Assembly: GCA_002842495.1 (NCBI GenBank)
Contig: PHDB01000032.1
Span: 1-40,510 of the forward strand
Direction of reading: 5' to 3'
Source of the DNA: Bacteroidetes bacterium HGW-Bacteroidetes-6
Lineage (GTDB): Bacteria > Bacteroidota > Bacteroidia > Bacteroidales > DTU049
DNA: 40,510 nucleotides
Program-made: the position numbers and the translations under genes
The notes under the pieces: generated by a model
What the model saw: the letters and a program-made list of their open reading frames with translations, nothing else
Told to the model about the DNA's origin: nothing
Databases searched by the model: none
Shown: positions 1-40,510 of the stretch, piece after piece
Layout of the letters: each line of letters starts with the position of its first letter
Position numbering within the stretch: the stretch's first letter is position 1

Positions 1-54
1 TAAGGGGGTGTAATCTGTATTGTTTCATAGTATTAAGGTGTATTGTTTTTGAAG

Positions 55-88
55 CAAATATAGTTTGGAATATTTGGTTTGTCAAATA
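55..88 (-). promoter_or_regulatory. Leftward Bacteroidota-type promoter for a gene beyond the left edge
   Basis: Read on the minus strand there is TTTGAC, a 20-base spacer and TATATTTG (plus-strand complement CAAATATA at 55-62, GTCAAA at 81-86). This fits the Bacteroidota consensus TTG-N19/20-TAnnTTTG. It points out of the window, so a divergently transcribed gene probably lies to the left. Bases 1-271 hold no gene that I can support. Confidence 0.55.
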
Positions 89-259
89 AAAATGACATTT
101 TGTTTCAAAAAATGCTGATTTTTACATATACCTTAATATTTTCGGAGTAAAGAGTGGCTTTGTTGATACATCAAATGGGTTTTTGATTCGCAAATTTCCG
201 GAAATTCACATACTTTAGTATGTATAAGTTCTTTATGCAAATTTCTCCCACAAACTTTG

Positions 260-267
260 TATTTTTG
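260..267 (+). promoter_or_regulatory. -7 box of yggS
   Basis: TATTTTTG matches TAnnTTTG. It lies only four bases before the ATG at 272, so the transcript would begin at or next to the start codon. I see no good -33 TTG at the right distance. Confidence 0.4.
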
Positions 268-271
268 CCCC

Positions 272-943
272 ATGAACATTGGCGAAAATATTAAGAAAAT
301 CAACACTCAGTTGCCCGCACATGTGAGATTGGTCGCGGTGAGTAAAACCAAACCTGTTGAAGCATTGCTTGAGGCTTACAGTGCCGGCCAGCGTATTTTC
401 GGAGAAAACTACGTTCAGGAACTTATTACAAAACAACCCCTCCTGCCCGCTGATATCGAATGGCATTTTATTGGTCATTTGCAAACAAATAAGGTGAAAT
501 ATATAGCACCTTTTGTTGCCTGTATTCAGAGTGTTGACAGTTTAAAACTGTTGAGAGAAATTGACAAAGAAGCCAGAAAAAATTCGAGGGTAATTGATTG
601 TTTACTCGAGTTTGGTATTGCCAGCGACGATTCAAAATTTGGCTTCGATTCTCAGGATGCATTTGAATTTTTAGCTAATGAACAATACAAAAACTTTGAA
701 GGTATTCGAATTTGTGGCGTGATGGGAATGGGCAGCTTTGTGGACGACGAAATTACCACTCGAAAAGAATACAACTTGCTGTTTTCTATTTTTAATCGAT
801 TGAAAAACAGTGTTTTTGTAAATGAATCCGCTTTTTGTGAAGTAAGCATGGGTATGAGTCACGATTTTGGCATAGCTGTTGCCGAAGGGAGCACTTTGGT
901 TCGGGTTGGAACATTGGTTTTTGGCGAACGAAACTATAAATAA
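272..943 (+). CDS. yggS: YggS/PROSC-family pyridoxal phosphate homeostasis protein
   Basis: This cytosolic PLP-binding protein of 223 residues has the fold of the alanine-racemase N-terminal domain and is thought to buffer or deliver pyridoxal 5'-phosphate rather than catalyse a reaction. The motif VAVSKTKP near residues 21-28 carries the PLP lysine (K25), followed by FGENYVQE and WHFIGHLQTNK, all family hallmarks; the C-terminus has SMGMSHDF and the glycine-rich VRVGTLVFG phosphate-binding end. The length is normal (about 220-235). I chose the ATG at 272 because the upstream TTG at 257 would place the start inside the promoter box. The next gene follows after 8 bases, so the two are probably cotranscribed. 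Confidence 0.93.
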   Translation: MNIGENIKKINTQLPAHVRLVAVSKTKPVEALLEAYSAGQRIFGENYVQELITKQPLLPADIEWHFIGHLQTNKVKYIAPFVACIQSVDSLKLLREIDKEARKNSRVIDCLLEFGIASDDSKFGFDSQDAFEFLANEQYKNFEGIRICGVMGMGSFVDDEITTRKEYNLLFSIFNRLKNSVFVNESAFCEVSMGMSHDFGIAVAEGSTLVRVGTLVFGERNYK

Positions 944-951
944 TCAGATGT

Positions 952-2073
952 ATGAGATCAACGCTTGCTACTTTATTATTAATTTTAGTTGTTTTGTTTG
1001 CAGGAGCGCAGACACAGTACAATTACAATGTTCCCTGCGGAACCGATTATTACTTTGTGGCTCCCGGTTTTGGTAATATTCTTTGGAGTAGCAATAGTGA
1101 TACTGCTGTCGATGTAAATTTTTTCGATTTACAGTTGAAAAAGAACTTCTATATTACAGCTGTTCGCTCCAAATCCAATATGCAAAGCTTTTATGCCAGC
1201 TCCGATTCGTTGTATTCGGTTTCGTTTGAAATGAATGAATCTGGGACACTCACAATGCTTTTGATAGAAGAAAAGGGCATGGAAGAAAAAACAATTGAAT
1301 TTACTCGTAAGTCGTCTTCCGAAGCAATATCAATCGATTATGTATGTTTCTATGCACACCGTGCCATTTATTTTGATGCTGAAGAAGGGGGGCGCGACTC
1401 GGTGGTAATGGAATTACAACATCGTTATCCCATGCCAGCCAAAGGTACTCCAAGAACCGATTCAATACGTTTTGTTAAAGCCATGACATCCCATCAGGAG
1501 GGTTTGCCCGTTGAGTTTACCTATCCGGCCGATATGGCTAAAAATTCCGATATCAGATGGATTCAAGATTACACATCGATGTACGAGACAGGCGAAGCTG
1601 AAATTATTGATTATTCAGCCAATTGGCAAATCGACGAGCAAACCATTGTTATTTTACAGAAAAACGGTTTGTTGGGTTTTGTGGAGTCGAACTATGAATA
1701 TGCAGGTGGTGCTCATGGTGTTTACAGTTCATTTTATTATATCTACAATTTTAAAACCGATACATTGTTGCAACTTGCCGATTTGTTTGTCGATAATTTT
1801 GAACCTGCTCTAGAGGAGTTGATAAACAAACAAATCAGGATTGATTTCGAAATTTCTGACGATGCTATGTTATCCGAAGAAGGCTTTTTTGTGGAGTCGA
1901 TTCCGGTGACGTCGAATTTTACCTTCACCGATAATGGAATATTGTTTTTGTACAATGTGTATGAAGTTGCACCTTATGTGTATGGGAGCATAGCTGTTGA
2001 AATCCAATTCGATGCAATTAAAAGCCTTATTAGACCTCATGGTCCGATTGAAGAGCTAATAAATACCCGTTAA
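952..2073 (+). CDS. Secreted DUF3298-like (RsiV C-terminal type) protein
   Basis: The 373-residue protein begins with a signal peptide (hydrophobic 5-17, likely cleavage after AGA at about 19) with no lipobox, so it is probably periplasmic or surface exposed. The C-terminal part, about residues 215-365, resembles the DUF4163/DUF3298 module of RsiV-type proteins: it has YEYAGGAHGVYSSFYYI around residue 252, then LLQLADLF, PALEELINKQI and FTDNGILFLYNVYEVAPYVYG. In Gram-positive RsiV this module is a lysozyme-sensing anti-sigma ectodomain. Here there is no cytoplasmic anti-sigma part, so that role does not carry over. The N-terminal 200 residues are unassigned. It follows yggS by 8 bases, and the function is unknown. 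Confidence 0.8.
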   Translation: MRSTLATLLLILVVLFAGAQTQYNYNVPCGTDYYFVAPGFGNILWSSNSDTAVDVNFFDLQLKKNFYITAVRSKSNMQSFYASSDSLYSVSFEMNESGTLTMLLIEEKGMEEKTIEFTRKSSSEAISIDYVCFYAHRAIYFDAEEGGRDSVVMELQHRYPMPAKGTPRTDSIRFVKAMTSHQEGLPVEFTYPADMAKNSDIRWIQDYTSMYETGEAEIIDYSANWQIDEQTIVILQKNGLLGFVESNYEYAGGAHGVYSSFYYIYNFKTDTLLQLADLFVDNFEPALEELINKQIRIDFEISDDAMLSEEGFFVESIPVTSNFTFTDNGILFLYNVYEVAPYVYGSIAVEIQFDAIKSLIRPHGPIEELINTR

Positions 2074-2106
2074 TCCAAACTTTACAATTACTTAATATTG
2101 TCTCAG

Positions 2107-2114
2107 TATATTTG
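2107..2114 (+). promoter_or_regulatory. -7 box of the Na/Pi symporter gene
   Basis: TATATTTG lies 22 bases before the ATG at 2137 and is followed by the purine-rich GGTGGGGAA ahead of the start. This also argues against the TTG start at 2098, which would lie upstream of the box. Confidence 0.5.
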
Positions 2115-2136
2115 CCAAATTAATTTGGTGGGGAAT

Positions 2137-3774
2137 ATGATGTTGTTTTTGCAGATTCTCGGAGCGTTAAGCATTTTTCTTTTTGGGATGAAACTCATGA
2201 GCGAAGCTTTGCAGAAACTTGCAGGAAGCCGCTTGCGCCAAATTATGCATTCTATTACACGCAAAAACAGACGATCGTTTTTATCCGGATTGGGTATAAC
2301 GGCATTACTTCAGAGTTCTTCGGCCACTACAGTGCTTGCCGTCGGGATGGTTCATGCCGGACTGATCAGCCTTCGGGCGTCGTTGCCCATTGTTTTAGGA
2401 GCTAATATTGGGACCACCGTTAAATTTTGGTTTATTTCTTTGCTTGGTTTTTCGGTCGATATCACTATGCTGATTTTGCCCTTGGCTGCATTGTGTTTGC
2501 CTTTGTTTTTTTTGAAAAAAAGAGTTTTTCGTGATGTTCAGCACTTTGCATTTGGGTTTATTCTCTTGTTTACCGGACTCTATTTTATCAAGTCATCAGC
2601 ACCCGAACTTACACAGTCGGAATTTATCCGCGATTTTATCGAACAGATTTCGGGCTATGGTTTTGGGAGTGTATTATTGTTTGTTTTACTTGGATTTACC
2701 ATTACCGGACTTCTACAATCGTCGAGTGCGACGATGACGTTGACTGTTGTGCTGGCTTTTGAAGGTTTGATTGATATACCTTCGGCTGCAGCTATGATTC
2801 TGGGCGAAAATATAGGAACAACAATCACAGCTAATCTGGCGGCTTTAATGACTAACCTGAATGGAAAAAAGGTTGCGCTGTTTCATTTGGCTTTCAATAT
2901 TGCGGGTGTTTCTGTCGCACTTGTATTTTTTAATCCTTTTCTTCGCGGGGTTGAATGGTTGAGCAACCACTGGTTTGATTCCGATAGTTTGCTGGCTGTT
3001 ATTCCATTGACACTTACATTGTTTCATACTGTTTTTAATTTATTTTTTGCAATACTGGTTCTTCCTTTTACAGGGACAATATACCGTGTTTTCATGCAGG
3101 TGTCAGGAAACAAAAAAAATGGCGCTAAACTGAAAACCACCGATAATTCATTGCTTTCAACAGCTGAGATGAATCTTTTGTATGCTTCGGAGCGTAGTAC
3201 TCAGATTCATGAAAAAATGGGCGAATTACTATTGCTCTCCAGGGAGTTGATGACCGAGAAAAAAGACGAAAAGTATTCCAAACTTGTTGCCCATTGCGAA
3301 AAAACCATGACCAAATCGAGAAAGTGGCAATTGCAGCTGTTCGAAACAACCAGTGGTATCATGGCCGACGATATCAGCTTCGAAGGAAACAAACAATTGC
3401 AAAAACTTCATTTGAATCTGCGCTTGTATAGCGATTTAACCACCGTGTTGAATAAGCTGATTTCAATAATTAAACTTAAAAATGAGTCGCGTGTTTGGTT
3501 CAATCAGCAAATGCGTGATGCCTATGAGCAAATACACGAAATATGTGTAAAATCCCTCGATTTGTGTGTATGCAATGCCAATGAATTATCTGTCGCTACA
3601 TTTATGGAAGCCAGGTTTCGGACAGGAGAGTCGATAGTGAAACTTGTCGATGCAATTGAAGGCGATGCCGAAGTCCCTGTTCAGGCAAAATTGTATTTCT
3701 CTCAAATCAGAATGCTACTGGAATTGTTTATTGACATTACACTGAGCGACAAAGAAAATTCAGAGAATAATTGA
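2137..3774 (+). CDS. Na+/phosphate cotransporter (NptA/PNaS family) with PhoU-like C-terminal domain
   Basis: This inner-membrane Na+:phosphate symporter has 545 residues. The two inverted half-repeats of the SLC34/NptA family are clear: LLQSSSATT (about 58-65) with GANIGTT (88-94), and LLQSSSATM (192-200) with GENIGTT (223-229). The QSSSAT loops form the phosphate and sodium site. After the last membrane helix (about 300-330) comes a soluble helical region (about 350-540), the usual place of a PhoU-like domain in bacterial members such as YjbB. Two adjacent ATG codons at 2137 and 2140 are preceded by a purine-rich stretch. Cotranscription with the Rh channel downstream is unlikely, because a 164-base gap with its own promoter separates them. 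Confidence 0.92.
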   Translation: MMLFLQILGALSIFLFGMKLMSEALQKLAGSRLRQIMHSITRKNRRSFLSGLGITALLQSSSATTVLAVGMVHAGLISLRASLPIVLGANIGTTVKFWFISLLGFSVDITMLILPLAALCLPLFFLKKRVFRDVQHFAFGFILLFTGLYFIKSSAPELTQSEFIRDFIEQISGYGFGSVLLFVLLGFTITGLLQSSSATMTLTVVLAFEGLIDIPSAAAMILGENIGTTITANLAALMTNLNGKKVALFHLAFNIAGVSVALVFFNPFLRGVEWLSNHWFDSDSLLAVIPLTLTLFHTVFNLFFAILVLPFTGTIYRVFMQVSGNKKNGAKLKTTDNSLLSTAEMNLLYASERSTQIHEKMGELLLLSRELMTEKKDEKYSKLVAHCEKTMTKSRKWQLQLFETTSGIMADDISFEGNKQLQKLHLNLRLYSDLTTVLNKLISIIKLKNESRVWFNQQMRDAYEQIHEICVKSLDLCVCNANELSVATFMEARFRTGESIVKLVDAIEGDAEVPVQAKLYFSQIRMLLELFIDITLSDKENSENN

Positions 3775-3826
3775 TCCGGTTGTCAAAACATAGACATACG
3801 TAAATAGTTTAATATCATCTTTTTAT

Positions 3827-3844
3827 CTGATTATCGATAATCAG
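3827..3844. repeat. Perfect 18-bp palindrome
   Basis: CTGATTATCGATAATCAG is its own reverse complement. It stands 53 bases past the symporter stop codon and 43 bases before the -7 box of the Rh channel gene. Its length and position fit an operator for a dimeric regulator of the channel gene. It lacks a T-tract and a loop, so it is a poor terminator. Confidence 0.5.
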
Positions 3845-3886
3845 TAAAAATTATTTTCAAATATGTTCATTGAAAGAGTATTTGAT

Positions 3887-3894
3887 TAATTTTG
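3887..3894 (+). promoter_or_regulatory. -7 box of the Rh-type channel gene
   Basis: TAATTTTG matches TAnnTTTG and lies 44 bases before the start codon at 3939. I see no clear -33 TTG, which may mean activator dependence. Confidence 0.45.
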
Positions 3895-3938
3895 GCGTCC
3901 TGCAATTAACATAACTTATTAATTAAAACGATTCAATC

Positions 3939-5102
3939 ATGAAATTGAAACGCATGTTTCTTTTCCTGTTGGCTATAATGGGTACTTCTGTTGCTGCATT
4001 TGCCAACGAAGAGGTGGGTTCTCTGCCTCAGTCTATCATTGCCGATATGCACTACAACAAAGCCATTCACATTATGGCGATGTTGCTTCTTGGATTCGGT
4101 TTTCTGATGGTATTTGTGCGTAAGTATGGACGCTCGGCTCTCACTGCTACTTTTCTCTTGGTAAGCGTAACATTACCTCTTTACATATTGGGTAAAGGCA
4201 ATGGATTGCTTGGTTCATCGCACAACGAAATCGATAATCTGATTTTTGCCGAATTTGCTGCAGCTAGTTTGCTTATTGCTGCCGGAGCAGTATTGGGTAG
4301 ACTTAAAATGCCACAGTACATCATGCTGGGTATGTTGTTTGTGCCTTTCTACATGCTCAACGAATGGTTGGTACTCGACAATGGACTTAATATTGTTCCA
4401 CTCGGATCAGTTGTCGATACAGGTGGTTCCATTGTGATTCATGCATTTGGAGCTATTTTCGGCTTGGGAGTTGCACTTACAATGACTACTAAGAAAGAAC
4501 TTGAAAAACCCATTGAAGCCGATGCTACCAGCGATCGTTATTCGATGTTGGGGAGTATGGTACTTTGGGTGTTCTGGCCCAGCTTTTGCTCGGTTCTTGT
4601 AGCTCCTGATCAGGTTCCGCACACTATTGTAAATGTTATTCTCGCACTTTGTGGTTCCACATTGGCAACGTATATTTTTTCCATTGGATTGCGAAAGAAA
4701 ATCAATATTGCCGATATTGCCAATGCTTCGCTTGCCGGTGGTGTTGCCATAGGATCCACTTGTGCCGATGCTTCATATACTGCAGCTGCGATTATTGGAA
4801 TTTTGGCCGGCGGCCTTTCTACTTTTGGCTTTGCTGTCATTCAATCGCGTCAGCAAAAATGGATGAAACTTATCGATACTTGTGGTGTAACCAATTTGCA
4901 CGGACTTCCGGGTCTTATGGGTGGTTTGGCTGCGCTTCCGTTGATTCATGGTATTAACATGGGTGGTCATTTGAGTGGAATTGGTGTAACCATTGTGGTT
5001 GCCATTGCCGGCGGAATTATTACCGGAAAAGTTCTTCCGTTGATGGGGCGTCGCGAAGAAGCCTACGACGATGCCGAGGAATTTATGGACGCCGAAGCAT
5101 AG
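3939..5102 (+). CDS. Rh-type ammonium/ammonia channel (Amt/Rh superfamily)
   Basis: This membrane channel for NH3/NH4+ has 387 residues, a cleavable signal peptide (about 1-22, AFA-N) and about eleven membrane helices. The twin-histidine pore signature is present: VDTGGSIVIHAFGA with D160 and H168, and CGVTNLHGLPGLMGG with H321. The wording of these motifs (D-x-GGS-x-x-IH-x-FGA, and DTCG-x-x-NLHG-x-PG), plus VFWPSF at about 211-216, is that of Rhesus proteins rather than classical AmtB, which has DFAGG and HGVGG. There is no glnK gene next to it, in contrast to most bacterial amtB genes. A hairpin terminator follows directly. Confidence 0.88.
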   Translation: MKLKRMFLFLLAIMGTSVAAFANEEVGSLPQSIIADMHYNKAIHIMAMLLLGFGFLMVFVRKYGRSALTATFLLVSVTLPLYILGKGNGLLGSSHNEIDNLIFAEFAAASLLIAAGAVLGRLKMPQYIMLGMLFVPFYMLNEWLVLDNGLNIVPLGSVVDTGGSIVIHAFGAIFGLGVALTMTTKKELEKPIEADATSDRYSMLGSMVLWVFWPSFCSVLVAPDQVPHTIVNVILALCGSTLATYIFSIGLRKKINIADIANASLAGGVAIGSTCADASYTAAAIIGILAGGLSTFGFAVIQSRQQKWMKLIDTCGVTNLHGLPGLMGGLAALPLIHGINMGGHLSGIGVTIVVAIAGGIITGKVLPLMGRREEAYDDAEEFMDAEA

Positions 5103-5122
5103 ATTATTTGACTTTCTGTTTG

Positions 5123-5150
5123 AAGGCCCTGGTATTTTTGCCGGGGCTTT
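5123..5150 (+). terminator. Rho-independent terminator of the Rh-type channel gene
   Basis: The stem GCCCTGG/CCGGGGC (5126-5132 with 5141-5147, one T-G pair) is extended by AAG/CTT on the outside. It has an 8-base loop and runs into a T-stretch at 5148-5152. Confidence 0.75.
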
Positions 5151-5169
5151 TTGTTTTGTGAAAATCGTG

Positions 5170-5177
5170 TAATTTTG
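5170..5177 (+). promoter_or_regulatory. -7 box of the membrane protein gene at 5216
   Basis: TAATTTTG lies 38 bases before the ATG at 5216, directly after the upstream terminator. Confidence 0.45.
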
Positions 5178-5215
5178 TTTTCACCCAATTAGTATAAAAT
5201 TAAACATTGTTTGTA

Positions 5216-6094
5216 ATGGAAGAAAAATCTTTATTTTATGAAGAGTCTGGGCAAACTAATTTGCTCGGGATGGTGTTTGCTTATACAGCCGTAATAGTAT
5301 TTACTTTTATAATGGGGTTTTTATATGAGGTGTTTATTAGAATAATTCCATTTGTTTATATCAATTTTCTGTTGACATTTGGTTATGGAGCTGCTGTTGG
5401 CTTTTTTGTAATGTTAATTTCAAGAATTGTGAAATGCAGAAGCAGAAAAGGGAGGATTTTTATGGTGGTTTTTGCAGGATTAGCAGCAAACTTTTTTCAA
5501 TGGGCTGCTTTTTTTAGTTATATCACAGATATGCAGATTCCTACAATCAAGGAGTATTTTTATCAAATTGAAATGTGTCTGAATCCGGATTATTTATTTG
5601 ATTTTTTAGGTTTTGTTATGAAATATGGTGTTTGGGGTTTCTCTGGAGGTCCTGTAAATGGATTCTTGCTGGCAATAGTATGGGCTGTTGAGGCATTGAT
5701 GATTTGGGGAATTGCAATTGCTGTTGTTTGGAAATCGCCCAAGCGTCCATACTCTGAATTACATGGTAAATGGTATGAACGAAGAATAATTGATCACGAT
5801 TTTGAATTTATTGCTATTGGAAAAAGAATGGTAGAAAAACTGACTGAGAATCCTTTGATTGCAATACAATCACTTCAAAAGGGTGATGCATATCGCCACA
5901 CTCAAATTAGTCTTTTTTATTTGGAAAACGAAAATACACAGTATTTGACCATTGAGAAGGTTTATGTAGATCGCAAAAATTCTGGAAAGAAGAAAACGGA
6001 ATTATTGGTGAATAATTTTGCTATTGATTCAATGACTGCCAGAGAGATTATGAATACCTTCCCCCATCGCAAGGGGCGGATCGATATCTTGTAG
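5216..6094 (+). CDS. Unknown integral membrane protein
   Basis: I do not recognise a family for this 292-residue protein. Four membrane helices can be seen at about 17-38, 46-70, 80-103 and 150-172, followed by a soluble, mixed-charge C-terminal domain of about 120 residues. That domain starts with KSPKRPYSELHGKWYERR and contains ENPLIAIQSLQKGDAYRHTQISLFYL. The arrangement suggests a membrane anchor with a cytosolic tail. The ATG at 5216 is preferred over the upstream in-frame codon at 5207 because it opens the charged N-terminus MEEK. It forms its own unit between two terminators, and its composition is more AT-rich than its neighbours. Confidence 0.75.
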   Translation: MEEKSLFYEESGQTNLLGMVFAYTAVIVFTFIMGFLYEVFIRIIPFVYINFLLTFGYGAAVGFFVMLISRIVKCRSRKGRIFMVVFAGLAANFFQWAAFFSYITDMQIPTIKEYFYQIEMCLNPDYLFDFLGFVMKYGVWGFSGGPVNGFLLAIVWAVEALMIWGIAIAVVWKSPKRPYSELHGKWYERRIIDHDFEFIAIGKRMVEKLTENPLIAIQSLQKGDAYRHTQISLFYLENENTQYLTIEKVYVDRKNSGKKKTELLVNNFAIDSMTAREIMNTFPHRKGRIDIL

Positions 6095-6103
6095 GTGAAG
6101 AAA

Positions 6104-6139
6104 AAAAGGCTATCTGTCGCATGCAACAGATAGCCTTTT
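6104..6139. terminator. Bidirectional terminator between convergent genes
   Basis: A perfect 14-bp stem, AAAAGGCTATCTGT at 6104-6117 with its complement at 6126-6139, encloses an 8-base loop. The A-tract on one side and T-tract on the other let it work on both strands. It serves the membrane protein gene ending at 6094 and the lamin-tail protein gene ending at 6159. Confidence 0.9.
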
Positions 6140-6158
6140 GAAAATAGTATTGTGCTTA

Positions 6159-9100
6159 TTATTTCACAATCACAAATGGTTTGGTAATCAGAGATCCGTC
6201 GTTCATACGGATACTGATGTAATATAGCCCGTTCGACATCGATGTTGTTTCCAGTGTCATTGAAGCGTTGCCGTTGTGATTAGAATTGCTAATCAGCATG
6301 CCCATGTTATTGAAAACCTCAATGGTGGTTGCGTTTGCAATGCCTTCAATATTGAGGTAATTGCCGGCTGGGTTGGGATACAACGAAATACTTCCTGATT
6401 CTACATTGCTGATGCCGGTGATAATACAGGCTGTTCCCGGATCGGCTAAAACAGCTGTAGTACCATCAATGGTTCCGATAAAATGAGTAGAAACACTCCA
6501 ATTGAGTGGGTCGGTGTTGTCGCTATTCGGATCGCAAAGAGTTAGGGATGGGCCTGTTCCGTTGGCGGCTGTATTCCATGGGGCTGTAGGGAGATAACTT
6601 ACAGAGTCAACTAGCAAGCCTGAAGGACTAACCAATTTTACGAATGTTCCGCTGTTGCTGATTCCTCCGGTTGCACCCTGAATAAAGGATACTCCATAGA
6701 AATTGGTAGCAGCAGTGGCTTTTGGTGCAATAAGTGCATATGAGCCAGCATTGACAACAATCGAAGTTGCAAAAGTGTATGAACTGGTGCCGTACATCAG
6801 TGTGTAATTTTGCAAGTCAACAGAAACAGCATCATTGTTGTAAATTTCAATGAATTCAAGACTGTCTATTCCTGCTTCAGGAGAGTTGTACATCACTTCA
6901 GTGATCACAAGGTTATACACGGTAGTAGATGTATCGAGCAGAATGGGGAAGTTGTAAACTATGCTCATGGTGTTTGCACTGAGATCGGAAATTCCGGTTA
7001 CGGAAAGTGTTGCAGAAACACCACTGACAAGCGGAGTAGAGAGAGTCAGGGTTGCCGTATCGCCATTGGTGTTGAGAACAACATTGCTTAAAGCTCCCAG
7101 ACCTGTATAGTTAGCTGAATTTTCACCCGAAGTAGTTTCGACAGCTTCGTTGAATCGAACTTTCACAGTAGTGAAATCTTCTGCCCAGGCATGTGTTGCA
7201 ATTGGAGCTACAGTATCTGTGGCCGAAGTGCATCCTTCGCCAGGATCGGCATAAACATCGTGTCCATTGACAGTACCAAAGAAGTTGTGACCTAGCGACC
7301 AGTTTCCACCAACATTGTTGTCTAGATTCGGATCGCAAAGCGAAAGACTGTATCCACCTTCGTCGGCTAGTGGCGACCATGGAGCGACATCGTCATAAGT
7401 AATGCTGTCGGCTGTTATTCCGGATGGAGTGCGCAATGTGATTGTTGCACCACTGTTACCCATACCTCCGGTTGAACCCTGAATAAATGAAATACCATAG
7501 AATGGAGTGGCTTTGGCTGCATTCGAAGAAACCAAAACGTATTCGCCCGGAGCAATCGGAGTTGAAACAGGGAACGTGAATGAACTGGCGCCATAAGCAA
7601 GCGTATAGTTAATGAGGTCAACGGTAATAACATCATTGTTGTAAATCTCAATAAATTCAGTAGTATCAGTTCCACTTTCAGCCGGGTTATACATGATCTC
7701 GGTAATAACAAGTGCAGGTGCAGTTGTTGATGTATCAAGCAGCAAAATAAACATCTGTTGCGATGCCATTGGATTGTTTGCTACATCTTCAACGTTTTCA
7801 ATGTAGAGTGTGTCGGAGACACCGCTGATGAGATGTGTGGAAAGAGCAAGAGTAACAGTATCAAGCGTTGTGTTAAGAGTTGCAGTTGCAATTCCAGCAA
7901 GCCCGGTATAATTGGCAAGAGCTTCTGCTGTTGTCTGATCCAAAGCTTCACTAAATTCTACTTTTACCGTTGCTAAATCGACCGGCCATGCCGAAATAGC
8001 TGTCGGAGGTGTTACGTCAAGGATGCCATATTGAACAGGAATACATTGTGAAAATGCCATTGGGTTTCCTGATGTATCGCGAACATCGGCAATGCAAACT
8101 GTATCGGGCATTCCAAAAACAAGAGGAGTACTCAGGTTAAGGGTAACAGTGTCGAGTGTTGTGTTCAGTACGGCAGAACCAATTCCGGCAAGTCCCGTGT
8201 AATGGTTGATGAATTCGGCTGAAGTATCGCGCATAGCTTCGTTGAATTTTACCTGCACGGTGTTGAGGTCAACAGCCCATGCATCTACAACTACAGGTGG
8301 CGTTACATCGCCTAAAGCGATTGTAGTGAAAGTAGAATTGAGTGCTGTGGTTGCATTATCATCAACATCTTCTACAGGTGCAATTTCAACATAATAAAGT
8401 TGACTATTATTCAAATCTGAAGTAGGATCGATTGTAAAAATGGTGTTTGTGGCATCTAGAGTGGCAGTAAAAGGTATATCGGCACCCGAAGCATTGGTTT
8501 CTTTGAGTGTGATAAGACTTCCCGGAGTTGTGATTGGAGAGTTGTCTAAATTTCTCACAGCTTCGCTGAAGGTGATTGTTATATTGGTGTTTACTGCAAC
8601 ATCAATTGCTGCGTCAGCTGGATTAAATACGGCAGTTGGTGTAGCTGGTGCTGTTGGGGCAACAGCCTCTGCCCAGGTGTTTGCAATACGAATACCATCA
8701 ACAACCACCCTTTGTGCAGCATTGTATTGGCGCAGACAAATGCGGCTTATATTTGAATATGTTGCGGTTTCAGTTATTTCCTGATCTGCTACAGCTGGTT
8801 CAGAGGTTGGGAAGCTGCTGAAAACAAATAAGCCTGCAACTTTTGTAACCATATCAACTTTAACCACAGCCAAATAAGTAAAACCAGGAGTGATAGTTAC
8901 ATAGCTAGTGGGAGCGGTAGTTCCAACACCTAAACCAATGCCGTCTCCAGTTGCATTTACATAAAGTCTGTAGAAATATGATGTGCCTAATGTTGTTTGT
9001 CCATAATGCATGAAATAGCCAGCGCTATTTGACGCTTCAGTACTAAACATAAATGCATTGTAAATTGTGGATGTTGTTTGTTCTGTGAAGGTGTTGTTCA

Positions 9101-9362
9101 CATCTTCGCCAGTGTTGACAATTGAAGCAGCATTTCCTACACCAGATCCGATGTAGCCAGCGAAAGTTAGCCCCGGATTTGTTACAGTAATTGGGTTTGT
9201 TCCACCACCGCTGTGAGCTGTCCAGCCATTGTCAGTGAGTAGTGCACCCGTCGCATAATTGAAATTCTCCTCAAACAGGAGTTGTGCTTTTGCACCATTA
9301 TTCAAGCCTATGCTCCATAGCCCAGCCAGAAAAATAGTGACAATCCAAAGTTTTGTTTTCAT
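6159..9362 (-). CDS. Large secreted protein with Ig-like and lamin-tail domains and T9SS sorting signal
   Basis: The 1067-residue protein has a signal peptide (1-26, AKA-Q), then a beta-rich region (about 30-230) that resembles a concanavalin/LamG-like sandwich. A bacterial Ig-like (Big_5/SbsA-type) domain follows (about 242-348). Three related repeats lie at about 355-445, 452-542 and 717-810, each opening with AWAVDL-x-TV-x-V-x-F-x-EA. Two lamin-tail domains (LTD) at about 548-710 and 815-980 start with LVITEIMYN and LVITEVMYN. The end, about 985-1067, is a type A T9SS sorting domain (SISLYPNPAGNYLNIEG ... GLYYISI). It is therefore expected on the cell surface or outside the cell. LTDs often accompany exported nucleases or adhesins, but I see no catalytic domain. 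Function is unknown, probably adhesive or structural. Confidence 0.9.
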   Translation of the reverse strand: MKTKLWIVTIFLAGLWSIGLNNGAKAQLLFEENFNYATGALLTDNGWTAHSGGGTNPITVTNPGLTFAGYIGSGVGNAASIVNTGEDVNNTFTEQTTSTIYNAFMFSTEASNSAGYFMHYGQTTLGTSYFYRLYVNATGDGIGLGVGTTAPTSYVTITPGFTYLAVVKVDMVTKVAGLFVFSSFPTSEPAVADQEITETATYSNISRICLRQYNAAQRVVVDGIRIANTWAEAVAPTAPATPTAVFNPADAAIDVAVNTNITITFSEAVRNLDNSPITTPGSLITLKETNASGADIPFTATLDATNTIFTIDPTSDLNNSQLYYVEIAPVEDVDDNATTALNSTFTTIALGDVTPPVVVDAWAVDLNTVQVKFNEAMRDTSAEFINHYTGLAGIGSAVLNTTLDTVTLNLSTPLVFGMPDTVCIADVRDTSGNPMAFSQCIPVQYGILDVTPPTAISAWPVDLATVKVEFSEALDQTTAEALANYTGLAGIATATLNTTLDTVTLALSTHLISGVSDTLYIENVEDVANNPMASQQMFILLLDTSTTAPALVITEIMYNPAESGTDTTEFIEIYNNDVITVDLINYTLAYGASSFTFPVSTPIAPGEYVLVSSNAAKATPFYGISFIQGSTGGMGNSGATITLRTPSGITADSITYDDVAPWSPLADEGGYSLSLCDPNLDNNVGGNWSLGHNFFGTVNGHDVYADPGEGCTSATDTVAPIATHAWAEDFTTVKVRFNEAVETTSGENSANYTGLGALSNVVLNTNGDTATLTLSTPLVSGVSATLSVTGISDLSANTMSIVYNFPILLDTSTTVYNLVITEVMYNSPEAGIDSLEFIEIYNNDAVSVDLQNYTLMYGTSSYTFATSIVVNAGSYALIAPKATAATNFYGVSFIQGATGGISNSGTFVKLVSPSGLLVDSVSYLPTAPWNTAANGTGPSLTLCDPNSDNTDPLNWSVSTHFIGTIDGTTAVLADPGTACIITGISNVESGSISLYPNPAGNYLNIEGIANATTIEVFNNMGMLISNSNHNGNASMTLETTSMSNGLYYISIRMNDGSLITKPFVIVK

Positions 9363-9421
9363 ATTTTAGTGATTAGTTTGTTTTTTAGTAAGTTAATTAT
9401 TTCCCCCTCAATTATTCTTTG

Positions 9422-9465
9422 CAAAGTTACAGCGTTGTTATGAAAAGAACAAGAAGACAAAGTTA
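9422..9465 (-). promoter_or_regulatory. Two candidate -7 boxes for the lamin-tail protein gene
   Basis: On the minus strand TAACTTTG occurs twice, as CAAAGTTA at 9422-9429 and 9458-9465 on the plus strand. The nearer box has a TTG (CAA at 9450-9452) 20 bases upstream and leaves a leader of about 60 bases. Confidence 0.5.
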
Positions 9466-9560
9466 ATAAAAATCATGCATGTACACGGAAATGGGATTTG
9501 TTTCATTTATTTTTTGCAAATCAGACAGTTTTTCAGACTCTTGCATCTTGTCAGCAAATA

Positions 9561-9590
9561 TTGCTGTTTCTGAAAAAAATGGTATTTTTG
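9561..9590 (+). promoter_or_regulatory. Promoter of glyA
   Basis: TTG at 9561-9563, a 19-base spacer and TATTTTTG at 9583-9590 match the Bacteroidota housekeeping consensus exactly. The start codon follows 28 bases after the box. Confidence 0.7.
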
Positions 9591-9618
9591 ATACCTGAAT
9601 TAAAAAAATAACCGGAAT

Positions 9619-10899
9619 ATGAAACACGATACCCAGATTTTCGATCTTATCGAACAGGAAAAAAATCGTCAAATGCATGGAATTGAATTGATTGCCTCCG
9701 AAAACTTTGTTAGCGAAGAAGTTCTTAAGGCAATGGGTTCTGTTCTGACCAATAAATACGCCGAAGGTTACCCTGGTAAACGTTATTACGGTGGTTGTCA
9801 GATTGTTGATCAAACTGAGCAAATAGCAATAGACCGAGCTAAAGAACTTTTTGGTGCCGAATTTGCCAATGTTCAACCCCATAGTGGAGCACAAGCCAAT
9901 GCTGCTGTATTTTTTGCATGTCTGAAACCTGGCGATACTTTCATGGGCCTTGATCTTGCTCATGGTGGTCATCTTTCGCATGGATCTCCGGTAAATCTTT
10001 CAGGAATTTTGTATAATCCGGTTGCTTATCATGTAAGTCAGGAAACTGGAATGGTTGATTACGACGAAATGGAAAAACTAGCCAAAGAACATAAACCCAA
10101 ACTTATTGTTGCCGGTGCTTCGGCCTATAGCCGCGATTGGGATTATGCTCGTATGAGAAGCATTGCGGATAGTGTAGGAGCATTGCTGATGGCCGATATT
10201 GCTCATCCTGCAGGCCTAATTGCTGCTAAAGTACTCAACAATCCGATGCAGTATTGCCATATTGTAACAACAACAACTCATAAAACCCTGCGTGGACCAC
10301 GTGGAGGACTTATTCTTATTGGGAAAGATTTTGAAAACCCATGGGGTCTTACTACTCCAAAAGGCGCTGTTAAAATGATGTCGGATGTGATTAATTCGGC
10401 TGTTTTCCCCGGTCAGCAAGGCGGACCTCTTGAGCATGTGATTGCTGCCAAAGCTGTTGCTTTTGGAGAAGCGTTGCAGCCCGAGTATGTTGATTATATC
10501 AATCAGGTTCGTAAGAACGCAACTGCCATGGCGCAGGCTTTCATTGGTAAAGGCTACCATGTGGTTAGTAATGGAACCGATAATCATCTGATGCTTATAG
10601 ACTTGCGTGCAAAATTCCCAGAGCTTACGGGTAAAAAAGCCGAAAACACATTGGTGTTGGCTGATATAACCATCAATAAAAATATGGTACCATTCGATTC
10701 GCGTAGTCCATTTCTGGCTTCGGGAATTCGTGTTGGAACGCCTGCAATAACTACACGTGGATTGAAAGAAAACCACATGTCATTGATTGTGGATTTGATT
10801 GATGAAGTACTTGCCGATCCCGACAACGAAAATGTAATTACCTCTGTCCGTCGTCGAGTGAATGAACTGATGAAGGATTTTCCGCTCTTTGCGTGGTAG
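9619..10899 (+). CDS. glyA: Serine hydroxymethyltransferase
   Basis: This cytosolic PLP enzyme converts serine plus tetrahydrofolate to glycine plus 5,10-methylene-tetrahydrofolate and is the main source of one-carbon units. The 426 residues match the bacterial family length. Visible hallmarks are IELIASENF near residue 22, [13 protein letters not shown] (48-59), [11 protein letters not shown] (84-93), HLSHGSPVN (118-126), the PLP-contacting MADIAH (191-196, D193) and the lysine motif [14 protein letters not shown] with K222 as the Schiff-base residue. It has its own promoter. The polyphosphate operon starts 33 bases downstream on the same strand. Confidence 0.97.
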
Positions 10900-10932
10900 A
10901 GTTGTAATTCATTTTCGTTTTTTGATTATTGA

Positions 10933-11448
10933 ATGCCTATGGGTAAAAAGATTTTATTGATTATGCGTCACGGTAAATCGTCGTGGCAAGTGGCAGGGGA
11001 GGATGATTTTGCCAGGCCATTGTTGCCTTTGGGTGTTAAACGTACAACAAAGATTGGTAAACAATTGCAGAAAGAAGGTGTATTGCCGGAGCTTATTGTG
11101 TCAAGCCCTGCCGAACGTGCGTTGAAAACAGCTTTTTGTTTGGCCGATGCCATTAAGCTCAGTCATAAAGCAGTTTCAACTAATGATGGTTTGTATTTTA
11201 AGACGGTAAACGATTATTTCGATGCCTTGTATTCAGCACCCGAAGATGTTTCCACTTTAATGATTGTAGGGCATAATCCAATGGTTACCGATTTTGCCAA
11301 TTTCTTCCTGTCGCAAAAAATCGACAACATGCCTACAAGTGGAGTGCTTGCACTCGAATCGGATGCCAAAGACTGGCCTTCGTTTGTTGTAGCTTTCCGA
11401 AGAGTTATTTTTCATCTTGTTCCCAAAAATATTGAGAATGAAAAATAA
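10933..11448 (+). CDS. sixA: SixA-family phosphohistidine phosphatase (histidine phosphatase superfamily)
   Basis: This small cytosolic phosphatase of 171 residues belongs to the branch-2-like SixA group that removes phosphate from phosphohistidine. The catalytic RHGKSSW motif (H13) opens the protein, PAERALKTA supplies the conserved arginine, and the second histidine lies in MIVGHNPMV. An alternative start two codons later (10939) is equally possible. Its 3' end overlaps the start of ppk by 11 bases, so the two are translationally linked. E. coli SixA acts on phosphotransferase and phosphorelay histidines. Here the partner could be the polyphosphate kinase phosphohistidine, which is inference from position only. 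Confidence 0.88.
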   Translation: MPMGKKILLIMRHGKSSWQVAGEDDFARPLLPLGVKRTTKIGKQLQKEGVLPELIVSSPAERALKTAFCLADAIKLSHKAVSTNDGLYFKTVNDYFDALYSAPEDVSTLMIVGHNPMVTDFANFFLSQKIDNMPTSGVLALESDAKDWPSFVVAFRRVIFHLVPKNIENEK

Positions 11449-13510
11449 TGTATTCATCAATCACGATTTGTATGTGAACCGCGAACTCAGCTGGCTCGAT
11501 TTCAACGATCGGGTACTGCAGGAAGCGGAATGTCGCGATAATCCTTTACTGGAAAGAATTAAATTCCTTGGTATTTTTTCTAACAATCAGGATGAATTCT
11601 TTCGCGTTAGAGTGGCTACACTGAAACGAATTGTGAAGTTCCGGAAAAAATCGGAATACGAATACAACCGCTATTATAGTCCGGAGAAAATTCTGGCTGA
11701 AATCACCCGACGGATTGTGAGTCAGCAAAAACGATTGTTGTTTATATACAAGCATATCACACGAGAACTGGCTACAGCCGGCATTCATATCATTAACGAG
11801 AAGGAAATCAAGCATCCCGAGCATCATGCTTTTATGTCGTCGTATTTTGACAACAAGCTACGCACATTTGTTTTTCCGATTATGATGAAAAACTTCAATC
11901 CCGAAACCATCTTGCGCGATAAGTCGATTTATCTTGGTGTCGAATTGAAACATGCCGGAAAAAACACAACACCTGAATACGCACTCATCGAGGTTCCGTC
12001 CGATCCCTTGACTCGTTTCGTCGTTTTACCGGAAATCAAAGGCAATAAATATGTGATGTTTATCGACGACATCATTCGTTACAATCTCAAGTCGATTTTC
12101 AGAAATTTCAATCACGATTTGAGTCGGGCTTTTACCATTAAATTTACCCGCGATGCAGAATTGGAGATAGATAACGATATATCGAAAAGCTTCATGGAAA
12201 TCATATCCGATAGTTTGAAGCAGCGAAAAACAGGAAATCCGGTTCGTTTTGTGATTGATAAAGATATGCCATCCGAAATGCTTAAGTACTTTAGTAAACG
12301 AATAGGCATTACACACGACGATACGGTGGTTTTTAGCGGACGATATCACAATTTTAAAGACCTGATGAGCTTTCCCGATCTGGGAAATTCGAGCTTGAAG
12401 TTCCCTCCGCAGCCAGCTGTGGCTCATGCCCGCCTCGATAAGGCCCGGAGTATTTTTGCTGAGGTGAAAAAGAAAGATGTGATGTTGAACTTCCCTTATC
12501 AGAGTTTCCGTTATGTTATCGATTTTCTTCGGGAAGCATCAATCGATCCGGCTGTGCGAAGTATCAAAATGACTATTTATCGAATCGGGAAAAATTCAAA
12601 TGTGATCAATGCGCTTATCAATGCAGCACGAAATGGTAAAAATGTAACCGTTTTCATGGAATTGCAGGCTCGTTTCGATGAAGAAAATAATATTTACTGG
12701 AGTACACGACTTCAGGAAGAAGGAGTGCGGGTAATTCACAGTATTCCAGGTTTAAAGGTGCATGCTAAGTTGATTTTGGTAAAACGAACCGAAGGACGAA
12801 AAGAGGAGTATTATACCAATATTGGAACAGGGAATTTTAATGAAGCTACGGCTTCGACCTATTGTGATGTAAGTATTATGACGGCCAATCAGCGAATAGG
12901 ACACGAAGTGGATATGGTTTTCGAAATGTTTGAAGCCAGTTACCGAAGTTTCGATTTTAGCTATCTGCATGTTTCTCCGCTTGGACTCAGGGATTTTACG
13001 GTGAAAATGCTCGATGAATTGATTGATGCAGCTTCGAAAGGGCAAGAAGCTTATGCTATCATCAAGCTTAATAATATTGTTGATGAAAATGTGGCCAATA
13101 AAATTTATCAGGCTGCACATGCGGGAGTGAAAATCGATGTAATTGCCCGGGGAATGTGTGTATTGCAACCACTGAAAGATAATTTGCGAATTCGTAGTAT
13201 TGTGGGACGATATCTGGAACACAGTCGTGTTATATATTATAAAGTTGGTAAGGTTGAACACATGTACATAACTTCAGCCGACTGGATGAAGAGGAACCTC
13301 GACCATCGGATAGAAATTCTATGTCCGGTTCTCGATAAAGATGCCCGGAAAGTGCTGAAAAGAATGCTCGATATTCAACTTGCCGACAATGTTAAGGCTC
13401 GTTTTGTTAATGGAAAAAGTAATAATGTATTTATTACCGATTCGAATCCATCGCTGCTTTCGCAAGATGAAACCTATCGGATGTTTGTCGAAAATGCACT
13501 GAAAGTATGA
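11438..13510 (+). CDS. ppk1: Polyphosphate kinase 1
   Basis: This enzyme reversibly polymerises the gamma phosphate of ATP into inorganic polyphosphate. The 690 residues are the normal length. The N-terminal domain has YVNRELSWLDFNDRVL (12-27) and FSNNQDEFFRVRV (47-59). The two phospholipase-D-like catalytic domains carry the autophosphorylated histidine in GLKVHAKL (H442) and the second essential histidine in RYLEHSR (H595), matching H435 and H592 of the E. coli enzyme. MTIYRIG and NIGTGNFNE are also conserved. The ATG at 11438 is preferred because it lies within the end of sixA and starts just before the conserved domain. The stop overlaps the ATG of the exopolyphosphatase gene (ATGA). Confidence 0.96.
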   Translation: MKNNVFINHDLYVNRELSWLDFNDRVLQEAECRDNPLLERIKFLGIFSNNQDEFFRVRVATLKRIVKFRKKSEYEYNRYYSPEKILAEITRRIVSQQKRLLFIYKHITRELATAGIHIINEKEIKHPEHHAFMSSYFDNKLRTFVFPIMMKNFNPETILRDKSIYLGVELKHAGKNTTPEYALIEVPSDPLTRFVVLPEIKGNKYVMFIDDIIRYNLKSIFRNFNHDLSRAFTIKFTRDAELEIDNDISKSFMEIISDSLKQRKTGNPVRFVIDKDMPSEMLKYFSKRIGITHDDTVVFSGRYHNFKDLMSFPDLGNSSLKFPPQPAVAHARLDKARSIFAEVKKKDVMLNFPYQSFRYVIDFLREASIDPAVRSIKMTIYRIGKNSNVINALINAARNGKNVTVFMELQARFDEENNIYWSTRLQEEGVRVIHSIPGLKVHAKLILVKRTEGRKEEYYTNIGTGNFNEATASTYCDVSIMTANQRIGHEVDMVFEMFEASYRSFDFSYLHVSPLGLRDFTVKMLDELIDAASKGQEAYAIIKLNNIVDENVANKIYQAAHAGVKIDVIARGMCVLQPLKDNLRIRSIVGRYLEHSRVIYYKVGKVEHMYITSADWMKRNLDHRIEILCPVLDKDARKVLKRMLDIQLADNVKARFVNGKSNNVFITDSNPSLLSQDETYRMFVENALKV

Positions 13511-14388
13511 GATATGCTGCCATCGACATTGGATCGAATGCTGTAAAACTCATGGTGGGAACAGTTGTTGATGGCTCGGTTTCACCGGTCGTGATAAAAG
13601 AATTGTATGTGCGCGTTCCTGTGCGTTTGGGTGCTGATGTTTTTCAAACCGGAATCATTCCTGAGACTACACAGCGAAAACTCCTTGATGGGATACGCGC
13701 ATTTAAGCTTATAATTCAGGTCTGGAATGTTGATGGAGTCATTGTTGCCGCAACATCGGCCATGCGCGATGCGGCAAATGGTTCCGAGGTTATTGCTGCT
13801 GTTGAAAACGAGAGTGGTCTGAATACACATATTATAAAAGGGAAAACTGAGGCTGCGTTGGTAACCGAGCTTTTTCGTAATTTGGGGAATCCCGGTATTC
13901 AGAAAATTATTGTTGATTTGGGCGGAGGAAGTACCGAGATCACATTGTTGCAACCCGATGGTAAATTGAAATCGAAGAGTTTCCAGATTGGAGCCGTTCG
14001 CAGCCTTATGCAGAAAGTGAAACCTGCCGAAGTGAAGAAAATGATGGTTTGGCTCGACAACAATGTTGATCATCAGAACCACTGTATAATGGCAACCGGA
14101 GGTAATATCAATGCGCTTCGGAGTCATTTTGGTCTGTCGGTACCAAACCATATTTTACTGGGCGAATTACAAAATGCTTACGATACCTTGTTGCCGATGT
14201 CGGTTGATGAGCGCATAGCTCAATTTATGATTAATCCGGATCGCGCGGATGTGATTGTGCCGGCGGCAGATATTTTTCTTCAAATCATGAAACATACCGG
14301 AGATGAGCGTATTCTTGCTCCCAAAGCAGGTTTGGCCGATGCGTTGATTTTAATGCAGTATCTTGGCAAAACACCTGAAGAAATGTGA
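13507..14388 (+). CDS. ppx: Ppx/GppA-family exopolyphosphatase
   Basis: This 293-residue enzyme of the actin/hsp70-like ASKHA fold hydrolyses terminal phosphates of polyphosphate or converts pppGpp to ppGpp. The first phosphate-binding loop is AAIDIGSNAVKLMVG (4-18) and the second is IVDLGGGSTEITLL (about 136-149); ATSAMRDAANG and MATGGNINAL are family features. It is the short form with only the two catalytic subdomains and no C-terminal HD domain, which is usual in this phylum. It overlaps ppk1 by 4 bases, so synthesis and breakdown of polyphosphate are coupled in one operon. Polyphosphate is the likelier substrate given that context. Confidence 0.9.
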   Translation: MRYAAIDIGSNAVKLMVGTVVDGSVSPVVIKELYVRVPVRLGADVFQTGIIPETTQRKLLDGIRAFKLIIQVWNVDGVIVAATSAMRDAANGSEVIAAVENESGLNTHIIKGKTEAALVTELFRNLGNPGIQKIIVDLGGGSTEITLLQPDGKLKSKSFQIGAVRSLMQKVKPAEVKKMMVWLDNNVDHQNHCIMATGGNINALRSHFGLSVPNHILLGELQNAYDTLLPMSVDERIAQFMINPDRADVIVPAADIFLQIMKHTGDERILAPKAGLADALILMQYLGKTPEEM

Positions 14389-14399
14389 TTGCCGAAGCG

Positions 14400-15128
14400 T
14401 TATAAAATACGTTTTATTACTTTCAGTTTGTGTGTGTATCTTTGAAACTCCTGATTAAAAATTCCTTCATGATCAATCGTGTCGATTCGGACACGTCCCG
14501 ATGAATGAATGATTTTTTCTGAATTGATGAGAATACCGGTATGAGTAATTTCGTCTTCATTGTTTCCAAAGAAAGCCAGATCGCCTGGAAGGGCATCTGC
14601 CAGAAACGATATCATCTCGCCTCCGAGTGCTTGTTGGTGTGCATCGCGCGGTATAGAAACCCCATTGAGCATACAGGAAAGTTGAACAAGACCTGAGCAA
14701 TCGATCCCAAAAGGCGAACGACCTCCCCATCGGTAAGGTGATCCCAGATACTGCATCGCTGTTTCAACTATAGAAAGACCTGATTCTGTGCGAACTACTT
14801 TCTGGAAATTCCCTGACACAATCGACTCTTTGCTAATTCGTGAGCCGGCTACCAGCTCCATTTCGCCCCAATCGGTTTTGATTCGTCCGATACGACTACA
14901 TAGAACTTTCTTGTTGCTATTTTCAAATTCAGTACTCTCAGAATATTTTGCAGAACCATCAATCCAACCTCTGTAATCGTAGTTTTCGCACTTGATTTCG
15001 AGCCATGTTCCATCCAGTGAAAAAATAGTGAATTCTTCGCCATAGAGTAATTCGTCAATCATTTCAGAACGATGAGTCGGTTCTTTTCGCAGAGGAATCA
15101 GTGTTTCAACTATTCTGTATTTTGTCAT
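14400..15128 (-). CDS. NlpC/P60-family cysteine peptidase with SH3-like domains
   Basis: This predicted cell-wall peptide endopeptidase has 242 residues. The N-terminal part (about 1-60, then 75-118) reads as bacterial SH3-like modules (TLIPLRKEPTHRSEMIDELLYGE, WLEIKCENYDYRGWID). The NlpC/P60 domain (about 119-242) has YRWGGRSPFGIDCSG with the catalytic C144, then HTGILI with H196 and IIHSSGRVRID with H208. The architecture matches YkfC-type gamma-D-glutamyl-diaminopimelate dipeptidyl peptidases used in murein recycling. I see no signal peptide, which fits a cytosolic recycling role. It is the last gene of a three-gene unit and overlaps the WbqC-like gene by 23 bases. Its end converges with ppx, 11 bases away. 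Confidence 0.9.
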   Translation of the reverse strand: MTKYRIVETLIPLRKEPTHRSEMIDELLYGEEFTIFSLDGTWLEIKCENYDYRGWIDGSAKYSESTEFENSNKKVLCSRIGRIKTDWGEMELVAGSRISKESIVSGNFQKVVRTESGLSIVETAMQYLGSPYRWGGRSPFGIDCSGLVQLSCMLNGVSIPRDAHQQALGGEMISFLADALPGDLAFFGNNEDEITHTGILINSEKIIHSSGRVRIDTIDHEGIFNQEFQRYTHKLKVIKRIL

Positions 15129-15756
15129 AATCGTTTTCTTTTTTTAAATGGAGTGAGGCTTCAGGACCCAGATTGAACAGGAGGTCGAAAACCGATAGAT
15201 TATTCCGGAATCCGAATCGTTCGGAGAATGGTTGATAATAGCTGTTTTTTAGTTGCCAGCTATCGCAGTACTTGAATTCGCTACGCAAATTAATCCCTTG
15301 TTCGAAATCCCGAACAAAATCTATTGCTTTTTCTATTTCTGTTTTTATGTTCAACCAATTGAGAATGAGTTTGTCGATTGCCGAATTTAAATCAATCAAA
15401 CGTTGGTGTTTTTTACCGAATTCGGCAAAAATGTAGTCGGCATAGTAAAGGAAAAACGGACTTTTGGAATATGCTGTGATAAGCGATTTGCGATGATAAT
15501 CGGTCCAACCATTGTAGTCTATCCCGATGTCACATGTTGGGGTGTTGTGTCCATGGGTTTTGTGAACGGGAACCACAAGCATTTGTGTGTGATTTGGACC
15601 GCCTATAAAATATCGGTTTCGCAGTGTTTGTTTTGGCCAGGTTTCATTAAAGTCGGTTATAGCCTTTGATGCAGAAATCAATTTTGCATAAAAAGCCGAA
15701 GGTGGAGCCAAAAGAGTTGGAATAAGAATCTGGGAATTGCTTTCTGTGGTATTCAT
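15106..15756 (-). CDS. WbqC-like family protein
   Basis: The 216-residue protein matches the WbqC-like family, named from an O-antigen locus but without an established enzymatic role. Recognisable features are LLAPPSAFYAKL near the start, NRYFIGGPN, LVVPVHK, DYNGWTDYHRKSLITAYSKSPFF (about 82-104), YYADYIF and LIDLNSAIDKLILNWLNI. This pattern of aromatic and basic residues is typical of the family. It lies 8 bases downstream of the DUF456 gene and overlaps the peptidase gene, so the three are probably one operon. In some Bacteroidota relatives this gene sits near signal peptidase genes; here it does not. Confidence 0.85.
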   Translation of the reverse strand: MNTTESNSQILIPTLLAPPSAFYAKLISASKAITDFNETWPKQTLRNRYFIGGPNHTQMLVVPVHKTHGHNTPTCDIGIDYNGWTDYHRKSLITAYSKSPFFLYYADYIFAEFGKKHQRLIDLNSAIDKLILNWLNIKTEIEKAIDFVRDFEQGINLRSEFKYCDSWQLKNSYYQPFSERFGFRNNLSVFDLLFNLGPEASLHLKKENDYDKIQNS

Positions 15757-15764
15757 GATTGGGA

Positions 15765-16271
15765 TTACACAATATGAGTAAAAAACTCGTATGCCATGTA
15801 AGCGCTGGCAATTAATTTTAATAGTGTTCCCAGTATGAACCCCAGAAATGTTCCAAAAGCAGCTTTGAATGCTTTGCCCGATCTCTTACCTGCAATGAGC
15901 TCGCCAATTAATGCCCCAATAAACGGACCTACGATAATGCCGAATGGGGCAAAGAAAATACCTACAATAAGACCAATCATACTTCCCCAAATTCCAGCTT
16001 TGGACGCACCGAACTTTTTTGCCCCGATAACAGGGATAACATAATCGAGAATAGTTACAACAACAGTAATTCCCGCCCAAATAAGCATGTAATTTGTTGT
16101 AAATGGTGGGTCGGTTTTGAGCTGAAGCAAAAGCAAACCGGCAAAGCTGAGTGGGGGACCAGGAATAATGGGGAGAAAACATCCCAATAAACCCACTCCG
16201 ATAAGCAACCCCCCGATAATTATCCAGATGAGGTCGGCCCATGCAATATCCATTAACACAACAGCTTCCAT
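15765..16271 (-). CDS. DUF456 family membrane protein
   Basis: This 168-residue integral membrane protein of unknown function has the DUF456 pattern of glycine-rich helices: IIIGGLLIGVGLLGCFLPIIPGPPLSFAGLL (about 16-46), then helices at about 60-82 and 93-120, with GPFIGALIGELIAGK and a final LGTLLKL helix. The repeated small-residue helices recall the glycine-zipper packing of the family. The ATG at 16271 sits behind a clear TATCTTTG box. It is the first gene of the minus-strand operon with the WbqC-like and NlpC/P60 genes. Confidence 0.88.
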   Translation of the reverse strand: MEAVVLMDIAWADLIWIIIGGLLIGVGLLGCFLPIIPGPPLSFAGLLLLQLKTDPPFTTNYMLIWAGITVVVTILDYVIPVIGAKKFGASKAGIWGSMIGLIVGIFFAPFGIIVGPFIGALIGELIAGKRSGKAFKAAFGTFLGFILGTLLKLIASAYMAYEFFTHIV

Positions 16272-16290
16272 TTCCTATTAAATTGGTGTA

Positions 16291-16298
16291 CAAAGATA
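16291..16298 (-). promoter_or_regulatory. -7 box of the DUF456 operon
   Basis: TATCTTTG on the minus strand (CAAAGATA on the plus strand) lies 19 bases before the ATG at 16271. Confidence 0.5.
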
Positions 16299-16388
16299 GA
16301 AAAAGAAGTTGAAAGATATTGATATTATTGTTACGGGAAGTTTATTGCATAATAACATGATATTAATTTTCACATGTTTATTTTTTAT

Positions 16389-16396
16389 TATCTTTG
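16389..16396 (+). promoter_or_regulatory. -7 box of the propeller protein gene
   Basis: TATCTTTG lies 26 bases before the ATG at 16423. The upstream sequence is very AT-rich, in contrast to the GC-rich coding region behind it. Confidence 0.45.
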
Positions 16397-16422
16397 TTTA
16401 CTTGTCGAAAAAATGTAAAATT

Positions 16423-17694
16423 ATGACTAAATTGTTTTGCGTTTTATGTGATATATTGTTTTGCGTGATGTTGTTGGTTTCGACAGCCTCAGCGCAGGTT
16501 CAATGGACCAAATATGCCTCCAATCCGGTCATCACACCGGGCCCCGCCTCCTGGGACATTATTGCCATCGGGCAGCCGACGGCCCTGCTGGAGAACGATA
16601 CCATTAAAATGTGGTATGCCGGTGTCGGCACCGACATGAAAGCCCGTATCTGCTATGCCTGGTCGCTGGATGGTTTCAACTGGATAAAACATGCGAATCC
16701 CGTCATGGATGTGGGGGCTGCGGGCAGCTGGGATTCGGGCTGGCTCGATACACCGGAAATTGTCAGGGATAACACCGGCTATAAATTATACTATTACGGC
16801 GATACCGCACAGCAAAATGCGGCCATTTCCTCGGCTATCGGATTGGCTTATTCGCCGGACGGTATCAACTGGACGCGTGAAGCATCGAATCCGGTTTTCA
16901 TTAAAGGAACCTTCGGCGATTGGGACGGAACCTGGGTGGAATCGCCAACCATTGTCTGGGATAGTATTTCGGGTCTGTATTCCATGTGGTACAACGGTGT
17001 GGATACGGCAACCTGGAAGGTGCTTATTGGTCTCGCTACTTCTTCGGACGGCGTTTCGTGGACCCGTTATGCCGGAAATCCGGTACTGAATACCGGAGCA
17101 TGGGGAAGCTGCGACGATATCTGGCTCGGAACTCCGGCTTTGCTTCGTGCCGGTGGACAGTATCAGCTATGGTATGCGGCTACGAGCGCCTCATCCTACA
17201 ACGTGGCTCTGCAACGTTTTGATACGATCTCCATTTGTTACGCCTCCTCTTCCGACGGCATTTCATGGAACAAAAGTTCCTCGAATCCCCTTTTCAATAC
17301 CTTTACGGCACCCTACGATTCGCTTGTGGATACCGGCGGACCCTGGGGCCCCGATGTGGTGTATCTTGAGGGAACGGAAACCTATATGATGTGGTATGAG
17401 TCGTTTGGAGGATTTGGTCTGGCTACCGCACCGGTAGATCATACCCAGATGAATGAGCGACAGGAGACGAGCCTGCACATGTTCCCGAATCCGGCGTCGG
17501 ACAGGGTTACCGTTGATGCTGAACCCTATCCGGGAACGCTTACGCTGTGTGATATTACGGGCAGGGAAATGTTCTGTGCCTGCAACTGGTATGGTGGAAG
17601 TCTTGATGTTTCCATGCTCCCGGATGGATTTTATACGGTAACCTTTGAATCTTCGGGCAAGCACCGCTGCAGTTTTCTTTTGATTCAGCGGTGA
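16423..17694 (+). CDS. Secreted five-bladed beta-propeller protein (GH43/GH32/GH130-like) with T9SS signal
   Basis: The 423-residue protein has a signal peptide (1-24, ASA-Q) and five repeats, each starting with W-x-K/R-x-x-(S/A/G)NPV/L (tryptophans at about 28, 87, 150, 213 and 282) and containing a MWYAG-like strand and a Y-S-x-DG-x-x-W turn. That is the blade pattern of five-bladed glycosidase propellers (GH43, GH32/68, GH130). The end (352-423) is a type A T9SS sorting domain (LHMFPNPASDRVTV). I cannot assign a substrate or confirm catalytic acids, so a carbohydrate-binding propeller is also possible. I chose the ATG at 16423 because it starts the signal peptide. GC content is clearly higher than in the flanking genes, which suggests transfer. 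Confidence 0.8.
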   Translation: MTKLFCVLCDILFCVMLLVSTASAQVQWTKYASNPVITPGPASWDIIAIGQPTALLENDTIKMWYAGVGTDMKARICYAWSLDGFNWIKHANPVMDVGAAGSWDSGWLDTPEIVRDNTGYKLYYYGDTAQQNAAISSAIGLAYSPDGINWTREASNPVFIKGTFGDWDGTWVESPTIVWDSISGLYSMWYNGVDTATWKVLIGLATSSDGVSWTRYAGNPVLNTGAWGSCDDIWLGTPALLRAGGQYQLWYAATSASSYNVALQRFDTISICYASSSDGISWNKSSSNPLFNTFTAPYDSLVDTGGPWGPDVVYLEGTETYMMWYESFGGFGLATAPVDHTQMNERQETSLHMFPNPASDRVTVDAEPYPGTLTLCDITGREMFCACNWYGGSLDVSMLPDGFYTVTFESSGKHRCSFLLIQR

Positions 17695-17800
17695 GAGGGT
17701 TGAATGAATGTTATCATTGCGGACAGTCGGCCATTTTACAATCGGCTTTAATTTCAATAACGTTAATTTATTGTTATAAAGTTATCGTATGTAAAATTAG

Positions 17801-17813
17801 TGAACAATGTTCA
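17801..17813. promoter_or_regulatory. Palindromic operator of the TetR-family gene
   Basis: TGAACAATGTTCA is a 13-base inverted repeat (TGAAC, three-base centre, GTTCA) of the kind bound by TetR/AcrR dimers. It ends one base before the -7 box TAATTTTG at 17815, so a bound repressor would block its own promoter. Confidence 0.6.
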
Positions 17814-17814
17814 T

Positions 17815-17822
17815 TAATTTTG
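17815..17822 (+). promoter_or_regulatory. -7 box of the tetR-DUF4180 unit
   Basis: TAATTTTG followed by CACC lies 22 bases before the GTG start at 17845. It directly follows the palindrome at 17801-17813. Confidence 0.55.
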
Positions 17823-17844
17823 CACCGTTAAAAATATTGATCAG

Positions 17845-18438
17845 GTGAAAAACAAGGAAATTCAGGAAAAGCGGATACGGCAGTATTTTATTGATGCAGC
17901 CAAGGATATGTTGAGGGGCGAAGGCCTGCGTAGTGTGAGTGTACGGAGCGTGGCGGACAGGGCCGGCTATTCGTTTGCAACACTGTATAATTATTTCAGG
18001 GATATCAACGATCTGCTGTTTTTGTGTGTGAGCGATTTTCAGGAGGAGTGCAATGCGTATGTCGCCGGGCGTACAAAAGACATGGTTCCCGGGAAAGATC
18101 GTTTGAAGAAAGCCGTTTTGTCCTATGCGGAGTATTTCACGGAGTATCCGGGTACATTTGAATTGTTCTTTACGGCGAGAGGCATCGACCTGGGTAACAG
18201 ACCCGGGACACTTGATGTGATAAATTCATCATTGATTACAGCCTGTCGGAGCGATCTGGACTATTGTATCTCCCATCATATTCTGAGCGAAAAGAGTACC
18301 GGGGAAAAAATGCATGCCCTGCAGTCGATGCTCACCGGAATGCTGCTGCATTACCTCAACAGAATGTATCCGTCATCCTACGCAGAGTTTATGCAATCGG
18401 TAGCCGGAAATACGGAGATGGTTCTTCAGGCGGATTAG
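17845..18438 (+). CDS. TetR/AcrR-family transcriptional regulator
   Basis: The 197-residue cytosolic regulator has an N-terminal TetR DNA-binding domain with the helix-turn-helix at about 31-57 (VSVRSVADRAGYSFATLYNYF), followed by an all-helical ligand-binding domain without a recognisable subfamily. The start is a GTG behind a -7 box. A palindromic site in that promoter suggests autoregulation. The DUF4180 gene begins 44 bases after the stop on the same strand and is the likely partner. The base composition is close to that of the propeller gene and above that of the core genes around it. Confidence 0.88.
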   Translation: MKNKEIQEKRIRQYFIDAAKDMLRGEGLRSVSVRSVADRAGYSFATLYNYFRDINDLLFLCVSDFQEECNAYVAGRTKDMVPGKDRLKKAVLSYAEYFTEYPGTFELFFTARGIDLGNRPGTLDVINSSLITACRSDLDYCISHHILSEKSTGEKMHALQSMLTGMLLHYLNRMYPSSYAEFMQSVAGNTEMVLQAD

Positions 18439-18482
18439 CATGTAGGCTTGATCTGTGTTTTTGTTTATAAAAAAAGAGGAAA

Positions 18483-18836
18483 ATGAAAATCGATTATGTA
18501 AATACGGGAAACACACAATTGGCAGTTCTGGAATCGGATACCGTTGTTATGGCTACGGTTCAGGATGCGATAGATATACTGATGGAGTCTTCGTATGCAG
18601 GTGCTGAAGCAGTTGTTGCTTTTGAACATCAGTTTCCGCCGGAGTTCTTTGATCTTCGTACCGGTCTGGCGGGAGAAATCCTGCAAAAATATTCCACTTA
18701 CAACGGGCGACTGGTTATTGTGGGCGATTTCAGTAAAATCACAAGCCGTAGTTTGCAGGATTTTATCCGCGAAAGCAACAGGGTGGGGAGGATTTTGTTT
18801 TTGGAATCGATTGATGATGCAATTCAGAGATTGTAA
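18483..18836 (+). CDS. DUF4180 domain protein
   Basis: The 117-residue protein matches the DUF4180 family over its whole length: an N-terminal strand region (LAVLESDTVV), DAIDILMESSYAGAEAVVAFEHQFPPEFFDLRTGLAGEILQK (about 29-71), a second strand region RLVIVGDF and the closing RESNRVGRILFLESIDDAIQRL. The alternating strand-helix order gives a small alpha/beta domain that looks like a STAS/SpoIIAA-like fold. No biochemical role is established. DUF4180 genes are often next to helix-turn-helix regulators, as here with TetR. It converges with coaE, 9 bases away. Confidence 0.88.
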   Translation: MKIDYVNTGNTQLAVLESDTVVMATVQDAIDILMESSYAGAEAVVAFEHQFPPEFFDLRTGLAGEILQKYSTYNGRLVIVGDFSKITSRSLQDFIRESNRVGRILFLESIDDAIQRL

Positions 18837-18845
18837 TCATCATTA

Positions 18846-19415
18846 CTATAAACGGGAAACAATTTTTTCAACTTGTTCAATCAGCGAATTCGATTCATCG
18901 TTAAAAATAACAATATCCGCTTTTTCTTCTTTTTGTTTCTGTGGTAGCTGACGTCTCTCCCGTTCAAAAAATTGCTTTCTTGTCATGCAACTGCGTTGTG
19001 CCACACGAGCAATCCGGATTTCGTCGGGAGCAGAAATGCAAATTATTTTGTCGAAGAATGAATCCAATCCGGCCTCGAAAAGCATGGCAGCTTCAACTAC
19101 TACGTTTTTGTTGTCGAATGAACATATTTTTTCTTCAATAAGCAATTGCAGAGCCGGGTAGAGAACATCGTTGATTGCTTTGTATATGTCTTCTCCGGAG
19201 AAATATTCCGAAGCTATTAATGCATAGTCGGTTTCGCCGCTTGGAGTGGTGATTTTTTTTTGCAAAATACGTTCAACCTCAGTTTTCACTGCGGGAATTT
19301 CATAAAGACTTTTGGCCAGTATGTCTGCATTCAGTACTTCGAAACCAAGAACGCCGAAAACTTTTGCTACGGTTGTTTTTCCACTGCCAATATTTCCGGT
19401 AATTGCAATTTTCAT
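18846..19415 (-). CDS. coaE: Dephospho-CoA kinase
   Basis: This enzyme phosphorylates the 3'-hydroxyl of dephospho-CoA with ATP, the last step of coenzyme A synthesis. The P-loop GNIGSGKTT is at residues 7-15. The CoA domain has ADILAKSLYE, DYALIASEYF and VVVEAAMLFEAGLDSFFDKIICI, and the lid has RIARVAQRSCMTRKQFFERERRQLP (about 134-158). The 189 residues are a normal length. It is the last gene of the DUF1573-yajC-ybbR-coaE unit, and its ATG overlaps the ybbR stop codon (ATGA at 19412-19415). Confidence 0.95.
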   Translation of the reverse strand: MKIAITGNIGSGKTTVAKVFGVLGFEVLNADILAKSLYEIPAVKTEVERILQKKITTPSGETDYALIASEYFSGEDIYKAINDVLYPALQLLIEEKICSFDNKNVVVEAAMLFEAGLDSFFDKIICISAPDEIRIARVAQRSCMTRKQFFERERRQLPQKQKEEKADIVIFNDESNSLIEQVEKIVSRL

Positions 19416-20299
19416 TGGATTGAGAGAGGAATGGTTTCGGGTGAAATGCTGTTGACTTTAATAAAATCGGGAACCTGAACCCGAAAGCTGATGTTTTCAT
19501 CGCCAACATCGGAACGAAGGACTACGTTGACATTGTTGATCGATTCCGGAACAGTGAGCACTATTTCAACTTCTCCGTTGTATTTGTGATTCTTATGCTC
19601 CATATTGTAACTCTTTTTCACAACGAGCAACTTGCTTTTTTCAACAGGTATAATTATCCGGACTTTTTTCAGGCTACTTCTGATTCTTTTATCGGAGAAT
19701 GCCTGTATATTGGTTTCGGTGCTGAGTGTATCGCTGATATCATTGCTTTCAATCGTGTTTGTAATAGCCGAATCAATTCCGTTCAGAATTTCTATGGGGC
19801 CATTTAGTATTACCATCCGGGGCGATATTCTTACAGGTCCCGATATCATATAGCCATCGGCACAGGTGATTGACAGCGGAACTTTTATCGGGACTTCTTT
19901 GGTTGGATACGAAACAAACGAAAACATGAGTGTGTCTTCCGGGGCTTTGGCTACTATAAATCCTTGAGGCAAACTCTGCGCAATAATATTCATCAGATCT
20001 TCGGGATGAAGAATGTACTGAACGGAATCGCCGCGCACAACCGGTGTGAAATCAGCCTTACTCAGGTTGATGAGATACTGATGTTTGAAATAATAACTGA
20101 TAAGCGAAAATCCTTTGCTGGTTATTTCAGCCTCAATGGTTGTATCTGCATTAAGCTGTGTGCTTGCATCCGGAGAAAAACCACTATAATGTATGGTAAA
20201 AGGAACCTTCACCGTAAACTCATGGTTCAGGTGATTGACAAACCAAAGCAAAACGGACAGAAATACCGAAATGATGAATATTCTGACCCTGTAGTTCAC
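19412..20299 (-). CDS. YbbR-like domain protein
   Basis: The 295-residue protein has one N-terminal membrane helix (about 5-22) and an extracytoplasmic region with YbbR-like beta repeats (about 30-110 and 120-230, for example YPTKEVPIKVPLSITCADGYMISGPVRISPRMVILNGP). In Firmicutes the YbbR protein CdaR binds and regulates the diadenylate cyclase CdaA; a cdaA gene is present at 25278-26069 in this window, but not in the same operon. The start is a GTG at 20299, eleven bases after yajC, and the end overlaps coaE. A role as a CdaA regulator is inference. Confidence 0.87.
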   Translation of the reverse strand: MNYRVRIFIISVFLSVLLWFVNHLNHEFTVKVPFTIHYSGFSPDASTQLNADTTIEAEITSKGFSLISYYFKHQYLINLSKADFTPVVRGDSVQYILHPEDLMNIIAQSLPQGFIVAKAPEDTLMFSFVSYPTKEVPIKVPLSITCADGYMISGPVRISPRMVILNGPIEILNGIDSAITNTIESNDISDTLSTETNIQAFSDKRIRSSLKKVRIIIPVEKSKLLVVKKSYNMEHKNHKYNGEVEIVLTVPESINNVNVVLRSDVGDENISFRVQVPDFIKVNSISPETIPLSIQ

Positions 20300-20310
20300 C
20301 GCGTATTGTG

Positions 20311-20646
20311 TTATTTCTTTTCTGTCATGGCTTCCGGATTGAATTCAGAAGCAATAGCACTTTTTTCGAGTTTCAGTTTACCCTGACCTTCGGTTTCGAT
20401 GATGACAGCTGTATCAACAACTTCGATAATCTTACCATGAATACCACCGATAGTGATAACGCGGTCGCCTTTTTTGAGATTCTGGCGAAATTTGTTGATT
20501 TCTTTGTTCTTGCGGGATTGAGGTCTGATAAAAAACAACCAAAATACCACAACGAGTAATAAAAGCATGATCATTGTGGTGTATCCACCCGATCCACCTT
20601 CTTCTCCACCAGATGGTTGCATGAGTAAGATGTAAGCTAAATTCAT
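20311..20646 (-). CDS. yajC: Preprotein translocase subunit YajC
   Basis: This 111-residue single-span membrane protein associates with SecDF and the Sec translocon. One helix at about 24-40 (MIMLLLLVVVFWLFFIRPQ) is followed by the conserved RPQSRKNKEINKFRQNLKKGDRVITIGGIHGKI, which is the YajC signature. The N-terminal stretch contains a glycine-rich PSGGEEGGSGG segment, common in this phylum. It lies 12 bases after the DUF1573 lipoprotein gene and before ybbR. Confidence 0.93.
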   Translation of the reverse strand: MNLAYILLMQPSGGEEGGSGGYTTMIMLLLLVVVFWLFFIRPQSRKNKEINKFRQNLKKGDRVITIGGIHGKIIEVVDTAVIIETEGQGKLKLEKSAIASEFNPEAMTEKK

Positions 20647-20658
20647 ATGAAAGTTTGT

Positions 20659-21114
20659 TTAAGGTTCAATAATTGTTGCTTTGATGGTCAGAACCACATC
20701 GCGTGGTTGACCGTTAGTGCTGAGCGTGACGGTTTTATTTTGACGTCCTGTTTTACCGCTGCTGTTAAATGCCACAGTAATAACCCCTCCTTCGCCCGGA
20801 GCAATGGCTCCTTTAGGGTATTCCGGAACAGTGCATCCGCACGATGTCGCATGTGAAGTGATTACTAAATCGCCCTTGCCTGTATTGGTGAATTTGAAGT
20901 TGTATTCAACTTTTTCGCCCTGCATGATGTCGCCAAAATCGTGTTCAATTGTTTCGAACGACATGGTGGCTAAATCGCCTTCGCGACCATCTGCAGTGGC
21001 CGGATTGTCAACCACATCCGAAGGAAGCTTGTCGTTGCCTTGTTTGTTGCCACAAGAACCAGTGAGCAACACGAATGCTGAAAAAACAGCCAAAATCAGT
21101 AATTTCGATTTCAT
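20659..21114 (-). CDS. DUF1573 family lipoprotein
   Basis: The 151-residue protein carries a lipoprotein signal peptide with lipobox LTGSC (C21) and one DUF1573 domain (about 50-150): FETIEHDFGDIMQGEKVEYNF, TNTGKGDLVI, SCGCTVPEYPKGAIAPGEGGVITVAFNS. This is an Ig-like beta sandwich of the ASH/MSP type with a conserved SCGCT motif. It is first in the unit with yajC, ybbR and coaE. A nusB gene often precedes this gene in relatives, but none is present here. The role is unknown. The promoter box TACTTTTG lies 21 bases upstream. Confidence 0.9.
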   Translation of the reverse strand: MKSKLLILAVFSAFVLLTGSCGNKQGNDKLPSDVVDNPATADGREGDLATMSFETIEHDFGDIMQGEKVEYNFKFTNTGKGDLVITSHATSCGCTVPEYPKGAIAPGEGGVITVAFNSSGKTGRQNKTVTLSTNGQPRDVVLTIKATIIEP

Positions 21115-21135
21115 GTCATCGTCTTTTTCGGACTA

Positions 21136-21143
21136 CAAAAGTA
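21136..21143 (-). promoter_or_regulatory. -7 box of the DUF1573-yajC-ybbR-coaE operon
   Basis: TACTTTTG on the minus strand (CAAAAGTA on the plus strand) lies 21 bases before the ATG at 21114. Confidence 0.55.
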
Positions 21144-21230
21144 CGAAAAAATTTCACATCCTGCCTGACACAGTGAGCAATTATTTGTTCAAGCTGCGAG
21201 TTGCATTTGGCTCATCATTCATCACTCATT

Positions 21231-21300
21231 ACTGACCACTGACTACTCACCACTGACTACTGACTACTGTCAACTGGCACCTGACCACAGTCAACTGGCT
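21231..21300. repeat. Heptanucleotide tandem array 1
   Basis: About ten imperfect 7-base units of the form ACTGACY run without a break: ACTGACC, ACTGACT, ACTCACC, ACTGACT, ACTGACT, ACTGTCA, ACTGGCA and so on. It lies in the gene-free gap 21144-21499. Confidence 0.8.
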
Positions 21301-21312
21301 ACCTATGATAGT

Positions 21313-21394
21313 CGTTGCAATGCAACGCCTCTACAAAATACTCCTTACCTCTTACTCCTTACTCCTCAGATAAGTCGCGATAAATCGCATCTCT
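21313..21394. repeat. Two short REP-like palindromes with a shared CTCTAC tail, separated by a small heptad array
   Basis: CGTTGCAATGCAACG (21313-21327, 7-base arms) is followed by CCTCTAC, and GCGATAAATCGC (21377-21388, 5-base arms) is followed by ATCTCTAC. Between them a second 7-base array, CTCCTTA CCTCTTA CTCCTTA CTCCTCA, fills 21341-21368. The layout recalls dispersed palindromic intergenic repeats. Confidence 0.6.
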
Positions 21395-21443
21395 ACTGAT
21401 TGTCTTTCAACTTGACGAACTTTAGAAACTTTCAACATTCATA

Positions 21444-21499
21444 ACTGACCACTGACTTCTGACCACTGACTTCTGACCACTGACTACTGACTCCTGTCT
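21444..21499. repeat. Heptanucleotide tandem array 3
   Basis: Eight 7-base units, ACTGACC, ACTGACT, TCTGACC, ACTGACT, TCTGACC, ACTGACT, ACTGACT and CCTGTCT, abut the stop codon of the channel gene at 21500 directly. Confidence 0.8.
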
Positions 21500-23392
21500 T
21501 TAGTCTTCCGCCAAAGCAATCAGCACATCTTCTTCGCTGAATATTACTTTTGCCGATTTTTTAGGATTGACAACAATGCCATAGTTTGCATCAGGATCGT
21601 TCGATTTGCTCATGATTCTGTAGCCCATGGCAACCTGATCGAAACCGGAAGCAATGGCGGTAAGCTGATAGAAGTCGACTGCAACGCCTGGTTTTACATA
21701 ATTCGTGACAGGCTTGAAATAAATTTCTGAACCGTCTGCATCAAGCAAATCTTCAATTACCGGTTTCAAATGCTTGTTTTCACTAATCATGGTTATAAGT
21801 AAACTAACCAGCTTTTCGCTCACAATAAAATCGTTTTTGCGACTAATACGAGCCAAATCGCTGTTTTTCGAATCGAGCATTTCACTCACAATATTTGTGT
21901 TGAAACCCTTTTTACGAACAATGTCGCGAACATGGAGCAGCGAAACCAATGTGTTGGCATCGGCTTGCTGAATATTGCGGTTGGGTTCGGAAAGAATGAT
22001 AACATAGTCGATTTCTGAAAAATCAATGCTGTCGAGATATTGCCGCGATGTGATATTACCGGTTGTGCGTGAAATGGATATTTTTTCATCTTTCAGATCG
22101 TCGAGCAAATGGAATAAATCTTCTTGAACAACAATTTCCACTTTCGACCCTTCTGGGAAATAATTGCCGAATTCGCGTGCAATAATCTCAATTTTGGGAT
22201 TATATCCCAGAATGAGTGTTCTGACAGGCTTCCGATTGTCGTCGTATTCGAGTTCCGACTTCACGTTTTCAAGTCCCGAAGCAGTTCCAGCACCATTAGT
22301 GACAACCGTATCGTCGTCTTCCGAAATGGCAATTATTTTGTCGTTGGGACCAATCACCTGATCCATAGGTGGATTAAGCTTCGATTCCAGGTTTTCGAAT
22401 TGAATTCCAATAAGAGTGCTGTCTTCAAACATCATTTGAGCTTCGGCAAATGTTTTCCCTTTCAATTTGTCAATTTCTGAAAAGTAAATTTCATCTCCGT
22501 CGAATTTCAAAAGGTCTTCAATTACCACACTGAGTCCGGGCTGATGAACTACCTGAACAGTTAGTCGCGAAAGAACTTCAGTTAGCTGCAAAACTGCAAT
22601 TTCGTTGGGGCCAATCATATCGAGGACTTCCATAGTTTTGTCTTCTCTTATTTCAGCAACAATATGGAAGGGCTCTTCGCGACGATTTGGGTTGTTGACC
22701 AAAGCCAATGCAACTTTGATGATAAACAAATCGTGCATCTCGTCGTTTTCGGGTGGGAGAATGATGATGGAACGAGCACTATTGAAACCAACCATATCAA
22801 GGTCGTTGCTTTCGAGTGGGTCGCCAGACCGGCAAATCACTTTTGTGTTTTTAAGATCGGAAACCTGACCTTTGATCTCTTCTTCCATGGCTGATTTTTC
22901 CATGTCGGACAGAATAACAATTCGTGGCTTTTTCTGATTTTCGTTGGCAATAGCCAATTCGCTGAGAATGGTAAAGACTTTGGGTGACCAACCAAGAATG
23001 AGTGTGTGCCCTTCTTCTAAAACTTTCGACCTGCCTTTGCGCAATTCATCGAGCTTTTGGTCGAAACCTGCTGAAATAATACCAATAAGAGCCGATACTA
23101 TGAAAATACCACCAATGGTAACAACAATCATCACTATACGAAATCCCCAACCGTAATCGCCGCCGACTGTTCCGGGGTCGATTGCCCGCATCATCGACTG
23201 CCATAAAGCTTCGGGGAACGACATGCTTTCGGTATCGACCGGAAGAATGGAAAATGCAGTAACTACAATACTGGCAATGAGTATGAGTAAGAATGTAATG
23301 GCTGCAAGCCAAACTATCACCGCCAACGGACCTTTGGCCATCATGTTGTCGAAGCGATATTTCATTTTTTGTTGAAAAGTGACGTTTTTCAT
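21500..23392 (-). CDS. CASTOR/POLLUX-like ion channel with tandem RCK/TrkA-type domains
   Basis: The 630-residue membrane protein has two helices (about 23-48 and 84-108) flanking a pore-loop region (about 60-80, EALWQSMMRAIDPGTVGGDYGWGF). A large cytosolic part follows with two nucleotide-binding RCK/TrkA-N-like units: the first opens with HTLILGWSPKVFTILSEL (about 129) and the second with RTLILGYNPKIEIIAREF (about 375). This is the plan of the CASTOR/POLLUX family, plant nuclear-envelope Ca2+/K+ channels with bacterial homologues. A cation channel gated by a ligand on the RCK domains is inferred; ion selectivity cannot be read. The ATG at 23392 is preferred over an upstream start, which would place the box TATATTTG inside the gene. 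Confidence 0.82.
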   Translation of the reverse strand: MKNVTFQQKMKYRFDNMMAKGPLAVIVWLAAITFLLILIASIVVTAFSILPVDTESMSFPEALWQSMMRAIDPGTVGGDYGWGFRIVMIVVTIGGIFIVSALIGIISAGFDQKLDELRKGRSKVLEEGHTLILGWSPKVFTILSELAIANENQKKPRIVILSDMEKSAMEEEIKGQVSDLKNTKVICRSGDPLESNDLDMVGFNSARSIIILPPENDEMHDLFIIKVALALVNNPNRREEPFHIVAEIREDKTMEVLDMIGPNEIAVLQLTEVLSRLTVQVVHQPGLSVVIEDLLKFDGDEIYFSEIDKLKGKTFAEAQMMFEDSTLIGIQFENLESKLNPPMDQVIGPNDKIIAISEDDDTVVTNGAGTASGLENVKSELEYDDNRKPVRTLILGYNPKIEIIAREFGNYFPEGSKVEIVVQEDLFHLLDDLKDEKISISRTTGNITSRQYLDSIDFSEIDYVIILSEPNRNIQQADANTLVSLLHVRDIVRKKGFNTNIVSEMLDSKNSDLARISRKNDFIVSEKLVSLLITMISENKHLKPVIEDLLDADGSEIYFKPVTNYVKPGVAVDFYQLTAIASGFDQVAMGYRIMSKSNDPDANYGIVVNPKKSAKVIFSEEDVLIALAED

Positions 23393-23449
23393 TGTTTCAG
23401 TGTAGATTTCGAATAAAAAAGTGGCTTCTTGCAAATTGAAGCGTGACGA

Positions 23450-23457
23450 CAAATATA
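23450..23457 (-). promoter_or_regulatory. -7 box of the CASTOR/POLLUX-like gene
   Basis: TATATTTG on the minus strand (CAAATATA on the plus strand) lies 57 bases before the ATG at 23392. Confidence 0.45.
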
Positions 23458-23545
23458 ACAATATCTGAATTTGCAGAAGGAGAAATGTCATTCTTTGGCC
23501 AAAAATGAAAGCCCAGCTAAATGCTTATTGCTTTAGACTATGAGA

Positions 23546-23815
23546 CTGTCTAAATTCTTAAGTTTGTGCGGATCACAAAGCTCCCGAAGAAGAGCTCAAA
23601 GAGCACAAAGGATTCAATAAAATAAAAGCCGTTCACATTTGTTGTTTTCTGAAATTCTCATACTTCAATGAGAATTTCAGAAAACAACAAATGACCAATC
23701 ACAACATTGTTGTGATTGCACTTGACGGCTTTTATCCATAGAAACACTTTTGCGTTGTGTTCTTAGAGCCTTCTTTGCGCTCTTCGTGCAAATAAGCAGA
23801 ATGATTTTTAGGCAG
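23546..23815. mobile_element. 270-bp MITE-like element with inverted-repeat ends and a perfect three-way-junction core
   Basis: The ends CTGTCTAAA (23546) and TTTAGGCAG (to 23815) are inverted with one mismatch. Further matching blocks follow inward: GTTTGTGCG with CGTGCAAAT, and GCTCAAAGAGCACAA with TTGTGTTCTTAGAGC. The core has three perfect stems: 23622-23632 with 23725-23735 (11 bp), enclosing 23636-23661 with 23668-23693 (26 bp, loop ACTTCA) and 23696-23705 with 23709-23718 (10 bp, loop ATT). No protein is encoded. It fills most of the gap between rlmD and the channel gene. I call it MITE-like from structure only; no target-site duplication is obvious. A structured RNA or strong terminator for rlmD is the alternative. 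Confidence 0.6.
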
Positions 23816-23858
23816 CTTCTAAATAACAATGAGAATTGTGATTTGTTCGGAAGTCTTT

Positions 23859-25265
23859 TTAAATACGCTTTAAAAGTACAATATTCTCAACATGAAAAGT
23901 CTGCGGAAACATGTCGAATGGCTGGATCTCCACAACTTGATATTTTTCTTTCAGTAATGCAATATCCCGGGCTTGCGTTGCCGGATTACAGCTGACATAA
24001 ATCAATTTTTCCGGCTCTGTATTTAAAATCTGTTGAATGACTTCAGGGTGCATGCCCGAACGTGGAGGGTCTGACACTATAATATCGGGTCGACCATTCT
24101 GCGCAAAAAAAGTGTCATTCAAAGTTTTGGCAATGTCGCCACAGTAAAAAACAGCATTCTCTATTTGATTGCCAACAGCATTTTCTTTGGCATTCGCAAT
24201 TGCTTGAGGAACATATTCAATGCCTACAACTTTTCCGGCTGTTGGAGCCAGAAACAAAGCAATGGTTCCGGTACCGGTGTACAAATCGTAAACGGTTTCG
24301 TTGCCTTGTAAATCGGCCATGCGCCGTACAGTCCTGTACATCTCAAGTGCCTGCGGAACATTCACCTGATAAAACGACAACGGACTCACGCTGAATTGCA
24401 AATGTTCCATGCTTTCCATGAAATGATCGGGCCCGGCAAAAACTTCGTACTCCAGATTGTCCATCGAGTCGTTGTGCTTGGTGTTGATGATGTAAATCCA
24501 CGAAGTTACGTCGGGCAACTTTTGCTGCAAAGCTCCCATGTATTGGCTGATTAACTCCGGGTTTTCGTATCCAAAAACCAACGTAACCATCCACTTGCCG
24601 GCAGAGCTGTTTCGTGTCATTAAATTGCGCAAAAATCCGCTGTGGTCGTGACGGTTGTAAAATTCCAGATTTTGTTCTCTGGCAACCGCAAGTGCCGTGT
24701 TCCTGATTTCGTTTATATAATCGCCTTGCAAATAGCAGGTTTCGACGCTGAATATTTTGTCGAACCGTCCGGGTAAATGAAATCCGAGACCTCTGTAATC
24801 GGTGTCTTCGGTTTTTTGTTCATTATCGGGAAGCCAGCGACGATCGGTGAACGAAAACTCAAGCTTGTTGCGATAGTGAAGCTGCGCAGGCGATGGTTTA
24901 ATTGCATTTATTTTGTCAATCTCAACTCCGCCAATACGTTCCAGATTGTCCGAAACCTGTTTTTGCTTCATGCTCAATTGTGCATCGTAGCTCATATGTT
25001 GCCATTTGCAACCACCACAAAGTGTAAAATGCTTGCAAGTGGGTTCAACACGCGACTCTCCCTTTTGATGAAGTTCGCGGACAAATCCCTCTGAGTATCT
25101 TTTCTTGCTGCGAACCAACATCACATCGGCAATATCGCCGGGAACGGTGAATGGAACAAAAACAACTTTTCCTTCATGTCGGCCAATGCAAACTCCTTCG
25201 GCTGCAGTTTCAACTATTTCGAGTTTTTCGATGAGGGTTCCGTAAACTTTTCGTGATGAGGACAT
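23859..25265 (-). CDS. rlmD: 23S rRNA (uracil-5-)-methyltransferase, RlmD/RumA type
   Basis: This SAM-dependent enzyme methylates C5 of a uridine in 23S rRNA (U1939 in E. coli). An N-terminal TRAM domain (about 8-66) is followed by the [4Fe-4S] cysteines CKHFTLCGGC (C77, C83, C86) with the fourth at C177. The Rossmann methyltransferase has VYDLYTGTGTIALFLA, SDPPRSGMHP and the catalytic cysteine in YVSCNPATQARD (C426). At 468 residues it is a normal length. The RlmD/RlmCD/TrmA-like distinction rests on similarity only. It starts 12 bases after cdaA on the same strand and is probably cotranscribed with it. Confidence 0.92.
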   Translation of the reverse strand: MSSSRKVYGTLIEKLEIVETAAEGVCIGRHEGKVVFVPFTVPGDIADVMLVRSKKRYSEGFVRELHQKGESRVEPTCKHFTLCGGCKWQHMSYDAQLSMKQKQVSDNLERIGGVEIDKINAIKPSPAQLHYRNKLEFSFTDRRWLPDNEQKTEDTDYRGLGFHLPGRFDKIFSVETCYLQGDYINEIRNTALAVAREQNLEFYNRHDHSGFLRNLMTRNSSAGKWMVTLVFGYENPELISQYMGALQQKLPDVTSWIYIINTKHNDSMDNLEYEVFAGPDHFMESMEHLQFSVSPLSFYQVNVPQALEMYRTVRRMADLQGNETVYDLYTGTGTIALFLAPTAGKVVGIEYVPQAIANAKENAVGNQIENAVFYCGDIAKTLNDTFFAQNGRPDIIVSDPPRSGMHPEVIQQILNTEPEKLIYVSCNPATQARDIALLKEKYQVVEIQPFDMFPQTFHVENIVLLKRI

Positions 25266-25277
25266 GAAATAAGGCTT

Positions 25278-26069
25278 TTATGCGAAGTTGAATTTGAGTT
25301 GGGTTACCAGTGTGTTGCGGTCGATGTTGCGTTGCATCACTCCACGCTCAACGTAAGTGATTTGCCCTGTTTGCTCCGAAACTACCAGTGCGATTGCATC
25401 GCTTGATTCGGTAATTCCAAGTGCCGAACGATGACGCAATCCCAAGTCATCGTCAAGATTGGTTCGGGTAGAAACAGGCAAGATGCATCGGGCTGCAACA
25501 ATCTGATTGCGGGTAATGATAAGTGCACCATCGTGCAAAGGTGAGTTTTTAAAAAAGATGGTTTTAATCAAATCTTTCTGTACCTGCGATTGAAAGTTGC
25601 TCCCGGTCAGGATAACTTCTTTGAGTTCGTTTTTGCCGGTAAGAATAATCAGAGCTCCGGTGAGCGTTTCGGACATTTCAAAACAAGCGTCGGCTACTTC
25701 GTCAATATTGAGCGATCGACGACTCAGGTCGTTGACACGCCAAAACAAAAATCGCCGATGGTTGCCGGTAAGTATTCCACCCTGTGAACCCAGCAGTAAA
25801 AGAAATTTTCGGATTTCCTGCTGAAACACAATGATGAGAGCAATCACCCCCACGCTAATGAATTGACCTATAATTTCACTCAGCAAATCCATGCCACTCA
25901 GATCGACCAGTTTCCACAGAATGTAAATGGTGGTGATTCCAATAACCACATTTACAGCTGGCGTTCCCCGAATAAGCATGTATAGCTCATACAGCAAATA
26001 AGCCACAACAACAATGTCAACCACGTCTATCAGCCGGAAATGCAAAAGTTCGTTCAGAAAAAGAAGCAT
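25278..26069 (-). CDS. cdaA: Diadenylate cyclase CdaA
   Basis: This membrane enzyme condenses two ATP to cyclic di-AMP. Of 263 residues, the first ~90 hold three membrane helices (about 11-30, 37-55 and 68-88), followed by the DAC (DisA_N) domain with the two catalytic motifs HDGAL (D180-G-A) and LRHRSALG (R212-H-R). DDDLGLRHRSA and ITYVERG are typical. The ATG at 26069 is chosen because the upstream in-frame TTG at 26087 lies inside the promoter box. c-di-AMP usually controls K+ and osmolyte transport and cell-wall balance. The CASTOR-like channel and the YbbR-like protein nearby may be functionally related, which is inference. Confidence 0.94.
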   Translation of the reverse strand: MLLFLNELLHFRLIDVVDIVVVAYLLYELYMLIRGTPAVNVVIGITTIYILWKLVDLSGMDLLSEIIGQFISVGVIALIIVFQQEIRKFLLLLGSQGGILTGNHRRFLFWRVNDLSRRSLNIDEVADACFEMSETLTGALIILTGKNELKEVILTGSNFQSQVQKDLIKTIFFKNSPLHDGALIITRNQIVAARCILPVSTRTNLDDDLGLRHRSALGITESSDAIALVVSEQTGQITYVERGVMQRNIDRNTLVTQLKFNFA

Positions 26070-26084
26070 GCAAACGATTTTGTG

Positions 26085-26092
26085 CAAAAATA
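26085..26092 (-). promoter_or_regulatory. -7 box of the cdaA-rlmD operon
   Basis: TATTTTTG followed by CAC on the minus strand (CAAAAATA on the plus strand) lies 15 bases before the ATG at 26069. Confidence 0.55.
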
Positions 26093-26198
26093 CGAAATTA
26101 ATGTTGGAGTAAGTTTACATATTACTTGCAGGAGCTGATATTCAGGGGTTCTAAACAGAGGCTATTTATCAATTAATGGGTAGAATTGAAAAGAGCTT

Positions 26199-26912
26199 TC
26201 ATGCCCTATCGTACAACCACCTTGGAATCAATCTGAAAACGAAAGCTGCAATGCGCCAGCGTTTGGTGACGTAGGCAACTTTTCTTTTTCTGCGGATGGC
26301 TCCGAAAATCTGCCTGCTTGCTTTTTCGACGGAAGCAACCCAGAAAATCCCGGCTCCTTGCGCCATGGCGGTATCGACAAAACCTGGCCTGATGTCGGTT
26401 ACAAACACCGATGTTTTCAGTTTCCCGGCTTTCTGACGAAGACCTTCAAGAAAATTGATCTGGTAGGCTTTTGTGGCACCATACGATGGAGCGAAACGAC
26501 TTCCGCGCAATCCGGCAACCGAACTGATGGCTACCAGATGTCCCGACTTTTGTTGTTCGAAATACTTGAAAATATGAACCACAATACTGGTCCAGCCCAT
26601 AACATTGGTTTGGGGTGTGCGCATTTCGATGTCGTACTCAAGTGTCGGATTCATGTTGCCAATGCCTGAACTCAGAATCAGCAGGTCAAGTCCGCCCAGC
26701 ACTGCAATCAGCTCGTTCAGTCCGGTTATGGTTGCTTCGCAATCGTTTATGTCCATTGTTTTTATCAAAACCGATGGATGCTCTTTTTGAAGCTCTTCGA
26801 GCATGTCGATCCGACGGCCAGTGGCTGCAACAGCATAACCTTTTTCAACAAGAAGCGAAGTCAATCCTCGTCCGATTCCCGATGTAGCGCCTATAATGAT
26901 TGCTTTTGTCAT
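26199..26912 (-). CDS. Short-chain dehydrogenase/reductase (SDR) family oxidoreductase
   Basis: This NAD(P)-dependent oxidoreductase of 237 residues has a classical SDR Rossmann fold. The cofactor loop is GATSGIG (8-14), ATGRR follows at about 30-34 (two arginines suggest NADPH), DIND is at about 54-57 and SSGIGN replaces the usual NAG motif. The catalytic triad is S131 in AISSVAG, Y144 and K148 in SYGATK. A hydrophobic stretch near the C-terminus (IAAFVFRLIPRWLYDRA) resembles YqjQ/DltE-like SDRs that touch the membrane. The substrate is unknown. It has its own promoter and stands at the left border of the accessory region. Confidence 0.9.
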   Translation of the reverse strand: MTKAIIIGATSGIGRGLTSLLVEKGYAVAATGRRIDMLEELQKEHPSVLIKTMDINDCEATITGLNELIAVLGGLDLLILSSGIGNMNPTLEYDIEMRTPQTNVMGWTSIVVHIFKYFEQQKSGHLVAISSVAGLRGSRFAPSYGATKAYQINFLEGLRQKAGKLKTSVFVTDIRPGFVDTAMAQGAGIFWVASVEKASRQIFGAIRRKRKVAYVTKRWRIAAFVFRLIPRWLYDRA

Positions 26913-26937
26913 AATCTGGTGGATGGCTTGCGAAAAG

Positions 26938-26945
26938 CAAAATTA
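26938..26945 (-). promoter_or_regulatory. -7 box of the SDR gene
   Basis: TAATTTTG on the minus strand (CAAAATTA on the plus strand) lies 25 bases before the ATG at 26912. Confidence 0.5.
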
Positions 26946-27110
26946 ATTAAAACGAGCAGTTTTTTGATTTCGATTTATGGGCTTAAAATACATAATGAGA
27001 TTTTTGTGGGCTGCAGAAAGCCGAAGATTATTGGTTTTGGGGGCATTTGGTGATAGAATTTGTTTTGGCTAAGATAGGAGTTTTTTGGAATGATGGGGTG
27101 GAAGAGGATT

Positions 27111-27241
27111 TTAGCGGTTTGCGGCTACTCGATGGTGGCGAATACGAAGCACTAAACTTTCTGCAAGCACTGCACTTGATATGGAGCATAACAGTTCAAT
27201 TTACTATTGAATCGCCACTTTCGCTAAGCCAATATTAGCGG
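27111..27241. repeat. Imperfect palindromic element downstream of the HEPN-like gene
   Basis: The 19-base arms at 27123-27141 and 27212-27230 are inverted with 14 of 19 positions paired, including the perfect block GTGGCGA/TCGCCAC. A direct TTAGCGG stands on each side (27111-27117 and 27235-27241). The element begins 6 bases past the HEPN-like stop codon. Apart from this and the SDR promoter, the gap 26913-27247 holds nothing that I can support. Confidence 0.5.
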
Positions 27242-27247
27242 CAGTTT

Positions 27248-27832
27248 TTATAGCCCAATTACTCTGTTCCAATCAGCAATATACATGTAAACTCGTTGAT
27301 ATTCTGAAGGAAGCAATGCTCTATTGTGAGCAATGAAATTTCTAACTTTTTCAAGTTCTTCCATTCTCTGCTTTAGCCAATGTTGTGATGGAATTACGTT
27401 ATTAAAGTATGTCCATTTTTCAATTATGATTGAAGTAAGCATACCGAAGTCAACGAAACCTAATAAGTCGCTTTTTTCTCCCTCAAGCCAAGAATCTTTC
27501 AATGCAGTTTCCTGTCTACCCTCTGCGTGAGTTTTCATTTTTGGTGGAAGTTTTGTCCACCAGTCAATTCCATCTTTTTCAGTTAGAGTTTCACGGATAT
27601 ATTCTCGTATTTCGTTTTCAAAGCAATGCAGAACTGCATAAAGTCTTGACATTTCTAATGCTTGATTTCTCCTAACAATACTAAATGGCGCTAAAGATTC
27701 CGCCAATAACTGTTCTTCCGCATATGTTGAATCTGCACCGATTTGTATGCCAGCGCGTTGAAACCTTGTCGCCTCGGATTCAAACATTAGTCCTCTAAAG
27801 AGAAAATCTCGGATGTCTTTTTTCTTATTCAA
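27248..27832 (-). CDS. HEPN-like protein (Swt1-type HEPN suspected)
   Basis: The 194-residue all-helical protein has, near its end, VRNFIAHNR with R164 and H169, an exact R-x4-H motif as in HEPN ribonucleases. Before it come a helix with FENEIREYIRETL (about 71-83), WWTKLP and a long helix SQHWLKQRMEELEKVRNF. This order resembles the Swt1-type HEPN domain. HEPN proteins often act as RNA-cutting toxins in anti-phage systems; activity here is inferred from the motif. The TTG at 27832 overlaps the end of the DUF5343 gene by 8 bases. An ATG at 27787 with an AGAGGA sequence upstream is an alternative start that would remove 15 residues. Confidence 0.7.
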   Translation of the reverse strand: MNKKKDIRDFLFRGLMFESEATRFQRAGIQIGADSTYAEEQLLAESLAPFSIVRRNQALEMSRLYAVLHCFENEIREYIRETLTEKDGIDWWTKLPPKMKTHAEGRQETALKDSWLEGEKSDLLGFVDFGMLTSIIIEKWTYFNNVIPSQHWLKQRMEELEKVRNFIAHNRALLPSEYQRVYMYIADWNRVIGL

Positions 27833-28448
27833 TTAGGTGGTCTTTAAGTGATTTGAAAATTGCGTTATAGACTTCAATGTCTTTGGTTGCAGGAAGGTGA
27901 ATTTGGATATTGTAGTGTAAACCAACTGTCCCATGTCCCTTTTCTTTAAACTGTTTTTCTAAATCGTCATCAACCGGTGGCTTGTCAACTGGCGGTTTCG
28001 GATTACTTGGTTTAGCAGCTGTGTCGTCACCAGAAAAATCTGCTAAGTCAAGTAATGAATAAAAGGTCTTTGCCATTAAAGAAGCTACGACATCACTTGC
28101 GTTATGAAAACTTTTGAATTTGCCTTCAATAAGTGGTCTGTCTGCCGCTGTTGGATTTGCTTTAATTAGAAAAATGTCAGAGTATGCTTCTTTAATTGCT
28201 TTACCCATTACCTTTTTTGACATTGAATGATTTCTATAGTCGTGGTAACGTGGTGTAGGTGTTCCGTCTGCTGACAGGAAACCAAGAGATTTTAAGAGCG
28301 GAATGAACGCCCGATGGTTTGTTGATGCAAACCCCATGTCCTTCAACAACTGATTGGTGAATTTTGGAGGAGCTTGTGCGTCTCTTATTCTGCCAAAGAA
28401 GTCTGCTAATAGTCCGAATGCTTGAGTGTAAGTAGTTGGTAAAGCCAT
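27825..28448 (-). CDS. DUF5343 domain protein
   Basis: The 207-residue protein begins MALPTTYTQAFGLLADFF and contains APPKFTNQLLKDMGF, RAFIPLLKSLGFLSADGTPTPRYHDYR and VMGKAIKEAYSDIF, which are DUF5343 features and read like a winged-helix domain (about 1-120). A proline-rich linker (PSNPKPPVDKPPVDDD, about 150-165) joins a short C-terminal alpha/beta segment with HYNIQIHLPATKDIEVYNAIFKSL. The function is not established. The ATG at 28448 is preferred to an in-frame codon 33 bases upstream because it opens the conserved domain. The overlap with the HEPN-like gene points to a two-gene module, with this protein possibly acting as regulator or antitoxin. Confidence 0.83.
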   Translation of the reverse strand: MALPTTYTQAFGLLADFFGRIRDAQAPPKFTNQLLKDMGFASTNHRAFIPLLKSLGFLSADGTPTPRYHDYRNHSMSKKVMGKAIKEAYSDIFLIKANPTAADRPLIEGKFKSFHNASDVVASLMAKTFYSLLDLADFSGDDTAAKPSNPKPPVDKPPVDDDLEKQFKEKGHGTVGLHYNIQIHLPATKDIEVYNAIFKSLKDHLIE

Positions 28449-28510
28449 ATGTCTAATTTTTTCGTTTTTATTTATTGTCAATGTGTCTGCCTTGTCGTGT
28501 AGGTGAATTT

Positions 28511-28643
28511 CTGCTAACGGGTGAGGCTTTATGCAGTAGGCGATTGCGGGCTACTTTCTTGTCCAATGACATCGAAGTTTGAACGGGACAGGACGGTTGC
28601 TACCACTGAAACCCTTATTGCATATAGCCGCCTTTGTTGGCAG
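28511..28643. repeat. 133-bp attC-like imperfect palindrome
   Basis: CTGCTAAC (28511-28518) pairs with GTTGGCAG (28636-28643) at 7 of 8 positions. A 6-base unpaired stretch follows on each side, then GGCTTTATGCAGTA (28525-28538) pairs with TATTGCATATAGCC (28616-28629) at 12 of 14. TGTCC/GGACA pair further in (28560-28564 with 28586-28590). It starts 8 bases past the stop codon of the STAND gene. Outer core boxes with AAC/GTT, symmetric spacers and inner boxes recall integron attC sites, but the outer heptamers do not fit RYYYAAC/GTTRRRY fully. Confidence 0.55.
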
Positions 28644-28651
28644 CTGCCCTA

Positions 28652-31600
28652 TTATTCTCGTTTTACTTGTGAAGTTGCATCTATCATTCTTTGTTGTTCC
28701 ATTTTTATTCCCAACATCGCACATAGTTTTTGTTTGTCTTTCAATGATGTGTTGAAAACATATAAATAGTTGATTACAAGATTCCTTAAAACTATATTAG
28801 CTAAATAATTTTTATCGGTATCTTTTTTTACTATTTCAAGTTCATTCCATGGGAAAATTTTATTGTGGTCAAGTTTAATTGATGTGTCAATTAATTTCAC
28901 AGAGTTGAAGTTATGGGTTGTGAGAATATCTTCGAATGTCCCTGCTAAATTCTCGTAACCTATGGCGTTTGTAACACGCTTAACAATTCCAAAAACGGAT
29001 AAAGAACAAAGATTGAAAATAAAGTTTTTTGATGCTCTATCTATATCTTCTTTAGAGATATTTTTGTTAAGGTTTTTTTTGCGATAAATATGTTTTAAAT
29101 ACTCAACAAGCATTTCCGTATCTTGACCAACTAAACTGAAATGGAATCCAAGTGTTCTTAATCCTAACATATAGGTTTCTTCTGCTAATTCATATTTTTG
29201 TTTAGCTTTGAGTTCTCCCCAGTATTTTTTCGTTACTTGACCAACAATTTCAATTGTTTTTATGGCTTTTATCATTGTGGAAAGCAAATCAAGCGATGAA
29301 ATATCTTCCTCGATATCATAATCATACACATCACGCAAAGCGTCAAACTGTTTTTCTTGTTCATCAAGTTCTTCTTCTTCCTGTAATTCTTCTTGTTTAA
29401 TGGTTTCAACATCAATTGGCTTGTAAACTTGTTCAGGAAGCTGCTTAATCATATCGTTTATAAAGGCAACATCGTCTTCAAGTTTTAAAGGTTGGTATTC
29501 TTTGAATAGTTCCTTAGAATTTTTAAGCAACTGATTTAATACAAACTGGTCTTTAGAAAGATGTGTAAGAAACATCACAACACTTGCAAACTCATCTCTA
29601 TGAACACGCTGACAAAGTAATTCTATTTTATGCCTAATATTTTCGTCCGAAATATTGATAGCTAAATATCTTGCAACAAAGAAATAGTAAACATATTTGT
29701 ATGTAATTGCAACAGTATCATCGTCTAATCTTATTAGCTTTGAGTTTAACAATGTATCAAGAACCACTTTAGGGCTGATGTCAATTTTGTAATCAATGCA
29801 ATATTGGTTATGAAACTTAATGAAGTCATTAATATACAATGGTTGCATTCGTATCTTCTCTGTAAAGAGAAAATACGAATAGTCAGTAATATAATTGTAG
29901 TATAAACTAATGTCTTCCTTGTTTTTTACAGCTTTGTTTAGTGCGTCATTGATTAGAAGTTCATAGTAGAAACCATGGATGCTATACTCCGGCTTCTGAG
30001 CAGTAGAAGCTTCTTTAGCCTGCAGGATAGTTAATAAATAAATAGGATAAGATGGAACAAAACTTTTACCAATTATTGATTCAATGTGTCTTTCTGTTTC
30101 GTTATTTAAACGAATTAGTTCGTTTGGTTCAAGTTGGTCACTTCCTATACCGTTCCATTTTTTTATCAATTCATAACGCAATGTAGGACCAAACTCTATT
30201 ATCTGATAGCGATGAAAATCCTCTAAAATATTTCTTGCAATTCCCGTTTTTGAAGTATATGTTTCAAACTGCATTAGGTCGTTGCCAGTAAGAAATAAAT
30301 TTTGGTAGGTCTTGTTAAGGTTTGAAATTAGGTTTGCCTTAAATTTTGAATCTGTGAATCTAATTTTGTGAAAATCATCTATGATAATAACAATTCTGTC
30401 GGGGTCAAATTCATCAAGATTACCCTCATATATTTCATTGTATTGGTTTTTAAATTCTCTTTGAATTATCTTTTTTATTTTATCTACATGAATGTCTTTT
30501 ATTTCATTTCCTGAAAGAAGAACAGGAATATATCCCTGCTCATAATATTTATCATACCACCACTTAACAAGAGTAGTCTTTCCACTTGTTTCAGCACCAT
30601 AAATTACAACCTTAATCGAGTCACCTAATTTCTTTACTAAAGCCTTGTCCGCGTTTACAATAGTTTCTATTTTTTCTTTCGCGTTTTCACCAAGACTTAT
30701 TATTTTTAGATTTGGAGAAACGTATAAATCTTTCAATGTAAGGTCATCGTCTGCTCGGCTATGAGTAAAAGATGCTCCTGCATTCCCAATTCTTTCTGAA
30801 TATTTAGGTTTTAATGAGGTTCTCCAATGGTATACCGATTTGTCAGCTTTTGATGTCTTAATATGAATTTCATCTTCTGCCTTTTTAATTTCAATAATTT
30901 CTAAACCGTCAATCTTTTTTAATTCGGATTGAAGTTCAGTTGAAAGGTCTTTACTTGTTTCAAAGTAAATTTTTATTGAACTTTTCTCAACTTTTTTGAT
31001 AGTTACATTTAAGTCTTTGCATATTGTTTTTAGATGTACTTCAATGGCCTCAAAACGCTCTCTATTTAATTCGTCAAATTTCCCGTCCAACACGACCGTA
31101 TAAGTCGTATTAGCATGATAATTTTGGGGTGTTATTGAAGCTCCATTTATTGAAGCTTCTTTGTTGATTTGGAAACTAAACACACCATCTGTCTCGTGAT
31201 TTATGTCTTTGTTTTTAATCCACAAGTGTTGGTCTGACATGTATTTGTAGAAAGTTATTTTGCCAACAAGTGAGTCAGAATCAATTTCTATAATGTTAAA
31301 ACCATTTTGTGTTGTTCGCTTTTCGTAACCCGAACCAGCTGTAACAAAAACTGTCTCACCTGAATTTCCGCTTCTATGTGCAGAATTATTGGATTTGTGT
31401 ACATGACCAGAAAGTATTATATCAGACATTCTTTCAAGTACTGAAAGAGTAGGTTCTTCAAAAGTATGAAAACAATCAAATGGATGATGAACACATGAAA
31501 TTATAATATCCTTATGGCAGTCAATTTTTTCGCTGCAAGCATTTACTTGTCTCAAACCTAATGCCAACTTCTTTTGGTCATCACCGTCATATCCGCAAAA

Positions 31601-32119
31601 TAAAGCACTATTTAACCCAATAATTTTTAATGATATTCCATTTTGTCCAAAAGGAACAGTTGAAACATATTCACCTAAATCGCCAAAAGACGTCTTACCA
31701 CTCATGTATTGTTTTATGAATTCAAAGTATGCTTTTGTCCCACCTTTAATTACATCCATCGCCTGTGGGGTTGTTAAAATATCATTTAATTCGTCTTCCT
31801 TAGTAAACTTGTAATACCAGTTAAAAAACTTTTTTTCAATTTTACATCTGTCAACATCATGGTTGCCAGGGATAATGAAAATTCCTTCAACTCCTATATC
31901 ACAAAATTGGGCAATCTTGTCAATAAACTCTTTGGCTTTTGAATACTCCTCCGCTTTCCCGCTATATGCGATGTCCCCAGTTATAATAATAATATTTGGT
32001 TTTTCTCCCTCTTTACATATGTCCTCAATCTTTTTGGAAAGAGAACTTACTACAACATCTTGAGAGATACCGCTTGCGGTAAAATGTAAATCAGATAAGT
32101 GCAAAATTTTCATTGTCAT
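28652..32119 (-). CDS. Metallophosphoesterase-STAND NTPase fusion, putative defence protein
   Basis: The 1155-residue protein starts with a calcineurin-like phosphoesterase domain (about 3-300) with all metal motifs: SDLH (D10, H12), GDIAYSG (D49), GNHDVD (N86, H87), CVHHPFD (H211/H212) and SGHVH (H239, H241). A small alpha/beta module (about 340-420, VEKSSIKIYF) links to a P-loop ATPase with Walker A GAETSGKTT (508-516) and Walker B RIVIIIDDFHKI (575-586). The helical remainder (about 640-1155) has an acidic stretch near 905-920 and no obvious sensor repeats. Effector, ATPase and sensor order suggests a STAND-type switch that activates a nuclease or phosphodiesterase. ATG codons at 32119 and 32113 are both possible. 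GC content is far below the flanking core genes. Confidence 0.85.
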   Translation of the reverse strand: MTMKILHLSDLHFTASGISQDVVVSSLSKKIEDICKEGEKPNIIIITGDIAYSGKAEEYSKAKEFIDKIAQFCDIGVEGIFIIPGNHDVDRCKIEKKFFNWYYKFTKEDELNDILTTPQAMDVIKGGTKAYFEFIKQYMSGKTSFGDLGEYVSTVPFGQNGISLKIIGLNSALFCGYDGDDQKKLALGLRQVNACSEKIDCHKDIIISCVHHPFDCFHTFEEPTLSVLERMSDIILSGHVHKSNNSAHRSGNSGETVFVTAGSGYEKRTTQNGFNIIEIDSDSLVGKITFYKYMSDQHLWIKNKDINHETDGVFSFQINKEASINGASITPQNYHANTTYTVVLDGKFDELNRERFEAIEVHLKTICKDLNVTIKKVEKSSIKIYFETSKDLSTELQSELKKIDGLEIIEIKKAEDEIHIKTSKADKSVYHWRTSLKPKYSERIGNAGASFTHSRADDDLTLKDLYVSPNLKIISLGENAKEKIETIVNADKALVKKLGDSIKVVIYGAETSGKTTLVKWWYDKYYEQGYIPVLLSGNEIKDIHVDKIKKIIQREFKNQYNEIYEGNLDEFDPDRIVIIIDDFHKIRFTDSKFKANLISNLNKTYQNLFLTGNDLMQFETYTSKTGIARNILEDFHRYQIIEFGPTLRYELIKKWNGIGSDQLEPNELIRLNNETERHIESIIGKSFVPSYPIYLLTILQAKEASTAQKPEYSIHGFYYELLINDALNKAVKNKEDISLYYNYITDYSYFLFTEKIRMQPLYINDFIKFHNQYCIDYKIDISPKVVLDTLLNSKLIRLDDDTVAITYKYVYYFFVARYLAINISDENIRHKIELLCQRVHRDEFASVVMFLTHLSKDQFVLNQLLKNSKELFKEYQPLKLEDDVAFINDMIKQLPEQVYKPIDVETIKQEELQEEEELDEQEKQFDALRDVYDYDIEEDISSLDLLSTMIKAIKTIEIVGQVTKKYWGELKAKQKYELAEETYMLGLRTLGFHFSLVGQDTEMLVEYLKHIYRKKNLNKNISKEDIDRASKNFIFNLCSLSVFGIVKRVTNAIGYENLAGTFEDILTTHNFNSVKLIDTSIKLDHNKIFPWNELEIVKKDTDKNYLANIVLRNLVINYLYVFNTSLKDKQKLCAMLGIKMEQQRMIDATSQVKRE

Positions 32120-32485
32120 ATTTAAAGCAAAATTTTTTAATTTCTGTATTAGTTTTGTTGTGTACTGTCTCGTTCAAAGGGTTGCACACAACTCATTTAT
32201 ATATATACCTCACACCCCCAAAATGTGTACATATCCACCCAATTCGGCATGAATTATACACTTTCTCCTTCCAGCGGGTGTATTCTTCAACTTTCAGTCA
32301 ATCAACACAAATGTAAAGAACATTTTGCAAAAACTAACAATTGTGGAAAAATATTTTAGGTTGAGGAGAGATAATGGGGAATTGGGTGGTTTTTTAATGT
32401 TGCGGCGGTTGTGATATGTTGCGCTGGTTAAGATTTGTCATACAGATTAACACAAGAATAAGTTAATGCGCGTTTTGTGAGTTCA
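32120..32485. other. Gene-free AT-rich gap between the STAND gene and dinD
   Basis: I see no gene here. GTTGTGT (32157-32163) and ACACAAC (32186-32192) form a small inverted repeat 38-73 bases upstream of the STAND start and could be a control site. No good TAnnTTTG box precedes the STAND gene; AAATTTTG on the minus strand near 32127-32134 is the nearest. No palindrome like those behind the other accessory genes follows dinD. Confidence 0.5.
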
Positions 32486-33322
32486 TTACTTTTTCAATTT
32501 CTTTTTAGCAATGTCCTTATCGGCAGATTTAACGCGGCGTTCGAGTTTTTTAATATCTTCTTCGGGTGGCAGGTCTTCTGGCTTAATCCCGCTTTTGTTC
32601 AGGAGATTGCGAACATCGCGGTTGTTTTTTACATGTTCTTTTGTGATGTTGGTTTCGCTTTTCAAATCGTCTTTCTTTACATTGAAATTGGTGATTTCAG
32701 TTGCCAGGTCTTTTGCCTTTATGGTAATGGTTGGAAGGAAATCGGCCAGGGGTCTGTTTTTTGGAATATTCAATTTGCGTTTCATCGCAAGAGTATTGCT
32801 GCCACCGAATAGTGCTTCATCGCCTTTGCTTCGGATATTGGCAAATCCCTTATTGTCAACGCCGCGTTCATAAATATTTTTCGAAAGCTCGGTTTCAGTA
32901 GCAACTAATTTCTCGCGGGCATGCAAGCGTTCATTCAGGGCAATGCGTTCTTCGAGCATTTCCTGCTTACGGGTTTGAATGGCAAAATAGCTCTGTGCAA
33001 AAGCAATCTGTTCTTTTTTAGGGTCGCCGTTTTGTGCAATCAGATAACAGGCATAGCGGGTCAGCATAATATCATCAATCTGTCTTTGCGATCCGGAGCC
33101 AAGTTTGACCATTTTGTTGATGTCAACGAAATGGTCAACAACAAGCTGACCGCTGGATTCGCAAGATAGCTTTGCTTTTTCTATGGCATTGGTGAAATTG
33201 CGCCATTCGGAATAGCCTAGCAATTCCTGCAATTCGCGGGCTAACCAGTACTCAATTCCGTCCTGCTCGTAGGCGGCTTCTTCGAAAAGTCTGTTCAATT
33301 GCCTTATTAGTGTATTATCCAT
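32486..33322 (-). CDS. dinD: DinD-like (DNA damage-inducible protein D) family protein
   Basis: The 278-residue protein matches the DinD family over its length: FEEAAYEQDGIEYWLARELQELLGYSEWRNF (about 13-43), DDIMLTRYACYLIAQNGDPKKEQIAFAQSYFAIQTRKQE (about 85-123), ATETELSKNIYERGVDNKGFANIRSKGDEALFGG (about 141-174) and a lysine-rich C-terminus. In E. coli DinD is SOS-induced and inhibits RecA-mediated strand exchange. The N-terminal part resembles BRO-N/KilA-like DNA-binding domains of phages. I see no LexA-type box in its promoter. Family members are common in mobile and phage-related regions, which fits its position between the STAND gene and tyrS. Confidence 0.85.
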   Translation of the reverse strand: MDNTLIRQLNRLFEEAAYEQDGIEYWLARELQELLGYSEWRNFTNAIEKAKLSCESSGQLVVDHFVDINKMVKLGSGSQRQIDDIMLTRYACYLIAQNGDPKKEQIAFAQSYFAIQTRKQEMLEERIALNERLHAREKLVATETELSKNIYERGVDNKGFANIRSKGDEALFGGSNTLAMKRKLNIPKNRPLADFLPTITIKAKDLATEITNFNVKKDDLKSETNITKEHVKNNRDVRNLLNKSGIKPEDLPPEEDIKKLERRVKSADKDIAKKKLKK

Positions 33323-33344
33323 TTTGAATGATTTTTTATATAAA

Positions 33345-33352
33345 CAAAAATA
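33345..33352 (-). promoter_or_regulatory. -7 box of dinD
   Basis: TATTTTTG on the minus strand (CAAAAATA on the plus strand) lies 22 bases before the ATG at 33322. Confidence 0.5.
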
Positions 33353-33486
33353 AGCATTTTGTTTTTTGTATGCTGAATAAATGAGTTTGTTCTGCCATTA
33401 ATTAAAGAGGACAGGCAAAAAGGAACCATGCAACTCAAAATAACTGTTTGAGTGTAACTCCCAAAAAATAATTCACTTATAAACAT

Positions 33487-33494
33487 TATTTTTG
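33487..33494 (+). promoter_or_regulatory. -7 box of tyrS
   Basis: TATTTTTG followed by CACC lies 17 bases before the ATG at 33512, leaving a leader of only about 10-15 bases. Confidence 0.55.
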
Positions 33495-33511
33495 CACCAA
33501 ATTTCATCCGC

Positions 33512-34804
33512 ATGAAGAATTTCGTAGAAGAACTGAAATGGAGAGGCATGGTGCACGATATGATGCCCGGTGTTGAAGATTATCTCAAAGAAGGCATGGG
33601 AACAGCCTATGTGGGCATTGATCCCACGGCCGATTCGTTGCATATCGGACATCTGGTTTCGGTGATGATGCTCAAGCATTTTCAGCTTTGTGGTCACAAA
33701 CCGGTTGTTGTACTTGGCGGTGCTACAGGTATGATTGGCGACCCATCGGGCAAAAACGAAGAGCGCAACCTGCTCGACGAGGAAACATTGCGTCATAACC
33801 AGGAAGCGCTGAAAAAACAGCTCATGCGTTTTCTCAATTTCGACGAAGCAGCTTCCAATGCAGCATTGATGACCAACAACTACGACTGGATGAAAGAATT
33901 TACTTTCCTTTCGTTTATTCGCGACGTTGGGAAGCATCTTACCGTCAATTATATGATGGCGAAAGACAGTGTGAAAAAACGTCTCACAGGCGAAGCCGGC
34001 GAAGGAATGTCGTTTACCGAATTCACCTACCAATTGGTGCAGGGCTACGATTTTTTCCATCTGTATCAGAATTTTAATTGCCGGCTTCAGATGGGTGGCA
34101 GCGACCAGTGGGGAAATATCACCACAGGAACCGAACTTATCCGCCGTAAGGCAAGCGGCACAGCGTATGCACTTACTTGTCCTCTCATAACCAAAGCCGA
34201 TGGCGGCAAATTCGGCAAAACCGAAAAAGGAAACATTTGGCTCGATGCCGAAAAAACTTCACCCTACGCATTCTATCAATTCTGGCTTAATACTTCCGAC
34301 GTTGATGCTGAAAAATACATCAAAATATTTACGCTGCTGGGGCAGGACGAAATTGAAAGTCTTGTTCAACAACATAGTGCTGAACCCCATTTGCGTGTTT
34401 TGCAGAAAAAACTTGCTTACGAAATGACTGTTTTTGTCCATTCCGAAGCCGACTACAATACAGCAGTTGAAGCCAGCGAAATTTTGTTTGGAAAAGGAAC
34501 TACCGAAACTTTGGCTTCGTTGCCCGAGAATGTGTTTCTGAATGTTTTTGAGGGCGTTCCCATGGCCGAAGTTGAATTGCAAAAACTAAAAGATGGCATT
34601 CCTGTACTCGAGTTCCTTGCCGATGTAGCCGGAGCATTTGCATCGCGGGGCGAAGCCCGCCGGATGGCAAAAGACAATGGAGTTTCCATCAACAAAAGCA
34701 AAGTTTCCGAAGAACTCATCATCAACGAAAGCTTTTTGCTCAACAACCGCTATATTCTTGTTCAAAAAGGAAAGAAAAACTTCTTTTTGGTGAAGGTGGT
34801 TTAG
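33512..34804 (+). CDS. tyrS: Tyrosyl-tRNA synthetase
   Basis: This class I enzyme charges tRNA-Tyr. The 430 residues cover a Rossmann catalytic domain with [16 protein letters not shown] (HIGH at 44-47), [13 protein letters not shown] (69-81), the tyrosine pocket [11 protein letters not shown] and [11 protein letters not shown], and the class signature KFGKT (233-237). The C-terminal S4 RNA-binding domain (about 355-425) holds [15 protein letters not shown] and [17 protein letters not shown]. The length and motifs are those of the bacterial TyrS type. It marks the right border of the accessory region. The aldehyde dehydrogenase gene follows after 32 bases. Confidence 0.97.
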
Positions 34805-34836
34805 TTTTGTGTATTAATGTTTTTGAAAAATATTGC

Positions 34837-36246
34837 ATGACCTACAAAATATTCCTTGCCGGTGAGTTTGTCGAAACCTCCACGCCACTCGATGTAAAAT
34901 GCTCTTACGATGGTTCTGTATCCGGAACAACTTTTTTGGCAGGTTCTGCCGAACTCGAAACAGCCATCAAAAAAGCGCAGGAGGTTTTGCCAGTGCTGAA
35001 AGCTATGCCATCGTGGAAGAAGTACGAAATTCTGATGAAAATAGCTGCTTTGCTGCGCGAAAATCGTTCCGAAGCCGGACGTTTAATAGCTCTGGAAGCA
35101 TGCAAACCGATGAAATATGCATTGGGCGAAGTTGACCGCGCTGTGCAGACATTCGAAGTAGCCGCCGAAGAAAGCCGCCGTTTTGCCGGCGAATTCATGA
35201 AAATTGACTGGACTCCGGCCGGAAACGGCAAAGAAGCCATTGTGAAATGGTTCCCTGCAGGAATTGTGGCCGGCATCAGTCCGTTTAATTTCCCTCTCAA
35301 TTTGGCAGTCCATAAAATTGCACCAGCCATTGCAGCCGGTTGTCCCATTATTTTGAAGCCGTCGCGCAACACACCATTGTCGATGTTATTTCTGGCTCAA
35401 CTGATGGCGCAAACCGATTTGCCTGCAGGAGCATTGTCGGTATTGCCGCTCGATCGGAAAAGTGGCAATCAGCTGGTGACCGACCCACGCATTGCAGTAC
35501 TCACATTTACGGGCTCGCCCGAAGTGGGTTGGAAAATGAAAAACGACGCCGGCAAAAAGAAAGTGGTGCTCGAATTGGGCGGAAATGCGGGACTTATTGT
35601 TGATGAATCGGCCAATCTCGATCTGGCTATACCCAAAGTGCTTTCGGGAGCATTTGCGTTCTCGGGACAGGTTTGTATTCACACCCAACGCATTTTTGTG
35701 CACGAAAGTCGATACAATGAATTTGCAACCCGATTTTCCGAAGCAGCCCAAAAACTGAAGCAGGGGAGTCCGCTCGAAGCCGATACCGATATTTCGGCTA
35801 TGATTGACGAAGCCAATGCTGTTCGCGTCGAAGCCTGGGTAAACGAAGCGGTGCAAGGCGGCGCTCAAGTTGTTTGTGGTGGAAAGCGAAACGGAGCTTT
35901 GTACGAGCCAACAGTGCTGATTGATACCCTGCCCGAAATGAAGGTTTGTCAGCTCGAGATTTTTGGACCTGTGGTGACACTTGAAAAATTTACCGATTTC
36001 CACGAAGCAGTTCGCTTGGTCAACGACTCTCAATTTGGATTGCAGGCCGGCGTTTTTACCGATTCGCTCGCCAACATGCAATATGCGTTCAACGAAATTG
36101 AAGCCGGTGGCGTTATCATCAACGATGTGCCTACATTTCGGGTCGATCATATGCCCTACGGTGGCATTAAAGATAGCGGTCTTGGTCGCGAAGGCGTGAA
36201 ATATGCCATGATGGATTACATGGAAATGAAGGTTTGTGTGTATTAG
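34837..36246 (+). CDS. NAD(P)-dependent aldehyde dehydrogenase family protein
   Basis: The 469-residue cytosolic enzyme oxidises an aldehyde to the acid with NAD(P)+. Conserved sites are PFNFPLN with N151, the cofactor loop FTGSPEVG (224-231), the general base E246 in VVLELGGN and the nucleophile C280 in FSGQVCIHTQR. EIFGPVV, GLQAGVFT and GGVIINDVPTFRVDHMPYGG close the domain. The substrate cannot be read; similarity in style is to the lactaldehyde/glyceraldehyde-3-phosphate-like groups. I chose the ATG at 34837, because the TTG at 34807 adds only an unconserved extension. The tight spacing behind tyrS suggests readthrough. Confidence 0.92.
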   Translation: MTYKIFLAGEFVETSTPLDVKCSYDGSVSGTTFLAGSAELETAIKKAQEVLPVLKAMPSWKKYEILMKIAALLRENRSEAGRLIALEACKPMKYALGEVDRAVQTFEVAAEESRRFAGEFMKIDWTPAGNGKEAIVKWFPAGIVAGISPFNFPLNLAVHKIAPAIAAGCPIILKPSRNTPLSMLFLAQLMAQTDLPAGALSVLPLDRKSGNQLVTDPRIAVLTFTGSPEVGWKMKNDAGKKKVVLELGGNAGLIVDESANLDLAIPKVLSGAFAFSGQVCIHTQRIFVHESRYNEFATRFSEAAQKLKQGSPLEADTDISAMIDEANAVRVEAWVNEAVQGGAQVVCGGKRNGALYEPTVLIDTLPEMKVCQLEIFGPVVTLEKFTDFHEAVRLVNDSQFGLQAGVFTDSLANMQYAFNEIEAGGVIINDVPTFRVDHMPYGGIKDSGLGREGVKYAMMDYMEMKVCVY

Positions 36247-36609
36247 ATTGGCAAGAAGCAGGGATGAGCAGGGAGCCGGGTTTTAGTGTCCGGTCATTAG
36301 AGGTTCTCTGCGAACAATGAATTTTTTTACATGTACTTCGGGCTGGGATGTGCTACCGATAATGTTTTTTCAATTGTGTCAGAACTTCCTTCGTTATGGC
36401 AACCGCTGTTTATTTGATCTCATTGCTTGAATGTGATGGTGTTACTGCTTGAATGTCCGGCAAAAAAGAATCCGGGAATTAAACCCATCGTTTGTTTTTC
36501 TGAGTTCAATTCCTGCTGGTGTTTTTATTTATATCATTATTGATCCGATAGCTCGTCCGGTTTGGTATCCCGATATTTGTTGCCGTTTTTTGCACATTGA
36601 GAATTTTGT
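36247..36609. other. Gene-free gap between the aldehyde dehydrogenase gene and dapD
   Basis: The convergent genes on either side leave 363 bases without a supported gene. A possible reading frame at 36449-36682 runs into dapD and has no recognisable features. CCGG ... CCGG near 36278-36295 is too short for a terminator. I see no tRNA or strong hairpin. Confidence 0.5.
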
Positions 36610-37431
36610 TTATGCTTCCACCCCAAAGTTTCGTAATGCATCGTTGAGCGAAGTTTTACGGTCGGTGCTCTCTTTGCGCTGACCAATAATGAGCGCGCAA
36701 TTAACATTGAATTGTCCGCCAGGAAACGATTTGGTGTATGAGCCCGGAATTACAACCGAACGAGCAGGTACAAAGCCCTTGTATTCGACGGTTTTTTCGG
36801 TAGAAACATCAATGATTTTGGTGCTTCCGGTAATCACAGTGTTGGCTCCCAGAACAGCTTCCTGTCCAATATGTGCACCTTCAACCACAATGCATCGCGA
36901 CCCGATGAAGCAACCATCTTCGATAATGACAGGTGCAGCCTGAACGGGTTCGAGCACACCACCAATTCCTACACCGCCGCTCAGGTGGACATTTTTGCCG
37001 ATTTGTGCACACGAACCCACGGTGGCCCATGTATCGACCATGGTTCCGCTATCGACATAAGCACCAATGTTGATATACGATGGCATCATGATAACGCCGG
37101 GCGCAATATAAGCGCCATGTCGGGCAACAGCATGAGGTACAACTCTGATTCCAGCTTCTTTATAGCCCGATTTCAAAGGAATTTTATCGTGAAATTCGAG
37201 CACACCAGCATGCGAAACTTCCATTTCGGAAATAGGGAAATAGAGGATAACCGCTTTTTTAACCCATTCGTTCACCTGCCATTTTTCGCCTACAGGTTCT
37301 GCAACGCGCAATGTACCTTTGTTGAGCAATTCAATCACCCCGCGTATGGCGGTGCGGGTTTCTGTATTTTCGAGCAGTTCGCGATTGTTCCACGCTGCTT
37401 CCACTATATTTTTAATGTTGGTGAGTTCCAT
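36610..37431 (-). CDS. dapD: 2,3,4,5-tetrahydropyridine-2,6-dicarboxylate N-succinyltransferase
   Basis: This enzyme transfers succinyl from succinyl-CoA to tetrahydrodipicolinate in the succinylase branch of diaminopimelate and lysine synthesis. The 273 residues include an N-terminal helical domain and a left-handed beta helix of hexapeptide repeats (about 95-225). Signature pieces are RVVPHAVARHGAYIAPGVIMMPSYINIGAYVD, DTWATVGSCAQIGKNVHLSGGVGIGGVLEP and EDGCFIGSRCIVVEGAHIG. The length equals that of the E. coli enzyme. The ATG at 37431 opens the conserved MELTNIKNIVEAAW; an upstream ATG at 37488 would overlap the preceding gene. It may be cotranscribed with the membrane protein gene 31 bases upstream. 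Confidence 0.95.
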   Translation of the reverse strand: MELTNIKNIVEAAWNNRELLENTETRTAIRGVIELLNKGTLRVAEPVGEKWQVNEWVKKAVILYFPISEMEVSHAGVLEFHDKIPLKSGYKEAGIRVVPHAVARHGAYIAPGVIMMPSYINIGAYVDSGTMVDTWATVGSCAQIGKNVHLSGGVGIGGVLEPVQAAPVIIEDGCFIGSRCIVVEGAHIGQEAVLGANTVITGSTKIIDVSTEKTVEYKGFVPARSVVIPGSYTKSFPGGQFNVNCALIIGQRKESTDRKTSLNDALRNFGVEA

Positions 37432-37462
37432 GATTTTGTTGTTTTTTTGAGAGAGAAATTCC

Positions 37463-38188
37463 TTAGGCCCTGTCCATAATTTTATCAAGAATAAATTCCG
37501 CTTCGGTGAGTTTGCCTTCGGGTACAGGAAAGCGTGCGGTTACATCAACCCGTGCGCCACGATTGGGTGCCGAATAAGCAATTTCGAGAACATATTGTTT
37601 GCCTTCAAGTTCGCCTATTCCTCCTCCTTCGAGCACGTTGCCCATTTTGGACCAATTGTGCAATTCGCCGTTGATGATTCCGCCTTCTTTCGATAAAATA
37701 ATATCGGCTCCGCTGTTGCCACTTTTGCTTTTTTGGTTGATGATAGCTAGAAAACTCACAAACCAAATCAGCAGAATAATTCCACCAATAATATATGCTA
37801 CAATAATAGCTTCGAGACCAGCAATAATGAGAATTAAGCCTACAACAAGTGTAATAATAGAAATAATTTTTCGCATCAATCTGTAGCCTACAATATTCTT
37901 TTCAATATCGTATTTGATGAAACGCGCATACTCTGCAGTACCAATTTGCCAATGAGCCAGAATCGATTCAAATTTTGCAAGACGTGCATACATGTTAGCC
38001 ATTCGGCCATAAATAACAACCACAATAATGGTAGTAATGAATATGAAAAATCCAAACACCTGCAATGCAAAGCCTCCATTCATTCCATCGATACCAGCCA
38101 TAGATGGCATGAAAAATAATGTGAGTGAAATGAGACCTAGAATGAGCCCTGCACGGATAGTGATTCGTTTGTATTTGTTTTTAATCAT
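37463..38188 (-). CDS. Unknown membrane protein, paralogue of the next upstream gene
   Basis: I do not recognise a named family. The 241-residue protein has helices at about 10-28, 40-60, 107-128 and 130-150, with a cytosolic loop between the second and third, and a C-terminal soluble domain (about 160-241). That domain carries GELHNWSKMG (about 174-183) and VTARFPVPEGKLTEAEFILDKI (216-237). The same two blocks, HNWSK and ARIPVP, appear in the same order in the neighbouring gene at 38240-39034, so the pair arose by duplication of a common plan. A TAATTTTG box lies 19 bases upstream of the ATG. Confidence 0.75.
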   Translation of the reverse strand: MIKNKYKRITIRAGLILGLISLTLFFMPSMAGIDGMNGGFALQVFGFFIFITTIIVVVIYGRMANMYARLAKFESILAHWQIGTAEYARFIKYDIEKNIVGYRLMRKIISIITLVVGLILIIAGLEAIIVAYIIGGIILLIWFVSFLAIINQKSKSGNSGADIILSKEGGIINGELHNWSKMGNVLEGGGIGELEGKQYVLEIAYSAPNRGARVDVTARFPVPEGKLTEAEFILDKIMDRA

Positions 38189-38207
38189 AAAGCGATATTT
38201 GCTTGGT

Positions 38208-38215
38208 CAAAATTA
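38208..38215 (-). promoter_or_regulatory. -7 box of the membrane protein gene at 37463-38188
   Basis: TAATTTTG on the minus strand (CAAAATTA on the plus strand) lies 19 bases before the ATG at 38188. Confidence 0.5.
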
Positions 38216-38239
38216 CTCATTTTTGCCCGTTTTCAGAAA

Positions 38240-39034
38240 TCACCGTATGGAGGTACTGTTTTTTCGGGCAAGCAATGCTTCTACGATGGGTTGAACTTTT
38301 TCCACCTCTGATGCGGGAACTGGTATTCGAGCGGAAATATCTTTTCTTTCCTTTTCTGCATCTTTAATTCCAGTTGCTGATAAAACGATGCTGGTTTTGC
38401 TTTGTTTATGCCAAACTACAACATAGTCGATGTAGTAAACTGCAAGATAATATAAGTCGTTGTTGAGTTTTCTTAAAACCACATCGTCTATTTTCGAGTC
38501 AGGTTTTGACCAATTGTGAATAATGCTTCCCACAATTGCCTGTTGCTCTGAGAGACCAACTGTTAGCAAATCGCCAGCAGATGAGCGGTACGATTCGGGG
38601 CGCGAAAAATCTTTAATATACCAGCAATAAGCTAAATAAATCAGCAGAACTGTGATTGTAAGAAAAATATTGTATCCAAACAGAATTAAAATTATAGCCA
38701 TAAAAGAAAAAGCGATTGCAAAAAATACAAAATAAATATTCTCCTTATTGGCCGAAACAATTTTGAAATGCTTTTTAAATGTAGTTAATTGGCTTTCGGT
38801 AATTTGATATACGATATCGCTGTTCTCGTAGGCATCTTCAATAGGTTTGCCTTCTGCACGATTTTCGGATGAGGTAAACAGTGTGATAATTGCTGTTGCA
38901 ACGAAAAGTATAATAGCGTAGATGAACAGATTGTAGGTTTTTGATTCAGGAATACTCATCAATTGTAAAGGGGCAAGCAATAATAAAATGATTACTGCCG
39001 TGACAAATAGAAAAATCTTCGTTTGTTTCGACAT
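38240..39034 (-). CDS. Unknown membrane protein, paralogue of the gene at 37463
   Basis: The 264-residue protein has helices at about 7-27, 33-53, 99-120 and 123-140, a loop (about 55-95) and a C-terminal soluble domain. That domain has GSIIHNWSKPDSK (169-181), a tyrosine-rich strand region (LYYLAVYYIDYVVVW) and ISARIPVPASEVEKVQPIVEALL (233-255). The layout equals that of the 37463-38188 protein, with low overall identity. The ATG at 39034 (MSKQTK) is chosen over a TTG at 39061 that falls in the promoter region. No function is assigned. Confidence 0.75.
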   Translation of the reverse strand: MSKQTKIFLFVTAVIILLLLAPLQLMSIPESKTYNLFIYAIILFVATAIITLFTSSENRAEGKPIEDAYENSDIVYQITESQLTTFKKHFKIVSANKENIYFVFFAIAFSFMAIILILFGYNIFLTITVLLIYLAYCWYIKDFSRPESYRSSAGDLLTVGLSEQQAIVGSIIHNWSKPDSKIDDVVLRKLNNDLYYLAVYYIDYVVVWHKQSKTSIVLSATGIKDAEKERKDISARIPVPASEVEKVQPIVEALLARKNSTSIR

Positions 39035-39047
39035 TGTTTTTTTTTCG

Positions 39048-39066
39048 TATATTTGATACAATAATA
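39048..39066. promoter_or_regulatory. Divergent, overlapping promoters
   Basis: TATATTTG on the plus strand (39048-39055) serves the zinc-ribbon gene at 39081. TATTATTG on the minus strand (CAATAATA, 39059-39066, one mismatch to TAnnTTTG) would serve the membrane protein gene at 39034. The two start codons are only 46 bases apart. Confidence 0.4.
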
Positions 39067-39080
39067 CGAAAAGTTAAGAT

Positions 39081-39896
39081 ATGGAAGAAAATTGTACTCT
39101 CTGCGGCAACCCGCTGAAGATAAACGCCAAATTCTGCACAAACTGCGGTGCCAAAGTTGTTGCTGGAGCCAATGCAATACCCAATACTCCTGAAAATATT
39201 TGCGAATGCGGAGCCGAACTGAAATCGGGCGTCAAATTTTGTACAACTTGCGGAAAAAAGGTTCAACCCGTCGTAGAATCGACTGTAAGAAAAGAAAATA
39301 CATGCGATTGCGGAGCCGAATATAAAGTGGGGGCAAAATTCTGCACATCGTGCGGAAAATCGCTGGTAAAACCGATTGTTGCAGAGGAAAAAGTAAAAAC
39401 AGAAATTCCCAAGCCTGTCGTTTCGCCGGTAATACCTACACCAGAACCCAAAGAAGAAGTAAGACCAACTATTATTGAGCATCCGGCTGCTGCCCCTCGC
39501 AAGAAAAAGCGGATTTTTGTGAAAGTGGTTGCTGCTGTTCTCATTCTGGGAGCGCTTGGAGTCGGTGGCTGGTATGGCTATAACGAATTCTTTGGTGGAG
39601 TGCGCAAAAAATTGCTTATCGAATCGCAGATTGTGCCGAGCGACAAAGATCAGACAGTGAAATACGAAGACGAAATTGCTGTAACTGTGCCCTGGGGACT
39701 TATTGAGAGCGAACAGACTCTAAGTATTTATTCGGTGAAAGGCTTGCCCGAAGAGGAGGGCCTATCGATGCTGGGAGCCTACGATATTACCATGTCGAAT
39801 ACTACACAATTCGATGGTTTTCTCGAAATTACTTTTACTTACAACCCCGCTGATTTGCCGGCAGGTATCAACCCTTCATCTGTGATCTGCCAGTAG
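39081..39896 (+). CDS. Zinc-ribbon membrane protein, probably truncated at its 3' end
   Basis: The 271-residue protein begins with three zinc ribbons: C5-x2-C8 with C19-x2-C22, C41-x-C43 with C54-x2-C57, and C75-x-C77 with C88-x2-C91. A proline-rich linker (about 108-140), a basic patch RKKKR and one membrane helix (about 145-165) follow, then an outside domain (about 175-271). The outside domain breaks off at FTYNPADLPAGINPSSVICQ, where related proteins usually continue past an LxPG-type turn. The last about 58 bases overlap the convergent partial gene at 39839. I read the end as the product of a join, so the native protein was probably longer. The function is unknown. Confidence 0.7.
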   Translation: MEENCTLCGNPLKINAKFCTNCGAKVVAGANAIPNTPENICECGAELKSGVKFCTTCGKKVQPVVESTVRKENTCDCGAEYKVGAKFCTSCGKSLVKPIVAEEKVKTEIPKPVVSPVIPTPEPKEEVRPTIIEHPAAAPRKKKRIFVKVVAAVLILGALGVGGWYGYNEFFGGVRKKLLIESQIVPSDKDQTVKYEDEIAVTVPWGLIESEQTLSIYSVKGLPEEEGLSMLGAYDITMSNTTQFDGFLEITFTYNPADLPAGINPSSVICQ

Positions 39897-40510
39897 CTGT
39901 AACCTTCACTTTTCACCATAGGATAATGGTTATCATCATCTTCAGAATGATAATTGTCATCGAGGAGCTCTTCCATGCAAGAGTCAATTTTAAGAGTTGT
40001 ACCTGCAGGTAAGCTGATTCTGATCTTAATATTATCGCCCGACCATCTGCGTCCTGAATGAATTGTAAAAAAGTCATCAAAGAATAATGTGTCGCCGCTG
40101 ATGCGGTAATAATAGTTCAGATCTTTTGTTTTATTGAAGGCAGTTATTTCACTGCTGCCAAATGACTCTTTTCTGACCGTAATGCCATAAGGTTCTTCGT
40201 CCGACGGATCTATTTCCAGTTCCGGTGATATGTAAAGTTCTCTCTTTTCATCATTGATCAGTACAGAATAGCCCTCTGTATTGAAGGGAAGTGTTCTGTC
40301 GGTAATCAGATCTGACACTCTGTTCACAGAAGTAATATAGATTGTATCAGCCGGAGTATCTATAGTAGTTTTTGATGATGATCTTGATGACTCCGCAAAA
40401 CTTACCCCTTCGCTGAACAAGAGTATTGCCAGCGCCGTAAGCGACAGTGCCCAGACAACGATCAGTACCAGGCTCAATGCCCCGTCTTTGGCCCTGAACC
40501 AGAATATCAT
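39839..40510 (-). CDS. Partial PspC-type membrane protein, C-terminal part (5' end beyond the window)
   Basis: At least 223 residues are present, and the frame runs to the right edge, where an ATG happens to be the last codon. It starts with FWFRAKDGALS and one membrane helix (about 12-34), followed by an extracytoplasmic region with DRTLPFNTEGYSVLIN, EEPYGITVRKESFG and ISGDTLFFDDFFTI. The segment NIKIRISLPAGTTLKIDS then leads to the closing YWQITDEGL. This looks like the C-terminal half of Bacteroidota PspC-domain proteins, whose PspC helices would lie upstream. The residues after TDEGL are encoded in the overlap with the zinc-ribbon gene and may not be native. Confidence 0.6.
   Translation of the reverse strand: MIFWFRAKDGALSLVLIVVWALSLTALAILLFSEGVSFAESSRSSSKTTIDTPADTIYITSVNRVSDLITDRTLPFNTEGYSVLINDEKRELYISPELEIDPSDEEPYGITVRKESFGSSEITAFNKTKDLNYYYRISGDTLFFDDFFTIHSGRRWSGDNIKIRISLPAGTTLKIDSCMEELLDDNYHSEDDDNHYPMVKSEGYSYWQITDEGLIPAGKSAGL

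Follow-up and report, generated by a model that had tools for sequence, protein, structure and literature searches.

Porphyromonas gingivalis, like the organism studied here a member of the Bacteroidales, carries MITEs that include MITE464/PgRS and BrickBuilt. These elements lack a transposase, have the ends of an IS5-family insertion sequence (ISPg4 belongs to that family) and hold unrelated filler between shared ends (PMC4596501), all of which also holds, on our reading, for the element described below. The same paper gives the ends of MITE464/PgRS and ISPg4 as GAGACTGTTGCA, which diverge from those of our element after GAGACTGT. It describes their filler as tandem direct repeats, whereas ours consists of palindromes, and it assigns to BrickBuilt duplications of unequal length, whereas elements of the present type have TNA (PMC4596501).

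Other known systems resemble the element in its ends or in its fold. ISLrh of Lacticaseibacillus rhamnosus, an IS5-family element assigned to the IS1031 group, carries GAACCTGTCTAGTATCT at its ends; members of that group are described as targeting TNA and making 3-bp repeats. The likeness to our element lies in the GA..CTGTCTA ends, the TNA target and the 3-bp repeat, but ISLrh is an autonomous insertion sequence of 857 bp with two reading frames (PMC12016507). A complete insertion sequence of 899 bp on a Bacteroides fragilis plasmid (CP103159.1, L128:1384-2282) encodes a transposase of 257 aa that matches DUF4096 and DDE_Tnp_1. Its ends, GAAACTGTTTTGAATT / GAAGCTGTTTTGATTT, have the GARRCTGTYT form shared with our element, and its TTA/TTA flanks represent a similar duplication; it differs in being autonomous and in having TGTTTTGA where our element has TGTCTAAA. 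QMITE2 of Coxiella burnetii is likewise short, with a transcript predicted to fold at about -113, but is described with 7-9 bp duplications and other repeats (PMC10969869). The term 'three-way junction' was absent from the literature on MITEs, transposase and palindromes, among the matches listed.

The window analyzed here is a stretch of 40,510 nucleotides, contig PHDB01000032.1 of Bacteroidetes bacterium HGW-Bacteroidetes-6. We read a 278-base intergenic part of it, with a probability of about 0.85, as a non-autonomous MITE of IS5 type whose transposase is supplied from elsewhere and whose three-way junction is palindromic filler. The element adds a new, well-bounded member to a type of mobile DNA already known, and it has two unusual features: a long, perfect palindromic filler, and a MITE-in-MITE arrangement at its second copy, on contig 138. 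Its parts are listed in Table 1. An earlier note had set the borders at 23546-23815; the inverted ends it saw are present, but they extend four bases further on each side. The list of open reading frames shows none of at least 80 aa inside 23542-23819.

Table 1. Coordinates of the element, its parts and its neighbors in the window.
Feature	Position	Strand	Basis
MITE, whole element, 278 bp	23542..23819		copy with matching ends at contig 138:29718-29899
Left terminal inverted repeat, GAGACTGTCTAAATTC	23542..23557	+	sequence
Right terminal inverted repeat, GAAGCTGCCTAAAAAT, read on the minus strand	23804..23819	-	sequence
Left 3-bp flank, TAT (TNA expected; inexact)	23539..23541
Right 3-bp flank, TAA	23820..23822
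Left subterminal arm, CACAAAG-type, pairing imperfectly with the right arm	23558..23620
Right subterminal arm	23737..23803		folding
Left strand of junction stem 1 (11 bp), pairing with 23725-23735	23622..23632
Junction stem 1, right strand	23725..23735
Junction stem 2, perfect hairpin of 26 bp with the 6-nt loop ACTTCA; arms 23636-23661/23668-23693	23636..23693
Junction stem 3, 10-bp hairpin, 3-nt loop ATT; arms 23696-23705/23709-23718	23696..23718
90 bp missing from the contig 138 copy	23648..23737		two-copy alignment
rlmD-like uracil methyltransferase gene, upstream neighbor	23859..25265	-	Pfam tRNA_U5-meth_tr and TRAM
Castor/Pollux-type ion channel gene, downstream neighbor	21500..23393	-	profile match; orthologs

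The earlier note had suggested a non-autonomous transposable element and had named the lack of any other copy, together with a lack of compensatory changes in the stems of orthologous loci, as grounds for rejecting it. A search of the organism's own assembly (4.04 Mb in 140 contigs, 93.6% complete, 5.24% contaminated) with a 361-bp query gave a single place apart from the window itself and its self-complement, at contig 138:29718-29904. There the match consists of two abutting pieces with the middle of the query left out, the arms being 90% and 95% identical (E 2.6e-34 and 1.7e-32). Aligned end to end, the copies measure 278 bp (window) and 182 bp (contig 138), with 174 of 182 aligned bases identical and gaps of 5, 90 and 1 bp; the counterpart of the right terminal repeat reads GAAGCTGTCTGAAAAT. 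On either side of the contig 138 copy stands TCA, an exact target duplication, so that a second copy and a duplication both stand behind the reading as an element. The flanks of the window copy, TAT/TAA, do not match exactly and count against that reading. Two copies is also a low number for a MITE. Because the assembly is 5.24% contaminated, the two contigs, 124 and 138, may come from different organisms.

The contig 138 copy lies nested in an outer element, now 522 bp long, that has ends of the same kind, GAAACTGTCTAAAATTC / GTAACTGTCTAAATTT, and exact TTA/TTA flanks. Contig 138 thus holds one miniature element within another, each with its own 3-bp TNA duplication. The outer element also contains (L006:5229-5296) a member of another repeat family of this genome, a 42-66 bp repeat that runs from GAGCTCATGAATACAA to TATGAATAAA; the family occurs at eight places in the genome (L045-L052), six of which lie no more than about 250 bp from where a contig ends.

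The 90-bp gap starts inside stem 2 and stops just beyond stem 1. The contig 138 copy retains 27 unpaired bases of the core side, AATAAAAGCCGGTCACATTTGTTGTTT, including 10 of the 11 in stem 1's left strand and 12 of the 26 in stem 2, none with a partner. Some or all of the core was therefore already joined to the arms when the copies diverged, which weakens the proposal of the earlier note that arms and core have a composite origin. Since AATAAAAGCCGGTCACATTTGTTGTTT is kept without its partner, the gap is most simply a deletion in the contig 138 copy, of a type to be expected of long palindromes. The reverse course, in which contig 138 preserves the older state and the window copy alone gained the core, for instance through template switching at a palindrome, is unlikely. 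In its favor, both copies keep bases whose reverse complement makes up much of the missing 90 bp, and none of the other genomes searched contained the core; but three nested stems would require several steps against a single deletion, and the partnerless stem remnants on contig 138 are what a deletion would leave.

Neither a further copy of the element nor any of its core beyond short fragments was found in the other 58 of 59 relatives, 392 of 393 genomes of the order, or 394 of 395 genomes of the phylum; these sets partly overlap, and the order and phylum searches scored the best two first-look candidates per genome. A match to the end of the core in G034 (35 bp, E 1.3e-4) falls at the 3' end of a reading frame, probably quinolinate synthase, nadA, and was judged a chance match, as were other short matches from the phylum search (G584, G624, G655). 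Short matches to the arms in G138, G006 and G514 show just that inverted repeats of CACAAAG type recur in Bacteroidota. Imperfect CACAAAG / CTTTGTG inverted repeats like the subterminal arms were seen in three other Bacteroidota genomes (L055, L056, L129). A distant-mode search of plasmids gave no match. Viral contigs contained no exact 26-bp stem, no inner 12-bp hairpin of stem 2 with loops of 3-9, and no relative of the transposase fragment of G053 described below. The inner hairpin recurs in one of the 394 other phylum genomes, G687, with exact arms and a different loop (L130:1501-1530; TGAAATTCTCAT, 6 nt, ATGAGAATTTCA, equal to the inner part of stem 2); with at most this single recurrence, no hairpin family around stem 2 was seen.

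The bare end sequence is not enriched. It occurs at 22 places in the organism's own genome (up to 3 mismatches) vs 19 for a reversed control, and a scan of the order with GARRCTGTCTAAAWT matched 30 of 393 genomes vs 48 (a hand count) for the control. Because the ends are no commoner than the control, the case rests on how they pair and on their flanks rather than on counts. Second ends were sought in 30 loci from the order scan (L057-L086). Of the 30 matching genomes, 23 matched once, while G053, from the window's order, had four places, and TNA precedes the end in all four. Scanning the contigs of named genomes for TNA plus the end gave four loci (L092-L095); L093 and L095 are two-ended elements, and L092 and L094 were set aside as lying within long frames with no second end. 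Two of the source genomes are Sinomicrobium weinanense (G400) and a Chitinophagaceae MAG (G402). The first 15 bases of the left terminal repeat occur exactly, as element ends, in G053, G400 and G402. For the right terminal repeat the Chitinophagaceae counterpart reads GAAGCTGTTTAAAAAT; the right end of a 255-bp element there, ATCATTTTTAAACAGCTTC, differs from that of the window, ATGATTTTTAGGCAGCTTC, at 3 of 19 bases.

In S. weinanense, 20 ends occur at no more than 1 mismatch vs 1 for the reversed control. From 29 loci scanned in this genome and the Chitinophagaceae MAG, taking the best pair per locus at 100-300 bp apart and with no more than 3 mismatches in all, 14 distinct end pairs emerged, 134-262 bp apart; the remaining loci were partnerless under this rule. 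No frame in any of the 14 exceeds 63 codons. Ten have identical 3-bp flanks, all TNA. The other four are flanked by ACA/TTA, TGA/TTA, TAA/TGT and TTA/TAA, the last two with a poor second end. Counting the organism's own genome (2 of 3), flanks are identical in 12 of 17 elements, and all 12 are TNA.

Two other arrangements of ends were noted. At L068:1501-1527 (G157), two GAGGCTGTCTA ends stand head to head within 27 bp and with no interior; they may be fused ends like those of an insertion sequence, or a terminator. At L091 (G265), spaced copies of a repeat occur at 1034-1231 and 1921-2118 (198 bp each) and at 3066-3165 (about 100 bp), two of the three bearing a GAGGCTGTCTAAAAT end.

Ends of this kind also lie beside transposase sequence. 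In G053, one of the four adjoins the final 86 codons of a transposase with matches to both DDE_Tnp_1_2 and DDE_Tnp_1, each above its cut-off. In G005, from the window's own family, a transposase fragment is 48% identical to that of G053, with TAA and GAAGCTGTTTTGAATTT just past its end. The shared ends, the TNA flanks and the IS5-type transposase beside such ends make the window element look like the substrate of an IS1031-group transposase, as far as sequence can tell. An IS5-type transposase would then act on it in trans. The organism's own assembly, 94% complete, contains no DDE_Tnp_1 match and no relative of the G053 fragment, which tells against this reading; many MITEs, though not all, have a matching insertion sequence in their own genome. 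Repeated copies of insertion sequences are easily lost from fragmented assemblies, and an active insertion sequence with GARRCTGTCTAAA ends may have been lost from this one, or be missing in it.

The fold that first drew attention to the locus is real. Three perfect stems of 11, 26 and 10 bp, nested as a three-way junction, were verified base by base across 23622-23735, and the imperfect inverted repeat claimed for the flanks contributes 58 of the 106 pairs in the RNA fold of the 278 bp. As DNA, 23540-23825 folds at -69.4 kcal/mol vs a mean of -29.1 (sd 3.5) for 200 dinucleotide shuffles, none of which did as well (z -11.5); the RNA fold reaches -113.1 kcal/mol (z -11.7 vs shuffles). The longest perfect arm in 20 shuffles of the whole window was 11, so that the 26 bp here lie well beyond what chance gives in this window. 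By the same DNA measure the core-less contig 138 copy folds weakly (z -1.86, 7 of 200 shuffles as good), and a Sinomicrobium element of the same kind gave z -3.48. Only two perfect hairpins with arms of at least 12 bp and loops of 3-10 occur in the window, stem 2 and 6104-6139. The latter, with 14 bp and an 8-nt loop, lies between the converging frames 5207-6094 (+) and 6159-9362 (-) and is likely a terminator.

Comparison of the two copies, just two sequences in which 48 pairs, including the entire junction core, fall on gaps, left 58 comparable pairs: 53 unchanged, 2 kept through one-sided change, 3 broken and none compensatory. The earlier idea of a conserved folded recombination substrate draws no support from this comparison. 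With the core found nowhere else that was searched, no compensatory change and three pairs broken, the junction is probably a filler of palindromes without a job of its own, and the core would have no selected role.

Alternatively, selection may have kept the core as a structured RNA, or as an attenuator, in the gap that separates the rlmD-like gene from the Castor-like gene, with transposon ends only as its vehicle. In favor of this, both neighbors lie on the minus strand, the RNA fold is very stable, and in 23300-24000 the sole terminator-like match (shuffle mean 0.5) is stem 3, on the minus strand, with no promoter-like match (shuffle mean 1.7). The name rlmD is that of the earlier note, the Pfam evidence being tRNA_U5-meth_tr and TRAM; the Castor/Pollux-type start at 23393 was placed by eye from orthologs, the longest frame starting at 23491. 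If the two genes share a transcript, the element would be transcribed as a long hairpin, and a mild read-through effect of stem 3 on its neighbors is possible, judging from the sequence. The alternative is nevertheless quite improbable. The contig 138 copy lacks the core and folds weakly, no paired change compensates another, and stable folding is said of MITE transcripts in general (PMC10969869). Orthologous gaps carry no such sequence: in three loci compared by eye among those matched by the rlmD-like protein, the two genes are adjacent across short gaps without the element in G002 and G005, and in G003 a different gene follows the rlmD-like gene. Nor does an RNA family emerge, although the earlier note had raised a large structured RNA: Rfam at E up to 1 gave 20 matches, none reaching its gathering score. 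Eighteen are miRNA hairpins, taken as matches to any hairpin, and a 23S-methyl motif (31.7 bits vs 50 for gathering) lies on the plus strand, whereas the rlmD-like gene is on the other.

We give little credence to a still more specialized role, in which the three-way-junction core, as DNA, is a folded passenger that forms on single strands, for example at a replication fork, and pairs the ends for the transposase; were this true, loss of the core would be what froze the contig 138 copy. That the whole is a chance or replication-made inverted repeat and no transposable element is scarcely credible: the inexact window flanks and a tally of only two copies would fit, but the copy on contig 138, which shares the ends, has exact TNA flanks and sits within an element of similar type, contradicts it, as do elements of other genera delimited by the same ends.

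As an IS5-type MITE, the locus settles a striking fold as mobile DNA. The nested elements of contig 138, together with a palindrome that was likely lost, provide a small worked example of nesting and decay. The GAGACTGTCTAAA ends and their TNA duplications are tied to IS5/IS1031-type transposases in several Bacteroidota and offer a handle for finding further elements.
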